This document shows positions 1 to 64,000 of a DNA stretch of 64,000 nucleotides, piece by piece. Origin of the DNA: Methylococcaceae bacterium (GTDB taxonomy: Bacteria; Pseudomonadota; Gammaproteobacteria; Methylococcales; Methylomonadaceae); assembly GCA_013140705.1 (NCBI GenBank), contig JABFSH010000019.1, forward strand, positions 1 to 64,000. The letters are read 5' to 3'. Made by a program: the position numbers and the translations under genes. Position 1 is the stretch's first letter. Each line of letters starts with the position of its first letter. Below the pieces are notes generated by a model. It was given only the letters and a program-made list of their open reading frames with translations, was not told the origin of the DNA and searched no databases.

Positions 1-222
1 GGCGTCGCTGTTGGTTTTGGCGTCGCAGTCGGCGCTGGTGTTGGTGTCGCTGTTGGTTTTGGCGTCGCAGTCGGCGCTGGTGTTGGCGTTGCTGTCGGTG
101 CCGGTGTTGGCGTCGCCGTTGGTTTTGGCGTTGGTGTCGCCGTTGGTTTTGGCGTTGGTGTCGCCGTTGGTTTTGGCGTTGGTGTCGCCGTTGGTTTTGG
201 CGTTGGTGTCGCCGTTGGCGAT
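1..222. repeat. Tandem 24-bp repeat encoding Pro/Thr octapeptides
   Basis: Units of 24 bp (minus strand CCAACGGCGACACCAACGCC plus AAAA, encoding PTATPTPK) run head to tail. At least four near-identical copies lie at about 110-222, and degenerate PAP/PKP variants lie at 1-110. The unit length is a multiple of three, so gain or loss of copies keeps the frame. The array probably continues beyond the left edge. Confidence 0.85.
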
Positions 223-572
223 TTTAGACATGCCGCCAAAGTAGCATAAGCAGGGCTAGTGGCAGTTCTGTGAGTAGAATTATTTTCAAAAGCTGTTATA
301 CAAGCCGTATTTAGTCTAGCTTTTGGATTAGTATTTGAAGTATGACAAGTCATACAGGAACTCGCGGAAAAAGCAAGGATATCTGCGATTGGTAAGCCAG
401 GGACAGATTGTAAATAAGTCAAATACTGTGATTCGGCAAACGCATCACCAGCCATAAATTGTGATCCGGATACTAATACCAAAGTGGCAATTGTGTTTCT
501 CAACTTGTTTGTTCTTTGAACAGGATGCTTATTAATCTCAATGCTATCTGTTTTCGTGGTTTGAATATTCAT
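1..572 (-). CDS. Secreted CxxCH protein with PTATPTPK-repeat region (partial, runs off left edge)
   Basis: The minus strand is open from an ATG at 572 to the window edge, about 190 residues with no stop. The start is preceded by TGAGGAC at ribosome-binding distance. Residues 1-46 look like a long signal peptide ending near GDAFA. Residues 73-77 are CMTCH, a c-type haem attachment motif, and two further Cys lie downstream. From about residue 120 the protein becomes a low-complexity chain of PTATPTPK and PTATPAP-type octapeptides that continues out of the window. The repeat is also regular at DNA level (24-bp period, 1-222), so copy number may vary. I infer a periplasmic or surface haem protein with an extended Pro/Thr linker, and whatever the linker joins lies outside. 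Function is not recognised. The apparent plus-strand reading frame over the repeat is a shadow. Confidence 0.72.
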
Positions 573-994
573 AAACTGAGTCCTCAAAAATTATCGTGAA
601 TGTAATAACCAAAAAACCGGATTCTTAAATTTAATCCTATGTTTAGGAGGTTGAAAAAAGTGTAGCGGCTAAAAATTAAACATTTCTTAAATGTTGGGTT
701 AAATATACCGTTGATTCTTAATTAAAAATGTGACCGGTTGTGCAATTCAAAATATATTAATTTTTAAGATTATTTTAATGATTGATAATTACCATGCTTT
801 TCCAAACGTGTCACGATATGCGCCTGACTCCGGGTGCAGCTATCTGAATATGTTGCAATGTTTCCTTACTCTATTTAACATACTTACCGATTACTCAGGG
901 ACAAGGAAGCAAACTTAACCGCCTTACCAGCATGTGCCGCTATTAAATTAGCTGCTATAATTCAATCCATGTTTCTTCCATCTAATGGTGACTT
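573..994. other. Intergenic gap between divergent genes
   Basis: This AT-rich spacer lies between the minus-strand CxxCH protein and the plus-strand thioredoxin gene, so it should carry both promoters. I see no convincing -35/-10 pair, no RNA gene and no repeat. A 62-codon frame at 730-918 has no ribosome-binding site and no recognisable protein character, so I do not call it. Confidence 0.5.
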
Positions 995-1504
995 ATGAAA
1001 ATTAATAAAAAATTGATTACTTTCACAATTGCAACAATCATTGGCGCTGCCGCCCAAACAAGTCATGCGACCGAAGTGGGCCAAGCGGCCCCACAATTCA
1101 CGCTGCCTACCCTGCAACAGGATCAACCCACCGCATTGAAAAGTTATGCCGGCAAAGTGATCTATCTGGATTTTTGGGCTTCATGGTGCGCGCCTTGCCG
1201 AACATCTTTTCCGTTGCTGAACAAAATGCACGAAAAACTCAAGGCACAGGGTTTTGAAGTGGTCGCCATCAATTTGGACGAAGATAAAGCAGCCGCCGAA
1301 AAATTTTTAAAGGAATTCCCCGTCAGCTTTACAGTATTGCGTGACGCCAAAGGCGAATGGGCGGATCAGTTTGTCGTAGAATCCATGCCTACTTCTTTTA
1401 TCATTGATAAACAGGGTGTCGTTCAAAACATTCATCACGGCTTTAACAGCGATGACATCAAAGAACTCGAAGAGAAAGTCACTAAATTATTAGCCCAAAA
1501 GTAA
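995..1504 (+). CDS. TlpA/ResA-type periplasmic thioredoxin
   Basis: A 169-residue protein with an N-terminal signal peptide (cleavage likely after about residue 25, SHA|TEVG) followed by an AhpC/TSA-TlpA thioredoxin fold. The redox motif WCAPC is at residues 64-68, and the cis-Pro region ESMPTSFIID is near residue 132. Such proteins reduce or oxidise disulphides of exported substrates, often Cys-containing haem or metal proteins. It is the first gene of a run with the Cys-tailed small lipoprotein (12 nt downstream) and the beta-barrel gene, so its likely substrate is the neighbouring lipoprotein with its CGC tail. That pairing is inference from position. Family assignment is firm; the specific partner is not proven. 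Confidence 0.88.
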   Translation: MKINKKLITFTIATIIGAAAQTSHATEVGQAAPQFTLPTLQQDQPTALKSYAGKVIYLDFWASWCAPCRTSFPLLNKMHEKLKAQGFEVVAINLDEDKAAAEKFLKEFPVSFTVLRDAKGEWADQFVVESMPTSFIIDKQGVVQNIHHGFNSDDIKELEEKVTKLLAQK

Positions 1505-1515
1505 GGGGAGTTTTT

Positions 1516-1731
1516 ATGAATTTCATTTATCGTAGCCTATTAATAGTCCTGATACTTTCAGGAGCTGCCTGCACTGAGGTCATGCCCAGACAACGGGGTA
1601 ATTTAGCCCTGCCTCAAATGGCCTTTACCACTGACGGCTTAGAATTCGGCTTACGGCAGCATACTGCGTTCAGTAAGGAAGCGGCAGCCGGTGGTTATGG
1701 CGGCGGCGGTGGCGGTTGCGGATGTAATTAA
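1516..1731 (+). CDS. DUF4266 small lipoprotein with Gly-rich CGC tail
   Basis: A 71-residue protein with a hydrophobic N-terminus and a lipobox-like SGAAC (Cys19), followed by a short charged middle and a striking tail GGYGGGGGGCGCN at the extreme C-terminus. This is the pattern of the uncharacterised DUF4266 family. The start has a strong ribosome-binding site (AAGGGGAG, 1503-1510). It sits 12 nt after the TlpA-like gene and about 180 nt before the DUF3570 gene, an arrangement I recognise from other proteobacteria. Function is unknown. A Gly-rich segment with two Cys one residue apart could bind a metal, carry a cofactor or be the disulphide substrate of the neighbouring thioredoxin. Confidence 0.8.
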   Translation: MNFIYRSLLIVLILSGAACTEVMPRQRGNLALPQMAFTTDGLEFGLRQHTAFSKEAAAGGYGGGGGGCGCN

Positions 1732-1915
1732 AGTCTTTGGGGACATCCCATTCACATCATTACTTCCTTCCCGTCGCACAATTAAGCACAGGGATGAAAA
1801 AACTGAGACGCTGTCTATAATACGCATCGCCTTATACTTCTCTGAGGAGAGGGTGTTTATTGAACGCCCTCCGACCTGACTCAATTCTTAATCACTTACC
1901 TAAAATGACGCTGAT

Positions 1916-3223
1916 ATGAAAAAAAATGAAAAATCCAACAAACTGACACAACTAACCTGTGCAGCCTTGGCCCTTCCCGGCTTAGTGCAGACTGCATCTG
2001 CCGGGCGGGTTGAAGAAACTTATAATGCTGATTTTCAATACGGCCATTACTCCGAAAGTAATCAGCGTATGGATATCGATATTTTTGAGGGCGCTATTTC
2101 GGTACCTATCGGCAAGTCCATGACGGCCACCGTAAACATGGTTAAAGATGTTATTGGCGGTGCGTCGCCCATCTATAACCAAAGAGATCCTGTAACCGGA
2201 AAAATATACCAAGTTCTCAGTGCCGCATCAGCTACCAGCGATTCCAAATGTGGCGACACCATCTGCGAACAACGTGATTCAATCAGCGGGGGATTGACTA
2301 AATTTTTTGATAAGGGATCGCTCAGCCTGGGCGGTGGTTATTCAAGAGAACACGATTACGCGTCGAAATTTTTCAATACCGCCGCCAGCCTGGATTTCAA
2401 CAAAAAACTGACCACACTGAATTTTTCCGCGTCGTTGGCATTTGATGATATTCATCCATCCGACTCCGCCTATACCATCTATGATGAAAATAATTTCAAG
2501 GCTCACAAAACCAGTCAACAATATCTGCTGGGCGTCTCGCAAGTTATTGATAAAGACTCCCTGATACTCAGCAATATAACTTTTGGTTATCATAGTGGTT
2601 TTTTGACCGACCCTTATAAGCAGGTAACTTTTTATGGGAGCCAAGAAATTAGTGGCATTCCTTTTCCTCTTCCTCTTCCTGAAAACGGCCTTTCCATTCA
2701 AGAAAAGCGGCCCAGAGAACGATTTGAATGGGCATGGCTAACTCAGTATGTTCGGCATTTTGAACAATTTAATCATGCCGCCTTACATACAGACTACCGC
2801 TTTAGTACCAACGATTGGGGTGTCAATGCCCACACCGTCGAGTTCAGTTGGCATCAACCGGTCGCCGATGGCTGGCAGGTCATCCCCCGCTTTCGGTATT
2901 ATTCGCAAGACCAAGCGGATTTCTACCAACCCGTCTTTGATGGCACCGTTATCTTTGACCCTGTTTCAGAATCTTCCATTGCTAAAAATATGGGAGCCTA
3001 TTCCAGTGACTACCGCTTGGCTGGATTTGGCACAGTGTCTGGCGGTATAAAATTAAGTAAGGAGTTTACCGATTTGAAACCTCTAGCTCATTTAAAATTC
3101 CAAACTGGCTTTGAATATTATGCGCATAAATCCGAGTTTCAATTAGGCGGCACCAATCATGATGGCAATTTTGCCGACTTTGGTTATTACCTGTTAACAG
3201 CATCCGTCAATCTGAAATATTGA
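1916..3223 (+). CDS. DUF3570 family outer-membrane beta-barrel-like protein
   Basis: A 435-residue protein starting with a signal peptide (about 29 residues, ending SAG). It continues with alternating aromatic-rich strands (YNADFQYGHYSES, SLSLGGGYSREHDYAS) and a terminal strand ending in tyrosine (YLLTASVNLKY), as expected of an outer-membrane beta-barrel. Cys residues at about 104 and 109 (KCGDTICEQ) sit in an extracellular-type loop and could be oxidised. The sequence fits DUF3570. It is the third gene of the thioredoxin-DUF4266-DUF3570 set. I infer that the small lipoprotein and the barrel form an export or surface-display unit, but no biochemical role is known. Confidence 0.78.
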   Translation: MKKNEKSNKLTQLTCAALALPGLVQTASAGRVEETYNADFQYGHYSESNQRMDIDIFEGAISVPIGKSMTATVNMVKDVIGGASPIYNQRDPVTGKIYQVLSAASATSDSKCGDTICEQRDSISGGLTKFFDKGSLSLGGGYSREHDYASKFFNTAASLDFNKKLTTLNFSASLAFDDIHPSDSAYTIYDENNFKAHKTSQQYLLGVSQVIDKDSLILSNITFGYHSGFLTDPYKQVTFYGSQEISGIPFPLPLPENGLSIQEKRPRERFEWAWLTQYVRHFEQFNHAALHTDYRFSTNDWGVNAHTVEFSWHQPVADGWQVIPRFRYYSQDQADFYQPVFDGTVIFDPVSESSIAKNMGAYSSDYRLAGFGTVSGGIKLSKEFTDLKPLAHLKFQTGFEYYAHKSEFQLGGTNHDGNFADFGYYLLTASVNLKY

Positions 3224-3276
3224 TTCAAACTATTTCTTGTCAAACAACAGGCACAATTCAACCAGCCTATAAAATT

Positions 3277-3314
3277 ACGCTACCGGTATTTCACCAAAGA
3301 TTGACCGGTAGCGT
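3277..3314 (+). terminator. Hairpin downstream of the DUF3570 gene
   Basis: Perfect 11-bp inverted repeat ACGCTACCGGT (3277-3287) and ACCGGTAGCGT (3304-3314) with a 16-nt loop, 54 nt after the DUF3570 stop. There is no clear U-run after it, so it may be a processing or stability hairpin rather than a classical terminator. Confidence 0.45.
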
Positions 3315-3460
3315 TATCAACCCAGCAATCTTGTTGGACAGATATCACATCTTCTCCCGATTTTGTTGTTACTCACCAATCATAAAAGTTCAGAATTTGT
3401 TTGAAATATTAACAGCCCGATTCACATTTCTTAAGTCAATCCAACAAATACGACTGCACA

Positions 3461-3490
3461 ACCAATACGAATCAATTGATTCGTATTGGT
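3461..3490. repeat. Perfect 30-bp palindrome
   Basis: ACCAATACGAATCAA followed immediately by its exact reverse complement, with no spacer. Followed by CTTTT on the plus strand. It could be a terminator on either strand or a symmetric protein-binding site. Confidence 0.7.
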
Positions 3491-3629
3491 CTTTTAAACA
3501 TCCTTTAGCGCAAATATTTCCTGATTTTGTATAACTTGACACTGCGCTCAAGCAGACGTCATACCGACATGGATTGCCAGTATCCACAGAACACAAGAAT
3601 GTGACGCACTGAAGTAATCATTGAATTTA

Positions 3630-3712
3630 CATCCGCGCCGCGCAAACCTCCTAGGGTGACGCAATTCAAGCACCATGGCAATTATCTCATAGCTATTTTG
3701 GCTGAAGCTTAT
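3630..3712 (+). promoter_or_regulatory. Possible degenerate c-di-GMP-I (GEMM) riboswitch-like block
   Basis: The stretch GCAAACC-TCCTA-GGGTGACGCAA at about 3642-3664 matches the conserved first half of the GEMM-I motif (GCAAACC, short hairpin, GG-GACGCAA). An ATAGC...GGCTG segment lies about 30 nt further on. The expected AAGCC after GACGCAA is interrupted and the hairpin stem is short, so this may be decayed or coincidental. The next gene is dsbD, about 260 nt downstream. Confidence 0.2.
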
Positions 3713-3971
3713 ACGTAAACAGAAAATACATCACCAGACTATCGGGAAAATTTATACGTATCAACCTAAATCAATAAACTTAAGCGTGACCAAGCACACA
3801 CTTCAAGTACTAATATGTGTCTACAATTAAGTTACATTTAATGTTAAAGACTTAAAATAACAAACATGCATAAATTTTTTAATTCTTAGGCATTAAAAAA
3901 TTGGTATTTGATTTTTTTGGAATGAGTACATTTAGGATAATTTTAACAACCTATCAAATAGGGTGACTACT

Positions 3972-5909
3972 ATGAAGAGCTTACTATCAATATTAATGCT
4001 GTGGACGCTAAGCACTGCCTTAGCCTACGCAGAAATACCCCAGGCAAGTATTAGTGTAACACCACTCAATACTGATCACTGGCCCGCACAGTATCGGTTA
4101 ACGTTAACTGTTCCTAAAGATCATCACGCCTATCTTGATACCGGTGATGAGAATATTTATATCCCGGTGACGATTGACCCTAACTCAAAACTGGCCGCTT
4201 CTGGCCTCGCTTTAAGTAAGTTAGAAAAGCCTAGCGGTGTTCATGATGACCTGGTTAAAGCCAATGTTTTACGAGATAATGGCGACTTCAACCTGGAAAT
4301 AGCAGAAACCGGCAAGAAGTCTACAAACTTAAAATCCACCGATCTTGAAATCACCTATCAGTTATGTAATGAATTGACCAACGTCTGTTTCCGTCCACAA
4401 AATACTTCTGTAAATCTGGTTCTTCCAGCTACAGCCATTGCGGCAGCTACACCAACACAATCCGTTGCTCAAACAGATGAGTCTGAGTCATTAAGCTTTA
4501 TGGACAGGCTATTATTGCTGTTTCAAAACAATAAAGACAATATGATTATCATGTTTGGCTTGATGTTGATTGCAGGTCTCTTATCGGTTGCAACACCTTG
4601 CGTTTATCCCATGCTGCCCATTACTTCCATGTTCATTGTCGGCAGAGCCAATGGCGAAGCCAGCAAGGAAAAGCAGCATGCACTGGCTTATTTAGTCGGC
4701 ATGGTAATCACTTACATGGCATTAGGCTTAATGGCAGGAATGACCGGCGGCGCCTTTAATACCTTTATGCAGTCGGCTTTTGTTAATTTGGGATTTGCCG
4801 TATTTTTTGCTTTTTTTGCCATCGCTTTACTGGGCTTCTATGAACTCAGTTTTATGCAAAACGAAGTTCACGAAATGGATCAGAAAACTTCCAGCGTAAA
4901 AGGCGTAACAGGAACGTTGCTGATGGGTTGTGTAGCCGGTCTGGTCATCTCACCTTGCGTTGGCCCGATTGTTTTCGCATTACTGTTACAAGTTGCAGAT
5001 AATATTGCCGCAAAAGCTGATGCCTTAGCGTTAACTGGTCAAACTTTAAGCTTTTGGGATAAGTTGACGATATCATCACAAGGCAGTGTCATGATGTCCG
5101 GTTTTGGTTTGGGCGTGGGTTTGCCGTTTTTCATTATTAGCGTAGTAAAGTTCAAAAAACTGCCCAAAGCCGGTTATTGGATGAACAAAATCAAATATGC
5201 TTTCGGCTTTATGATTCTGTATTTCGCTTATACCTATCTGCAAAAAGGCATGGGTGTATTAGGTGTTGATCCTTCAACTACTCAGTCGCTTGCTATTGGT
5301 TTGGTGGCTATCTGGATCGCTGTCGTACACTGCCATGTGTTGAGTTTGATGCCTCAAGATGCACAGCCCAATCAAAAGATGCAACATTATGTTGGTGCAA
5401 TTTCTTTAATCATAGGCGGTTGGCTGGTGGTTGCCGGCTTAGGGCATTTGCCAATCATGAATACGGCACAAGCGGAATCTTATGTTCAAAACGGAGCCAT
5501 GGCTGAAAACTCTGGTTCAAAAACAGCTCCAGTAGCTTTGACCGTACAAAAAGAAGCCGGAATATCCTGGTACAGAAGTTATGATGCTGCAATAAAAGCG
5601 GCCAAAGAAACTGGAAAGCCAATCTTCATCGACTTTTATGCTAGCTGGTGTGCAAACTGCACTGAGTTCAAAAAGGAATCAGCGAATAATGCTGAATTAA
5701 ATCAAGCACTTAGAGAAAAAGCGATTGCAGTTAAATTAGTTGACAAAGAGCCTGATTTTGAAAAGTTCCGTGCCGACAAAGAACATCGTCAATTAAAAAT
5801 TGGTCTGCCTTACTTTGCCATTATCACACCGGATGGCAAATTGACTTGGTCCGGTACGGATTATAAAGCTACTCAAAAAATGGTAGCTGAGCTAAATAGA
5901 TTGTCCTGA
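3972..5909 (+). CDS. dsbD: Thiol:disulphide interchange protein DsbD
   Basis: A 645-residue inner-membrane electron shuttle that moves reductant from cytoplasmic thioredoxin to periplasmic Dsb and TlpA-type proteins. The order is: signal peptide; N-terminal periplasmic domain with paired Cys (about residues 131 and 138, LCNELTNVC); eight-helix membrane domain with the two key Cys-Pro motifs (TPCVYPMLP and SPCVGPIVF); C-terminal thioredoxin domain with WCANC. I start at ATG 3972 because AGGGTG at 3960-3965 is correctly spaced, although an in-frame GTG lies three codons earlier. It is a stand-alone transcript with its own terminator at 5961-5990. It would supply electrons to the TlpA-like protein about 2.5 kb upstream. 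Confidence 0.96.
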   Translation: MKSLLSILMLWTLSTALAYAEIPQASISVTPLNTDHWPAQYRLTLTVPKDHHAYLDTGDENIYIPVTIDPNSKLAASGLALSKLEKPSGVHDDLVKANVLRDNGDFNLEIAETGKKSTNLKSTDLEITYQLCNELTNVCFRPQNTSVNLVLPATAIAAATPTQSVAQTDESESLSFMDRLLLLFQNNKDNMIIMFGLMLIAGLLSVATPCVYPMLPITSMFIVGRANGEASKEKQHALAYLVGMVITYMALGLMAGMTGGAFNTFMQSAFVNLGFAVFFAFFAIALLGFYELSFMQNEVHEMDQKTSSVKGVTGTLLMGCVAGLVISPCVGPIVFALLLQVADNIAAKADALALTGQTLSFWDKLTISSQGSVMMSGFGLGVGLPFFIISVVKFKKLPKAGYWMNKIKYAFGFMILYFAYTYLQKGMGVLGVDPSTTQSLAIGLVAIWIAVVHCHVLSLMPQDAQPNQKMQHYVGAISLIIGGWLVVAGLGHLPIMNTAQAESYVQNGAMAENSGSKTAPVALTVQKEAGISWYRSYDAAIKAAKETGKPIFIDFYASWCANCTEFKKESANNAELNQALREKAIAVKLVDKEPDFEKFRADKEHRQLKIGLPYFAIITPDGKLTWSGTDYKATQKMVAELNRLS

Positions 5910-5960
5910 TTAGTTTGATCTTTATTCAGACAAAGCTGAATTAACGTCAAAATCCACATT

Positions 5961-5990
5961 AGAGCAGGCTTAGGCCTGCTCTTTCTTTTT
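5961..5990 (+). terminator. Rho-independent terminator of dsbD
   Basis: 9-bp stem AGAGCAGGC/GCCTGCTCT (5961-5969, 5974-5982) with a TTAG loop and a T-rich run to 5990, about 50 nt after the dsbD stop. Confidence 0.9.
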
Positions 5991-6035
5991 ACCCCCCTTC
6001 TTACTCCCGCCAAATACATCCTTTAAGCATTCTGG

Positions 6036-6773
6036 TTACGAAGCAAGCAATGCTTTCAGTAACTCCGCAGTATTTGACATCCCAACATGAAGATTCCGCT
6101 CGATTTCAGCCATAGTAATTTCACCCTCAACTTTTCCGGCCGCCCAATTTGCGATGACAGCAATCGCCGCATAGTCGATATTAAGCTCTCTGGCTAGTGC
6201 TGCTTCTGGCATGCCAGTCATACCTACGACATCACAGCCATCTCTTTCCATGCGTTTAATCTCAGCGGCAGTTTCAAGTCTGGGCCCTTGTGTACAACCA
6301 TAAGTTGCTATAGGACTGATATTTATTGCACTATTGGCAGCTGCTTTAATGAGCGATGACCGAAGATTTTGGCTATAGGGATAAGTAAAATCGATATGTG
6401 TGACTGGCTGTTTATCGTCGTCAAAATAAGTGTGTTTACGGTCATAGCTATAGTCAATAATCTGGTCAGGGATAGCAATATGAGCGGGCATCATTTGTGG
6501 GGTAATTCCACCTACGGCAGCAATGGCAATGATATGTTCAACACCAAGCTGCTTCAGACCCCAAACATTGGCTCGATAATTAATTTTGTGAGGCGCAAGC
6601 TTATGAGGATTACCATGCCTGGCCAAAAATACCACCGGGGTATTATTCAGTTCGCCGGTAATGAAGTTAGCTGAAGGTAATCCATAGGGCGTATCAATTG
6701 AATCACTTTTAATAATTTTAAGATCGGCTAGTTGAGTAAGACCCGTGCCGCCAATAATAGCCAGTTTTGTCAT
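6036..6773 (-). CDS. mtnP: S-methyl-5'-thioinosine phosphorylase (MTAP/PNP family)
   Basis: A 245-residue nucleoside phosphorylase of the MTAP/PNP family: N-terminal IIGGTGL phosphate loop, ARHGNPHKLAPHKINYRAN, and GPRLETAAEI. Near the C-terminus it reads NWAAGKVEGE. True methylthioadenosine phosphorylases have Asp at this purine-binding position. Asn followed by AAG is the 6-oxopurine pattern and is found in the Pseudomonas aeruginosa methylthioinosine phosphorylase (PA3004). I therefore infer cleavage of methylthioinosine to hypoxanthine and methylthioribose-1-phosphate. Hypoxanthine would be salvaged by the hpt product encoded just upstream, the same neighbourhood as in Pseudomonas. The start is ATG 6773; a TTG five codons earlier is less likely. 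Specificity is predicted from sequence only. Confidence 0.87.
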   Translation of the reverse strand: MTKLAIIGGTGLTQLADLKIIKSDSIDTPYGLPSANFITGELNNTPVVFLARHGNPHKLAPHKINYRANVWGLKQLGVEHIIAIAAVGGITPQMMPAHIAIPDQIIDYSYDRKHTYFDDDKQPVTHIDFTYPYSQNLRSSLIKAAANSAINISPIATYGCTQGPRLETAAEIKRMERDGCDVVGMTGMPEAALARELNIDYAAIAVIANWAAGKVEGEITMAEIERNLHVGMSNTAELLKALLAS

Positions 6774-6819
6774 ATATTTGTTTTGCAATTAAATATTAAG
6801 AGAAACTCTAAAAATTGCA

Positions 6820-6962
6820 CTTCGACAGGCTCTCAAGAAACAGCTTTTTTGTATTTGTAAAATCAATGACTTGCAAAGATATGAAAACACAAAAAAGTAC
6901 GTCGAACAGCGACTGTTTCATGGTAACGACAGGCCTCCGAAGGGAGGGCTTATTTTGCTCAG
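6820..6962 (-). repeat. Dispersed 143-bp repeat, copy A
   Basis: Nearly identical (by eye about 95 percent) to the reverse complement of 38817-38958. Runs from CTTCGACAGGCTCTCAAG to TATTTTGCTCAG. It fills most of the gap between mtnP and hpt. Short frames across it are not genes. The sequence just before it (CTCTAAAAATTGCACTTCG) is shared with the inverted-repeat element at 59364-59479. Confidence 0.85.
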
Positions 6963-7072
6963 TGCAAACGGATGTCTAGTTAAATAGGTAACTTACGTTC
7001 ACAGCAAATAGTTCAAGCAAGGACGGTTCCCAATAAAACACACAAGTGAAAATCGAATAGCAAAATTCTTAA

Positions 7073-7636
7073 TCACTCAGAGTCAAAGGAATTATATTCT
7101 TTCTTGCAAGCATAAATGCCCGCAGCGTTACGCAAATACCCCTTGTAGTCCATACCGTAACCGAACAAATAACGATTCTCAACCTGCAATCCAACGAAAT
7201 CGGCTTTAATCGGCTTTTCATAGCCCAGTATCTTATCGATTAATACTGCACTATATACAGCCGATGCGCCCTGTTCAAAGCAATATTGATGGATGGCTTG
7301 CAGTGTTAATCCCTCATCCAGTATGTCGTCTATAATCAACACCGTCTTATCCCTGAGAGCAGCACCCGGTTTGAGAATCCACTCTATGCTTCCCCCTAAA
7401 GTTTGATTTTGATAACGACTCGCGTTAATCGCATCAATTGTTAAAGGAATCGTTAACCGGGTGAGTAGTTTACCTGCAGTTACCACGCCACCATTCATCG
7501 CACACAAAATCAATGGATCCCTATCGACAAGTGATGTGTTAATTTGCCTCGCCATTTCATCCAAGGCTGCTTCTACTTCATATTCAGAGAATAGTAAGTC
7601 AGCTGTCGCCTGAACTCGTCTAATTTCATTAAGCAT
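7073..7636 (-). CDS. hpt: Hypoxanthine-guanine phosphoribosyltransferase
   Basis: A 187-residue type I phosphoribosyltransferase. The PRPP-binding motif VLIIDDILDEGLTL lies near residues 99-112, with a PPi-loop region (LCAMNGGVVTAG) before it. It converts hypoxanthine or guanine plus PRPP to IMP or GMP in the cytosol. Its first 8 nt overlap the end of nagZ, so the two are translationally coupled. The methylthioinosine phosphorylase downstream would generate its substrate hypoxanthine. About 300 bp with a dispersed repeat separate hpt from mtnP, so joint transcription is likely but not certain. Confidence 0.92.
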   Translation of the reverse strand: MLNEIRRVQATADLLFSEYEVEAALDEMARQINTSLVDRDPLILCAMNGGVVTAGKLLTRLTIPLTIDAINASRYQNQTLGGSIEWILKPGAALRDKTVLIIDDILDEGLTLQAIHQYCFEQGASAVYSAVLIDKILGYEKPIKADFVGLQVENRYLFGYGMDYKGYLRNAAGIYACKKEYNSFDSE

Positions 7637-8648
7637 ATCGTTTATTTATCTGACTAATAATAGTGTTGCAGTGTCGCCACTTTTCGCTTTTGATCAATTG
7701 TTTGCCAATCCATTGAGGTTTACCGATCATTCGGCCTAGTCTCTGGTCCCTTAGCGGATTTTGAGTCACCGGCAATGCCTCCAATACTTGCTCGGCGGCA
7801 ATGGGATTATTGCAAACCAGTAACATATCGCAGCCAGCTTGCTGGGCAAGTTTGGCACGCTCCGAATAATCACCCGCTGATGCAGCACCTGCCATACTCA
7901 AATCGTCGCTAAATACAGCACCATTAAAATTTAGCTTGTTGCGCAATACATGTTGTATCCAGAAGGAAGAAAAACCTGCAGGACTAACATCACATTTCGA
8001 ATAGACGACATGTGCCGGCATGATAGCTTCCAAACCCTCATGAATGAGTTGTTTGAACGGTACAAGGTCCTTTAACCAGATATCGTCAAACTCCCTCTCA
8101 TCCACAGGCAAAGCCAAGTGCGAATCAAGCGCAACATAGCCATGACCAGGGAAATGCTTACCAGTAGCCGCCATACCGGCCGAATTCATTCCCTTTCTAA
8201 AATCGCTGGCCAAACGGGCAACCAAAGAATAATCTCCAGAAAATGAACGGTCGCCAATAACATCACTAACGCCGCAATCAACGTCCAGAACAGGGGCAAA
8301 GCTAAAATCAACACCAATATCCAGTAATTCTGATGCCATAAGCCAGCCGGCAGACTCAGCAATCTCAGGAAATTCGGCATAGCAACTGGCTGGAGGTAAG
8401 CGGGTAAAGCCATTTTTAAAGCGTTGAACCCTCCCTCCTTCCTGGTCAACTGCAATCAGAATTTGGCCTTGACGCGCTGCACGAATGCTTTTGATCAGTG
8501 CTACCAATTGTTCAGTGGCTTCATAATTACGGGCAAAGAGAATGACTGCTCCGGTATTCGGATGGTTTATTTTTTCCTTTTCATGCTCAGCCAAAGTTAG
8601 ACCTTCAACATCCAGCAAAACAGGACCGATAGAGAAATTAGATGTCAT
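7629..8648 (-). CDS. nagZ: Beta-N-acetylglucosaminidase NagZ (GH3)
   Basis: A 339-residue cytosolic glycoside hydrolase of family 3 that removes N-acetylglucosamine from 1,6-anhydro-muropeptides during peptidoglycan recycling. Visible signatures are AVDQEGGRVQRF, the catalytic loop KHFPGHGYVALDSH (the general acid/base His/Asp region) and the nucleophile motif VFSDDLSMAGA. The length is typical of NagZ, and there is no signal peptide, consistent with cytosolic action. It is the first gene of the nagZ-hpt pair, divergent from the FliL-like gene with a 73-bp shared promoter region. Confidence 0.95.
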   Translation of the reverse strand: MTSNFSIGPVLLDVEGLTLAEHEKEKINHPNTGAVILFARNYEATEQLVALIKSIRAARQGQILIAVDQEGGRVQRFKNGFTRLPPASCYAEFPEIAESAGWLMASELLDIGVDFSFAPVLDVDCGVSDVIGDRSFSGDYSLVARLASDFRKGMNSAGMAATGKHFPGHGYVALDSHLALPVDEREFDDIWLKDLVPFKQLIHEGLEAIMPAHVVYSKCDVSPAGFSSFWIQHVLRNKLNFNGAVFSDDLSMAGAASAGDYSERAKLAQQAGCDMLLVCNNPIAAEQVLEALPVTQNPLRDQRLGRMIGKPQWIGKQLIKSEKWRHCNTIISQINKRYA

Positions 8649-8721
8649 TAATTGGATATCTTTTAAAAACCTGAGAGGGTTGTTCTATACTTAAAAACGT
8701 AATTTACCGGGGATTTTATTC

Positions 8722-9117
8722 ATGCGTACAATTTTATTGATATTATGCTTTTTTATTCCGTCAACACTTGCGTGGTCAAATGAATCAAAAGAGGCGGAAG
8801 GCCCTGTAATAGAATATATTGAATTTACACCCAAGTTTACCGTTAATTTGGCCGAATCCAGAAAATATTTAATGATTAATGTACAAATTTTGGCTGAAGG
8901 TGCAGAAACCGTAGCTCGCATAAAAAAACATATGCCTGCCTTAAGGCATGAACTTATCATGCTTTTTACAGGCAGACCGGCTGATCAAGTTCAAACGATG
9001 GAACAACGTGAAGCCCTGAGGCAAGAAACTATTGAAACACTTCACAAAACTCTGGATAAGCTCGAAAACAGTGACGGCTTCAGAGACGTATTTTTTACTG
9101 AATTCCTGATCAATTAA
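8722..9117 (+). CDS. FliL-like periplasmic protein
   Basis: A 131-residue protein: signal peptide (about 18 residues, ending TLAWS) followed by a FliL-type domain with FTVNLAESRKYLMINVQILAE and a C-terminal VFFTEFLIN strand. Classical FliL is a single-pass inner-membrane protein of the flagellar stator. Here no flagellar genes are nearby and the N-terminus looks cleavable. It ends 4 nt inside the convergent HIT gene. I call it FliL-like with good confidence in the fold and low confidence in any flagellar role. Confidence 0.72.
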   Translation: MRTILLILCFFIPSTLAWSNESKEAEGPVIEYIEFTPKFTVNLAESRKYLMINVQILAEGAETVARIKKHMPALRHELIMLFTGRPADQVQTMEQREALRQETIETLHKTLDKLENSDGFRDVFFTEFLIN

Positions 9118-9536
9118 CAGACGCTCAAATATCCCATTAATCGCTCATTAAGAGCCGTCAAGTTTTCGTAAATCTGCTTTTCGGTATATTGAACAGCAGC
9201 ATATTTCCCCCAAACTGGCTTCGGCCAGGCCTTATCATTCTGATAACGAACAACATGATGGATATGCAGTTGCGGAACTAAATTTCCAATGGTTGCAATA
9301 TTCAATTTATCAGGTTTATAGACATCGACAAGAATCTCCGCAAGATGGCTGGATTCTTCAATTAACAACTGACGATCTGATATCTCCAGTTGATATATCT
9401 CCGTAATTTCGCTTTTTTGCGGAACCAAAATAAACCAAGGATACTGACTGTCGTTCATCATTAGTAATCGACAAAGCGCAAAATTGCCAACGACAATGCA
9501 ATCCTGTTGCAAGCGTGGATGTAATTGAAAGGTCAT
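9114..9536 (-). CDS. HIT-family hydrolase
   Basis: A 140-residue histidine-triad protein. The triad region is QLHIHHVVRYQND, followed by AWPKPVWG, typical of the short bacterial HIT subgroup. HIT proteins hydrolyse nucleotide phosphoramidates or dinucleoside polyphosphates, but this subgroup lacks an established substrate. ATG 9536 is the only plausible start. It is convergent with the FliL-like gene (4-nt overlap of the 3' ends). Confidence 0.85.
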   Translation of the reverse strand: MTFQLHPRLQQDCIVVGNFALCRLLMMNDSQYPWFILVPQKSEITEIYQLEISDRQLLIEESSHLAEILVDVYKPDKLNIATIGNLVPQLHIHHVVRYQNDKAWPKPVWGKYAAVQYTEKQIYENLTALNERLMGYLSVC

Positions 9537-9636
9537 ATCTATAGCAATTGGAAAGATTTAAAATCTGTACTTGAATACAACTAAAAAATCAGTATAAATT
9601 ACTTATTAAAATAATAATAAATAAAAAGGTCTCATT

Positions 9637-10686
9637 ATGTCTGCACAAGTATCATCAGCGGGAAATAATTCCACTAATCAAAAGTTGGCCGTTTCGTTCC
9701 GTTTGCTGTTAAGCCTTTATTTGATTATTCCGGTTTGCTTGCTGATTCAGTTGTGTGACAACTGGTTTTGGCAACGAACCTTAGCCGAAAACTTACCTAG
9801 CAGCCCATCGCATTATCTCTTATTCCAAATACTTTTTGGAACGCCACATATTATTGCCAGTACGATTGTACTGGTCAGCAATTCTGAATACCTGAATTTT
9901 TATAAAACCAAACTCATCGTCATGACGATGCTTATTATCGTTGTATTCGGACTGGGTAGTCTGATAATCCCCTATCGTGTACTTTATTTAATAGTTGCAT
10001 TCTGGACAGTTTTTCACGTCCTTAAACAACAACATGGCATCTCGCGTGGAATTTGCCGATTACCTTCGTGGGGCTACCATTCCATGTTATGGTTAAGTGT
10101 GGCAGGCGGCTTTTCGATATATGTTGGTATTTTTTTGAATAGCAGCCTGGATACCCAACATTCGGAATTAATCAAACAACTTGCAGCCGGATTGTGCATA
10201 GCATTAATTTTTACTGCGGCTTTGTGCCAACATTATGTTACGACGACCTTTGGAAAATTGTTTTTGTGGTCAAATGTATGCCTGGTCATCAGTAGTTTTT
10301 ATCTTTATGTTCAGCACTATTATTTTTTTGCGATCCTGGTGCCCCGACTGGTCCATGATGCAACAGCCTATCTATTCTATGTAACTCACGACTACAACAA
10401 ACATTACAATCACCCGCAGAACTTTCTATATCGCCAGACTCAGCGCTGTCATTTACATATTTTCATTGTATTACCGGCATTTTCCTTTTTACTGACATTT
10501 GTTCTTCAAGCCTACGGCGATAGCATTATTAACACTATTACAAACTCAATTTTCGGTATGGAAATCAGAAAGGCGGTTACGCTAGGCTTATTGGGCTATT
10601 TGGGATTAATGCATTATTACACAGAAGCTTTCACCTGGAAGCAGGATTCGCCTTATCGAAAATATATTGCTTTTACAAAAGCTTAA
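9637..10686 (+). CDS. Unrecognised polytopic membrane protein with His motifs
   Basis: A 349-residue protein with about eight or nine hydrophobic helices and no family I can name. Histidines cluster at helix ends: FGTPHIIAS (about residue 70), FHVLKQQHGIS (about 130), LVHDATAYLFYVTHDYNKH (about 240-260) and LGLMHYYTEAFTWK (near the C-terminus). Repeated HxxxxH and HD-type spacing inside a membrane protein suggests a metal-dependent enzyme, in the manner of membrane desaturases or carotenoid oxygenases, but I cannot align it to either. The ribosome-binding site AAAAGG precedes ATG 9637. It stands alone, convergent with the polymerase-like gene that follows. Confidence 0.75.
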   Translation: MSAQVSSAGNNSTNQKLAVSFRLLLSLYLIIPVCLLIQLCDNWFWQRTLAENLPSSPSHYLLFQILFGTPHIIASTIVLVSNSEYLNFYKTKLIVMTMLIIVVFGLGSLIIPYRVLYLIVAFWTVFHVLKQQHGISRGICRLPSWGYHSMLWLSVAGGFSIYVGIFLNSSLDTQHSELIKQLAAGLCIALIFTAALCQHYVTTTFGKLFLWSNVCLVISSFYLYVQHYYFFAILVPRLVHDATAYLFYVTHDYNKHYNHPQNFLYRQTQRCHLHIFIVLPAFSFLLTFVLQAYGDSIINTITNSIFGMEIRKAVTLGLLGYLGLMHYYTEAFTWKQDSPYRKYIAFTKA

Positions 10687-10730
10687 GTTCCTTAGTCCAT
10701 TATTGGCTTTCTGATTACTTTACCGATTGT

Positions 10731-13025
10731 TTAGAAACGACTGGTCAAAAAATGTTCTCGGTTTATTAAGGAAACTTGGTTAGGTGAAGTTAAATTTATC
10801 AGCAGCACAAAATAGAATAAAAAGGCAATTCTTGGCCCATCAATCAGACTCCCAAAACAACCCACACAAAGGAAGCCCATCAGAGCAATAAAACAAATTT
10901 TTGAAAATTCATTTTTATTCAAAAATTGCTTGATCATATTGAATGATGAATAGCTTATTAGCGCAATCAACATTACCAGGCCTATTAATCCGGAATCAAA
11001 ATAAGCATTAACCCATAAATTTTTGATATGCCAAGGCATATGGTTAAAATCGTAAAAAGCAAACCAATGATCAATTCCTTGTTCAAAATCGCCATTTTTA
11101 ATAAGTTCGTCACCCCTATCATTTCTAATCGAAAAATTATCGATATCGAGTAAAGTCTGCTTAATTTCTTTAAACCCATCTCTTCTATTTTCAAACGTTA
11201 TAACCAATGGCGCATAAAGATAATAATTCAGCGACCCTAATTTCCCTGATGGTATGGTATATGTCAAATGTCGCCACTGTCCCTTGGTGTTTGAAATATT
11301 TTCATGTTTTGCCCAACATGTGGGGTTCCATTCAAACGGCTGAATTAATTGGCGATGGCAAATTCTAATATGCAACGGTGCTGCCGGATCAGTCATTCTG
11401 ACATCAACCGATAATGTATAGAAATGGTCTGGCAATAAATGTATACGCTGAGAAAGTTTGACATCGGGAGAACCGGCAAAAGCAATATAGGTGTTTGCAA
11501 AGTCCTCAACAAATGAAAAGCCCCCGACATCCTTAGCCTGCTGACTAATCCAATAAAAAGTAGTTGGAAAAGTTCCAATCCCTTGTCCGAATAAATTGGT
11601 TGCCCAATTATCATCCATGATATCGATGGCATTCCGCCAATGCTTTACTCTACCCTGCAAATCGGTTCGCACAGTTTCAAATCGAGTATTCATGCGTGAA
11701 CCAAACAACGAAGGAATGACTAACACCATAAATACGCTGAAAAGTGATGCCATAAATAACCTTTTCCGAAATGAAGCGTATTCACTCCAGATTTTGCTGG
11801 CAATCATCCCCATCACTGTAAAAGTCAATGTTGTAATACCAGTTATTTGCAGTGCGCTAGAGTAATCATTCCGATTCCATTTACTAGTTATCATGCCATG
11901 CATTAGACAATATGACATAAGCAGAACAACCACCCCAAATAGAGGAAATATCAATATCCGGGAGTATATCCTTGCAAAATCCACCATCAGCACACTGGAA
12001 ACAAACAAAACCGCTCCAGCCGTTAAAGAAAAAACACCTCCATACTTGAATAACAAATACAAAAACAACGTCAAAATCACACTGAATAATGCCGTAATAC
12101 CAACAACGATGGGATTTAATTTAGTGCGACTGGACGCTAGCGTCATGATGGGCCATAAAACTGCGTCAAGTCCCATGCCCAAGTAAAGTCCTCTTGAAAA
12201 AGTAACTAAAATCGAATATGTGACCCCCAGTATTCCAATCAAGGAGGCCGAAATCTGAAGTTTATTTTTTTGAAAACTCAGAAAGTAACCCACAAAAGGC
12301 AAAACAAAGATCAAATAGCCATCTGTAGCCGCATCACCTGTATGCATTTCTGCAAATAAGCCCGTAGCCCTGTATTCAGAGTGAAAATCAAATAAAGTCG
12401 ATAATAACTGGTATCGATTTTCGGAAAAAACGATATCATGGAAAACACCCTTCTCCCAAAGCACAGCCAAAAAAACACCGATACTGCCCAAAGCTATTCC
12501 CGTAGTAAAAAGCTTGTTCACACCTTGTGGAATATCAAATTCTGAACGTCGCCAGATAGGCAATAAACAAAGTGCCCAGAAAAATCCTTTACCAATACGT
12601 AAGCTATTCAAATTACTGTAGTAACCGGCAAAACTGTTGTCATTAAAACCAGCAATTGGCAAAAGCCCCCTTAGCAAAGCAATCAGATAAACAATACTGT
12701 AAATAAAAAGCAGTAGCCTGCCTGTGTTGTTTCGGCTAGTTGTTGGTTTTTTTTCTTGCTTGTGTCGCCAAAGATACCCAGCAATAGTAATCAACATTAA
12801 AAAATCAAATTCATCAAAAAACAGTCTGCCGGAATATGGTGCCAAATATAGTAAAGGCAAAAAAACTGGCACAACCAAAAGCCAACAGTTTGGAAATTTC
12901 TGCAGACAAATGAAATAAGCAATTAGGCATAAAGCCAAAACTTCACGAGCTGTGGGAAAATCAATCAAATAGTATGCCGTTATCATCAAAATTGCGGCAC
13001 TTAGTGTTTTACTAATAATTCTCAT
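10731..13025 (-). CDS. O-antigen ligase/polymerase-like membrane protein with inserted beta-sandwich
   Basis: A 764-residue protein with at least ten hydrophobic helices in the N-terminal 450 residues, then the Wzy/WaaL-type motif GRVKHWRNAIDIMDDN...GQGIGTF. About 180 residues (roughly 490-670) interrupt the final helices. They resemble a secreted carbohydrate-binding beta-sandwich (YTLSVDVRMTDP, WRHLTYTIPSG, LIKNGDFEQGIDHWFAF). Two further helices end the protein. The family links or ligates polysaccharide repeat units at the periplasmic face. The inserted domain may bind the growing glycan. I start at ATG 13025, since a TTG two codons earlier is weaker. It lies next to a protease gene and an EPS sugar transferase, supporting an exopolysaccharide role. 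Confidence 0.8.
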   Translation of the reverse strand: MRIISKTLSAAILMITAYYLIDFPTAREVLALCLIAYFICLQKFPNCWLLVVPVFLPLLYLAPYSGRLFFDEFDFLMLITIAGYLWRHKQEKKPTTSRNNTGRLLLFIYSIVYLIALLRGLLPIAGFNDNSFAGYYSNLNSLRIGKGFFWALCLLPIWRRSEFDIPQGVNKLFTTGIALGSIGVFLAVLWEKGVFHDIVFSENRYQLLSTLFDFHSEYRATGLFAEMHTGDAATDGYLIFVLPFVGYFLSFQKNKLQISASLIGILGVTYSILVTFSRGLYLGMGLDAVLWPIMTLASSRTKLNPIVVGITALFSVILTLFLYLLFKYGGVFSLTAGAVLFVSSVLMVDFARIYSRILIFPLFGVVVLLMSYCLMHGMITSKWNRNDYSSALQITGITTLTFTVMGMIASKIWSEYASFRKRLFMASLFSVFMVLVIPSLFGSRMNTRFETVRTDLQGRVKHWRNAIDIMDDNWATNLFGQGIGTFPTTFYWISQQAKDVGGFSFVEDFANTYIAFAGSPDVKLSQRIHLLPDHFYTLSVDVRMTDPAAPLHIRICHRQLIQPFEWNPTCWAKHENISNTKGQWRHLTYTIPSGKLGSLNYYLYAPLVITFENRRDGFKEIKQTLLDIDNFSIRNDRGDELIKNGDFEQGIDHWFAFYDFNHMPWHIKNLWVNAYFDSGLIGLVMLIALISYSSFNMIKQFLNKNEFSKICFIALMGFLCVGCFGSLIDGPRIAFLFYFVLLINLTSPNQVSLINREHFLTSRF

Positions 13026-13386
13026 AAACAAAATATATGCAAAATGTAAAATTGATTACAAGCAGTATAGGAATTATGCCTGGAAGTTATCCTTGTTTAT
13101 CCAGCCTTCAGCCACATTCTATAGAATCCATGCGCGACAAACACTTATTCCTAAGCTGGATAAATCGAAACCAAAAAAGCAAATTTTTATTCAATTGAAT
13201 TTTTACTTAACTTATTTTTTAATGTGAAAAATAAAAGTCTTGTCAACAAATGTAAAGATTCGATCGATAAGAGACTAAGCTAAACCACTGATGATGCTAG
13301 AAAGTGACATTAACTTGCAACCTATCCGCCCTTATGAATTTAAAAATATTATCGCATGACAGATGATTTAAGTAGTGACTCTTAAC
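13026..13386. other. Intergenic gap with no clear feature
   Basis: AT-rich sequence upstream of the polymerase-like gene. It should contain that gene's minus-strand promoter. I see no RNA gene, repeat or coding frame with protein character. Confidence 0.4.
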
Positions 13387-13626
13387 CTACATTTCCAGAC
13401 GCCATACTGAGCTAAATTTTGCTGGGTTTTTAGTTCGCAATTCAAGCCAAACTAACTTTTTTGAGAGATTTACAGAGACGATCACTCCAAATGCTACTAC
13501 TATTGAAAAGAAAATCCAGTAGGACATACAAGTCAGCCATCCCCGATCCATTTTGTAAAAATGGCTATACAAATAAATAATGCACAGCCCAATCATTAAG
13601 ACTCTCGTCAGCGTATTAGCATCCAT
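13387..13626 (-). CDS. Possible small membrane protein
   Basis: A 79-residue frame with ATG 13626 and two predicted membrane helices (about residues 5-23 and 36-53), followed by a basic tail (LSKKL, ELRTKN). Helix boundaries and positive residues look natural, but there is no good ribosome-binding site. Its first 47 nt overlap, on the opposite strand, the start of the trypsin-like protease. No family recognised. It may be a real small protein or a chance frame. Confidence 0.3.
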   Translation of the reverse strand: MDANTLTRVLMIGLCIIYLYSHFYKMDRGWLTCMSYWIFFSIVVAFGVIVSVNLSKKLVWLELRTKNPAKFSSVWRLEM

Positions 13627-14368
13627 CTTTACCGCATTTACAATTTTTGATAATTGTTATGCAAAACAGGAGCTTGCGGAGACTGTGGCAAATATAAAGC
13701 CCAGCATTGTTGCAATCGGCACTTACCTGCCAAAGCGCAATCCAAGAGCCGTTTTTTTAGGAACAGGATTTGCCGTGGCGAATGGATCGCTGGTAGTGAC
13801 CAACGCGCATGTGCTTCCGGACAAACTGGATTATGAGCATCTGGAACAGGTTGGTGTGTTTTACCGCCAAAGTGACGACGATCACATCATTATCGCCACA
13901 GTCGTTGTGATAGATAAGGATCATGACCTGGCTATTCTAAAACTGAAAGAGGGGCAGTTAACACCGCTCAAACTGGGTAATGCCTTATCGGTCCGCGAGG
14001 GCCAAGAATATGCATTTACCGGATACCCTATTGGCATGGTTTTAGGCCTGTATCCAGTTACTCACCGAGGTATTATTTCTGCGATTAGCCCCATTGTAAT
14101 ACCCGCCATCCATTCGGGCAGCATCAATCAAAAAATGCTGCAACGACTGCATGACCCGTATAATGTGTTTCAATTGGATGCCACAGCCTATCCGGGGAAC
14201 AGTGGAAGCCCGCTATATAATACGGTAACAGGGGAAGTAATTGGTGTCATCAATAAGGTTTTCGTTCAAGAAAGCAAAGAGAATCTCTTATCGCATCCCA
14301 GTGGAATTTCTTATGCGATACCGATAGATCATGTTGAAAAACTGCTCAAAGTTAAAGAATTGAAATAA
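13580..14368 (+). CDS. Trypsin-like serine protease, exported, no PDZ domain
   Basis: A 262-residue S1-family protease with a signal peptide (about 28 residues, ending CYA). The catalytic triad is visible as His in VVTNAHV, Asp in DHDLAIL and Ser in GNSGSPL. A single trypsin-like domain of DegP/HtrA type is present, but the PDZ domains of DegP/DegQ are missing and the protein ends shortly after the protease domain. It is 42 nt upstream of the EPS glycosylphosphotransferase gene in the same direction. A role in maturing or trimming a surface or EPS-associated protein is therefore plausible, though only inferred. Substrate unknown. Confidence 0.87.
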   Translation: MHSPIIKTLVSVLASIFTAFTIFDNCYAKQELAETVANIKPSIVAIGTYLPKRNPRAVFLGTGFAVANGSLVVTNAHVLPDKLDYEHLEQVGVFYRQSDDDHIIIATVVVIDKDHDLAILKLKEGQLTPLKLGNALSVREGQEYAFTGYPIGMVLGLYPVTHRGIISAISPIVIPAIHSGSINQKMLQRLHDPYNVFQLDATAYPGNSGSPLYNTVTGEVIGVINKVFVQESKENLLSHPSGISYAIPIDHVEKLLKVKELK

Positions 14369-14410
14369 ATCACGCATTTTTCCGGTTACGTCCACCTCGG
14401 CAACAACACT

Positions 14411-15802
14411 ATGATCCGCATTTTTCGCCACTATATATCCAGCGCTTATTTGTTTCTGCTCATTATTGAGTTTTGTAGTTTTTTTGCTGCCATGTATTAC
14501 GGCAGTGACGTGCGATTTTTGTTCACGACATCATGGTACTCAGAGCAGGATATTACTGTCGCCAGTTTTGTTTTTGCCAGCGCCTTAAGCCTGTCGTGCT
14601 CAGGTCTGGGCTTATACCGAAGAAGTCTAAGCTGGGATGATTACAGTTTGCTGGCACGTGTTTCCGTCAGTTTTAGCCTGGCCATTTTTACTGTCATCAG
14701 TATCTATTATCTACTACCCGACATACTGATCGCTCGAAGCGTACTCATCTATGCGGTCATATTCGCTTTTTTGGGCATCATGGTAACCCGTTTTTTATTT
14801 TATCGGGTTGCAAATCTTGAACACCTGAAACGGCGCGTGCTAGTCATTGGTAGTGGTGAAAAAGCGCAAAAACTGACGTCCATAAACAATTCATTTATTC
14901 ATAAAGGCTTTACTCTCGTTGGATTTATTGCTTTTTCGGATGAACACAACCAGGTGGTCGACAAAAGCCAACTCATCGATTCACATGACAGCATCGCTTC
15001 GGTTTCAGAAGTACTCAACATTGATGAAATTGTGATTGCACTGGACGACAAGCGAAAAGGAATGCCGGTCAATGATTTATTGGATTGCAAGATGTCCGGA
15101 TTGACGATTTTAGATTTGATGGCCTTTTATGAGAGAGAACAAGGCCTGATTTCTTTGGACAATGTCTATCCAAGCTGGCTTGTTTTCAGTGATGGTTTTG
15201 CTCAAAGCGGTTTAAGAGTTATCGAGAAAAGACTCTTTGATATTGTGGCCAGTTTGACTCTGCTGTTGATCGCTTGGCCGATCATGCTTTTTACCATTAT
15301 GGCAATTTTGCTGGAAGACGGATTTCATAAGCCGTTATTTTATCGTCAGACACGAGTAGGTGAAGACGGTAAGAATTTTAACGTTATGAAATTCAGAAGC
15401 ATGAGAGTGGATGCCGAAAAAAATGGGGTACAATGGGCTGAGAAAAAAGACTATCGAATTACCAAGGTCGGTCGATATATCCGAAAATTTCGTATCGATG
15501 AGCTTCCGCAAATTTTCAATGTCTTAAAAGGCGAGATGAGCTTTGTTGGTCCTCGTCCTGAACGGCCGGAATTTGTCGAAGGCTTTGAAAAACGGATTCC
15601 CTATTATCGCGAAAGGCACCGTGTTAAGCCCGGTATCACGGGCTGGGCACAATTATGTTATCCGTATGGCGCTAATGAATACGATACCATTCAGAAACTC
15701 CAATACGACCTCTATTATGTAAAAAATTACAGCCTTTTTCTCGATTTTTCAATAATGTTCAATACGGTTGAGGTCATCCTTTGGGGCAAAGGCGCGCGTT
15801 GA
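14411..15802 (+). CDS. EPS polyprenyl glycosylphosphotransferase (PEP-CTERM-type)
   Basis: A 463-residue membrane enzyme that transfers a sugar-1-phosphate to the lipid carrier to start an exopolysaccharide repeat unit. Four N-terminal helices are followed by a cytosolic Rossmann-like region (RRVLVIGSGEKA, about 145). The C-terminal bacterial sugar-transferase domain has FDIVASLTLLL, KFRSMRVDAE, FRIDELPQIFNVLKGEMS and GPRPERPEFV. The overall build resembles the TIGR03013 group found with exosortase/PEP-CTERM systems. No exosortase is in the window. The upstream protease and the nearby polymerase-like gene form a small EPS neighbourhood. Confidence 0.88.
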   Translation: MIRIFRHYISSAYLFLLIIEFCSFFAAMYYGSDVRFLFTTSWYSEQDITVASFVFASALSLSCSGLGLYRRSLSWDDYSLLARVSVSFSLAIFTVISIYYLLPDILIARSVLIYAVIFAFLGIMVTRFLFYRVANLEHLKRRVLVIGSGEKAQKLTSINNSFIHKGFTLVGFIAFSDEHNQVVDKSQLIDSHDSIASVSEVLNIDEIVIALDDKRKGMPVNDLLDCKMSGLTILDLMAFYEREQGLISLDNVYPSWLVFSDGFAQSGLRVIEKRLFDIVASLTLLLIAWPIMLFTIMAILLEDGFHKPLFYRQTRVGEDGKNFNVMKFRSMRVDAEKNGVQWAEKKDYRITKVGRYIRKFRIDELPQIFNVLKGEMSFVGPRPERPEFVEGFEKRIPYYRERHRVKPGITGWAQLCYPYGANEYDTIQKLQYDLYYVKNYSLFLDFSIMFNTVEVILWGKGAR

Positions 15803-15865
15803 GTCGTCATACGGAAACAGACATGACTTCATTTGTCACTTTCTCTACCTTTAACCCAGGGAATC

Positions 15866-16519
15866 CTACCCTATCTTGTCGTTCATTAATCTTTCGATTG
15901 TCTTGAAAATTGCGGAAAACATTTCCTTGGTCAGCCGTTTCGTCTGAACGTTATACCGACTGCTATGATAGGAATCCACCAACGTATGACCATCAAACAA
16001 GCTATGCTGAGCATTATGGGAAAATGCCGCGCTACCAAGCTTAAGTCCATAAGCCTTTAAAACAGCTTGATGAGCAATCGTTCCCAATGCCAGTATAACG
16101 GCCTGTTTAGGTAGCATTTTTAATTCGGCCACCAAAAATCGATTACAGGCATTGATTTCTTCGATTGTCGGTTTATTCTGCGGGGGCAAACATTTCACTG
16201 CGTTGGTAATCCGACAATTATAAAGTTCCAGCCCATCAGAAACCGATACCGAAATCGGCTTATTACTGTAGCCAAATTCATACAGCGTTTCATATAACAA
16301 TAATCCGGCATAATCGCCCGTAAAAGGCCGGCCCGTTGCGTTAGCGCCGTGCATACCAGGCGCCAGGCCAACTATCAATAACGGGGCAGTCGCATCTCCA
16401 AAAGGTGCAACAGGACGGGCATGATAACCTGGATACTTTTGTTTAACTTCACATAGATATGTATCCAGCCGCTGACATTGTCTGCAAGCCTGATCAAAAA
16501 CCTGTTTTGGGTACGTCAT
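15866..16519 (-). CDS. Family 5 (UDGb-type) uracil-DNA glycosylase
   Basis: A 217-residue iron-sulphur DNA glycosylase that removes uracil and some deaminated purines. Motif A is GLAPGMHGANATGRPFTGD and motif B is SYHSSRYNVQTKRLT, where family members usually have SYHPSR, so one residue of motif B is altered. Cys pairs CRQC near the N-terminus and in CRITNAVKC fit the 4Fe-4S cluster. I start at ATG 16519, which has GGGAG 7 nt upstream; a TTG five codons earlier is less likely. It is divergent from nothing close, with the pnp terminator immediately upstream. Confidence 0.88.
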   Translation of the reverse strand: MTYPKQVFDQACRQCQRLDTYLCEVKQKYPGYHARPVAPFGDATAPLLIVGLAPGMHGANATGRPFTGDYAGLLLYETLYEFGYSNKPISVSVSDGLELYNCRITNAVKCLPPQNKPTIEEINACNRFLVAELKMLPKQAVILALGTIAHQAVLKAYGLKLGSAAFSHNAQHSLFDGHTLVDSYHSSRYNVQTKRLTKEMFSAIFKTIERLMNDKIG

Positions 16520-16570
16520 ATTATCTCCCGGCAAAATGTCTTGAAACCATTAACTTAGCTGCGCCCGAAA

Positions 16571-16595
16571 AAAAAGGGCCAATAGGCCCTTTTTT
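16571..16595 (-). terminator. Rho-independent terminator of pnp
   Basis: AAAAAGGGCC (16571-16580) and GGCCCTTTTT (16586-16595) form a GC stem bounded by A/T runs on both sides. It works on the minus strand 25 nt after pnp and could also act in the other direction. Confidence 0.9.
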
Positions 16596-16620
16596 ACTTG
16601 CTTTAAAAGTCCCAGAATAA

Positions 16621-18699
16621 TTATTCTTTTTCTGCTTCTTTCATGCTAAGTCTTACTCGGCCTTGACGATCAATTTCCAATACTTTGACTTTGACAACAT
16701 CACCTTCATTGAGCTTGTCGCTGACTTTATCAACATGTTCATCGGAAATTTGCGAGATGTGAACCAAACCATCCTTGCCTGGCAGGATCGTGACAAAAGC
16801 GCCGAAATCCATCAAGCGAACCACTTTACCTTCGTAGATTTTACCGACTTCAACTTCAGCGGTAATTTCTTCGATCATACGACGAGCTTCTTCGCCTGCC
16901 GCTTTATCAACGGAAGCAATTTTAACAACACCGTCATCCGTTAAATCAACACTGGCGCCGGTTTGTTCGGTAATACCGCGAATGGTCGCACCACCTTTCC
17001 CAATAACTTCCCGAATTTTGCTGGGGTCAATTTTGAAGGTAATGATACGAGGCGCGAAATCGGACATTTGCTCACGAGTCGTCGACAGCGACTTGTTCAT
17101 TTCGCCCAAGATATATAAGCGGCCAGTCTTGGCTTGATCCAAGGCCGTCTTCATGATTTCGGCGGTAATGCCGTCAATTTTAATGTCCATTTGCAGTGCT
17201 GTAATGCCATCTGCAGAACCTGCGACTTTAAAGTCCATGTCACCGAGATGGTCTTCATCACCCATGATGTCCGATAAAACCGCAAACTTGTCGCCTTCCT
17301 TGATCAAGCCCATCGCAATACCGGCAACCGGTGATTGAATCGGCACACCGGCATCCATCAACGCCAAGCTACTGCCGCACACGGAAGCCATTGAGCTTGA
17401 GCCATTGGATTCAGTTATTTCAGAAACCACCCTGATCACATACGGGAATTCGTCCATATTGGGCAACACTGCAATGACGCCACGCTTGGCCAAACGACCA
17501 TGACCGATTTCGCGACGTTTAGGCGAACCGACAAAACCGGTTTCACCCACACTGTAGGGAGGGAAATTATAATGCAGCATAAACGGCTCTTTATATTCAC
17601 CGGCTAATGCATCAATAATTTGTGCGTCTCGTTGTGTCCCTAGGGTTGCCACAACCAGCGCCTGTGTTTCACCACGCGTGAATAAGGCCGAGCCATGCGC
17701 TCTAGGCAAAACACCGGTTCTAACGCTGATCGGTCTGATGGAATCCAGCGCGCGTCCATCAATCCGCCTGCTCTCATTCAAGATGGCATTACGGACAACG
17801 CTATATTCCAAATGCTCGATAATAGCGCGAATGTCCTTTTCTGAATATTCACCGGTAGCCGTCAGTTTTTCAACGGCCGCATTTCTAATGCCTTTTAAGT
17901 GTTCCTGGCGTAACAGCTTTTCCGGAATTTGATAAGCAGATTTAATTTCAGCTTCGGTTTCAGCAACTACTAATTTTTTAAGTTCGGCATTCGTTTCAGG
18001 CGCTGACCATTCCACAGTGCCACAGCCTGCAGCTTGAGCAAAATCATTGATCGCAGTAATGGCAACCTGCATCTGCTCATGTCCAAACAGTACCGCGCCC
18101 AGCATCACTTCTTCAGACAATCCAGCCGCTTCCGACTCAACCATCAACACGGCATGTTGAGTGCCCGCGACAACCAGTTCCAGTTTGGATTCTTTAATCA
18201 CCGCCGGCGATGGATTGAGTCTATATTGGCCATCTATATAGCCAACACAAGCCGCACCCACAGGCCCATTAAACGGTAAGCCCGATATGGCCAACGCCGC
18301 GGAAGAGCCCAATAATGCCGGTATTTCCGGGTTAACATCAGGATTTAAAGAAATAACGGTAGCGACAATCTGAACTTCATTCGTGTAGCCTTCAGGAAAC
18401 AGCGGCCGTATGGGTCGATCAATAAGACGCGACGTTAATGTCTCTTGCTCACTCGGCCTACCTTCTCTTTTAAAAAAACCGCCCGGTATTTTTCCAGCTG
18501 CGTAAGCTTTTTCCTGATAATTTACTGTTAACGGAAAAAAATCTCCGCCACTGGCCTCTTTTTTACTAACCGCCGTTACCAGCAATACTGTACCGCCAAC
18601 ATCAATGATAACGGCGCCATCTGCTTGACGCGCTATCTCACCGGTTTCCAGAATGACTTTCTGGTCACCGTATTGAAATTCTTTCCTGATAGGATTCAC
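16621..18699 (-). CDS. pnp: Polyribonucleotide nucleotidyltransferase (PNPase)
   Basis: A 692-residue 3'-5' phosphorolytic exoribonuclease of the RNA degradosome. Two RNase PH domains (first about 10-140, second about 310-540, with [15 protein letters not shown]), a KH domain ([20 protein letters not shown]) and a C-terminal S1 domain ([20 protein letters not shown]) are all present. The start is GTG 18699 with GGAAC upstream. It is the last gene of the rpsO-pnp unit. In E. coli pnp controls itself through a hairpin between rpsO and pnp, and a comparable hairpin is visible at 18772-18797. Confidence 0.97.
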
Positions 18700-18771
18700 T
18701 ATAAGGTTCCTTTGCGTTGAGTTTGTTTAAAGTGCAATGCCGAAGCGCATTCGCTTATCCGGCCTACAACG

Positions 18772-18797
18772 AAAACGGCACAGTTAAGTGCCGTTTT
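18772..18797 (-). terminator. Hairpin between rpsO and pnp
   Basis: Perfect 10-bp stem AAAACGGCAC/GTGCCGTTTT with a 6-nt loop, directly after rpsO. Read on the minus strand it ends in TTTT, so it can attenuate rpsO transcripts. It occupies the place of the E. coli rpsO terminator and RNase III hairpins. Confidence 0.8.
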
Positions 18798-18806
18798 AAG
18801 TGATTT

Positions 18807-19076
18807 TTATTTACGCAAGCCAAGACGCTCGATTAACGAACGATAGCGATTGCTGTCCTTATTTTTTAAGTAATCCAGCAATTTGCGTCTTTGATTAACC
18901 ATGCGTAACAGACCACGACGTGAGTGATTGTCTTTTTTGTGCTCTGCAAAGTGTGGTGTTAAATGAGTAATGTGGGCTGTCAACAGTGCAACTTGCACTT
19001 CCGGAGAACCGGTATCGGTTTCTGATAAACGATAAGATTCTACAACCGCTTTTTTTTGTTCTGCAGTAAATGGCAT
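18807..19076 (-). CDS. rpsO: 30S ribosomal protein S15
   Basis: An 89-residue primary 16S rRNA-binding protein of the 30S subunit. It shows the conserved [44 protein letters not shown] and a basic C-terminus, with family-typical length. It lies between truB and pnp, as in E. coli. Flanking hairpins at 18772-18797 and 19118-19131 suggest it can be transcribed both with and separately from its neighbours. Confidence 0.98.
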
Positions 19077-19117
19077 TTTTATTCCCTACAATTTTGAGAT
19101 TTAAATAAAAGATAAAA

Positions 19118-19131
19118 CCGCCAACTGGCGG
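19118..19131 (-). terminator. Short hairpin between truB and rpsO
   Basis: CCGCC/GGCGG stem with AACT loop. On the minus strand it is followed by TTTTATCTTTTATT. It lies 55 nt after truB, so it may be a weak terminator for the upstream part of the operon. Confidence 0.55.
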
Positions 19132-19186
19132 CTCGGCAAATTCTGTTTCCGCGATAGGGTGCAGAAACAGACATTAAGAGCAAACA

Positions 19187-20173
19187 CTACTTGAACTGCG
19201 ATAATAGATCACAGTCAACATGGTGTGACTCAATGTTTAAATTAAACATTTTTTTCGGTGCTAGTTTACCATCCATTAGTATTTCTCCCAAGCCTAAAAA
19301 AGCCTTATCGTGGTAGAGTCGTACCGAACCGGTGCAGCTTTCCTGCATGTTAATGGCTTGTCCATGCAAAACACGCTCAGCTTGTTCACTGGATAATAAA
19401 ACGGCGGGCAAATAGTCCAGAGGCTTATCGACATCAATCAGACAGGCTAATAATTTCTGCTCGCCCATGTCACTCAGTTGTTCAATTGTCCTGGCACTTT
19501 CAATGCTGAACTTCCCGACTTCCAGTCGACGCAACTCACTGACTGTTGCGCCACAACCTAGATAGCTGCCGATGTCCTCTGCCAGCGAACGAATATAAGT
19601 TCCTTTCGAGCAAAGTACATTCAGCGTTAAACAATCCTGCGAAACAGCCATCCTGTGCAATTCGATGATGCGAATTCGTCTCGCCTTTCGATCAATAACT
19701 TCGCCTTTACGGGCCAACTCATAGAGCTTCTTGCCATTATGTTTCAAAGCTGAATACATAGGCGGCACCTGATCGATGTCGCCTACAAAATGCTGCAGGC
19801 AGCTATCTATGTCTTGTTCTGAAAATACCGGCACCGGCCTAGTCGCAATTATTGCGCCTTCCGCATCGCCTGTATCAGTGACGACACCTAATTGCACAAC
19901 GACCTGGTAACGTTTCTGTTCATCCAGCATCAAGCCGGCAATTTTAGTGGCTTCGCCGAAACAAAGTGGTAGTAAGCCCGTTGCCAGCGGGTCCAGGCTG
20001 CCGGTGTGCCCCGCCTTATTGGCGTTAAATAAGCGCCTGACCTCCTGTAATGCCCGATTCGACGAAACCCCCAGACGCTTGTCTAAAAGCACGATGCCGT
20101 TAATGTTACGGCCGGATGTTCGTTTACTCACTGGGCCAATCACTCTGGCTGAATTCATCAACCTGGCATACAT
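19187..20173 (-). CDS. truB: tRNA pseudouridine(55) synthase
   Basis: A 328-residue enzyme that makes the universal pseudouridine 55 in the T-loop of tRNAs. The catalytic motif GHTGSLDPLATGLLP carries the active-site Asp, and YSALKHNGKKLYELARKGE and a C-terminal PUA-like region are present. The start is uncertain. ATG 20173 gives about 18 extra residues before the family-typical SKRTSGRNINGIVLLDK; an in-frame GTG just before SKRTS or an ATG at 20158 are alternatives. It lies 32 nt after rbfA in the infB operon. Confidence 0.95.
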   Translation of the reverse strand: MYARLMNSARVIGPVSKRTSGRNINGIVLLDKRLGVSSNRALQEVRRLFNANKAGHTGSLDPLATGLLPLCFGEATKIAGLMLDEQKRYQVVVQLGVVTDTGDAEGAIIATRPVPVFSEQDIDSCLQHFVGDIDQVPPMYSALKHNGKKLYELARKGEVIDRKARRIRIIELHRMAVSQDCLTLNVLCSKGTYIRSLAEDIGSYLGCGATVSELRRLEVGKFSIESARTIEQLSDMGEQKLLACLIDVDKPLDYLPAVLLSSEQAERVLHGQAINMQESCTGSVRLYHDKAFLGLGEILMDGKLAPKKMFNLNIESHHVDCDLLSQFK

Positions 20174-20205
20174 GAAATAAACTATACGCCGATACCAGAG
20201 AAAAC

Positions 20206-20568
20206 CTAGAGATTGCCACGCGATCCCTGATCGCTTAACAGCTCTGATACTCGCATGCCGGTTTCAAAAGAATCGTCATAGTAAAAGCGCAATTCAGAGA
20301 TGTGCCGCAGTCGCATTCTTTTGGCAAGCAGGTGGCGAATAACGGGCGCTAATTCATTAAGCCACTTCACGTTATTTTTTTTACCCTGGTCATCGACATT
20401 TAATACGGTCACATAAATCTTGGCAACGGCCAGGTCCTTGCTGAGCTCAACTTCATTAATCGTAATAAAACCCAGTCGTGAATCATCGATTTCGCGCTGA
20501 AAAATGAACGCGAGTTCCTTCTGCATCTGAGAAGAAACACGAGCGCTACGACCAAATTCTTTTGCCAT
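20206..20568 (-). CDS. rbfA: Ribosome-binding factor A
   Basis: A 120-residue KH-like protein needed for late maturation of the 30S subunit and cold adaptation. RSARVSSQMQKELAFIFQRE at the N-terminus and LRHISELRFYYDDSFETGMR near the C-terminus are typical. It starts 6 nt after the infB stop, so the two are co-translated. Confidence 0.95.
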   Translation of the reverse strand: MAKEFGRSARVSSQMQKELAFIFQREIDDSRLGFITINEVELSKDLAVAKIYVTVLNVDDQGKKNNVKWLNELAPVIRHLLAKRMRLRHISELRFYYDDSFETGMRVSELLSDQGSRGNL

Positions 20569-20574
20569 AAGCGA

Positions 20575-23208
20575 TTAAAGCTCCCGCTTGATTTCTATAC
20601 GTTCAAACACTTCGATCTGATCGCCTGCTTTGACGTCGTTATAATTTTTAACGCCAATACCGCATTCCATGCCCATCTTGACTTCCGCCACATCGTCTTT
20701 GAAGCGGCGCAAGGATTCCAGTTGCCCCTCATAAATCACCACGTTTTCGCGTAACACGCGAATCGGAAGATTTCGTTTGACATAGCCATCAACAACCATA
20801 CAACCGGCAATCGCGCCAAATTTTGGTGAGCGGAATACATCGCGCACTTCGGCGAGCCCTACAATCTGTTCCTTGATTTCCGGTGCCATCATACCGCTAA
20901 TGGATTTCTTGACCTCGTCAATCGCATCGTAAATGACACTGTAGTAGTGTAAATCAACACCTTTTTCTTCAATCAGTTTTCGTGCCGTCGCATCTGCCCG
21001 AACATTGAAGCCCATCAAAATTGCACCGGAAGCCAACGCCAGGTTGACATCACCCTCGTTGATACCACCTACACCACCAAATACGACCTTTACTTCCACT
21101 TCTTCCGTCGACAAATCGACTAAAGAACCGCGAAGTGCTTCCAGACTACCTTGAACATCGGTTTTAATGACCAGGTTGACACTTGCAATTTCCCCCGTCG
21201 TCATTTTGGAGAAAACTTCATCCAATTTTGAAGCCTGTTGAGCCGCATGTCGGCTGGATTTTTTACGTTCTTCACGGTGTTTCGCCAAATCCTTGGCAAC
21301 ACGCTCATTCTGTACGACCAAAAATTCGTCACCCGCATTCGGTGTGCCCGATAAACCGAGAATCTCAACCGGAACGGAAGGACCCGCGTCCTTGATAGCT
21401 TTACCGTTTTCATTAAACATGGCTCGAACACGACCAAACTCCTGTCCACATAAAACCATTTGACCGCTTTCCAGTGTGCCTTTCTGAATCAATACAGTTG
21501 CCACCGCACCTCGGCCTTTATCAAGCCTTGATTCGATAACGATACCAGAGGCAGCGCCCTCTACCGGCGCTTTCAACTCCAGAATTTCAGTCTGCACAAT
21601 CAGCGCCTCGATCAAATCATCAATTCCCTCACCGGTTTTAGCCGAGATTTTAAGGAACTGAACATCACCACCCCACTCTTCCGGCAGTACATTGATCACC
21701 GAAAGTTCCTGCATCACTTTGTCTGGATTCGCATCGGCCTTATCGATTTTATTCATCGCAACGATTATAGGCACATTGGCTGCCCTGGCATGTTCGACTG
21801 CTTCTCGCGTCTGAGGCATGACACCATCATCCGCCGCCACCACCACGATAACAACATCCGTGACATCAGCGCCACGGGCTCGCATGGCCGTAAAGGCAGC
21901 ATGGCCCGGTGTATCCAAAAAAGTGACCGAACCGTGATCGGTTTTTACCTGGTAAGCGCCGATATGCTGGGTAATTCCGCCCGCTTCGCCAGCAGCCACG
22001 CGGGTTTTACGGATATAATCCAGTAACGATGTTTTACCGTGGTCAACATGACCCATGATGGTAACAATTGGCGCTCTAGGCTGTGCCACACGCTTGTCTT
22101 CCTGCTGAACTTCCGAGAGCATTTCTCGCTCAAGATCGTCGTCGCTCTGCATGACGGCTTTATGACCCATTTCTTCAACCAGAATCGCAGCGGTATCCTG
22201 GTCAATGCTTTGGTTTATGGTGGCCATGATGCCCAGCTTCATCAGTTGCTTGATAACTAATGCCGCCTTAACACTCATTTTTTGAGCCAGATCAGAAACG
22301 ATAATGGTTTCCGGAATAGCCACTTCCTTGATAATTGGTGCGGAAGGCATTTCAAACTGATGCTTTCCCTCAGCCTGAAAACTCACCTTTTGAGGTTGTT
22401 TGGCTTTTTTCTTGCCCTTTCTGTAATCTTTTCCTAAACCTTTTCCGCCTTCTTCTTCCTGAGATTTGCGATGCAGGGTCTCCTGCTTTGCCAAGGCTTG
22501 CTGCCTGACTTTATCTGCATTTTTGTTGATCGATTCCTGAAGTCTGCGCTCTTTTTCTTGCTGCTTTTTTCTAACTTCATCAGCCTCTTTACTTTTACCC
22601 AGTTTGTCCTGCTTGACTTTCTTTTCTTCCTTGATTTTCAGCGCTTCGAAAATGGCTTCCGATTCGATTTCCAACTCCGGCTCAATCGTGTCAATAGCCG
22701 TCGCAATGGGTTCCGCAAGGGCGAATTCTTCGACCGGCGCTTGCTCTTTGATCTCGATGTCTACAGGTTCTTTATTCAAAACCTGTTCTGCTTTGACGAT
22801 TTGTCCTTCAGGCAGCAATGTTTTTTCAGCAACCGACTCGGAAATAGTTGTGACCGGTTCTACGTCTTTGTGAGGCTCTGTTTCCGCCACTTCAGCGCGC
22901 TTGATATAGGTTTTCTTTTTCCGATGTTCTACAGGGATGGTTTTGGTGGAGCTGCCCGGCACATTTGCCTGCCGGATTTCCGTCAACTTACGACGCTCCA
23001 GAACGACGCGTGTTGGCGCTCCTTCGCTTTCGCCTTCTCCCTTGCCATGCCGCTTCCGCAAATGCGCGAGCAATTTCATTTTTTCGTCATCATGGATAAC
23101 ATCATCAGGCGAACTTGCAGACAATCCTGCTTCTTTCAGTTGCTCTAATAATCGCTCCAGAGGTATTTTTACTACCTCTGCCAATTGCCGTACTGTTTTG
23201 TCGCTCAT
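20575..23208 (-). CDS. infB: Translation initiation factor IF-2
   Basis: An 877-residue GTPase that brings initiator tRNA to the 30S subunit. The N-terminal IF2N domain ([20 protein letters not shown]), a long charged Lys/Glu-rich variable region, and a second IF2N-like segment are followed by the GTPase core ([22 protein letters not shown]) and the C-terminal tRNA-binding domains. I use ATG 23208, preceded by AAGGGGAAG. A longer in-frame extension would overlap nusA and lacks support. It begins 10 nt after the nusA stop. Confidence 0.97.
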
Positions 23209-23218
23209 TTGCTTCCCC

Positions 23219-24736
23219 TTACCTACTCGCCTTTTCCTCAGCAAACCAAGGCTCACGAGCCTTCATAATCAATTTTGCTGCTCGCTCTTCGTTCATTTCG
23301 GACACATTCAGCAAATCGTCAATCGACTGCTCTGCCAAATCATCCATTGTAATTATTCCATGACCGGCCAGATCATAGGCTAAATCTCTATCCATACCTT
23401 CCATTTCCAGTAAATCCTGAGCGGGCTCAGCCGTTTCAATTTTTTCTTCAGCAGCAATGGCACTAATCAGTAAGGCATCTTTGGCCCGGCTTCTCAATTC
23501 ATTGACGAGTTCTTCGTCAAACCCATCTATTTCCAGCATTTCACTTACCGGAACGTAGGCAATCTCTTCGACGGTATTAAAGCCTTCTTCAACCAGGATC
23601 ATCGCAATATCATCATCGACATCCAACTGCTCAACAAATAAACGGACTATCTTGTTCGTTTCAGCTTCATTTTTTTCTTCTGCTTTGGACGCATCAATGA
23701 CATTCAATTCCCAGCCAGTCAATTGAGTTGCCAGGCGGATATTTTGTCCACCGCGGCCTATGGCCTGGGACAAATTATCTGAATTGACAGCCAAATCCAT
23801 GCTGTGCCTGTCTTCATCAACTACAATGGACTGAATTTCAGCCGGCGACATGGCATTGATAACGTATTGTGCATCACTGGGATTCCATAAAATGATATCA
23901 ACCCGCTCGCCTGCCAGCTCATTGGAAACCGATTGTACCCGTGAACCTCTCATGCCGACGCAAGCACCGACTGGGTCCAGTCTTGGATCGTTGCTTTTAA
24001 CCGCCACTTTCGCTCTTGCACCGGGATCACGCGCGGCACCCAGCACAGAAATCATGCCTTCGCCTACCTCAGGCACTTCAAGGCGAAATAAGGCTATCAG
24101 TAATTCCGGCGCAGTACGGCTTACGAATAACTGTGGTCCGCGCGGCTCCAAACGGACATCTTTCAAATATCCCCTGATTCTGTCACCGACACGAACAGCT
24201 TCTCGGGGAATCATATCTTCCTTGGCGATATAAGCTTCAACGTGTCCCCCCAGATCCAGATAGACACTGCCTTTTTCTATACGTTTGACAATACCGGTTA
24301 TCAACTCGCCGACACGATTTTTATAGGCCTCAACAATTTTCCGGCGCTCTGCCTCTCTGACCTTATGAATAATAACCTGCTTGGCAGTTTGCGCAGCGAT
24401 ACGGCCAAACTCAACCGACTCAATTTCTTCCTCCACCCAGTCGCCTATCTGACTATCGGGATTGTCAAGACGTGCAACTTCCAATGAAACTTGTGTTTCA
24501 GGAGACTCCACACGACCAGTTTTTTCGTCGATGGCTTCAACAACTTCCCAAAGCCTATGCGTCACATAGTCTCCGGTCTTTCTGTCGACCGAAACTCGTG
24601 CTTTGATTTGATTGGCGTGACGTTTAATTGTGGCAGCTTCCAGCGCTGATTCTATCGCCTGAAAGACGATTTCTTTTTCAATCTCTTTTTCGTTGGAAAA
24701 AACTTCAACTACTAACAGAATTTCTTTATTTGCCAC
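23219..24736 (-). CDS. nusA: Transcription termination/antitermination factor NusA
   Basis: A 505-residue RNA polymerase-associated factor. It has the N-terminal polymerase-binding domain, an S1 domain ([20 protein letters not shown]), two KH domains (with [19 protein letters not shown] and [18 protein letters not shown]) and two C-terminal acidic repeats, the full gammaproteobacterial architecture. The start is GTG 24736 behind AAGGAGGG. It overlaps the end of rimP by 11 nt. Confidence 0.97.
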
Positions 24737-25211
24737 TGCTCCCTCCTTTACCCAATGAATATTCAGGAACCAAACGCGCTTTACTCATCGCACTAAAAGG
24801 AACCTCAAAAACCTGATCTGCTTCCTGAAGCGTTATAATATCACCTTCAACTTTTTCAATCAGACCGGTAATTTTTCGCCGGCCATTGATTGCACTAAAT
24901 AGATTAACCAGCACAGTGCTGCCAATAAATTGTTCGAATTGACTGACTTTAAAGAAAGGTCTATCGGCGCCAGGCGATGAAATTTCCAACTGATAATTGC
25001 CCTGAATGGGATCTTCAACATCCAGGACACCGCTGATCTGATGACTAACTTTTGAACAATCATCAACCAGAATGCCATCTTCACTATCAATGTAAATTCT
25101 CAACAGTCCGTGTTTAGGATGCGGATGGTAGTCAATCCCTACGCACTCATAACCCAACCCTTCAACAATTGGCTCAATCATATTAACCAAGTGCTCAGGA
25201 GCCTGCTTCAT
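24726..25211 (-). CDS. rimP: Ribosome maturation factor RimP
   Basis: A 161-residue protein needed for 30S assembly. Conserved features include PIVEGLGYECVGIDY, LRIYIDSEDGILVDDCSKVS and EISSPGADRPF. It is the first protein gene after the initiator tRNA and two terminator-like hairpins, matching the E. coli metY-rimP-nusA-infB order. GAGGAAAA precedes ATG 25211. Confidence 0.96.
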   Translation of the reverse strand: MKQAPEHLVNMIEPIVEGLGYECVGIDYHPHPKHGLLRIYIDSEDGILVDDCSKVSHQISGVLDVEDPIQGNYQLEISSPGADRPFFKVSQFEQFIGSTVLVNLFSAINGRRKITGLIEKVEGDIITLQEADQVFEVPFSAMSKARLVPEYSLGKGGSSGK

Positions 25212-25240
25212 TTTTCCTCACTTACTTTCGCACAAAAAAA

Positions 25241-25258
25241 AAGAGCCTAAGGGCTCTT
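25241..25258 (-). terminator. Terminator-like hairpin before rimP
   Basis: AAGAGCC/GGCTCTT stem followed on the minus strand by a run of nine T residues. It lies between the tRNA and rimP and could limit read-through into the operon. Confidence 0.8.
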
Positions 25259-25308
25259 CCATCAACTATAACAATGTAAGCTCCCAAACCGAAGCCCAGA
25301 AAATAAAA

Positions 25309-25325
25309 AACCCCAATATGGGGTT
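25309..25325 (-). terminator. Terminator immediately after initiator tRNA
   Basis: AACCCC/GGGGTT hairpin followed on the minus strand by TTTTTATTTTC, 8 nt after the tRNA CCA end. Confidence 0.85.
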
Positions 25326-25332
25326 CCGTTTT

Positions 25333-25409
<77 letters not shown>

Positions 25410-25421
25410 ATAATTCATAGC

Positions 25422-25449
25422 ATTATAAAGACTTTTTAAGGTTTGGCAA
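25422..25449 (-). promoter_or_regulatory. Sigma70 promoter of the tRNA-fMet/rimP operon
   Basis: On the minus strand TTGCCA (25449-25444), a 16-nt spacer and a consensus TATAAT (25427-25422) place the start point a few bases before the tRNA 5' end at 25409. Confidence 0.85.
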
Positions 25450-25500
25450 CTCATTTCTTTGCCCCAACCAGCAGATCTTCACTTGCGACTTGAATAAAAC

Positions 25501-25666
25501 AAAATGACTATTAACTTATTACAGGATGTTTCCTAACCGGCCTTCAAAACACAGCGTGAATACATCCGTGTTGTCTTGACGACAGAATCCTTGCTGTCGT
25601 CAATTTTGAATACCGGCCAGGAAATAACACTCAAATTAAAGTAGCCTGCAATTTGCTTATAACCAT
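25501..25666 (-). repeat. 166-bp inverted flanking repeat, left copy
   Basis: This block is, apart from scattered mismatches, the reverse complement of 29070-29235. It contains an internal hairpin around GACGACAG...CTGTCGTC and the shared segment ACACGGATGTATTCACG. The two copies face each other on either side of the FKBP-rlmKL-acyP genes. No open frame runs through it. The rest of the 25410-25821 gap is AT-rich and should include the FKBP promoter. Confidence 0.88.
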
Positions 25667-25821
25667 AAAAAACCATAACAAAATCACTTCGCATCAGATA
25701 GATCAGAAATTTGATGCAAAGTTCAGACGAACAACATAAAGTTCACCATCTCATCAAGAAAAACAAATTGATTTTTTTTTGTTAAACTAATTGCTCCATT
25801 TCATGAAATAAAGAGGAAACC

Positions 25822-26301
25822 GTGAGAAAAGTTCAAATTCAGCTGATTGCAATAATCACCGTTATTCTTGCAACGCTTACTGTATTTTCAATTGCCAATG
25901 CCACGACACCCGAAGAAAATAAAGCCCAGGGCAAAGCATTTCTTGCTGAAAACGCCAAAAAGCCTGCTATAAAAACCACGGCCAGCGGCTTGCAATATGA
26001 AATTTTAACTGCTGGTACAGGTGTAAAATCACCTTCTGCCTCTGATAATGTTACCGTTCATTACAAAGGCACAACCATTGACGGAAAAGAGTTTGACAGC
26101 TCTTACAGTCGTGGAGAACCTGCAACCTTTCCTTTAAACCAAGTTATACCCGGCTGGACTGAAGGGGTACAACTCATGAAAGAAGGAGATAAGTACCGCT
26201 TTTATATTCCTTCAGAACTAGCATACGGCGAACACGGCCAAGGTCCTATCGCTCCAAATGCAACATTGATTTTTGATGTGGAACTGATCAAGATTCAATA
26301 A
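25822..26301 (+). CDS. FKBP-type peptidyl-prolyl isomerase, exported
   Basis: A 159-residue protein with a signal peptide (ending SIANA) and one FKBP domain (VTVHYKGTTIDGKEFDSSY, FPLNQVIPGWTEGVQLMKEG, YIPSELAYGE). It assists folding of periplasmic proteins. The short FkpN-like spacer before the FKBP domain resembles Mip/FkpA-type proteins, but the dimerisation domain is much reduced. The start is GTG 25822 behind AGAGGAAA. It is the first gene inside the inverted-repeat-flanked block. Confidence 0.9.
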   Translation: MRKVQIQLIAIITVILATLTVFSIANATTPEENKAQGKAFLAENAKKPAIKTTASGLQYEILTAGTGVKSPSASDNVTVHYKGTTIDGKEFDSSYSRGEPATFPLNQVIPGWTEGVQLMKEGDKYRFYIPSELAYGEHGQGPIAPNATLIFDVELIKIQ

Positions 26302-26317
26302 TTTTTTAGTAAAAGGT

Positions 26318-26362
26318 AAAAGGTTCAAGGTAAAAATCAGCGTAGAATCATTTTGAACCTTT
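26318..26362 (+). terminator. Hairpin between FKBP gene and rlmKL
   Basis: AAAGGTTCAA and TTGAACCTTT can pair across about 25 nt, inside a stretch of repeated AAGGT/ACCTT words. There is no U-run, so termination is uncertain. Confidence 0.35.
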
Positions 26363-26387
26363 AACCTTGCACCTTTGACCTTTGTCC

Positions 26388-28637
26388 ATGCCTACCTATC
26401 AACTGTTCGCAACAACACCCAAAGCGATGGAAACCCTACTCGCTAACGAACTGAAAGGACTTGGCATTGAACCCACAAGATCCACCATTGCAGGGGTTGC
26501 GTTTGAAGGCAACCTGGAAACCGCTTATCGTGCCTGTTTATGGTCAAGAACTGCGAACCGTATTTTACTGCAACTTGCCACGTTCACGGTAAAAACCCAG
26601 GAAGATCTTTACACCGCCGCACAAAAAATAGACTGGTTCGAACATATCGCTCCGGACAGCAGTTTTGCCGTTACCTTCAGCGCAAAAAACGCACCTGCGA
26701 TTAATAATACGCATTTCGGCGCCTTACGGGTTAAGGATGCGATTGTCGATCAAATGCGCCAGCGCTTTAACAACCGTCCCCGCATAGATACCGAACACCC
26801 TGACATTCTTATCAATGTCTATTTACAGGGAGAGATCGCCCAACTGAGCCTGGACCTTTCAGGCGAAAGCCTGCATCGCCGTGGTTACAGAGATATCAAT
26901 ATCAAGGCACCCATTAAGGAGAATTTGGCTGCCGCCATGCTATTGCGCAGCGGTTGGCCGAAAATAGCCGGGCATCAAGGAAGTTTATGTGATCCCATGT
27001 GCGGCTCGGGAACGCTGCTAGTGGAAGGTGCCTTAATTGCGGCAGATTATGCACCAGGCCTGTTGCGCGATTACTATGGCTTTCTGGGCTGGAAACTTCA
27101 TGATCCTGCTTGCTGGCAACGATTGAAAGCTGAAGCCGAGCAACGCAGGTCCGTCGGACTGACAAAACTCCCTGTCATCGTTGGCTTTGATCAGGATCGT
27201 GCCACCGTTAACACGGCTCTAGCACATATCACCAATGCCGGCTTGCAGAACAAAATCCATGTCGAACGCCGCGACATTGAATTCGCCAAACCCGCTGACA
27301 ACTGGAAACCCGGCTTATTAATCTGCAATCCCCCTTACGGGGAACGCTTGGGTGATGAACAAGAAACAGCCGACTTGTACAAAAAAATGGGCGAAACGCT
27401 TAAAGCCAACTTCAGAAATTGGGAAGCGGCGTTGATCATCAGTAACCCTGAACTGGGTTTCCGTTTAGGAATTCGCTCAAAAAAACCGATTACCCTATTC
27501 AATGGTGCACTTGAATGTAAATTGTTGCGTCTGACCATTGATGAAAGCGCATTCTTTATTCCCAAAGCCAAAACACGGGATGAACGCATTGCTTTGGTAA
27601 CCGAAAATAGCAAAATCAATCCCCAAGAAATTACCGATGACGAAATTGTTGCCTATCCGGATGTGAGCAAGGAGCGCGAACCCGGAGTTATAAGCTTTGC
27701 CAATAGAGTCAAAAAAAACCTGAGCAAATTATCCAAATGGAGCAAAAAAAACCAGATCAGCTGCTTTCGCGTCTATGATGCGGATCTGCCCGAATATGCG
27801 GTGGCCATCGACCTCTATCAAGGCGATAAAACCTGGATTAGTGTGCAGGAATACGAACCACCCAAAAGTATAGACCCACAAAAAGCCAATCAACGGCTGG
27901 CCGGGTTACTCTCGGAAATACCCACTATCTTCGGAGTCAATCGCGACCGGATTTTTCTTAAAATCAGACGCAAGCAAAAAAGTGCCGATCAATATGAAAA
28001 GCAGGGCAACCTGGGCCATTTCCATATTATTCAGGAAGGTGGCTGTAAATTACTGGTTAATTTTGAAGACTATCTGGATACTGGCTTATTCCTGGACCAT
28101 AGACCTATACGGCAGCTCATCCAACAACAAGCCAAAAACAAGCGCTTTCTGAATTTATTTGGCTACACCGGCACTGCAACCGTGCATGCCGCTATTGGCG
28201 GCGCTTCAGCCAGCACAACCGTAGACATGTCCAATACCTACCTGAATTGGGCAAAGAATAATCTGGATCTGAACATTGTCAGTGGAGATCATGAATTAAT
28301 CCAGGCAGATTGCCTTGGATGGCTTGCTCATGAAGCAGAACAGACCCTAAATAAACGCCAGTATGATTTGATTTTTCTTGATCCACCCACTTTCTCGAAT
28401 TCAAAACGCATGAGTGACGTGCTGGACATACAAATCGACCATGTTCCCATGATCAAAGATGCTGCATCTCTGCTTGCTCCGGGTGGAGTCTTGTATTTTT
28501 CCACCAATTTCAGGCGCTTTAAAATCGACTTGGAGGCCCTCAGCAGCCTGCGAATTGAAGACATTAGCGCTTCAACAATTCCTGAAGATTTTGCCCGCAA
28601 TCCAAAAATTCATTATTGCTGGAAAATCACGAAATGA
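26388..28637 (+). CDS. rlmKL: 23S rRNA methyltransferase RlmKL (m2G2445 and m7G2069)
   Basis: A 749-residue fusion of two methyltransferases acting on 23S rRNA. The N-terminal half has a THUMP domain (about 50-160) and an RlmL domain with DPMCGSGTLLVEGAL and the catalytic LICNPPYGERLG. The C-terminal half is RlmK with LFGYTGTATVHAA and LIFLDPPTFSNS. Full fusion length is typical of gammaproteobacteria. I start at ATG 26388, not the TTG two codons earlier. Its stop overlaps the acyP start. Confidence 0.95.
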   Translation: MPTYQLFATTPKAMETLLANELKGLGIEPTRSTIAGVAFEGNLETAYRACLWSRTANRILLQLATFTVKTQEDLYTAAQKIDWFEHIAPDSSFAVTFSAKNAPAINNTHFGALRVKDAIVDQMRQRFNNRPRIDTEHPDILINVYLQGEIAQLSLDLSGESLHRRGYRDINIKAPIKENLAAAMLLRSGWPKIAGHQGSLCDPMCGSGTLLVEGALIAADYAPGLLRDYYGFLGWKLHDPACWQRLKAEAEQRRSVGLTKLPVIVGFDQDRATVNTALAHITNAGLQNKIHVERRDIEFAKPADNWKPGLLICNPPYGERLGDEQETADLYKKMGETLKANFRNWEAALIISNPELGFRLGIRSKKPITLFNGALECKLLRLTIDESAFFIPKAKTRDERIALVTENSKINPQEITDDEIVAYPDVSKEREPGVISFANRVKKNLSKLSKWSKKNQISCFRVYDADLPEYAVAIDLYQGDKTWISVQEYEPPKSIDPQKANQRLAGLLSEIPTIFGVNRDRIFLKIRRKQKSADQYEKQGNLGHFHIIQEGGCKLLVNFEDYLDTGLFLDHRPIRQLIQQQAKNKRFLNLFGYTGTATVHAAIGGASASTTVDMSNTYLNWAKNNLDLNIVSGDHELIQADCLGWLAHEAEQTLNKRQYDLIFLDPPTFSNSKRMSDVLDIQIDHVPMIKDAASLLAPGGVLYFSTNFRRFKIDLEALSSLRIEDISASTIPEDFARNPKIHYCWKITK

Positions 28638-28906
28638 TGCGTAAAGTAAGGATTTTGGTGAGCGGTCGCGTTCAAGGCGTCTATTTTCGAGCCTTTACGC
28701 TAAAAAAAGCCAATCAGTTAGCTGTGCTGGGGACTGTGAGAAACTTGCCGGATGGCCGCGTCGAAATCATTGCGGAAGCAGGCACGGCAACGATAGAAAA
28801 ATTGATTAGCTGGAGCCAAAAAGGCCCCATTACCGCTCGTGTCGATCATATCGATGTCACGGAGCTAGAACCAACCAACGAATTCGTGTCATTTTCGATT
28901 CTTTAA
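28634..28906 (+). CDS. acyP: Acylphosphatase
   Basis: A 90-residue enzyme hydrolysing acyl phosphates. The catalytic Arg loop is in VSGRVQGVYFRAF, and the Asn motif appears as GTVRNLPDGRVEI. The start ATGATG overlaps the rlmKL TGA, so translation is coupled. An upstream in-frame ATG inside rlmKL is less likely. Confidence 0.93.
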   Translation: MMRKVRILVSGRVQGVYFRAFTLKKANQLAVLGTVRNLPDGRVEIIAEAGTATIEKLISWSQKGPITARVDHIDVTELEPTNEFVSFSIL

Positions 28907-29639
28907 ATACCGCCGACTTCACCACTCAATGCAGGATGCCTCCCCTTGGTTACTTGGCATTACCAATCAACTTCTCGTTATTGACGATTACTTCTAATTC
29001 CGCCCGATTATAATATCAGTGGTCTGAGCATCCAAAGTCCAGGGCTTGACTTGAAGTGCTTAAAACTTAATGGCTATAAACAAATTGCAGGCTACTTTAA
29101 TTTGAGTGTTACTTCCTGACCGGTTTTCAAAACTGTCGACAGCAAGGATGCTGTCGTCAAGGCTACACGGATGTATTCACGCCGTGTTTTGAAGGCCTGT
29201 TTGGAAACAACCTGTAATTAAGTTAATAGTCATTTAAAACTTTATCAATCGGTATACCGGCTAAAAATATGTAGGTGGTTCGACAGAGTGATTACGAACG
29301 GAAAAAGCGAATACTTTCAACACAAACACCATACACACTGAGCTTGTCGAGGGGCAGTTGCCCAGGGTTTTGCAAGTCCCTCAAACGGTATGAATTATCC
29401 GCTTGCATCAGTGTGCCAGTCGCTGGACTGCAAAATGCCCTCATAATTTTTATTGTAGTTGCTTCCACTTTTCAGTACCCTAGCTGCTCGGCTTTCTCGG
29501 TCATGTAAAAACTAACCAGCGATCAGCGCCCCAAGGCAGGCACTGAGTTTAGCAAACTGGTTTAAATGAATACCCTGGAATTCGAGCAAATCAAGCTTCC
29601 AAAATAATAAATATAAACAATACAAAGGAGGAGAAAGAT
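28907..29639. other. Intergenic region between acyP and hppA
   Basis: 733 bp without a supported gene. It contains the right copy of the 166-bp repeat (29070-29235) and a stretch at 29278-29360 with fragments of the TTCGACA/GAGCTTGTCGA dispersed repeat family. A 77-codon frame at 29275-29508 covers that repeat debris and is not called. The hppA promoter should be near the 3' end. Confidence 0.55.
29070..29235 (+). repeat. 166-bp inverted flanking repeat, right copy
   Basis: Inverted partner of 25501-25666. It includes TTGCAGGCTACTTTAATTTG, the GACAGCAAGGATGCTGTC hairpin, ACACGGATGTATTCACG and GTTAATAGTCATTT at its distal end. It is close in length to the left copy with scattered base differences. 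Confidence 0.88.
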
Positions 29640-31778
29640 ATGATGTTACAAGCATCTGCATCGGTTATCATCGCATTATTGATGGGTATTCTCGGAGTTG
29701 GATTTGTACTCTGGCAATTACGGCGTGTTCTTAGTTATGACCAGGGCAATGAGACCATGCGCAACATTGCCAGTGCAATCCAGGAAGGCGCATCCGCGTT
29801 TTTATCCCGAGAGTATCGCGTACTCGCCATTTTCGTAGTAATAGTCGCTACAGTCATCACTACTTTTTTACAATGGCAAACGGCGCTTTGTTTTATTGTG
29901 GGCGCATGCGCATCGGCAGGAGCGGGTTATCTGGGCATGTATGTCGCTGTCCGGGCCAATGTCCGTACTGCGGCAGCGGCCAGCATTGGACTGCATGAAG
30001 GCCTGCGTGTCGCGTTTGGCAGTGGCGCCATCATGGGCATGTCAGTCGTCAGCTTCAGCCTGATCGGAATGACCGTGTTGTATCTGGTGTTTAGCGGTAG
30101 TCCCAGCCAACTGACCTATATCACCGGCTTCGGCTTCGGCGCCAGCAGTATTGCCTTATTCGCCAGAGTGGGCGGCGGCATTTACACCAAAGCTGCAGAC
30201 GTTGGCGCAGACCTGGTAGGTAAAGTTGAACAAGGCATTCCGGAGGATGATCCTCGCAATCCGGCGGTCATTGCCGACAATGTCGGCGACAATGTCGGCG
30301 ATGTCGCCGGTATGGGGGCCGACCTGTTTGAGAGCTATAGTGGTTCCATCATTGCCGCAGCAACGTTGGGGGCCGCTATCGGTCAAAATACCACTGCGGC
30401 TTTTATCGGACTACCCTTTCTGGTTGCCGCTGTCGGCATTATTTCCTCCCTGTTTGGCATCTTCATGGTGATTGGCGAAGAAGCCGACGTTGCTCATTCA
30501 AATATCTTTACGTCGCATGATCTCGTCATCCGTAGCATTCGTTTCCTTAGAAAGTACGTCGCGGTAATTGATGAAAATGCAACATTGGAAGAATTATTGG
30601 CCGCACTGCGCCGTTCCGTGTGGGGCGCGTCCGTTGTTATTTTAGTGCTGTCTTTGTTAGCCGTTTTGTTGTCAGGTGTTCATTTTAATTATTGGCTGGT
30701 CATTCTGGTCGGCTTGATTGCCGGTAACGGTATTGCCTATGCGACAGAATACTTTACTTCCTACACCGAAAAGCCGACGCTGGGCATAGCCAATGCCACC
30801 CAAACCGGCGCGGCTACGACCATCATTCAAGGTCTGGCGGTCGGCATGATGAGTACGGTTTTACCTGTATTGATGGTGGCTGTAGCTATTCTTCTCAGCA
30901 TCTGGCTGGGCTACAAAGCCGAGGGCACGATGGCGGCCGGCCTCTACGCCGTGGCGTTGTCGGGTGTCGGCATGTTGAGCACGCTGGGCGTTACCTTGGC
31001 CACCGATGCCTATGGCCCGGTTGCAGATAATGCTGGCGGCATTGCTGAAATGAGTCATTTACCGAAAGAAGTGCGCCTGCGCACCGATGCTCTGGATAGT
31101 TTGGGCAATACTACGGCCGCAACCGGTAAAGGCTTTGCGATTGGCTCTGCCGTTCTGACAGCTCTGGCGCTATTGGCCGCTTATGTCACGGCGGCAAAAA
31201 TTGATGATTTGAATATTTTGGGTCCAACCATGTTACCCGGCATTCTGATTGGCGCGATGATGCCCTATCTGTTTTCGGCTCTGACCATGATGGCCGTCGG
31301 CAAAGCTGCTCATGAGATTGTTCTTGAAGTGCGTCGGCAGTTCCGTGAAATCCCGGGCCTGATGGAAGGCACCGGACAGCCTGACTACAAAGCCTGTGTC
31401 GGCATCAGTACTGAAAGTGCCTTGAGGGAAATGATTTTTCCAGGCGCCCTGGCAGTCGTTGTGCCCCTGGTTGTAGGTCATGTTTTGGGCAAAGAAGCGC
31501 TGGCTGGATTGTTGGTTGGCACAATGTCGTCCGGTTTCCTGTTAGCCGTCATGATGGCTAACGCTGGAGGTGCCTGGGATAACGCGAAGAAGTGGATCGA
31601 AACCGGACAATACGGCGGCAAAGGTTCGGATGCTCACAAGGCCGCAGTGGTTGGCGATACCGTTGGCGATCCATTTAAAGATACCAGCGGTCCATCCCTG
31701 AATATTCTGATCAAGTTAATGACGATCGTCAGTCTTGTCTTTGCGACGTCATTTGGATCAGGCTGGCTTAACTTTTAA
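29640..31778 (+). CDS. hppA: Membrane-bound cation-pumping pyrophosphatase
   Basis: A 712-residue integral membrane pump with about 16 helices that couples pyrophosphate hydrolysis to H+ (or Na+) export. Substrate-binding Asp clusters are seen in [19 protein letters not shown] and [19 protein letters not shown], and near the C-terminus [16 protein letters not shown]. The position that is Lys in K+-independent enzymes (GNTTK) is Ala here ([10 protein letters not shown]), so the K+-dependent class is predicted. Pumped ion cannot be settled by eye. A very strong ribosome-binding site (AAAGGAGGAGA) precedes ATG 29640. Confidence 0.95.
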
Positions 31779-31803
31779 CGCTTAACCCTGCTTATTGCTC
31801 GAA

Positions 31804-31833
31804 GGTAGAGACGCAAAATCTTGCGTCTCTACC
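31804..31833. repeat. REP-like hairpin between convergent genes
   Basis: GGTAGAGACGCAA and its exact complement TTGCGTCTCTACC around a 4-nt loop. The GTAGAGACGCAA hairpin is a widespread bacterial intergenic repeat. It lies between the convergent hppA and GH17 genes and may terminate both transcripts. Confidence 0.85.
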
Positions 31834-31868
31834 AATCCTGCAGCAGAACGACGGCTGCCTACGACCTA

Positions 31869-33575
31869 CTATACCGCCGCTTCCCGGCAATTTTTACATC
31901 CGCTCAGCACCATCGGAATGGCCAGCACAAGCAAGCCAAACAGCCATTCCAGCAACTGCGTATTGGTGATTGTAAAAATAAACGCCCAATAGATTCGCTT
32001 ACCGATCTCAGGGTAAGCCAGAATAAAATCACGGCCTATCGTAAAGGCCCGGACTTCACCGCCAATCAACAAAATACCTATCAGCACCAAACCATAGCCC
32101 CAAACTTTATAGCTTGATCGCCCTGAGCCGACATACCCAATCAACTGATTGAACTCCACCAATCGAAATGACCATCGTTTTGCAACTAGCCATCCCATAA
32201 CCGTCAAACCTGACAAACTGGCAACGGAAATGTGGGTCAATGCAAATGGGAAGCTGATATAGCGTCCGTTCAATGCCAGCTGATAGCTTATATAAATGGC
32301 AACCGTGGCGACGAAAACAATGATACTCTGAATGCCTGATACAACTTTTCTATTGACAATTTGTTCCGCAAGTAAATTGTAAGCGCGAGGCATCGCCAAA
32401 CCCGCCAAAAAAATATTCAAGCCCGCAACCAGGGCAGCCAGACAACGCTGCCAATCATTGTAACTGGTGTACCAGGATTTATCGGTTTGATTCACCAGTA
32501 AAGCGATCAAAAGCTGAACAAACACTAAAAATAAGGCCATACGCAGCGTCGATAATGATTGCAGTTTGCGCGCAAAAAAGGCTACAACCAACACAAAAAT
32601 CAATGATGAAACCAGCAACTCTTTAAGCCACTTTGCGTTTTCATAAACTTTTCCTGTTAAAGGAAATACTTCCTGGCGATCCACTGAAAAAAGCCCCCAG
32701 TTTGCACCCACTATTCCCTCCAATTCACTTTTCCAGGGTTGGTTAAAGGCTTCAACAATGTTGTAATCGAAATGATTGTCCTGAGCGACTTTAATAAGGC
32801 CGCGAATGAACCGCGCCTCATTGACAACACTCGGTTTCGCCCAGCCACGCTGCTTACCTGCACTTGGCCAGCCAGATTCGCCGATCAGTATGGGTTTGCC
32901 GGGTGCAATGGACTCGGCCTCGTGCTGTACCTGCTTATAAATACGCTCAATATGGGCTGGCGCCATTGTGACCGGAATCGGTTCATCTTCCCAATATGGC
33001 AAAATGTGAATCGTAATAAAATCAACTTCCCTGATTAATTGCGGATATTTCATGTACATCGACCAGACATCGGCATAAGAAACCGGCTGTTTGACAGAGC
33101 GCTTAACTTCCCGAATATATTCAATCAGTTTTTCCGGTTCCTGTTCTCCCCGTAATAGTACTTCATTGCCGACGATGACCCGCTTGATGACTTCCGGATA
33201 GGTATTTGCCGCTTCAATCAAGGCATCAATTTCTTTGCGGTTATCGACATCCATATAACCAATCCAGGCACCCTGAATCATCTTCAGGCCCTGTTTTTGC
33301 GCCAATGCAGGAATAGCTTTCATGGTACCCTCGCCGCTGGCATAGGTGCGGATGGTATGCGTCTTTGCCGCCAACAAAGTTAAATCGGCTTCGATTTGAT
33401 CAACAGTCGGAAAAATAGCTTCCAAAGGGCTTTGGCCCTCTCGAAAAGGCGCAAAAGAAAGACTATTTAATTTTCCTTCAGGAACGTCAGCGCCTACCTC
33501 CTGGGGCAAGTTGTTTAACAGACTAAAAATTCCGTTCAAGCCAAGCACCAGTGTAAGCAATAACACAATTCTCAT
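31869..33575 (-). CDS. GH17 beta-glucosyltransferase/glucanase with membrane domain
   Basis: A 568-residue protein with an N-terminal membrane anchor, a periplasmic family-17 glycoside hydrolase domain (about 35-310) and about eight C-terminal membrane helices. The catalytic acid/base is Glu138 (IVGNEVLLR) and the nucleophile Glu233 (LIGESGWPS). Bacterial GH17 proteins with this anchored layout, such as rhizobial NdvC relatives, transfer beta-1,3 or 1,6 glucan chains and help make cyclic or branched periplasmic glucans. I chose ATG 33575. A TTG 17 codons upstream is unlikely. It is convergent with hppA and divergent from htpG. The glucan-related role is inferred from family only. Confidence 0.85.
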   Translation of the reverse strand: MRIVLLLTLVLGLNGIFSLLNNLPQEVGADVPEGKLNSLSFAPFREGQSPLEAIFPTVDQIEADLTLLAAKTHTIRTYASGEGTMKAIPALAQKQGLKMIQGAWIGYMDVDNRKEIDALIEAANTYPEVIKRVIVGNEVLLRGEQEPEKLIEYIREVKRSVKQPVSYADVWSMYMKYPQLIREVDFITIHILPYWEDEPIPVTMAPAHIERIYKQVQHEAESIAPGKPILIGESGWPSAGKQRGWAKPSVVNEARFIRGLIKVAQDNHFDYNIVEAFNQPWKSELEGIVGANWGLFSVDRQEVFPLTGKVYENAKWLKELLVSSLIFVLVVAFFARKLQSLSTLRMALFLVFVQLLIALLVNQTDKSWYTSYNDWQRCLAALVAGLNIFLAGLAMPRAYNLLAEQIVNRKVVSGIQSIIVFVATVAIYISYQLALNGRYISFPFALTHISVASLSGLTVMGWLVAKRWSFRLVEFNQLIGYVGSGRSSYKVWGYGLVLIGILLIGGEVRAFTIGRDFILAYPEIGKRIYWAFIFTITNTQLLEWLFGLLVLAIPMVLSGCKNCREAAV

Positions 33576-33777
33576 AGGCAAATTTAAATCACTAAAAATT
33601 GAAAAAGTGAGAACAATATAACTCAAATCTTGACCAACATCGCACTTGAGTTTGCCTGGATACCCGGAGCATTATTTTTCATTTTAACCAATCGGGAGGA
33701 GCTTTATAAGTTTCAGCAACTTGCAACACCGGTTCGTCACAGGAACATGTATGAGACTGGCAAAGTTGATATTAAGC

Positions 33778-33805
33778 CTTGAAAAAAATCCAGGCATCCC
33801 CATCT
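33778..33805 (+). promoter_or_regulatory. htpG: Sigma32 heat-shock promoter of htpG
   Basis: CTTGAAA (33778-33784), 13-nt spacer and CCCCATCT (33798-33805) match the sigma32 consensus CTTGAAA-N11-16-CCCCATNT. It lies 42 nt before the htpG start, as expected for this chaperone. Confidence 0.88.
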
Positions 33806-33847
33806 TGGTATAAACCATTTTTAATTGTGTATTAGAGACGAGTAACT

Positions 33848-35785
33848 ATGACTGTAGAAACCAAAAAAGAAACCTTAGGATTTCAAACCGAAGTAAAACA
33901 TCTGCTGCATTTGATGATCCATTCCCTATACAGCAATAAGGAAATCTTTTTGCGGGAACTGATTTCGAATGCCTCGGACGCTGCTGACAAACTGCGTTTC
34001 CTGGCTTTATCAAACGAAAGCTTGTACGAAAGCGACAGCGATCTTAAAATTCGCCTGGAATTCGACAAGGACAAGCGCACGATTACCGTGATCGACAACG
34101 GTGTCGGCATGAGTCGCGACGAAGTTCAGGAACATATCGGCACCATCGCCAAATCCGGCACCAAACAGTTTTTTGAAGCCTTAACCGGCGACCAGGCAAA
34201 GGATAGCGAACTGATTGGCCAGTTTGGCGTCGGCTTTTATTCAGCTTTTATCGTTGCCGACAAAGTCACGTTAATTACCCGTAAGGCAGGCGCTCCAATA
34301 AATGAAGGTGTGCGCTGGGAATCGTCTGGCGAAGGCGATTACACGCTGGAGTCTGTTGAAAAGGAAAAACGCGGCACCGAGATTGTTCTGCATCTGAAAG
34401 AATCCGAAAGTGAGTTCCTGGACGGCTATCGCATCCGTTCCATCGTCAGAAAATTCTCCGACCATATTTCCTTACCCATTGTCATGGACAAAGAAGTCCT
34501 GCCGCCGATGGATGATGACGCCGAAGGCGCAGAGGAAAAGGAAAAACCGGTTCCAACCATCGAGGAAGAAACCATCAACAGCGCATCGGCACTGTGGACA
34601 AAAGCCCGTCAGGACATCAGCGACGAAGATTACAATCAGTTCTATAAGCATGTCGGGCATGATTACCAGGATCCGTTGACTCACGTGCATAGCAAGGTTG
34701 AAGGTATCAACGAATATACCCTGCTGCTCTATGTACCTTCGCGCGCACCGTTCGATTTATGGGACAGAGACAACAAACACGGTGTCAAGCTCTATATTCG
34801 CAAGGTCTTTATCACCGACGATGCCGAGCAGTTGATGCCGCGTTATTTACGCTTTATCAAAGGCATTATCGACGCCAATTCACTGCCGTTGAACGTCTCT
34901 CGCGAGATTTTGCAGCAAAGCAAACAAATCAGCACCATCAAGTCCGGCGCCGTAAAAAAAGTCTTGGGCTTGCTGGAAAATCTGGCTAAAAATGAGCCAG
35001 AAAAATACGAGACATTCTGGTCTCAATTTGGCGCTGTTATCAAGGAAGGTCCTATCGAAGATCATGCCAACAAGGCACGCATCGGGAAATTACTGCGCTT
35101 TGCATCGACACATGGCGATAGCGAAAAACAGACGATCAGTCTTGAAGACTATGTGAGCCGCATGAAGGAAGGTCAGGATAAAATCTATTATGTGACTGCG
35201 GATAGCTATGCATCGGCCAAAAACAGCCCGCATCTGGAAATCTTCCGTAAGAAAGGCATCGAGGTGTTGTTGTTATCAGAGCGCATCGACGAGTGGATGG
35301 TATCCAGCTTTGACGAGTTCGATGGCAAGCATCTGCAATCCGTCGCCAAAGGCACGCTGGACTTGGGCAAACTGGACGACGAAGAAGAGAAAAAACATCA
35401 GGAAGAACTCAGCAAAGATTTTGAATCAGTACTCAAGCAAATCCAGGATGTACTGGGCGATAAAATCAGCGAAGTGAAAATCAGTCATCGGCTCACCGAA
35501 TCACCCGCCTGTCTGGTGTCGGACGTTTATGGCATGAGCCTCAACATGGAACGGATCATGAAGGAAGCAGGACAATCGATGAATTTCGGTAAAAAACCGA
35601 TTTTCGAAATCAACCCCGACCATCCGTTGGTTATCCGTCTGAAAACCGAGCAAGATGATAACCGCTTTGGCGATTTAACACAGATTCTGTTCGACCAGGC
35701 CATTTTGGCGGAAGGCGGACAACTGGACGATCCGTCGGCATTTGTGCACAAGCTCAATGGCTTGTTGCTGGGATTGCTGCACTAA
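33848..35785 (+). CDS. htpG: Molecular chaperone HtpG (Hsp90)
   Basis: A 645-residue cytosolic Hsp90. The N-terminal ATPase domain has [29 protein letters not shown] and [11 protein letters not shown]. The middle domain has DLWDRDN and [11 protein letters not shown], and the C-terminal dimerisation domain is complete. Length is normal. It is a single-gene transcript with a sigma32 promoter upstream and a clear terminator downstream. Confidence 0.98.
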
Positions 35786-35797
35786 CAGCGCATTCAA

Positions 35798-35822
35798 AAA
35801 GGCCGGAATTTCCGGCCTTTTT
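35798..35822 (+). terminator. Terminator of htpG
   Basis: AAAGGCCGGA/TCCGGCCTTT stem (35798-35807, 35811-35820) with ATT loop and terminal T-run. Confidence 0.93.
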
Positions 35823-35914
35823 AATACCGGTTGCCAATGTTCTGTTTGAACTAACCGATACTGATCGTATACACTGCGTTTATTCCTGGCCTTAACTCTA
35901 CAACGCTACCAGTT

Positions 35915-36592
35915 ATGTCCACAGCCTTAAATAAACGCTGTTTGATTCATTTGCCCGTTGTTTTAATGTTCTCGGGTTCGCTTGTTCTTGCACACGTGTC
36001 AGATGCCCAAGTGAAGATAGGTGAATTTTCATCGGCAACTTCACTGGATCAATGGGAAAGCAAGACGTTCAAGGGGCAAACGCTTTATCAATTGGTAACA
36101 CTGGATGGCACCTCGGTATTACGGGCGGAAAGCCATCACAGCGCGTCGGGCTTGATCAAAAAACAGCGCATCGATCTACTGAAAACACCGATTTTAAACT
36201 GGCGTTGGCGTACCGAAAATCGCTTTATCAATAGTAACGAGCAAGTCAAATCCGGCGACGATTTTGCCGCCAGAGTTTACGTCGTCATTAGTGGAGGCTT
36301 CGCTTTCTGGCGTACCCGAGCGATCAATTACGTCTGGGCTAGCGGTTCACCGACAGGTAAAATCTGGTCTAATCCCTTTGTCGGCGACCGCGCCATCATG
36401 ATAGCCTTGCGTTCTTCATCCGATCAAACCGGCACCTGGTACACGGAAAGACGCAACATTCTTGCCGACATCAGGCAATATATCGATCAAGACGTTGACC
36501 ATATTGATGCTGTCGCGATCATGACGGATACCGATAACACCCACAGTACGGCCAAGGCTTACTATGGCGATATCTACTTTACTGAAAACTAA
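35915..36592 (+). CDS. DUF3047 family exported protein
   Basis: A 225-residue protein with a signal peptide (about 31 residues, ending SDAQ). The body is a beta-rich domain of the DUF3047 type, with LNWRWRTENR, DDFAARVYVVISGG, RAINYVW and a C-terminal IDAVAIMTDTDNTHSTAKAYYGDIYF, a fold resembling carbohydrate-binding jelly-rolls. Function unknown. It ends 4 nt before arsS, so it may share a transcript with the arsenic genes, though nothing in the protein itself points to arsenic. Confidence 0.82.
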   Translation: MSTALNKRCLIHLPVVLMFSGSLVLAHVSDAQVKIGEFSSATSLDQWESKTFKGQTLYQLVTLDGTSVLRAESHHSASGLIKKQRIDLLKTPILNWRWRTENRFINSNEQVKSGDDFAARVYVVISGGFAFWRTRAINYVWASGSPTGKIWSNPFVGDRAIMIALRSSSDQTGTWYTERRNILADIRQYIDQDVDHIDAVAIMTDTDNTHSTAKAYYGDIYFTEN

Positions 36593-36596
36593 CGTT

Positions 36597-37601
36597 ATGC
36601 ACGGTACCTTACCTTATCTGGAAGCCACTGATTTCCCAGCCATCACCCGAAATTCGCTGGAAATTTTACAGGTAAACCTGGGCTATTTATGTAACCTGAG
36701 CTGCACGCACTGCCACGTCAACGCAGGGCCGAAGCGTACCGAACTCATGAATCTTGACACGGTCAATCTGGTATTAGACTTCATCAGTAAATCCGGCCTT
36801 CATACGCTCGATTTAACCGGCGGCGCGCCGGAAATGAATCCGCATTTCAACTATCTGGTGCAACAAGCCCGGGCCCTGGATGTCAATGTGATTGACCGCT
36901 GTAATCTGGTTATTCTGGAAGAACCGGGCTTTGAAGATACTGCAGAATTTCTTGCCACCAACCAAGTTGAAATCACTGCCTCCCTGCCCTGTTATCTGGA
37001 AGACAATGTCGATAAACAACGCGGCAAAGGTACATTTTTGGCCAGTCTGGCAGCATTGAAAAATCTGAATCGCCTGGGCTATGGCCAACGAGGATCGCCG
37101 CTGCAATTGAATCTTGTCTTCAATCCACAGGGAATTAACCTGCCGCCAGACCAACAGATACTGGAACAGGCTTATAAAACCTACCTGTCTGATCACTACG
37201 GCATCGTTTTTAATAAATTATTTACCCTAACTAATCTGCCCATACAACGTTTTGGCAGCATGCTGATCAGTAAGGGCTTGTTGAACGATTACATGCAATT
37301 ATTGAAAGACAACTACCATCCGGAAAACCTGGAAGGCGTGATGTGCCGAAATACCATCAGCGTGGACTGGCAAGGTCATGTTTACGACTGCGATTTTAAT
37401 CAGATGTTGCACTTACCCTTGGGTAAAAACCCTGACCAACAAACCCACATTCGCGACTTGATCGATCAATCGTTAAACGGCGCCGCCATTAATGTTCGCC
37501 AGCATTGTTACGGCTGTACGGCCGGACAGGGCAGCAGCTGCGGCGGAGCACTTAAATTACAATTTCATGTAGCAGATAACAATTACACAATAATTAATTA
37601 A
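36597..37601 (+). CDS. arsS: Arsenosugar biosynthesis radical SAM protein ArsS
   Basis: A 334-residue radical SAM enzyme. The 4Fe-4S motif is CNLSCTHC (about residue 34-41). A Cys-rich C-terminal DUF3641 domain follows (GVMCRNTISVDWQG, YDCDFNQ, HCYGCTAGQGSSCGG). In the known pathway ArsS adds 5'-deoxyadenosyl to dimethylated arsenic on the way to arsenosugars. I start at ATG 36597, just after the DUF3047 stop, since an upstream in-frame ATG lies inside that gene. It is followed 19 nt later by arsM, the enzyme that supplies methylated arsenic. The family is firm; product identity is inferred. Confidence 0.92.
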   Translation: MHGTLPYLEATDFPAITRNSLEILQVNLGYLCNLSCTHCHVNAGPKRTELMNLDTVNLVLDFISKSGLHTLDLTGGAPEMNPHFNYLVQQARALDVNVIDRCNLVILEEPGFEDTAEFLATNQVEITASLPCYLEDNVDKQRGKGTFLASLAALKNLNRLGYGQRGSPLQLNLVFNPQGINLPPDQQILEQAYKTYLSDHYGIVFNKLFTLTNLPIQRFGSMLISKGLLNDYMQLLKDNYHPENLEGVMCRNTISVDWQGHVYDCDFNQMLHLPLGKNPDQQTHIRDLIDQSLNGAAINVRQHCYGCTAGQGSSCGGALKLQFHVADNNYTIIN

Positions 37602-37620
37602 GAACATTACAGGTACCAAA

Positions 37621-38742
37621 ATGACCATCGAAACCGGAGTATTAGAACGTTATTCAGCTGGCGCAGCCGCCATACAGACTGACTTGTGTTGTCCTGTCGA
37701 TTACGACCGCGAATTGCTCGCCATTCTGCCCCAGGAAATTATTGAAAAGGATTACGGTTGCGGCGATCCTTCTCGCTATGTCAAAAAAGGCGATGTCGTC
37801 CTGGATTTAGGCTCGGGTTCCGGCAAAATATGCTACATGGCCGCTCAATTGGTAGGGGATCAAGGCAAAGTAATCGGTGTCGACATGAACGATGACATGC
37901 TGGCTTTGGCGCGCAAATATCAGTCTGAAATGGCCCAGAAACTGGGCTCAAACCGCGTTGCATTCGTCAAGGGACAAATTCAGGATTTGGCGCTGGACCT
38001 GTCGGCCATGAATGAACACCTCGCACAATACCCCATCCAAAAGGCTGAAGACATTATCTCGCTACGCGCCTGGCAGGAAAAACAACGCCTGGAGTCGCCA
38101 TTAATCGGTGACAACTCCATTGATCTCGTGGTATCAAATTGTGTTCTTAATCTGGTTCATGACAGCGACAAGGAACAGTTGATCCGGGAGATTTTCCGTG
38201 TCGTTAAGCCGGGTGGTCGCGTGGCGATCTCCGACATTATCTGCGACGAACGAGTACCCGAACATTTGAAGCAGAATCAGCATCTTTGGAGCGGCTGTAT
38301 TTCCGGCGCCCTGCAGGAGCTCGACTTTTTGGACGCCTTTAGCAAAGCCGGTTTTATCGCTGTCAGCTATGACAAATGGGAAAGCCGGCCCTGGCAGGTT
38401 GTTGAAGGTCTGGAGTTTCGATCCGTAACGATTACCGCTGTCAAGCCAGAGCATGAACCCTGTATAGACAAGGGTCATGCCGTGATTTACCGAGGCCCTT
38501 ATTCTGAGGTCTATGACGACGACGGCCATGTCTATCTCAGAGGTCAGCGCATGGCAGTTTGTGAACGCACCTTTAGATTGCTCACCGGAGAAACCTACGC
38601 CACTGATTTCATCGGCATTCTCCCTGCGCAGGAAATTGAAGGAAAACCGTGGGATTGCGCAACCGGAACCTTGCGCCCAGCCGCCGCAACCAAAGGCGGT
38701 CTGCATCAGAATACGTGCAGCCCGGGTGGCGGCTGCTGTTAA
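37621..38742 (+). CDS. arsM: Arsenite S-adenosylmethionine methyltransferase ArsM
   Basis: A 373-residue methyltransferase. The SAM motif is VLDLGSGSGKICYMAAQLVG, with IGVDMNDDML and VSNCVLNLVHD following. Cys residues placed as in ArsM enzymes are seen in DLCC (23-24), SNCV and SGCISGA. A C-terminal extension of about 90 residues ends in CSPGGGCC, a Cys-rich tail. It methylates trivalent arsenic in the cytosol, feeding ArsS encoded just upstream. The C-terminal extension with its Cys tail is longer than in minimal ArsM proteins and is found with ArsS-type partners. Confidence 0.9.
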   Translation: MTIETGVLERYSAGAAAIQTDLCCPVDYDRELLAILPQEIIEKDYGCGDPSRYVKKGDVVLDLGSGSGKICYMAAQLVGDQGKVIGVDMNDDMLALARKYQSEMAQKLGSNRVAFVKGQIQDLALDLSAMNEHLAQYPIQKAEDIISLRAWQEKQRLESPLIGDNSIDLVVSNCVLNLVHDSDKEQLIREIFRVVKPGGRVAISDIICDERVPEHLKQNQHLWSGCISGALQELDFLDAFSKAGFIAVSYDKWESRPWQVVEGLEFRSVTITAVKPEHEPCIDKGHAVIYRGPYSEVYDDDGHVYLRGQRMAVCERTFRLLTGETYATDFIGILPAQEIEGKPWDCATGTLRPAAATKGGLHQNTCSPGGGCC

Positions 38743-38816
38743 CTTCACGCTGGATTCAGGATTCCGTTAAAAATAACTCCCCGAAAACGCAAAATCTCCC
38801 GGCAAGCCGTTCCGTG

Positions 38817-38958
38817 CTGAGCAAAATAAGCCCCCCTTCGGAGGCATGGCGTTACCATGAAACAGTCGCTGTTCGACGTACTTTTTTGTGTTTTCATATC
38901 TTTGCAAGTCATTGATTTTAAAAATACAAAAAAGCTGTTTCTTGAGAGCTTGTCGAAG
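38817..38958 (+). repeat. Dispersed 142-bp repeat, copy B
   Basis: Reverse-complement partner of 6820-6962, with about 95 percent identity by eye. It runs from CTGAGCAAAATAAGC to GAGCTTGTCGAAG. The two copies are about 32 kb apart and inverted. Confidence 0.85.
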
Positions 38959-39077
38959 CATGAATGGCTTGCCGCTACGGAGTGCAATTTTTTCGTCCAT
39001 CCTTCGACAAGCTCAGACGAACGGAAAAATTTTCTTGGCACAGATCGGTAAGTTATTTTTTGCCATATCCTTAGCTC

Positions 39078-39107
39078 CCCGGCCTATTTGTGCGGCCGGG
39101 ATGCTTT
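39078..39107 (+). terminator. Possible terminator
   Basis: CCCGGCC (39078-39084) and GGCCGGG (39094-39100) form a GC-rich hairpin with a 9-nt loop, followed by ATGCTTTTC. It is about 340 nt after arsM, so which transcript it ends is unclear. Confidence 0.5.
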
Positions 39108-39314
39108 TCTGTTGCTGTTTATTTTGTACTGCTTGTATTTACAGGGTTTGATTTGATGGGCTGAAAGACTGATCATCGTCAAAAGACTGCCGCGTCAAAC
39201 GTTCCCGATCGATAAATAATGCACTGAAATCAGTCTGGCCAGATTTTGGTCAATTTAACTCAATGTCAGAGACAATAAGCCATCGAAGAGTCTTTCGACA
39301 AATTAAAAACAGAG

Positions 39315-39337
39315 TTATCCACAGACTTTGTGGATAA
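39315..39337. promoter_or_regulatory. Inverted pair of consensus DnaA boxes
   Basis: TTATCCACA (39315-39323) and TGTGGATAA (39329-39337) are both exact matches to the E. coli DnaA box, in opposite orientation and 5 nt apart. They are followed by an AT-rich stretch (AAAATTTTATTATT). No further boxes or origin-type genes are nearby. The pair could also simply be a hairpin. Confidence 0.5.
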
Positions 39338-39382
39338 AAATTTTATTATTGCAGGAATATCTTCGGAACAATGAGTTGGCTG

Positions 39383-39757
39383 CTAATAACCCATTCCAAA
39401 TCCATTTCCAAAGAACGAACCGGCGGCAGCGCCAAGGCCAGCAGCAATTGGATCACCCGCACCTAACTCGTAGCCCAGAACGCCACCGATGATACCGCCG
39501 GCCAAACCCTGGTGCGAACGCTGGTCATAACCATAATATCGGGGTGGTGGGGAATAAACAACGGGCGGTTGTTGATAGTAATAGTTGTTGACCTGTGGTT
39601 GAGGATAATAGACTGGTGGCTGCTGAGGATAGTAGTTGTTGATTTGCTGTTGCGGATAATAGCCTTGATCATCCCAATCGTCATCGTCCGCCTGAGACAG
39701 GGATGAATAGAACGTAGCAGTCGCAATAAGTGGAATCAATATCAGCAATTTTTTCAT
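39383..39757 (-). CDS. Exported Pro/Tyr/Gln-rich protein with glycine zipper
   Basis: A 124-residue protein: signal peptide (ending SQA), acidic DDDDWDD segment, then a repetitive YYPQQ/NNYYPQQPPV region (about 32-75), then a glycine-zipper helix (GLAGGIIGGVLGYELGAGDP) and GAAAGSFFGNGFGMGY. Glycine zippers of this kind insert into or associate with the outer membrane. Function unknown. GGAGAAC lies upstream of ATG 39757. Confidence 0.78.
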   Translation of the reverse strand: MKKLLILIPLIATATFYSSLSQADDDDWDDQGYYPQQQINNYYPQQPPVYYPQPQVNNYYYQQPPVVYSPPPRYYGYDQRSHQGLAGGIIGGVLGYELGAGDPIAAGLGAAAGSFFGNGFGMGY

Positions 39758-39966
39758 CGTTTGTTCTCCATTAATAATTTAGTTCATTCAATTCTTAGGG
39801 AAAGATTATCCCGGTATATCGTGAATGGATACTTAACAAAAAAAAGCGTTTACCGTTTAAAAACGATGAGTACTGAAAAAAGTTCAGATCTTGAATAATT
39901 ACAAAACTAAAAATCAATCTGTTGGAAACTGTACTGTACGTCTTCATCATTCTATGGGCTAGTGCA

Positions 39967-40821
39967 TTACCTCAGCCCATAGTCCAACACCAACCCGGCA
40001 TAAACTGCCAAACCAAACCAGTTATTATTCAAAAAAGCCTGAAAGCAGCGGGCTTTTACGCGGTGAAAAATCAACATTTGTTGATAACAGAATAAACCTC
40101 CGGCAATAATCACGCCGCCATAATAAAACCAGCCCAACTGCTGCATTCGCCCAACGATAACCAACAGGCACAGAATAATGATCTGCAATACCGCCATGAT
40201 GTGACGGTCATAATCACCGAACAATATCGCTGTCGATTTGACGCCAATTTTAATATCGTCGTCCTTGTCGACCATCGCGTACATGGTGTCATAAACCAAT
40301 GCCCATAAGATAACAGCCAGATACATCAGCCAGGCAACCGGCGGGATTCGATCCGTCTGCGCGGCAAACGCCATCGGCACCGCCCAGCCAAAAGCGATAC
40401 CCAGATAAGCCTGTGGTAACTGGGTATAGCGTTTCATAAACGGGTAGCTGGCTGCCAAGAATGCGCCGACAAAAGACAGCAAGATCGTATAAATGTTAAG
40501 CAACAACACAAGTCCGAATGCGCTAAGACTCAACACAATAAAAACAATCAGTGCTTCTTTGGGTGTCACTTTGCCGGCTGCAATCGGGCGTTGCTTTGTG
40601 CGCTCGACGTGCGGATCGAATTCCCGGTCGGCGTAATCATTGATCACACAACCGGCCGCTCGCATCAGTACAACACCCAGGCAAAACACTAGCAACACCA
40701 GTATATCGGGCTTGCCGTTTCCGGCCACCCAAAGCGCCCATAAAGCTGGCCATAACAGGATGAAAATGCCTATGGGTTTGTCAAATCGGCCTAAAAGCCA
40801 GTATTGTTTTATTCGATTCAT
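39967..40821 (-). CDS. ubiA: 4-hydroxybenzoate polyprenyltransferase
   Basis: A 284-residue inner-membrane enzyme of ubiquinone synthesis that joins the polyprenyl tail to 4-hydroxybenzoate. Both Asp-rich motifs that bind Mg-pyrophosphate are present: [19 protein letters not shown] and [12 protein letters not shown]. The start is ATG 40821; a longer frame beginning 20 codons upstream has no support. It is divergent from arsC. Confidence 0.95.
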
Positions 40822-40939
40822 CACGAAGCCCTTATACGATTCAGAATTCTTCGTTATTGCCACTGGCTTTACCTTATACAAAGCGTGAGTTTTTGTTATA
40901 GTGCTATTATAACTTTTTCATTAACGGAGCGCGTGCACG

Positions 40940-41287
40940 ATGAGCGTATCGATCTACCACAATCCGCGTTGCGGAAAATCCCGGCAAACTCTGCAATTGC
41001 TGAAAGAGCAGGGTATCGAACCCGAAGTCATCGAATACCTAAAAACACCGCCAACACCTCAGGAACTGGATGATATTCTGATTAAACTGGACATGGAACC
41101 TCGACAACTCATGCGTAAGAAGGAAGCCGAATACCAGACTAATGCGCTGGACGACAAGGCACTCGACCGGCAAGCATTGATTAATGCCATGGTTGAATAT
41201 CCCATTCTGATCGAACGGCCGATTGTACTGGCCAATGGTAAAGCGGCTATCGGGCGACCACCTGAAAATGTCCTGACCATTTTATAA
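40940..41287 (+). CDS. arsC: ArsC-family arsenate reductase (YfgD-like)
   Basis: A 115-residue thioredoxin-like reductase. The catalytic Cys is in YHNPRCGKSR at residues 6-15. The conserved Arg residues are in LMRKKE, LIERPIV and IGRPPENV, as in glutaredoxin-dependent arsenate reductases. It heads the arsC-wrbA-DUF2069-hda run, which is conserved in Pseudomonas, so it may be a housekeeping YfgD-like protein rather than a dedicated resistance enzyme. The arsS-arsM genes lie about 2 kb upstream across the convergent ubiA region. Confidence 0.88.
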   Translation: MSVSIYHNPRCGKSRQTLQLLKEQGIEPEVIEYLKTPPTPQELDDILIKLDMEPRQLMRKKEAEYQTNALDDKALDRQALINAMVEYPILIERPIVLANGKAAIGRPPENVLTIL

Positions 41288-41899
<612 letters not shown>

Positions 41900-41909
41900 G
41901 CCAGATTGT

Positions 41910-42275
41910 ATGCGCATGAACTTTACCATTAAACCCGGCAACTATTATTACCTGGCATTGGTCGGCTTTTTCGGGTTGTTCACCTTATTAATGCTTTGGA
42001 ATACGATTTTTTCACCATCATCGAGATTTCCCGTGGCATTGATTTTATTAATTACGATTTCGCCTTTGCTGCTACCCATGCGTGGTTTATTAAACCGAGA
42101 TCGCCGAAGCTGCGCATGGACCTCCTATATCAGCCTGATATACTTTATACATGGCTGCGTCGAAACCTATGCCAATACTCATGAAAGGCTGTATGCTTCG
42201 ACAGAAGTGCTATTCAGCCTGCTGCTTTTCTTCGGGACCACGCTATATCTCCGTTTTGAAACGAATGCCGGCTGA
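41910..42275 (+). CDS. DUF2069 family membrane protein
   Basis: A 121-residue inner-membrane protein with four hydrophobic helices, including GFFGLFTLLMLWNTIF and TSYISLIYFIHGCVETYAN, the DUF2069 signature region. No known function. It is embedded between wrbA and hda, and its stop is 2 nt before the hda start, a position conserved in other gammaproteobacteria. Confidence 0.85.
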   Translation: MRMNFTIKPGNYYYLALVGFFGLFTLLMLWNTIFSPSSRFPVALILLITISPLLLPMRGLLNRDRRSCAWTSYISLIYFIHGCVETYANTHERLYASTEVLFSLLLFFGTTLYLRFETNAG

Positions 42276-42277
42276 CC

Positions 42278-42985
42278 ATGGCGCAGCAACTTCCGCTTCA
42301 GTTCGAATTCAGGGCCAATCAGACGTTTGCTGATTTTTATTCCGGTAGCAATCAGGAAATCATTGATCACTTGCAGCATTGCGTTACCGGTAGCGGTGAA
42401 GCCTTTATCTTTGTTTGGGGTATGCCCGGACAAGGTAAAAGCCATTTGCTGCAGGCCTGTTGTCATCATGCACAAAAACAAGAACTGAGATCGTTTTATT
42501 TTGATCTGGCCAGTCCATCATTACCAGATCCTTCCCTGTTAAGCGGCCTTGATGAATGTGAGGTCGTTTGTTTGGACAACATTGAACTCATCTCTGGAAA
42601 TGCGGCCTGGGAATTGGCGTTTTTCAATTTTTTCAATCAGCATCGAGATCAAGGCCATAAACTCATCGTTTCGGCATCCTGCTCGCCCGGTTCGCTCGCC
42701 ATTCAACTGCCTGACCTCAAAACACGCCTCAATTGGGGCCTGGCTTTAAAGCTGAAAATGTTATCTGATGATGACCGAATTGCCGCGTTAATCTTCAAAG
42801 CCGACCAGCTGGGTTTTGAAATAGCACCGCAAACCGGACGTTTTCTTCTGAGTCATTACCATCGCAATCCGCAATCGCTATGGACTTTACTTGAAAAACT
42901 GAATCTTGCTTCACTAGCAGCGAAGCGCAAGTTAACCGTGCCATTTTTAAAGACCATTCTGGAGCAAGACACGCATGACGCCTAA
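42278..42985 (+). CDS. hda: DnaA regulatory inactivator Hda
   Basis: A 235-residue AAA+ protein homologous to DnaA domain III. Walker A is GMPGQGKSHLL, Walker B CLDNIEL, and the N-terminal LQFEFRANQTFADF includes the clamp-binding Gln-Leu stretch (QLPLQF). With the sliding clamp it triggers hydrolysis of DnaA-ATP after initiation. It overlaps panE by 11 nt. Confidence 0.92.
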   Translation: MAQQLPLQFEFRANQTFADFYSGSNQEIIDHLQHCVTGSGEAFIFVWGMPGQGKSHLLQACCHHAQKQELRSFYFDLASPSLPDPSLLSGLDECEVVCLDNIELISGNAAWELAFFNFFNQHRDQGHKLIVSASCSPGSLAIQLPDLKTRLNWGLALKLKMLSDDDRIAALIFKADQLGFEIAPQTGRFLLSHYHRNPQSLWTLLEKLNLASLAAKRKLTVPFLKTILEQDTHDA

Positions 42986-43922
42986 GGTTCTGGTTATTGG
43001 CGCCGGCGCGATTGGCGGATTTTATGGCTCATTACTCGCCAAAGCAAAGGCTGAAGTAGCGGTAGTCTGCCGTTCCGATTATGCACAGGTAAAAAAGCAT
43101 GGCATAAATATTTCTAGCGAAACCCTTGGAAACTGGCACTTTAGGCCATCACGCGTCTTGCAACACGCTTCTGAATATGAAGGCGTTGCCGACTTCGTCC
43201 TTCTCTGTACAAAAGTGATTCCTGAACTGGATCGGGTAACGCTTATCCGCCCGGCGGTCAAGCCTCAAACATCAATTGTCTTTATCCAGAATGGTGTAGG
43301 CATTGAAAATGAACTGCTGGATGCGTTTCCTAACAATGACATTATCAGTGGCTTGGCGTTTATCGGCTGCAATCGTATCGGACCCGGAGAAATTAAGCAT
43401 TTGGCTTATGGTCGACTGTCCCTGGGTACTATTTCCAGCCATCCCGGCACTAAAACCGCAGCTTTGTGTGAACTCTTCAACAAGTCCGGTATTGAATGTA
43501 GCGCCAGTGACGACATCATCCGGGATCGCTGGAGGAAATGTGTCTGGAATGCCGCGTTCAATCCGTTGTCGGTGTTATCTGGTGGGCTGCTCACTCTGGA
43601 TATTCTGCACTCACAGGAGCCATTGGTGCGCAACATTATGCAGGAAATCAGCATAATCGCCGCCGCCATTGGCCATACCCTGCCAACTGACAGTATTGAT
43701 ATGAGCATAAGCAGCACCTACGGCATGCCATCGTATAAAACCAGTATGCTGCTGGATTTTGAAAACGGTCACCCGATGGAAACGGAAGCTATTTTGGGTA
43801 ATGCATTACGAGCGGCTAATGGGGCGGGTATCGCTAGCCCGCACATTGAAACCGTGTATGCACTGATGAAACTGAGAGATATTAAATCGGGTACTGCACT
43901 TGCAAACAGCAAGCATGAATAA
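42975..43922 (+). CDS. panE: 2-dehydropantoate 2-reductase
   Basis: A 315-residue NADPH-dependent ketopantoate reductase of pantothenate synthesis. N-terminal Rossmann motif VIGAGAIGGFYG, catalytic Lys in RDRWRKCVWNAAFNPLSV, and C-terminal helix region with SSTYGMPSYKTSMLLDFENG. Length is typical. Other ketoacid reductases share the fold, so the exact substrate is likely but not certain. Confidence 0.87.
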   Translation: MTPKVLVIGAGAIGGFYGSLLAKAKAEVAVVCRSDYAQVKKHGINISSETLGNWHFRPSRVLQHASEYEGVADFVLLCTKVIPELDRVTLIRPAVKPQTSIVFIQNGVGIENELLDAFPNNDIISGLAFIGCNRIGPGEIKHLAYGRLSLGTISSHPGTKTAALCELFNKSGIECSASDDIIRDRWRKCVWNAAFNPLSVLSGGLLTLDILHSQEPLVRNIMQEISIIAAAIGHTLPTDSIDMSISSTYGMPSYKTSMLLDFENGHPMETEAILGNALRAANGAGIASPHIETVYALMKLRDIKSGTALANSKHE

Positions 43923-44026
43923 ATACCGATGAACTTGTTACTTTTTATTTGTCCATAATTATCTGACCCTCCGGACCTTTCAGTGTTGACTGAGAAATCA
44001 AAGCCCGAAGGTTCTTCAGTGATCCT

Positions 44027-44425
44027 TTAGCTATTTAAAGCGCCAGCATAAGCCATATCAAAGGTTGGAATATGTTTATCCAGCCAGCCTTTAACCATTT
44101 GTCCAACTTCTTCAGTAACTTCCGCTTCACCTGCATGGAACTTAGTTTGCAATCCCGCACAAACGCCGACTAAAGCATCATGCTCTGCCTTGTGTTCAGC
44201 AAATCCGGAAAAATCTTTGGCCTGCATTTCTTTTTCTTCATGCGCAAAATGTCCGACAACATAGGCGATCAAATCATCCAGTTGCTCACCGATTGCAGAA
44301 CGAGCAGCGCCCCCTGTTGCCAAATCATATAATTTGTTAAGTTTGCCAAACAGAATCTGGTGCTCATCATCTGCGAAGCCTACATTTGTACCATATTGAC
44401 TAGCTGTCCACGTAATTAAAGCCAT
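44027..44425 (-). CDS. Bacteriohemerythrin
   Basis: A 132-residue single-domain hemerythrin. All seven di-iron ligands are visible: His22, His59, Glu63, His78, His82, His118 and Asp123. The protein binds O2 reversibly. In Methylococcus capsulatus a closely similar protein carries O2 to the membrane methane monooxygenase. AAGGGGT precedes ATG 44425. An FNR-type palindrome at 44629-44642, about 200 nt upstream, suggests oxygen control. It is one of the better hints that the organism is a methanotroph. Confidence 0.93.
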   Translation of the reverse strand: MALITWTASQYGTNVGFADDEHQILFGKLNKLYDLATGGAARSAIGEQLDDLIAYVVGHFAHEEKEMQAKDFSGFAEHKAEHDALVGVCAGLQTKFHAGEAEVTEEVGQMVKGWLDKHIPTFDMAYAGALNS

Positions 44426-44738
44426 ACTTGTACCCCTTTATAGTTTTATTTAGATTAACCGCACTAATTAGCCGTGCAGGGAAAAAAGTTTTTCTGCCTA
44501 ACCAGTCTGCAATAAAACCTGCTCCCCATTCGACTTGCCGATAACAAAAGACTCTCGTAAGTTAGAGAACTTATTCATCCTGTTACCAGAAGTGCCGGCT
44601 TATTCTATGCGCTCATGGCAAAGCCGATTTGACATAAGTCAAAGAATGTTTACTTGAAATGCTTTTGTAGAAGGATGAGCGGACTATAAGGTTGTCACTA
44701 TCCACTGACCGCCAATGGATACGCAGCGTAAGCGTCGA
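44426..44738. other. Upstream region of bacteriohemerythrin
   Basis: 313 bp between the rhodanese stop and the bacteriohemerythrin start, both on the minus strand. It contains the FNR-type palindrome. No gene seen. It should hold the bacteriohemerythrin promoter. Confidence 0.55.
44629..44642. promoter_or_regulatory. FNR/Anr-type palindrome
   Basis: TTGACATAAGTCAA, a perfect dyad matching the FNR/Anr form TTGAC-N4-GTCAA (extended by one more T/A pair). Located about 210 nt upstream of the bacteriohemerythrin start. Confidence 0.5.
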
Positions 44739-45062
44739 TTAATAGCGGCGAACAGATGCATCGCAATAGCTGGACCAGGCGTCAATTCCACCGTTTAGAT
44801 TGTAGACATGAGTAAAACCGGAATGCATCAGAAACTGAGCGGCTTGTTGACTACGCATGCCATGATGGCAAATCACCATGATCTCTTGTTGCGGGTCCAA
44901 CTCCGCTAGACGTTGAGGTATTTGATTCAGCGGAATTAGTAGACTGCCTTCTATTCGGGCATATTCATATTCATAGGGTTCTCTGACATCCAGTAATACC
45001 AACGGATCATTTTTCTCGATTCGTTGCTTTAATTCTATGGCTGATACTTGTTTTACCGACAT
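44739..45062 (-). CDS. Single-domain rhodanese
   Basis: A 107-residue sulphurtransferase domain. The active-site loop is CHHGMRSQQAA, with LLDVREPYEYEYARI before it, as in GlpE-like proteins. It moves sulphane sulphur between thiols. It starts 10 nt inside the end of the aminotransferase gene and so is co-translated with it; this pairing occurs in other gammaproteobacteria. Confidence 0.9.
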   Translation of the reverse strand: MSVKQVSAIELKQRIEKNDPLVLLDVREPYEYEYARIEGSLLIPLNQIPQRLAELDPQQEIMVICHHGMRSQQAAQFLMHSGFTHVYNLNGGIDAWSSYCDASVRRY

Positions 45063-46231
45063 AATGACCTTTGGTTAAGAAATTTTTCCAATCGTTGCAT
45101 TGCAGAGGTCATTCTATCCATAGAAGTAGTATAAGCAAAACGAATATAGCGCTCGGAGTGATGCATGCCAAAATCTTTTCCGGGGGTAACGGCGACGGCT
45201 TCCGCTTCTAAAAATTCCTGCGCAAATTGAAAGCTATCGTCGGTAAATCGGGAGCAGTCGGCATAAATGTAAAAAGCACCCTGTGGTTTGATCGGCACAT
45301 CAAATCCAATACGAAGCAGATTTTCATACAGAAAATCCCGCCGCTGTGCAAACTCCGTTCTTCTTCGTTCAAGATCCCTCAAGGTGTGTTGATCGAAAGC
45401 GGAGAGCGCTGCATATTGCGAAAGTGAAGAAGTAGCGATAAAGATATTCTGGGCTAATTTTTCCGTGGCTTCAATAAACGCATCGGGCACGATCAGCCAG
45501 CCGATACGCCAGCCCGTCATGCCGAAATACTTGGAAAAACTGTTTATGACGAAGACATCGTCACTGAATTGCAGGGCCGTTGTTGCCTTGGTGCTGTAAA
45601 CCAGCCCATGATAAATCTCATCAGAATAAAAACACCCTCCCGATGAATTCACCATCTCAATAGCTTGTTTTAGCCTGATGGGATCGATCAGGGTGCCGGT
45701 TGGATTTGATGGGGAAGCAATTAACACACCTTTGGTTTTAGCCGTCCAATGTTGTCGAATTAAATCTTCCGTCAAATGATAATGCGTTGATGCATCGACG
45801 GGTATGGTCAGGGTATCTCCATCAAAAAGTGCTACAAAATTGCGGTTACAGGGATAGCAGGGATCAGCCATTAGAATTTCTTCACCCGGATTTAAACTAA
45901 CGCCCAGTGCCAACAAAAAAGCACCCGAAGCGCCCGGCGTCACAAAAATTCGTTCTTTAGCGACGCTGACTCCATAATGCTGCCGATAATAGTTCGCTAT
46001 TTTTTCTCGCAACTCTGCTAATCCCGCAGCCGGTGTATATTTGACTTCACCTGTCTGCAAATATTGAATACCGGTTTCAACAATAGTGGCCGGTGTTGGA
46101 AAATCAGGTTCACCAATTTCCATGTGAATCACATCCCGGCCTTGTGCTTCCAGTTGCCTGGCACGATGTAATAACTCCATGACATAAAAAGGAGAAATAC
46201 TCTGCGTACGTGTAGCCAGTCGATCTACCAT
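45053..46231 (-). CDS. Class I/II PLP-dependent aminotransferase
   Basis: A 392-residue fold-type I aminotransferase. The PLP lysine is in NSFSKYFGMTGWRIGW, with MEIGEPDFPTP at the N-terminus and SPSNPTGTL, YSDEIYHGL and RFAYTTSMDRM further on. Start ATG 46231 is preferred over GTG 46243. The amino acid specificity cannot be read from the sequence. It is divergent from dksA. Confidence 0.9.
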   Translation of the reverse strand: MVDRLATRTQSISPFYVMELLHRARQLEAQGRDVIHMEIGEPDFPTPATIVETGIQYLQTGEVKYTPAAGLAELREKIANYYRQHYGVSVAKERIFVTPGASGAFLLALGVSLNPGEEILMADPCYPCNRNFVALFDGDTLTIPVDASTHYHLTEDLIRQHWTAKTKGVLIASPSNPTGTLIDPIRLKQAIEMVNSSGGCFYSDEIYHGLVYSTKATTALQFSDDVFVINSFSKYFGMTGWRIGWLIVPDAFIEATEKLAQNIFIATSSLSQYAALSAFDQHTLRDLERRRTEFAQRRDFLYENLLRIGFDVPIKPQGAFYIYADCSRFTDDSFQFAQEFLEAEAVAVTPGKDFGMHHSERYIRFAYTTSMDRMTSAMQRLEKFLNQRSLCR

Positions 46232-46338
46232 AATTTCAACCACTCAAAAACCCTGATCATAGCAATAATCCTTGCTAACTTGATACTATTCTGCTAAAAA
46301 TGCACGATTTATTTATCTTGTCTTTTAGGAGTAAATGG

Positions 46339-46773
46339 ATGGCAGATAATGCTAAGCCGAGTGCATCACTTTTCACTTTTGAGCCTTATCAAGAAAAAGA
46401 AGGCGAAGACTATATGAATGAGGCTCAATTAAATCATTTTGAGGCCATTCTTAAAAACTGGAAAGCACAATTAATGCATGAAGTAGACCGGACCGTACAC
46501 CACATGCAGGATGATGCGGCCAATTTTCCCGATCCAAATGATCGAGCAACCCAGGAATCGGAGTTCAGCCTGGAACTGAGAACGCGTGACCGTGAACGCC
46601 GACTCATCAAAAAAATTGATGAAGCCCTTAAAGAAATTGAATCCGGCGATTATGGCTATTGCGAGTCATGTGGTATTGATATCGGCATCCGCCGACTGGA
46701 AGCCAGACCCACCGCCACCCTGTGCATCGACTGTAAAACGCTCGATGAAATTCGGGAAAAACAAATGGGCTAA
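46339..46773 (+). CDS. dksA: RNA polymerase-binding transcription factor DksA
   Basis: A 144-residue ppGpp cofactor. It has the coiled-coil region with the tip motif DPNDRATQE (the functional Asp residues) and a C-terminal zinc finger CESCG...CIDCK. I start at ATG 46339, since AGGAG sits 8 nt upstream. A longer frame from 46300 lacks this. It is followed directly by gluQ, as in E. coli. Confidence 0.96.
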
Positions 46774-46775
46774 GT

Positions 46776-47690
46776 CTGGCTAACCAGGACAATCAAGCTT
46801 ACATCGGCCGGTTCGCCCCCTCGCCTACTGGCCCGCTGCACTGGGGCTCCCTGTATACTGCCCTTGCCAGCTTTCTTGATGCCAGATCGCACCAAGGTAA
46901 ATGGTTGTTACGGATTGACGACCTGGATACTCCACGCAATGTCAATGGTGCTGCGGATAATATTCTAAAAACGCTGGAGAATTTCGGCTTATTTTGGGAC
47001 GACGCGGCGTCTTATCAAAGCCAATGTATTGATGTTTATAATGATGTACTCGACACGCTGAGAAAACAGCAACTAATTTATCCCTGTACCTGCAGCCGAA
47101 AAACGCTAAGTCCTTACTCGGCTGACACTGCACTGGCAAATATTTATCCGGGATTTTGCCGACATGTGACAACTCTGCCCGATCGCCCGTATTCATTACG
47201 CATCAAAACCGATGAGCGCATGATTTCCTTTAAGGATTCGTTACACGGACTTATTTCTCAGAACATGGCGAAACAACATGGTGATTTTGTAATCAAACGT
47301 AAAGACCACATTATTGCCTATCAATTCGCCGTTGTCATAGACGACAACCTGCAACACATTAATCACATCGTTCGTGGCATCGACTTGCTCGATTCAACAG
47401 CCAAGCAAATTTATCTACAGCAACTGCTTGGACTGCCCACACCTCACTATATGCATGTACCAGTCATCATCGATCAACAGGGCTACAAGCTCAGCAAACA
47501 AACGCTCGCCGCATCTGTCGATAATCAACAGCCCCAGGCCACACTTTTTAAGTTACTGGACTTGTTAAATCAACATCCACCAACGGAACTTGCAAGCAGC
47601 ACGACGCACGACCTGCTTGATTGGGCAATCGCTCACTGGAACCCAACTTCACTCAAAGATTTACGTACAATCCTCCAAACAATTGACTAA
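46776..47690 (+). CDS. gluQ: Glutamyl-Q tRNA(Asp) synthetase, apparent CTG start
   Basis: A 304-residue truncated GluRS-like enzyme that attaches glutamate to queuosine of tRNA-Asp. The HIGH-type motif is FAPSPTGPLHWGSL, followed by LLRIDDLDTPR. The zinc site is YPCTCSRK...YPGFC and the KMSKS-type motif is YKLSKQ. The full N-terminal homology (YIGRFAPSPTG) is in frame, but between the preceding in-frame stop (TGA inside the end of dksA) and this homology there is no ATG, GTG or TTG. The best candidate is CTG 46776, 2 nt after the dksA stop, which gives the expected N-terminal length. The first ordinary start (TTG 46905) would delete the ATP-binding motif. Confidence 0.87.
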   Translation: MANQDNQAYIGRFAPSPTGPLHWGSLYTALASFLDARSHQGKWLLRIDDLDTPRNVNGAADNILKTLENFGLFWDDAASYQSQCIDVYNDVLDTLRKQQLIYPCTCSRKTLSPYSADTALANIYPGFCRHVTTLPDRPYSLRIKTDERMISFKDSLHGLISQNMAKQHGDFVIKRKDHIIAYQFAVVIDDNLQHINHIVRGIDLLDSTAKQIYLQQLLGLPTPHYMHVPVIIDQQGYKLSKQTLAASVDNQQPQATLFKLLDLLNQHPPTELASSTTHDLLDWAIAHWNPTSLKDLRTILQTID

Positions 47691-47726
47691 GATGATTTCC
47701 TACTTGAGACAAATCAGGGGCTAAGC

Positions 47727-49664
47727 ATGTCAGATGAAAAAATTTATGCTGTCAATGCCGATATTGCAGCACAGGCGCACATTGATTCCGAAACTTATAA
47801 AACGATGTACCAACGTTCGATTGACGAACCTGAGCAGTTCTGGGCTGAACAGGCCGAACAGTTTCTGCACTGGAACAAGCCTTGGCACACTGTGATGGAT
47901 TCCGACTACCCGACGGGTTTTATACGTTGGTTTGAGGGTGGCAAACTGAACGTCAGCGTTAATTGTATCGACCGGCATCTTGCCACTCGCGGCGATCAAA
48001 CCGCCATCATCTGGGAAGGCGACAATCCGGCTTTTGACCAAAGAATCACTTATCGGTTATTACACGAGCAGGTTTGTAAGTTTGCCAATGTCTTAAAGTC
48101 GCAAGGCGTTAAAAAAGGTGATTGTGTTTGCATCTACCTGCCCATGATTGCTGAAGCGGCAACCGTCATGCTGGCCTGCACACGGATCGGCGCCGTGCAT
48201 TCTGTCGTGTTCGGCGGCTTCTCTGCCGAAGCCTTGAAAGATCGCATCCTCGACTCAAACTGTAAATATGTAGTCTGCGCGGATGAAGGCCATCGAGGAG
48301 GTAAAACCATAGCCCTCAAAGCCAATGTGGATCAAGCAGCTCTAAGCTGTCCCCAAATTGAAAAAATCATCGTCATTAAAAATGGTCATGGCGACATTAG
48401 CTGGCATGTCTCCCGCGACATCTGGTATCACGAAGTGATGGCGTCCGCTTCAGCCGATTGTCCCGCTGAAGAAATGGATGCGGAAGATCCCTTATTTATT
48501 CTATATACTTCAGGTTCAACGGGTAAACCGAAAGGCGTCCTGCATACGACGGGTGGCTATTTGTTGTATGTCGCCATGACCCATAAATATGTTTTTGATT
48601 ACCACGACGGCGATATTTACTGGTGTACCGCGGATATTGGCTGGGTTACCGGCCATTCCTATATGATTTACGGACCGTTGTGTAACGGCGCAACAACCTT
48701 GATGTTTGAAGGCATTCCCACATATCCCGCAGCAGATCGCTTTTGGCAAATCGTCGACAAACATCAGGTCAATATCTTCTACACAGCTCCGACAGCAATT
48801 CGTGCCCTCATGGCACAGGGCAATGAATTTGTGACCCGCACCAACCGCAGCAGCCTTCGAATTCTGGGCAGTGTCGGTGAACCCATCAACCCTGAAGCCT
48901 GGGAATGGTATTATCATGTCGTCGGCAACAGCCGCTGTCCGATTATGGATACCTGGTGGCAAACAGAAACCGGCGGCATCCTGATTACACCGTTACCTGG
49001 CGTTACTCCATTAAAACCAGGCTCTGCTTCGCTACCCTTTTTTGGAATCAAACCCGAAATATTGGATGGTGAGGGTCGCCTTTTGGAAGGCCCTGCCGAA
49101 GGTATTCTGGTAATCAAGCGTTCCTGGCCATCTCAATCCAGAACCATCTATGGCGATCATCAGCGCTTTATCGACACCTATTTCAAAAATTTCCCGGGCT
49201 ATTATTTCGCAGGAGACGGCGCACGTCGTGACAAGGATGGTTATTTCTGGATTACCGGCCGCGTTGACGATGTCATCAACGTTTCCGGCCACAGAATGGG
49301 TACTGCAGAAATTGAAAGTGCGCTGGTACTCCACATGGACGTTGCCGAAGCAGCCGTGGTCGGTTATCCCCACGATATCAAGGGACAAGGCATCTATGCC
49401 TATGTGACATTGAACGTTGGCGTGGAACCGTCTGATACGCTCAAACAGCAATTAATCGACTGGGTAAGAAAGGAAATTGGCGCCATCGCCACCCCGGACA
49501 TTATTCAATGGGCTCCTGGACTGCCAAAAACCAGATCCGGTAAAATCATGCGTCGTATCTTACGCAAAGTAGCGGCCAATGAGATTAACAATCTTGGCGA
49601 TACGACAACACTGGCTGATCCATCCGTAGTAGAAAACATTATTGACCACCGTGCCAATCACTAA
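47727..49664 (+). CDS. acs: Acetyl-CoA synthetase
   Basis: A 645-residue AMP-forming acetate:CoA ligase. The P-loop is [20 protein letters not shown], with WWQTETGG and the C-terminal acetylation-target lysine motif [13 protein letters not shown], so post-translational control by acetylation is likely. Length is typical of Acs. AGGGGC precedes ATG 47727. It is a single-gene unit between gluQ and the convergent GGDEF gene. Confidence 0.97.
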
Positions 49665-49704
49665 TGCCTGATTTATCCAGGCCTATACACGATTAAAACA
49701 ATGA

Positions 49705-50919
49705 TTAGGAGGCCGCTACCTTTCCGAACAGGGGTTTTTCCGAAACAACACCGCCATTTTCTACCCGATTGCGGCCGTTGCGTTTTGCTACATAAAGTGC
49801 TGAATCGGCGAGCTTAATCAGCCGAGTGGAAATATCAGACTCACCAGGAAACGCTGATGACTCGGGCAAATAGGTTGACGACCCTATGGAGATTGTGACT
49901 GATATTGAATCTTCATCCAGCTTGATATGTAATGACTGGATGGTTTTGCGTATCCGCTCAGCAATTTCCAATGCCATCACTTCATTAATATTCGATAATA
50001 ACGCAACAAACTCTTCGCCACCGTAGCGCGCCAGCACATCATTACTTCGCAACTGCGTTTTTATGGCACTGGCGACAGCGCATAGCACCCGGTCTCCCGC
50101 ATGGTGACCCAGTTTGTCATTGACCACTTTAAAATAATCAATATCCAGAAACAGACAGGAAATGGGATCTGCATTTCTTCGGCAACGATCCAGCTCTTCA
50201 ACAATGCGCTGCTCCAAAAAACGCCTGTTATTGACGCCTGTTAAGCTGTCAACAAAACTGGTGCGTCGCATGGTTTCAAAGTTGAGGTTATTCTCCAAAC
50301 AAATACTCACCACAGACACCAGATGATCAACAAAGTCGGTAGCCATGGTATCGGAGAATCGATCTGTCTGATAACTCCCCAGATTTAAGGTGCCCAGATA
50401 CTTGCCACGACGATTTAGCGGCGTTATAGCAACACTTGCCGGTTTTTCTGCAAAGCCTGAAAAAAACTCATCACATTTAGCATTTTTATAAACGCCGATA
50501 TAGGGATGAATTGTTAAACCAAATATCGACAACAATAAATTTTTGTTATCCAATAGAATCAAGCCTTTTTTGGAATGGCATTCATAGCCATCATCGTTTA
50601 AATACTTGGCTATTTCTCCTTTTTCATCAATCAGACATAAACTGATGACATCAAGATCAAAATAATGCCTCGCATCATCGAGAATGTGGTCAATCATTTC
50701 AGCCAAGGAATTCAGATTGAGTAATCGCATTTCAAAAGCCTGAAAGCGGTGTAAAGTTGTACTGTTCAGCTTTACGCGATCAAGCATGCCTTCCAAGTGG
50801 CTTTGCAAAACAAATAAGTCGGTATTTATATCATTTTCCAATTTTATTACTCTAAGATGGTAACTTTCAGAAGGCGGGTCCGCGGATTGACTGCAAATCC
50901 CAGGCTTTAGTGAATTCAA
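49705..50919 (-). CDS. Diguanylate cyclase with GAF/DUF484-like sensor
   Basis: A protein of up to 404 residues making cyclic di-GMP. The N-terminal part (about 25-60) looks helical. The middle (about 60-210) resembles GAF/DUF484 sensor domains (FDLDVISLCLIDEKGE). The C-terminal GGDEF domain has the active motif ARYGGEEFVALL and an intact product-inhibition I-site (RSND, five residues before GGEEF). The start is unclear: the longest frame begins at TTG 50919, another TTG lies 26 codons later (before ENDINT), and no ATG fits well. Signal input is unknown. Confidence 0.87.
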   Translation of the reverse strand: MNSLKPGICSQSADPPSESYHLRVIKLENDINTDLFVLQSHLEGMLDRVKLNSTTLHRFQAFEMRLLNLNSLAEMIDHILDDARHYFDLDVISLCLIDEKGEIAKYLNDDGYECHSKKGLILLDNKNLLLSIFGLTIHPYIGVYKNAKCDEFFSGFAEKPASVAITPLNRRGKYLGTLNLGSYQTDRFSDTMATDFVDHLVSVVSICLENNLNFETMRRTSFVDSLTGVNNRRFLEQRIVEELDRCRRNADPISCLFLDIDYFKVVNDKLGHHAGDRVLCAVASAIKTQLRSNDVLARYGGEEFVALLSNINEVMALEIAERIRKTIQSLHIKLDEDSISVTISIGSSTYLPESSAFPGESDISTRLIKLADSALYVAKRNGRNRVENGGVVSEKPLFGKVAAS

Positions 50920-51218
50920 TCAACATCATAAGCCTAGCAGCTTCTTACAAAATTACTAAGTGCTTTAATCAATTAATGATACAACTTAACCCTTGCTCGT
51001 AGCATGAGTTTGTAGTCGATCTGATATACTGAACAAAATTTGAGGCTCGAAGTTAAAACCATCATGGCCCCCTGATAATAAAAATCATGACGAATAGGCC
51101 AAATTGCGAATCTCGTTTTCAATACAGCGACACCCTGCCCTAAATTAATCAGCATATCCGATCGTACAATTCGCCAATAATTGCTCCTGCTAACTTTAAG
51201 TGATCCAAAGGTAAGCCA

Positions 51219-52919
51219 ATGAAAAAATATAGATCTATTTCTAAACAAACTCGTACTTTTATCGCGCTAACGCTACTAACGACAAACGTCATGGCCATGG
51301 CAGCAAACTATGATTTGCTGAATCAGCAACCAAACAACTTTGGAGGCCTGGATCAGGATACCATTTCGCCTAACAGCTCCTTTGGTAATACGTCCATTTT
51401 GGATTCCATGCAGCAAGAAAAAATCAACGAGAAAAAAAGGGATTTCTTAGAGGTTCTCAACCTTCTGAAACAAAACAAATTAACGGATGCGGAAAATAAG
51501 CTGGCGAAATTATTGAAACAATCCCCCGAAAACCCGGAGCTTTATAATTTAAAGGCGCTGGCAGAGACATTAAAAAAAGATACCGTTTCTGCTGACAAAA
51601 GCTATCAAAAGGCAATATCCATCGATAAAAACAATATTCTGGCACATCTTGGCCTGTCAAAGCTGGCTCTCGACACCGGCGATCTGGCAAAGTCCAAAGA
51701 ATATGCGGACAAGGCCATCGCCATCAACAGTAAAATAGTGAACGCTTACCTGATACTGGCCGATATTGCTAATAAGCAGAAAAACAATAGCGAGGTCGAA
51801 TCGGTATTGTTGACAGGTCTTGAAAAAGTTAAGGGCAATATTTCGTCAGAAATTGAGATAATTCAGAATTTAGGAAAATTTTATGCTGCTCAAAAACAGC
51901 CTGAAAAAATACTTTCGCTGAGCGAAGATTTGCTGAAACGCTACCCAAACAATACGAAAGCACTTTCTTTACAGGCAGGCGCACAAATTGTTAATAATAA
52001 GAAATCATTGGCAGAAGAAACATTGACCCAATTGATCGGTCAGGATAAACAGGACGTCAACCATCGCTTGTTGCTGGCGAAATTATTGGGTGAAACGCCC
52101 GAGAAAGTAAAGGAATCCATCAAACTGCTGGATCAGGCATTAGCGATTGCTCCAGACAAACCAGAAGCCTACGTTTTCAAAACAGCTTACCTGATTAAAT
52201 TAAAACAGTACCCAGAAGCTATGGACCTGGCCAACCAGACAGAAAAAAAATTCCCCGCACTGTCTATAGGAAAGCTCCTGAAAGGCGATATATTTCTTGC
52301 CCAACAAAAACTGGATAATGCCCTTGAGAATTATCAGCAAGCTTATAAAAAGCAGCCCAACGACAAAGTTTTATTTGTCATTACCGATATCCTGAACGCG
52401 CAAAAAAAACTGCCTGATGCTGTCCGGCTTTTAAACGATGAATTGACAAAAAACAGTAAAAACAACGCGATCCATTTTAAATTGGCAACCCTATACCAAC
52501 AGCAAAACGATTTTCAACAGGCTGAAAAACATTACAAAGACATCCTGTCCGTGCAACCCGACAATGTACTGGTCTTAAACAACCTGGCCTGGATTTATTC
52601 ACAGGGAAACAATTCACAAGCACTGGAACTAGCCAAAAAAGCGTACACATTGGCACCGGAATCTGCTGCCATTGCCGATACCTATGGTCATATTCTGGTA
52701 AAACAGTCTCAGCCAGAAGAAGGCCTGAAGATACTTGAAAAATCCGCTACCCTGGCGCCTAATTCAGATGATATCCAGTTTCATCTGGCAGAAGCCTATG
52801 CCGTAAATGACCAGCAAGCCAAAGCCATTGAAATATTGGAAAGGATTGTGAAATCGGAACAAAATTTCTCAGAAAAAAAAGCTGCAGTTGAATTGCTGGA
52901 AAAATTAAAGAAACAATAA
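51219..52919 (+). CDS. Exported tetratricopeptide-repeat protein
   Basis: A 566-residue protein with a signal peptide (about 28 residues, ending MAMAA) and more than ten TPR units through the rest (for example ADKSYQKAISIDKNNILAHL and AEKHYKDILSVQPDNVLVLN). The TPRs resemble those of PrsT, the PEP-CTERM/EPS-associated TPR protein, but it is shorter than that family and lacks a lipobox. Likely a periplasmic scaffold. AAAGG precedes ATG 51219. Confidence 0.87.
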   Translation: MKKYRSISKQTRTFIALTLLTTNVMAMAANYDLLNQQPNNFGGLDQDTISPNSSFGNTSILDSMQQEKINEKKRDFLEVLNLLKQNKLTDAENKLAKLLKQSPENPELYNLKALAETLKKDTVSADKSYQKAISIDKNNILAHLGLSKLALDTGDLAKSKEYADKAIAINSKIVNAYLILADIANKQKNNSEVESVLLTGLEKVKGNISSEIEIIQNLGKFYAAQKQPEKILSLSEDLLKRYPNNTKALSLQAGAQIVNNKKSLAEETLTQLIGQDKQDVNHRLLLAKLLGETPEKVKESIKLLDQALAIAPDKPEAYVFKTAYLIKLKQYPEAMDLANQTEKKFPALSIGKLLKGDIFLAQQKLDNALENYQQAYKKQPNDKVLFVITDILNAQKKLPDAVRLLNDELTKNSKNNAIHFKLATLYQQQNDFQQAEKHYKDILSVQPDNVLVLNNLAWIYSQGNNSQALELAKKAYTLAPESAAIADTYGHILVKQSQPEEGLKILEKSATLAPNSDDIQFHLAEAYAVNDQQAKAIEILERIVKSEQNFSEKKAAVELLEKLKKQ

Positions 52920-53540
52920 CGCTTCCCATCCAACATTCAATAACAGCTTATGAATATTGTGCTCGGCTTGTCCAGGAAAATGGGATTAAACCGGGCTCAC
53001 ATCTTAAGCTAGGTGGGCTATTCGGACAACTACTTCAGACAAACGCCCTTCATCATTGATTGCCCCCATTCGGTTTAACGTTTCGGATCAAAATGATCAG
53101 GAACTTAGGATATGGCAAAAAAAACTTTCCGAAGTCGATCGGTATCCTGAAATCTTCGTAGGAGCGGCGCCCTCGCCGCGATTGAGCGCCCAGTATGCCC
53201 TGTTCGAGGCGAGGGCGCCGCTCCTACTTTTTCCTGTGTGACTGTTTAAATCTTCAGGGTAGTCATTATGGGTCACATCCTCAGCATGATCTTACATATC
53301 TACTTCCAAAAAATATCCATGTAATTTCAACTTGCGATGAAATTCATCCACTATAGACTTAAATAAACCTTAAGCGTATATTCTGCACCGTGTCGGATAA
53401 AACCACTAATGTAAAGAACGCAGCTGAAAACCTTTTGCCTATCCTTTATAAGCAGCTATATTTAATGCCAAAGTCCAAATTGAGGACAATTGTTGACAAG
53501 GCTATAAAACAATCACGATCAATGTAACAGGATCATTGCC
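52920..53540. other. Intergenic region with REP-type repeat
   Basis: 621 bp without a supported gene. It contains the 20-bp-stem inverted repeat at 53158-53227. A frame at 53056-53241 reads through the repeat and is rejected. The final 100 bp should hold the promoter for the small Tyr-rich gene. Confidence 0.55.
53158..53227. repeat. REP-like GTAGGAGCGGC inverted repeat
   Basis: GTAGGAGCGGCGCCCTCGCC (53158-53177) and its exact complement (53208-53227) around a 30-nt loop. The GTAGGAGCGGC...CGC core is a known REP family in gammaproteobacteria. It is much more GC-rich than its surroundings. Confidence 0.85.
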
Positions 53541-53873
53541 ATGATACTTCGCAAAAATTTTGTTTATATCTATGTTCAAGTTATATGTCTGTTCTTTTCC
53601 AATGTTGCTATTGCAGACAAGTATCAAGATGAACTGCAAAATAGGTTAAACGAGCAGGTACTATCTCAGCCATCGAATATCCCTGACGACGCCACTTTGG
53701 ACAAATCACTTAACGAAGCAACAGAAGGGGGTAAACCTAGCAAGTCAAAAACCCAGGACAGCTATTACCGGTACTTATACAACGGTTATTATTACCCGAA
53801 CAGGTACTGGTACAACGGTTCTTATTATCCGCACCCGTATTCTTACTACAGAAGATACGGGTATTGGTATTAA
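53541..53873 (+). CDS. Small exported Tyr-rich protein
   Basis: A 110-residue protein with a signal peptide (ending AIADK), a central charged helix (about 28-70) and a C-terminal stretch with very high Tyr content (DSYYRYLYNGYYYPNRYWYN, then repeated NGSYYPHPYSYYRRYG). No family recognised. AGGATC lies upstream of ATG 53541. It is 53 nt upstream of the TraT-like gene in the same direction and is probably cotranscribed with it. Confidence 0.7.
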   Translation: MILRKNFVYIYVQVICLFFSNVAIADKYQDELQNRLNEQVLSQPSNIPDDATLDKSLNEATEGGKPSKSKTQDSYYRYLYNGYYYPNRYWYNGSYYPHPYSYYRRYGYWY

Positions 53874-53926
53874 AGTAGTTAATACATTATTTATCAAAAA
53901 TTTTTTACAAAATAATTGGAGGAAAA

Positions 53927-54688
53927 ATGGGGTTCTTGCGATTTAAAAATGTTCTAGTAACCGTATCCATACTTGCTTTTTTGTTGTTGGAAGGTTGTGC
54001 CGCCGTTCACACATCAATTGCCAAAAAAGATCTGGATGTTCAAACAAAAATGAGTGACACGGTTTTTCTGGATCCCGTTGGCCCGGATAAAAAAATCATT
54101 TATGTGGATATACGCAATACTTCCGATAAATCCAATTTTGATATACAAAGCTCCATTGTGCGTAGCCTTCAGTCTAAAGGATACATTGTCACTAATGACC
54201 CTGACAGGGCCCATTTCTGGTTACGCGCCAATGTACTGAGTGTTGACAAGGCCAGTCCCACTGCAGCTGAAACAGCTTTGCATGGAGGTTATGGTGGTGC
54301 ACTCACGGGTGCGGCAATTGGCGCAGCAACAGGCGCCGCGTTAGGAGGTTGGAGCGGAGCCGGAATCGGTGGTCTGGCAGGTGCGGCAGCTTTTGGCATC
54401 GGTGAAGTTGTCGCTGATGCGGCTGTTCATGATGTCACTTATATGGCGATTACCGATGTCGAAATCGCGGAAAAGGCAAAAAAGGGCGTTATAGTCCGCC
54501 AGGACAGTAAGCAAGATGCCAAACAAGGCATAGGCGGTGGCAGAACTCAAACTTCATCGGAGCTTTCAGATAAGAAACAGTACCGCGTCCGGATAGTAAG
54601 TACCGCCAACAAAGTCAACCTAGAATATCAGGAGGCCGCTCCTGAATTAACCAATGGTTTGACACGTTCGATTTCCGGCCTTTTTTAA
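53927..54688 (+). CDS. TraT-family outer-membrane lipoprotein
   Basis: A 253-residue lipoprotein homologous to TraT, the surface-exclusion and serum-resistance protein of F-like plasmids. The N-terminal lipobox LLEGC (Cys24), IAKKDLDVQTKMSDTVFLDP, the glycine-rich membrane segments (GGALTGAAIGAATGAALGG), ITDVEIAEKAKKGV and YRVRIVSTANKVNLEYQEA align along the whole length. There are no conjugation genes nearby, so this is a chromosomal homologue. A strong ribosome-binding site (TTGGAGGAAAA) precedes ATG 53927. Confidence 0.93.
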   Translation: MGFLRFKNVLVTVSILAFLLLEGCAAVHTSIAKKDLDVQTKMSDTVFLDPVGPDKKIIYVDIRNTSDKSNFDIQSSIVRSLQSKGYIVTNDPDRAHFWLRANVLSVDKASPTAAETALHGGYGGALTGAAIGAATGAALGGWSGAGIGGLAGAAAFGIGEVVADAAVHDVTYMAITDVEIAEKAKKGVIVRQDSKQDAKQGIGGGRTQTSSELSDKKQYRVRIVSTANKVNLEYQEAAPELTNGLTRSISGLF

Positions 54689-54733
54689 TTGGCTCCTTAG
54701 CAGCAAATTTATGATTATTATCAACAGCCACTC

Positions 54734-56860
54734 TTAAGTTGATTGTTGAATCAGCGCTGCTCTGACACAACCGAGTACACCATAACTGTATTGGCCCTCA
54801 AACAGCTCAAAAACCGGTTTGAGGGCCATTTTTTGCTGCTCGGGAAGGCCGAGAATCGCTTCTTCTATTTGATCGATTTCCTGTTTCGGCAAGTCAACAA
54901 CTTCATTTAATTGCAACAAACCCTTTTCCAATGCTTGCGCGAGATGACCGTAAATCGTCGTTTCCTGCAGTTCCCTTTTTTGCGCGACTTGCATAACCGT
55001 ATAGCCCAACCTGAATAACTCCAGTGACTCCGTAGCCGTACCCGATAGAGTGGGCTGGACATCAGCAAATTCGCTGATCACCGCCAAAAAATCCTGACCA
55101 TAAAGTTCCAGTTTTCGTTTTCCGATACCCGTTAGCAAACTCATGTCATGTAGATTTTTGGGCCGAAGCTCTGTCATGGCCAGCAATGTCTCATCATGAA
55201 AAATCACATAGGCGGGCACTTCCTGCGCATCTGCAATTTCGCGGCGTTTTGCTCTAAGCGCTTCCCAGAGCATGGCATTTTGACTAACCACAGCGGGTCG
55301 AGACGAACCTTTGATTCGGCTTGCCTTTTCGGGCTGGACATCCTTGCGTAACATTAGCTTCTGTTCGCCACGCAGTATTGGACGACACGATTCAGTCAAC
55401 TTTAAGGCGCCAAAACTGTCGAAATCAACAGCCACCAACCCTCGGGCAACCAATTGCCTGAATACGGAATACCATTGTTTTTCATCTAAGGCCTTGCCAA
55501 TACCAAACGTTGACAAGCGGTCATGGGCAAACTTTATCACGCGCTCGGATACCTTACCCAACAATACCTCAATTAGATAGGCCACGCCAAAGCGCTGCTC
55601 TGTTCGATAAATACACGATAAGGCCTGTTGCGCGACTAAAGTGCCATCCCAGGTTTCCGCAGGTGTAAGGCAGGTATCGCAATTACCACAAGGTTGTTCG
55701 AGATGATCGTCAAAATAGCTTAACAGCCCTTGTCTGCGGCAGTGCACCTGTTCACATAAAGCCAGCATGGCATCCAGTTTATGATATTCGATCCGTTTGC
55801 GCGCTTCGTCCGAACCTGATTCGGCCAACATGCGCCGAAGTGTAATCACATCCTGCAAACCATAAACCATCCAGGCATCGGCGGGCAAACCATCGCGCCC
55901 CGCTCTACCCGTCTCCTGATAATAGCCTTCAATACTTTTCGGCAAATCCAGGTGCGCAACAAATCGGACATTGGGCTTATCAATACCCATACCGAACGCG
56001 ATAGTCGCAACAATAATCAAACCTTCTTCCATTAAAAAGCGGTGTTGGTGCCGGTAACGCATATCGTTATCCATGCCAGCATGATAGGGTAAGGCATTAA
56101 TGCCTTTACTCTTCAACCATTCAGCGGTTTCATCCACCTTTTTACGCGATAAACAATATACAATCCCTGCATCACCGTGATGTTCGGTCTGGATAAAGCT
56201 GAGTAATTGCTGTCGCGCGCTCTGTTTCTGGACAATTCGATAACGAATATTGGGACGATCGAAACCACTGAGAAAGACTTGAGCCTGCGCCAACCCCAGA
56301 CGTTGAATGATTTCCTCTCGTGTTTTGCTATCTGCCGTTGCCGTTAGCGCAATTCGTGGAATGGCTGGAAACCGTTCATGCAGCAAGGAAAGCTGCAAAT
56401 AATCCGCCCGAAAATCGTGTCCCCATTGAGAAACACAATGCGCCTCATCGATGGCAAACAAGGCAATCGGGATTTTCTCAAAAAGTGCTGCCGTTCGAGC
56501 GCTCGTCAGCTTTTCTGGCGCAATATAAAGCAAATCAAGTTCGTTATTGAGCAGTTTTTGCTCAACACGTCTGGCCTCATCCAGTGTCAACGTCGAATTC
56601 AGAAATGCCGCCTTAACGCCTAATTGCAGCAAGGCACTAACCTGGTCCTGCATCAAGGCAATCAGTGGCGAAATGACAATCCCGACACCGTGTCGAATCA
56701 ATGCGGGAATTTGATAGCATAAAGATTTACCGCCGCCGGTCGGCATCAATACCAGCGCATCCCTGCCTGCCACGAGTTGTTCTATCACAGCTTCCTGTTG
56801 ACCCCTGAAGCTGTCATATCCAAACACGGATTTCAAAACGGCATTGGGTTTGCCTTCCAC
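54734..56860 (-). CDS. recQ: ATP-dependent DNA helicase RecQ
   Basis: A 708-residue 3'-5' DNA helicase. Walker [19 protein letters not shown], Walker B-type [17 protein letters not shown], the zinc-binding RQC Cys residues (ALCEQVHC...PCGNCDTC) and a C-terminal HRDC domain are present. I start at GTG 56860 because CGGGAG lies 6 nt upstream. A TTG 11 codons earlier is weaker. The C-terminus is longer than in E. coli RecQ. It is divergent from gshA. Confidence 0.94.
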
Positions 56861-56956
56861 TCGTTCTCCCGCGTTACGATAATGTTTCTTCAATCACTTA
56901 AACCCTTTTATAATGGCCCGATTATATCAGGACAGCAGGGAACTCACGCGCACTCT

Positions 56957-58543
56957 ATGACAAATTTGCAGAAATCGCTTTCATCATGCTTGAAACAACT
57001 TCGGGAAAACGGCCACCAACATCTGCTTTGTGGCGGACTCAAAGGAATAGAGAAGGAAAGCCTTAGAATTTCTAAAGACGGAATTATTGCTCAAACGCCG
57101 CATCCACATGTCTTAGGTTCCGCTCTGACGCATCCTTATATCACGACGGATTACTCCGAAGCCCTGATCGAACTGATTACACCGGCATTTGCCGATATAA
57201 CCAAAACCTTGGGCTACTTACAGGACATCCATCAATACGTCTATGACCATCTGGACAATGAAATCTTATTGTCTTCCAGCATGCCTTGCGGAATTAACGG
57301 CGATGAAAGCATCCCCATCGCCCGGTACGGCTCGTCCAATATTGGCAAAATGAAGCACATTTACCGGCACGGCTTATGGCATCGCTATGGCAGAACCATG
57401 CAATCCATCGCCGGTATTCACTTTAATTACTCCGCACCGGTCTCGCTCTGGCTGGCCTTGCACCAACAGAACAACAAACAGCTCAATCTGGAACAATTTA
57501 CTGCTGATGGTTATTTCGGTTTGATTAGAAATTTCCAGCGAGTAGGCTGGCTAATTCTTTATTTATTTGGCGCTTCGCCGGCGATCTGTAAAAGCTTCTT
57601 CAAAAGCCGCCCGGCATTAATGAGCCAATTTGAAGAATTTGATCAAGGCACCCTGTATCATCCCTATGCGACCTCACTGCGCATGAGCGATATCGGTTAC
57701 AAAAGCAAAAATCAGGCGAGTCTGAAGATTGATTACAACTCCCTGTCGGCCTATGTAACCAGCTTGACCAACGCCATTCAGACGCCATTTCCCGACTACG
57801 AAAAAATTGGGACTGTGGTTAACGGTGAGTACCGACAGCTTAACAGCAACATCCTGCAAATCGAAAACGAGTTTTACAGCATTATTCGCCCCAAACAAAT
57901 TGCCGAATCGGGTGAAAAGCCGACCTTGGCGCTTAAACGACGCGGCGTTCGCTACGTCGAAATGCGCTCGCTGGACCTGGACCTGTTTAACCCCATCGGA
58001 ATTGATGAAGGCAAGGCCCGCTTCATTGAAGCCTTATTGCTGACGTGCTTGTTAAGCGACAGTGCTGAATTTTCCGAACAAGATCATAAAATCAATAACA
58101 CCAATCAGCTGGCGGTTGCCAATTTTGGCCGAAAACCCGGACTGACTTTAGTGAAAAATCAACAAGCAATTCCCTTGCAGGACTGGGCTTTCGAAATTCT
58201 GGAAGCCATGCAACCGGTCTGCTCCATTCTTGATGAAAAAGACCCCCTTAAGCCTTACAGTGCCGCGCTGGCACAACAAACCCGGGGCGTTCAAAACCCT
58301 TATTTAACGACATCTGCGCGCATGCTGGAACAAATGACTGAACTGAAACAGCCGTTTGCCCGTTTTGCGTTAAATAAATCCACCGAGCATTTGGATTACT
58401 TCAAGCAGCATCAACTGGATCAGGTAACTGTCGAACAGTTTAACGAAATGGCCGAACTTTCGCATGCCAAGCAAAAAGCCATCGAGAGTAAAGAACAGCT
58501 TCCTTTTGACCAGTTCTTAAAGAATTACTTTGCGCAATGTTAA
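56957..58543 (+). CDS. gshA: Glutamate-cysteine ligase
   Basis: A 528-residue class I enzyme that makes gamma-glutamylcysteine, the first step of glutathione synthesis. Signature regions are GLKGIEKESLRIS near the N-terminus, TTDYSEALIELITPAF, AGIHFNYSAPV and RGVRYVEMRSLDLDLFNP. Start ATG 56957 gives the typical length; the upstream frame overlaps recQ and is not homologous. It is 56 nt upstream of cysH, linking cysteine and glutathione synthesis. Confidence 0.95.
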   Translation: MTNLQKSLSSCLKQLRENGHQHLLCGGLKGIEKESLRISKDGIIAQTPHPHVLGSALTHPYITTDYSEALIELITPAFADITKTLGYLQDIHQYVYDHLDNEILLSSSMPCGINGDESIPIARYGSSNIGKMKHIYRHGLWHRYGRTMQSIAGIHFNYSAPVSLWLALHQQNNKQLNLEQFTADGYFGLIRNFQRVGWLILYLFGASPAICKSFFKSRPALMSQFEEFDQGTLYHPYATSLRMSDIGYKSKNQASLKIDYNSLSAYVTSLTNAIQTPFPDYEKIGTVVNGEYRQLNSNILQIENEFYSIIRPKQIAESGEKPTLALKRRGVRYVEMRSLDLDLFNPIGIDEGKARFIEALLLTCLLSDSAEFSEQDHKINNTNQLAVANFGRKPGLTLVKNQQAIPLQDWAFEILEAMQPVCSILDEKDPLKPYSAALAQQTRGVQNPYLTTSARMLEQMTELKQPFARFALNKSTEHLDYFKQHQLDQVTVEQFNEMAELSHAKQKAIESKEQLPFDQFLKNYFAQC

Positions 58544-58599
58544 ATGATCATTCACCAAGACAAACTGAATTATCTGCCCAGCAATAATAAAGAATTCCT

Positions 58600-59322
58600 A
58601 TGACCCCGATAGATATCTCGCACTTACAAACTGAATTGAGCGGTAAAAATCCGCGTGTCATCCTGAAAAAAGCCCTTGAGCTATTCGATAACATCGCCAT
58701 CTCCTTCAGCGGCGCCGAGGACGTCATTCTGATTGACATGGCTGTCCAGATCAGAAAAGACATCAGCGTTTTTTCACTGGATACCGGTCGCTTGCATCCG
58801 GAAACCTATCGTTTTATCGAAAAAGTCAGAAAATTTTACAATATCGACATTGAATTACTGACGCCTGACAGAATCGCACTCGACAGCTTTGTAAAAACAA
58901 AAGGTTTGTTTAGTTTTTATGACGATGGCCATCACGAGTGTTGCGGCATTCGTAAAGTTGAACCGCTCAAGCGCAAACTGGTCACCCTGGATGCCTGGAT
59001 CACCGGCCAACGCAAGGATCAAAGCCCCGACACCCGTCATGACATTGCTGAAGTGGAGACTGATACCGCCTTCTCTACTGCCGAACACGCATTGCACAAA
59101 TTTAATCCGTTGCTGAACTGGAGTTCTGAGCAAGTCTGGGATTATATCGAAGCCTATCAAGTACCGTATAACGAGTTACACGAAAAAGGCTTCATCAGCA
59201 TCGGCTGTGAACCCTGCACGCGGGCAGTTTTACCCAATCAACATGAAAGAGCCGGACGCTGGTGGTGGGAAGACAGCTCCAAAAAAGAATGTGGACTACA
59301 TGCGGGGAATATAAAAAAATAG
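58600..59322 (+). CDS. cysH: Assimilatory APS/PAPS reductase, 4Fe-4S type
   Basis: A 240-residue sulphonucleotide reductase of assimilatory sulphate reduction. The nucleotide-binding part has [11 protein letters not shown] and [13 protein letters not shown]. Two Cys pairs, ECCGIRK and SIGCEPCTR, carry the 4Fe-4S cluster that marks APS-using enzymes (plant and Pseudomonas type, not E. coli type), and the catalytic Cys is in KKECGLH near the C-terminus. It is probably cotranscribed with gshA, tying sulphite supply to glutathione synthesis. Confidence 0.95.
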
Positions 59323-59363
59323 CTTTTCTACATGAGGACATGGGGGGGCCAATGAATATAATG

Positions 59364-59479
59364 GACCTCTAAAAATTGCACTTCGACAAGCTCAGTGCGA
59401 ACGGTAGTCTTTTTAAATCATAGACTTATTCGTTCATGCTGAGCTTGTCGAAGCATGAAAGGATAATTTTAAGAGGTTC
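59364..59479. repeat. 116-bp inverted-repeat element of the TTCGACAAGCTC family
   Basis: Inner arms CTTCGACAAGCTCAG (59381-59395) and its exact complement (59439-59453), plus outer arms around GACCTCTAAAAATT and AATTTTAAGAGGTTC (59465-59479). The left half is shared with 6806-6838, so it belongs to a dispersed family. Confidence 0.8.
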
Positions 59480-59581
59480 TCTATATTCACCCAAAGATCG
59501 TTCATGGAGACCGCTGCTCTGAAGCTAACACCTTCAATCAAAACAACCACTCGAGCCAATATTCTTCAACGCTTGATTTTT

Positions 59582-59785
59582 TTATTTCACAACCAGCTCG
59601 ACTAATCTGACGAATGCCGGGTTAAATAGTGTTAATCCGAATACTGTAATCCCGATTAATATTTTTAACAGTAAGTCCTGTTGTTTTAGCTCTGATCGAA
59701 CAATACTTATCTCGGCTCGAATTTCGCTGATTTCTGCACGCACAAACTCCTTAGTTGCCAGTTCTGTACGCAAATCATTGTACAA
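59582..59785 (-). pseudogene. Truncated DUF1640-like coiled-coil membrane protein
   Basis: A frame of 67 residues: coiled coil (LATKEFVRAEISEIRAEISI), then a C-terminal membrane helix (LLKILIGITVFGLTLFNPAF). This matches the second half of the DUF1640/CCDC90-like family common in proteobacteria. The N-terminal half is missing, and the frame is cut off upstream by a stop before any good start (TTG only). I think it is the remnant of a longer gene, though a short expressed form is possible. Confidence 0.55.
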
Positions 59786-60152
59786 TTCCGATTTTAGCGA
59801 TTTTTATATGCGTGATCCGTACGTCTGCCTGATGCTCTATCGCTTGAATCGAGCCTTCAATTGCTGAAGATAATGACTTCTGCTTTTTCTCGATCATGAT
59901 TAAACGCGCCCCCTCCAGCAAAAGAAACACATCGCGCGGTATGGATTAAGACATTTGCCTGCTCCGTATAATTTTGTCTGAGTCAATTATAAAATGACTG
60001 CACAACGCGAACTCAAGCAACACCAAACATCCATCAAGCTTCTTGAATTTTGATTTTTATCCAGTGTGCATGTCCTGAGTCAATTTATCCGGCTGATATC
60101 AATCAAACATCAGACGAGTAGTCGAAAGGCAATTTTTTCAAGTCATCCAAGG
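59786..60152. other. Gap with possible gene debris
   Basis: No supported gene. On the minus strand a short frame starting near 59927 (residues FLLLEGARLIMIEKKQKSL and on, about 50 codons) ends at 59775 beside the truncated DUF1640-like frame and might be part of the same decayed locus. The rest is AT-rich and featureless. Confidence 0.35.
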
Positions 60153-61352
60153 TCAAAAATGATAGCTGAGCTGAGCTCGAATATGATCCTCCGTACGGAA
60201 AATATACGCAAAATCGCTTTGAGGAATACCTCCAAAAAAGTGGGCTTCCAGCTCAATTTTCCAGCTATCCCATAGACGTCTGCTGGCCTCAATACTATAC
60301 AACTTGGTGTTATGCGTCCGATCGAAGATGACGCCGGCAAGAATTTGTGTGTCTTGCACATCATTAAAGCCAAAACGCAATGCCGTCAGAATATCATCCT
60401 GAAAAATGGACTGCTGCAATAATGCTTGTCGCATACCATAACCACGACTGTCATACATATATTCAACGACTACGCCCAAATCCAGACCGGTATCCTTGAC
60501 ATCGAACAAGGTATACTCAAATCCACCCGTTGCCGCAACAAAAGTAGACCCCTGACCAGAGCGCACCAAAGACTCCAGCTTCCAGAGCCAGTTGCCTTTG
60601 GTTGCCTGAATATCAATACTGGTTTGGTCGATATATTCATAAAAAGGATTTAATTGCAGGTTACCGGACGTATCAAAGACGGGCGCAAGCGTAGGCTGCC
60701 TTGATGTTCCATGAAAATGAGAAATTCCCATGTCCCAGTCTCCGATGGATTTAGACCAGCGTGCCGCATAAGCCAAATGCTTCTCTGCACCGTGTTTTTC
60801 ATATTGGGCGTTGCCGGTATCAACAGGAGGAAATGTGCGCAAACGCCCTTGCACACCAGGAAATGTGCGCTCTCTAAAACCGGTTAAAAAAAATAAATCC
60901 AATGTTCCCCAGTCATGAATTAGCGCCAGATTAACCATGGGTTGCCCCAGCTTGTCTTCATTATCAATATTCTCGACAGCATCCGTCTGATTAATGATAT
61001 CCACCAGATGCAAGCCTTCGGTTACGCCCCAGAATACTTTGCGGAAACCCACCCGAAGTTCCCAGGCTTTCGCCGCCTTAAGCCAAGTTAATTCACGTAT
61101 GTCAAAGTGAGTGCGATGATTATCGTACTGAGAATATCGAAAAAAAGGCACAAACACCAAGCTTTGGGTATCGTTATCCCATTTATGGTAAAGACCAGGC
61201 TCTATAACGCCGGAAATATAATTGGCATGCTGCCTGTTATCCTGAGGATTATCGATAAAACCAAGATCTTCAATGCCTGTATAGCCGGAGAGTTCCCAGC
61301 AAAAAGCATTGTTACTGGTAAGGAGCAGCAATGCTAATAGTGCTCTCCGCAT
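60153..61352 (-). CDS. Outer-membrane beta-barrel protein of RND-associated operon
   Basis: A 399-residue protein with a signal peptide (about 18 residues, ending AFC) and alternating beta-strand pattern ending in AQLSYHF, the terminal aromatic of outer-membrane barrels. WGVTEGLHLVDIINQTDAVEN resembles the DUF1302-type and alginate-porin-like barrels found beside RND pumps. It is the last gene of an operon with the LolA-like gene (3-nt gap) and the RND transporter. I infer that it is the outer-membrane part of a lipid or hydrophobic-compound export route. Confidence 0.8.
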   Translation of the reverse strand: MRRALLALLLLTSNNAFCWELSGYTGIEDLGFIDNPQDNRQHANYISGVIEPGLYHKWDNDTQSLVFVPFFRYSQYDNHRTHFDIRELTWLKAAKAWELRVGFRKVFWGVTEGLHLVDIINQTDAVENIDNEDKLGQPMVNLALIHDWGTLDLFFLTGFRERTFPGVQGRLRTFPPVDTGNAQYEKHGAEKHLAYAARWSKSIGDWDMGISHFHGTSRQPTLAPVFDTSGNLQLNPFYEYIDQTSIDIQATKGNWLWKLESLVRSGQGSTFVAATGGFEYTLFDVKDTGLDLGVVVEYMYDSRGYGMRQALLQQSIFQDDILTALRFGFNDVQDTQILAGVIFDRTHNTKLYSIEASRRLWDSWKIELEAHFFGGIPQSDFAYIFRTEDHIRAQLSYHF

Positions 61353-61355
61353 TGG

Positions 61356-62135
61356 TTATTGAGCTCGCTTCAAAGTATTCTGATCAAAATCCCGTTCGGT
61401 CAATCCCGAACGAAAACGAATATTCTCCGATAACAGACTGGTGCTTTTTCCGTTCTGATGGTTCGTCATCAATAGCTCATCAGCACGCCAATAGTGATTT
61501 AAGTATTGCTTGTATCCTTTAAAATCCAGCGTTTTTAACAAAGCATTCTTGCGATCATAAAACTCGTTTTTTAATGGAATATACCGTTCCTTTTCTATCC
61601 AGATGATTTGCCTTGTGTAGCCGGATTCTTCATATTGGGGAAACAGTTCGATGACGAAACAATCCTTGCCACCGATCACCTCATCCCGAAGATAGTTGTA
61701 TTTATACTTGGGTATTTCAAAAGAAGTCAAGTCTTCGAAAGCATATTCACTCCCCAAAAACGGGCCTGATTTATTACTGGATGAAATCCGTTTAACTCGC
61801 TTCAATGCCGGTAAATACAGCCATTGTTCATCGGGTTCCAGTGCATGCGTAAAACTTAAAAAGGCAGTGCCTTTCACATCAGCGGGGCTATCAAAAATAC
61901 TCAGACTTTTATTGCCATCCTCTTTCATTTCGAGGATATCCATTTTAAGCAACCGAACCGCCTCGTCACCCTGTCCGTTTCGCAATATCATTTTTAGATC
62001 AGCTTGGCTATCTCCGAAACCGGTATCTCGGCGATCCACTTCCTGAATAATTTCCAGGCCCTTTTCTTCATTCGTAGTGGCATAACTCAAATTCGCCCAT
62101 AAAACAAAACTGATCGCTAGCAATAATTTTTTCAT
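61356..62135 (-). CDS. LolA-fold outer-membrane lipoprotein-sorting protein
   Basis: A 259-residue periplasmic protein with a signal peptide (ending SYA). It matches the COG2834 LolA/LolB-like fold, with GFGDSQADLKMILRNGQGDE, WLYLPALKRVKRISSSNKSGPFLGSEYAFEDLT and SGYTRQIIWIEKERYIPLKNEFYD. These proteins carry lipid-like cargo in a beta-barrel cavity. Its start ATG overlaps the RND transporter stop (4 nt), so the transporter and carrier are coupled. Cargo unknown. Confidence 0.88.
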   Translation of the reverse strand: MKKLLLAISFVLWANLSYATTNEEKGLEIIQEVDRRDTGFGDSQADLKMILRNGQGDEAVRLLKMDILEMKEDGNKSLSIFDSPADVKGTAFLSFTHALEPDEQWLYLPALKRVKRISSSNKSGPFLGSEYAFEDLTSFEIPKYKYNYLRDEVIGGKDCFVIELFPQYEESGYTRQIIWIEKERYIPLKNEFYDRKNALLKTLDFKGYKQYLNHYWRADELLMTNHQNGKSTSLLSENIRFRSGLTERDFDQNTLKRAQ

Positions 62136-64000
62136 TTTTTATCCAACATCATGAGCAAAGGTGGTAAAAACAACAAATCCATCACCAATGCGACAGTAAT
62201 AGTAATGGCACTGAGTAACCCCATTCCCGAGTTAACGGCAAAATGAGAAAAACTGAGCACCACGAAACCACTGACCAAAATCGATGAAGTCATCCAGATG
62301 GCCTCACCAACCGATGACGATGCATACAGTATTGCCTCTTCACTGTTTAGGCCTTTTTCTGTTCTGCCACGACGGTATTTGCTAATAAAGTGGATGGTAT
62401 CATCAATGACAATGCCAAAAGTTATACTCGCCACGACCGATAAGCCCAGCCCCACTCTGCCATCAATCAGCCCCCAGATGCCAAAAGCAATTCCTGCCGG
62501 CACCAAATTCGGAATCAAGCTAATAAGACCCAAACGTAAAGAGCGAAACGCTGTAATCAGAATGATCGATATGACTGCAAGTTCAAATGACGACCCCAAG
62601 ATCATGTTGCCGGTATTACGTTTACCAATATGAGCAAACATTAATGCTGTACTGGCAACTTCAACTTTAATGTCCGGCATATGCTGATGCAACCAGGCAT
62701 TCACACGCGACTCAACATCCAGCAGTTGATTAGAAGTAACCCGGTTCAAGGTAACAATAACCCGCATCCCCGACTTATCAACATTCAGCTGGTCGTTTAA
62801 ATCCAGCCCATAGGGCAACGACATTTCGTACATTAACAAATATTGTGCCGCCAGCTCGCGCTGCCCGGGCAGTTGATACCAGGCCGGATCATCGCCATGC
62901 ATGCTTTTATTCAGTCTTTTTAAAGTATCAAGCACACTGTTAATATGTTTTACTTCTGGCTGTTGCCTTAACCAGATTGAAAACTCCTCCATGTGCTGCA
63001 AAAAAACAGGATCATTGACCGCGCCTTCCTGTTTTCCCTGAACTGAGAATTCGATCGTATCAAGCCCGCCCATATTCTCACTGAAAAAATCCGTGGCCCG
63101 TCTAAATTCAACCGTCTTGTCAAAATATTTAACAAAATCATCATCCAGCTCATTGAATGAGGCAAAATAAGTAAACAATATAACGATCACTGTGTTTATC
63201 GAAATCAATGCAAACCGGTGACGTATTACAAACAACGATAACCGTCCCAGAACTGAAATCCTTGTCACCTTTCTCAATTTTACCCGAACCGGCAAAACCA
63301 TCATGAGTGCGGGCAAAAATGACACCGTCAACATACAGGCAGTCAAAACACCCAGTGCAGCAATATTACCCAAATCCCTGAAAGGAGGCGCATCACTAAA
63401 GTTCATTGTGAGAAAGCCAACCAAGGTCGTCAGATTGGTTAACAGAATCGGCTGAAAATTTGCCTCCAGACTATCCCTAATTGCCTGCTTTTTTTCATGA
63501 CCATTTCGCATGCCATTCAGCATGCCTGCTAATAAATGAATACTATCGGCAACGGCAATCGTCAGTATGACGGTTGGGGCCACTGCCGACGTAGGTGTCA
63601 AATACATTCCAAACCAACCGAAAATACCGATTGCTGAAGTCATCGAAAACACAATCAGCAGGACGACGCCGATAACTGCTGTCACTGAACGTAAACTCAA
63701 TGTGGATACCAACAGGATGATTCCATACATTATGGGAACCAATCTTACATTGTCACTCATGGCCGATTCAGCAAAGGCATTGCTCATCATCACTATCCCG
63801 GTTAACTGCAGTTTTATGCCGGGATGGCGGGCTTCTATGCTTGTTGCCAGTGCCCTGGCTTGTTTTGCGGCTTCAATAGATTCCATCGGATCTTTTTCAG
63901 GAAGCTGCAGTGTCACATTTACACCCGCAACATGACCCGTATTCGAAATCAGGCGATTAACCAACAAAGGTTCGTTAAGAGCAGCCTGCTTTATTGTCTG
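62132..64000 (-). CDS. MMPL/RND-family transporter (partial, runs off right edge)
   Basis: The minus-strand frame stays open from the stop at 62132 to the window edge, 622 codons, with the N-terminus outside. The visible protein has an MMPL/SSD-like membrane block (PTVILTIAVADSIHLLAGML), a periplasmic domain, and a second membrane block with GIVIDDTIHFISKYRRGR. The paired DDTIHF/ADSIHL motifs are the charged relay of the RND proton path. It is probably the lipid- or sterol/hopanoid-type RND subgroup rather than drug efflux. First gene of the operon with the LolA-like and barrel proteins. Confidence 0.9.
   Translation of the reverse strand, partial: QTIKQAALNEPLLVNRLISNTGHVAGVNVTLQLPEKDPMESIEAAKQARALATSIEARHPGIKLQLTGIVMMSNAFAESAMSDNVRLVPIMYGIILLVSTLSLRSVTAVIGVVLLIVFSMTSAIGIFGWFGMYLTPTSAVAPTVILTIAVADSIHLLAGMLNGMRNGHEKKQAIRDSLEANFQPILLTNLTTLVGFLTMNFSDAPPFRDLGNIAALGVLTACMLTVSFLPALMMVLPVRVKLRKVTRISVLGRLSLFVIRHRFALISINTVIVILFTYFASFNELDDDFVKYFDKTVEFRRATDFFSENMGGLDTIEFSVQGKQEGAVNDPVFLQHMEEFSIWLRQQPEVKHINSVLDTLKRLNKSMHGDDPAWYQLPGQRELAAQYLLMYEMSLPYGLDLNDQLNVDKSGMRVIVTLNRVTSNQLLDVESRVNAWLHQHMPDIKVEVASTALMFAHIGKRNTGNMILGSSFELAVISIILITAFRSLRLGLISLIPNLVPAGIAFGIWGLIDGRVGLGLSVVASITFGIVIDDTIHFISKYRRGRTEKGLNSEEAILYASSSVGEAIWMTSSILVSGFVVLSFSHFAVNSGMGLLSAITITVALVMDLLFLPPLLMMLDKK

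Follow-up and report, generated by a model that had tools for sequence, protein, structure and literature searches.

Gene clusters that bring together DsbD, a thioredoxin, DUF4266, DUF3570 and the flavin transferase ApbE were reported by Meheust et al. in 2021 (PMC8238504; for this and the other papers cited, we refer to the parts of their text that were available). In that study, DUF3570 from Chlorobium (C. luteolum) is flavinylated by ApbE at two [S/T]GA[S/T] sites, the CXC end of DUF4266 is said to be one that "may undergo redox cycling", and the iron transporter VIT1 is found in 25 clusters (PMC8238504). The ApbE motif is D-x-x-[S/T]-G-A-[S/T], with FMN attached to its last residue; in another ApbE substrate, replacement of the motif Gly by Ala left flavinylation at about 50%, and without the acceptor residue none occurred (PMC12052999). 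A 2024 AlphaFold study modelled other flavinylated proteins (PMC11334425). Our literature search, with subscription papers and preprints outside its scope, found only PMC8238504 to treat DUF4266 and DUF3570 by name, and no experiment on a relay from thiols to a flavin.

Two further kinds of systems are relevant. In Erv-type sulfhydryl oxidases, a shuttle disulfide (CXC, CXXC or CX4C) carried by a flexible loop or tail feeds the flavin, passing electrons to a disulfide that lies beside it (PMC3509050). Methane oxidisers are reported to use iron minerals or electrodes at low oxygen, and electrogenic methane oxidation through a putative porin-cytochrome complex was reported for Methylobacter; the words "ApbE" and "thioredoxin" are absent from the main text of that paper (PMC13322032).

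Here, we analysed a locus near the start of a 64,000-nucleotide stretch of DNA from a Methylococcaceae bacterium (hereafter, the window). A preliminary description had presented its TlpA thioredoxin, lipoprotein and barrel as an undescribed system, in which DUF3570 had no assigned function. The cluster type, the flavinylation of DUF3570 and the CXC end were all published in 2021, and DUF3570 therefore has a demonstrated property, its flavinylation (PMC8238504).

The gene cluster and its recurrence

Four genes on the same strand occupy positions 995-5909 and encode TlpA, DUF4266, DUF3570 and DsbD. DsbD, a thioredoxin-like protein, DUF4266 and DUF3570, the combination of a DsbD-type cluster, are thus found together at this locus, and the cluster lacks apbE. 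The features are the following:

3..587, minus strand: predicted exported protein carrying one CxxCH motif (SCMTCH) and Thr-Pro repeats; the gene runs divergently from TlpA and is truncated at the contig end
995..1504, plus strand: TlpA/ResA-like exported thioredoxin, 169 aa, active site WCAPC (Cys codons 1187-1189 and 1196-1198)
1516..1731, plus strand: DUF4266 lipoprotein, 71 aa, probable lipidated Cys19 (1570-1572), mature part of 53 residues
1699-1716 (Gly run) and 1717-1725 (CGC), followed by a terminal Asn, plus strand: DUF4266 tail, C-terminus GGYGGGGGGCGCN-stop
1916..3223, plus strand: DUF3570 (PF12094), predicted outer-membrane beta-barrel, 435 aa, Cys112/Cys117
2156..2167, plus strand: putative flavinylation site 1, GGAS within DVIGGAS (consensus D-x-x-[S/T]-G-A-[S/T])
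2219..2230, plus strand: putative flavinylation site 2, SAAS, usually SGAS in relatives
2249..2266, plus strand: CX4C pair CGDTIC next to flavinylation site 2, both Cys present in 38/47 clade rows
3963..5909, plus strand: DsbD-like transmembrane thiol reductase, DsbD_TM plus Thioredoxin_7

The coordinates and sequence features first given for 995-3223 agree with the list of open reading frames and their translations. In Pfam, TlpA matches Redoxin (8.3e-27), the lipoprotein DUF4266 (PF14086; 2.2e-19, 70.5 bits against a cut-off of 27) and the barrel DUF3570 (1.5e-102, 344 bits against a cut-off of 25). The top NCBIfam match of TlpA is ResA, with a score below the cut-off of the model, and the lipoprotein has no match in NCBIfam, DUF4266 being all that Pfam gives for it. 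The true start of DsbD may be the in-frame ATG at 3972. DUF4266 and DUF3570 are separated by a spacer of 184 bases (1732-1915) in the window; in several relatives the two genes overlap or almost touch.

Among 150 Pseudomonadota genomes, DUF3570 is found in 12, and DUF4266 scores above its cut-off in the same 12, with the two genes side by side; a 13th genome has a DUF4266 match below the cut-off. The co-occurrence across genomes that the preliminary description proposed as a check is thus borne out. ApbE is present in all 12 genomes with DUF3570, versus 122 of the 150 overall. As read from the coordinates, it lies within about 1.5 kb in eight of them, about 11-12 kb away in two, and on another contig in the window's genome and in G001.

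A scan of genome contigs also yielded 377 relatives; we kept the best 80, a set of 79 loci that is biased towards close relatives. The short-barrel ortholog group comprises 46 of these loci (L031-L074, L078 and L097), whose titles name methanotrophs (38), an uncultured proteobacterium (7) or a Thiotrichaceae bacterium (1). Clustering of their flanks recovered DUF3570 in 46, TlpA in 43 and DsbD in 41 loci, several of the contigs being truncated (best 80 of 377 relatives); the loci are related, and these counts are therefore not independent. This recurrence confirms the three exported proteins as a real and conserved unit. TlpA, DUF4266 and DUF3570 were rightly grouped; the next gene, DsbD, with homologs in 41 of the 46 ortholog loci, had been left out of the unit. 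A plasmid origin of the cluster was rejected: among plasmid records, the window DUF3570 has two matches, both from Hymenobacter (E 2e-8, less than 65% covered), and the protein of L018 has none.

A predicted exported one-haem protein often lies beside the cluster. To count as such, a protein had to contain one CxxCH among its first 110 residues, have a hydrophobic stretch near its N-terminus and be shorter than 600 residues. Of the 31 loci whose flank extends for 1.5 kb or more, 17 encode one on the DsbD strand no more than 600 bases after DsbD, and in 6 of 34 loci one is found up to 1 kb ahead of TlpA (each from the best 80 of 377 relatives). Where both flanks could be read, 16 of 23 loci have a one-haem neighbour and seven have none (best 80 of 377), and the same rule applied to open reading frames of at least 90 aa further away selected 1 of 193. 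The window protein at 3..587 fits the rule by eye and stands outside the scored set; positions 1-230, at the contig end, code for Thr-Pro repeats within this minus-strand gene. The C-terminal parts of the one-haem proteins differ widely, and several carry His/Asp tails. We set aside the idea that they form a known family, one of nine (L036, a cyclophilin domain) scoring above the Pfam cut-off. The window protein has a match to MtrC/F in Pfam at E 0.03, below the cut-off. In the available part of PMC8238504, we did not see the one-haem linkage.

The Cys-Gly-Cys tail of DUF4266

The DUF4266 lipoprotein ends in GGGGGGCGCN. Of 380 open reading frames of at least 40 aa in the window, three have a CxC within the last five residues, and DUF4266 is the sole case of a Gly run plus CGC at the C-terminus, which upholds the earlier view that this tail is specific. 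The tails of relatives, whose alignment had also been proposed, point the same way: GGGCGC is invariant in 14 of 14 diverse DUF4266s, and 77 of the 79 rows from the 79 fetched loci end in CGC[NY], with 49 CGCN, 28 CGCY and two exceptions (best 80 of 377 relatives). In two metagenome-assembled genomes, the tail of L060 reads GGGCN, its first Cys being lost, and the protein of L052 reads on beyond an internal GGGCGCN, past the usual stop. A DUF4266 copy on a Bacteroidota plasmid also ends in CGCN.

The last residue of the tail tracks the type of barrel. CGCN accompanies short stand-alone barrels in 48 rows and CGCY accompanies fused DUF3570 forms of about 900 aa in 28 (best 80 of 377 relatives); L075, with a stop-to-stop frame of 532 residues, is for this reason the only CGCN row filed as long. 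Among the 14 diverse members, the final residue is Y in the three fused cases and N in the eleven short ones. This match suggests a contact between tail and barrel; the fused forms may be one clade, and it is therefore no proof.

Among 65 distinct locus rows, 54 give a mature lipoprotein of 53 residues, and a His at mature residue 31 is invariant in 65 rows (both best 80 of 377 relatives); in L018-L020 this His is replaced by Gln or Lys. The residue that follows the lipidated Cys decides between the inner and the outer membrane, Asp specifying the inner one. It is a residue other than Asp in all 72 rows where the pattern was found, and by this +2 rule DUF4266 is probably an outer-membrane lipoprotein; in L021 an Asp follows the presumed lipidated Cys, an exception that the rule would place in the inner membrane. 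The AF2 model consists of one helix with low confidence throughout, tail included (mean pLDDT 56.5), and we set aside a folded domain on this ground.

Fused forms make up three of the four DUF3570s in the window's genome (906-938 aa). The extra part, fused behind the barrel, has a His/Met-rich look and gave no Pfam match in the two that we tested. Contig C27 carries DUF4266 and a fused DUF3570 downstream of a CusCBA/CzcCBA-like operon for metal efflux that includes DUF3240 (L011:414-6218), an arrangement that hints at a connection between the fused form and metals; on C66 (L012), no DUF4266 or ApbE was found near the fused DUF3570. The 26 fused-form loci among the best 80 of 377 relatives (L079-L109) encode an exported protein of about 154 aa in 19 cases, an exported protein of about 297 aa in 13 and a spermidine-synthase-like membrane protein of about 517 aa in eight. 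Tandem fused DUF3570 arrays occur in a Methyloglobulus and a Methylococcaceae genome (L098 and L087), with three DUF3570 and three DUF4266 in L098, and six DUF3570 frames and one DUF4266 in L087.

Flavin motifs, cysteine pair and predicted fold of DUF3570

The window DUF3570 does not carry two [S/T]GA[S/T] motifs: its sites, GGAS and SAAS, are both off consensus and keep their acceptor serines. Among 53 short barrels (best 80 of 377 relatives), both sites fit the motif in 33 and neither does in two, the window and L049. Because of these off-consensus motifs and of the Gly-to-Ala effect in another substrate (PMC12052999), flavinylation of the window DUF3570 may be weak or absent.

The window's genome encodes four DUF3570s, three DUF4266s and two ApbEs. 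The ApbE genes are found only on contigs C22 and C39, the window being on C73, and the contigs of the four DUF3570 genes all lack apbE. No ApbE match was found in window positions 3001-4200 at E up to 1, and a remnant of the gene in the gap was rejected by tblastn of 11 cluster ApbEs against 37 gap stretches, these window positions included (best E 0.02, L070). Among the 46 short-barrel ortholog loci, 11 have ApbE between DUF3570 and DsbD (best 80 of 377 relatives), and for 33 of the 35 loci without it, the corresponding genomes, 31 in number, each encode the enzyme somewhere. Thus, apbE is often unlinked from the DUF3570 locus, and the enzyme can therefore act in trans. For the window, we infer that the off-consensus sites would still be flavinylated by the genome's unlinked ApbE. 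A rule by which motif loss follows the loss of linked apbE was unsupported: counted by hand, both sites are on consensus in 21 of 36 ApbE-less rows (window included) versus 12 of 17 ApbE-linked rows, and L046, L048, L065, L078 and L102 have an off-consensus site despite ApbE in the locus.

The Cys pair of the barrel, also pointed out in the preliminary description, is real and conserved, and this holds only inside the window's short-barrel clade. It belongs to an insertion (CGxSIC) directly after site 2. Both Cys are present in 38 of 47 clade rows and neither in nine, no row having a single one (best 80 of 377 relatives); the pair is missing in all six other short rows. Its all-or-none conservation, at a position adjoining a flavin site, speaks for a redox role, and its absence from the nine clade rows and the six other short rows means that it is not essential to the system. 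On a quick tree, built without the Cys-pair columns and with its long outer branches flagged, the minimum number of changes is two for the Cys pair and six for ApbE linkage. We rejected a tie between the Cys pair and apbE linkage (three independent pairs on starred branches, six on all; sign test p 1).

The AF2 model of mature DUF3570, built from 43 aligned rows, reached a pLDDT of 89.7 and a pTM of 0.84, and both Foldseek and VIA-align matched it to outer-membrane barrels. VIA Z ranges from 15.3 to 21.6 across 50 listed entries, nearly all of them outer-membrane barrels. Foldseek, sorted by E-value, places FadL-type barrels first with a low TM-score, and the top VIA-align matches are BamA, a polysaccharide secretin, PelB and BcsC, which are 16-strand barrels. 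The secondary-structure line of the model has 22 strands of at least three residues; by our reading of it, the barrel would have 16 strands, provided that 207-216 and the short strands sit in loops. With 16 strands, the short turns and the long loops of the model fall on opposite sides, and its N- and C-termini share a side. In the model, loop 54-86 between strands 3 and 4 would hold the end of site 1 (52-55), site 2 (73-76) and Cys 83/88; its second half has a pLDDT of about 60. In porins, the side with the long loops is the outer side, and by this rule loop 54-86 would face outward. DUF3570 is thus predicted to be a closed transmembrane barrel of the outer membrane, a single long loop of which would carry the two flavin motifs together with the Cys pair. 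The words "barrel" and "porin" are absent from the main text of PMC8238504.

A candidate electron relay and its closest counterparts

We consider it moderately probable that the unit is an extracytoplasmic electron relay, running from DsbD to a surface acceptor and ending in an outer-membrane flavoprotein. DsbD would bring electrons across the inner membrane and reduce TlpA, which would reduce the Cys-Gly-Cys end of DUF4266. This lipoprotein, anchored in a membrane, probably the outer one, would be a flexible arm of almost constant length that carries a dithiol and hands electrons to FMN, which ApbE would have linked to serines in the DUF3570 loop between strands 3 and 4. In the window's clade, electrons from the tail would first be taken up by the CX4C pair that adjoins site 2. 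The flavin would then deliver them, one at a time, to a surface acceptor, either the neighbouring exported one-haem proteins or an extracellular metal or other oxidant. Within this scheme, we infer the direction of flow, the contact between tail and flavin, the outward loop and the final acceptor. Against its generality, L087 is the only fused-form locus with a DsbD homolog (E 6e-35). Extracellular electron transfer is a reasonable use, because electrogenic methane oxidation has been reported (PMC13322032); surface metal reduction fits equally.

A related idea, which we hold to be doubtful, is an outer-membrane conduit that works without a multihaem cytochrome. The Gly-rich tail of DUF4266 would thread into the barrel from the periplasm, and its CGC would meet FMN (and, in the clade, CX4C) in a surface loop folded inward, so that two-electron thiol chemistry would be turned into one-electron transfer to the one-haem proteins. 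If true, aerobic methanotrophs would gain a thiol-powered electron route out of the cell.

The cluster could instead handle metals, which we regard as unlikely: the CGC tail would bind copper, zinc or iron, TlpA and DsbD would keep its thiols free, and the barrel would move or reduce the metal. The RND efflux operon upstream of the C27 paralog (ACR_tran 5.5e-286) fits this, as do RND genes 3-5 kb from a Hymenobacter plasmid cluster, on the other strand. The second part of the fused barrels, His/Met-rich by eye, the His/Asp tails of several flanking one-haem proteins, the His at mature residue 31 of DUF4266 (invariant in 65 rows from the best 80 of 377 relatives) and VIT1 in 25 clusters (PMC8238504) speak for it as well. 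However, the proteins that recur alongside are redox proteins, no transporter is encoded in the window cluster, and the DUF4266 His gives way to Gln or Lys in L018-L020; surface metal reduction would also suit the electron relay, and the two readings are not exclusive.

Improbable in our view is a role in maintenance alone, with TlpA and DsbD keeping the Cys of DUF4266, the barrel or an apocytochrome reduced, in cytochrome c maturation or repair, and the barrel as a passive channel. ResA, the best NCBIfam match of TlpA (below the cut-off), has a role in apocytochrome reduction, and one-haem proteins do flank the cluster; yet our rule finds no haem neighbour in 7 of 23 testable loci (best 80 of 377), and this role would leave unexplained why DUF4266, DUF3570 and flavinylation occur together across the phylum. 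A covalently modified tail, bearing a thioether, haem or another cofactor, is the least probable of these alternatives, and very improbable. The preliminary description had proposed a metal-, cofactor- or thioether-bearing tail, for which we found no positive support, the recurrent partners being a thioredoxin, DsbD and a flavin transferase. A modification would suit the almost invariant Gly-rich CGC end and last residue, but the tail is without CxxCH, the lipoprotein is known only as DUF4266 of Pfam, without an NCBIfam match, and no maturase-like gene was seen by eye among the recurrent neighbour clusters listed.

If the electron relay is real, electrons would cross the outer membrane through a thioredoxin, a Cys-tailed lipoprotein and barrel flavins, with no string of haems. 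DUF4266 and DUF3570, families still named DUF, would gain a concrete role, methane oxidisers would have a possible second electron exit besides porin-cytochrome complexes, and the published remark on redox cycling of the CXC end would become a testable step (PMC8238504).

The DsbD-type systems of Meheust et al. and the window share DsbD, a thioredoxin-like protein, DUF4266 with a CXC end and DUF3570 (PMC8238504). Unlike those systems, as far as described in the available text, the window has no apbE in the cluster or on any DUF3570 contig and its motifs are off consensus, while it has a CX4C pair beside site 2 and a one-haem neighbour. Because it lacks both a cluster-borne apbE and the two motifs in their consensus form, we file the window copy as a variant, which probably works like the published DsbD-type system. 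To the known system, we add the Cys pair, the haem neighbour and the tail ends matched to barrel type.

Porin-cytochrome conduits of the MtrAB type, reported from the same bacterial group, resemble the locus in that redox partners accompany an outer-membrane barrel and may serve extracellular electron transfer; where the conduit has a decahaem cytochrome, the window unit would use a flavin and thiols. In Erv/ALR enzymes, as in the proposed relay, electrons would go from thioredoxin-type thiols to a CXC on a flexible tail, then (in the clade) to a pair near the flavin, and to the flavin itself. In contrast, no Erv/ALR FAD-binding domain is found among the Pfam and NCBIfam matches of the four cluster proteins, and tail and flavin sit on separate proteins; the window relay would use covalent FMN on a barrel rather than bound FAD, with net flow directed out through the outer membrane. 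Erv/ALR is the closest working parallel, by likeness of mechanism and not by membership.
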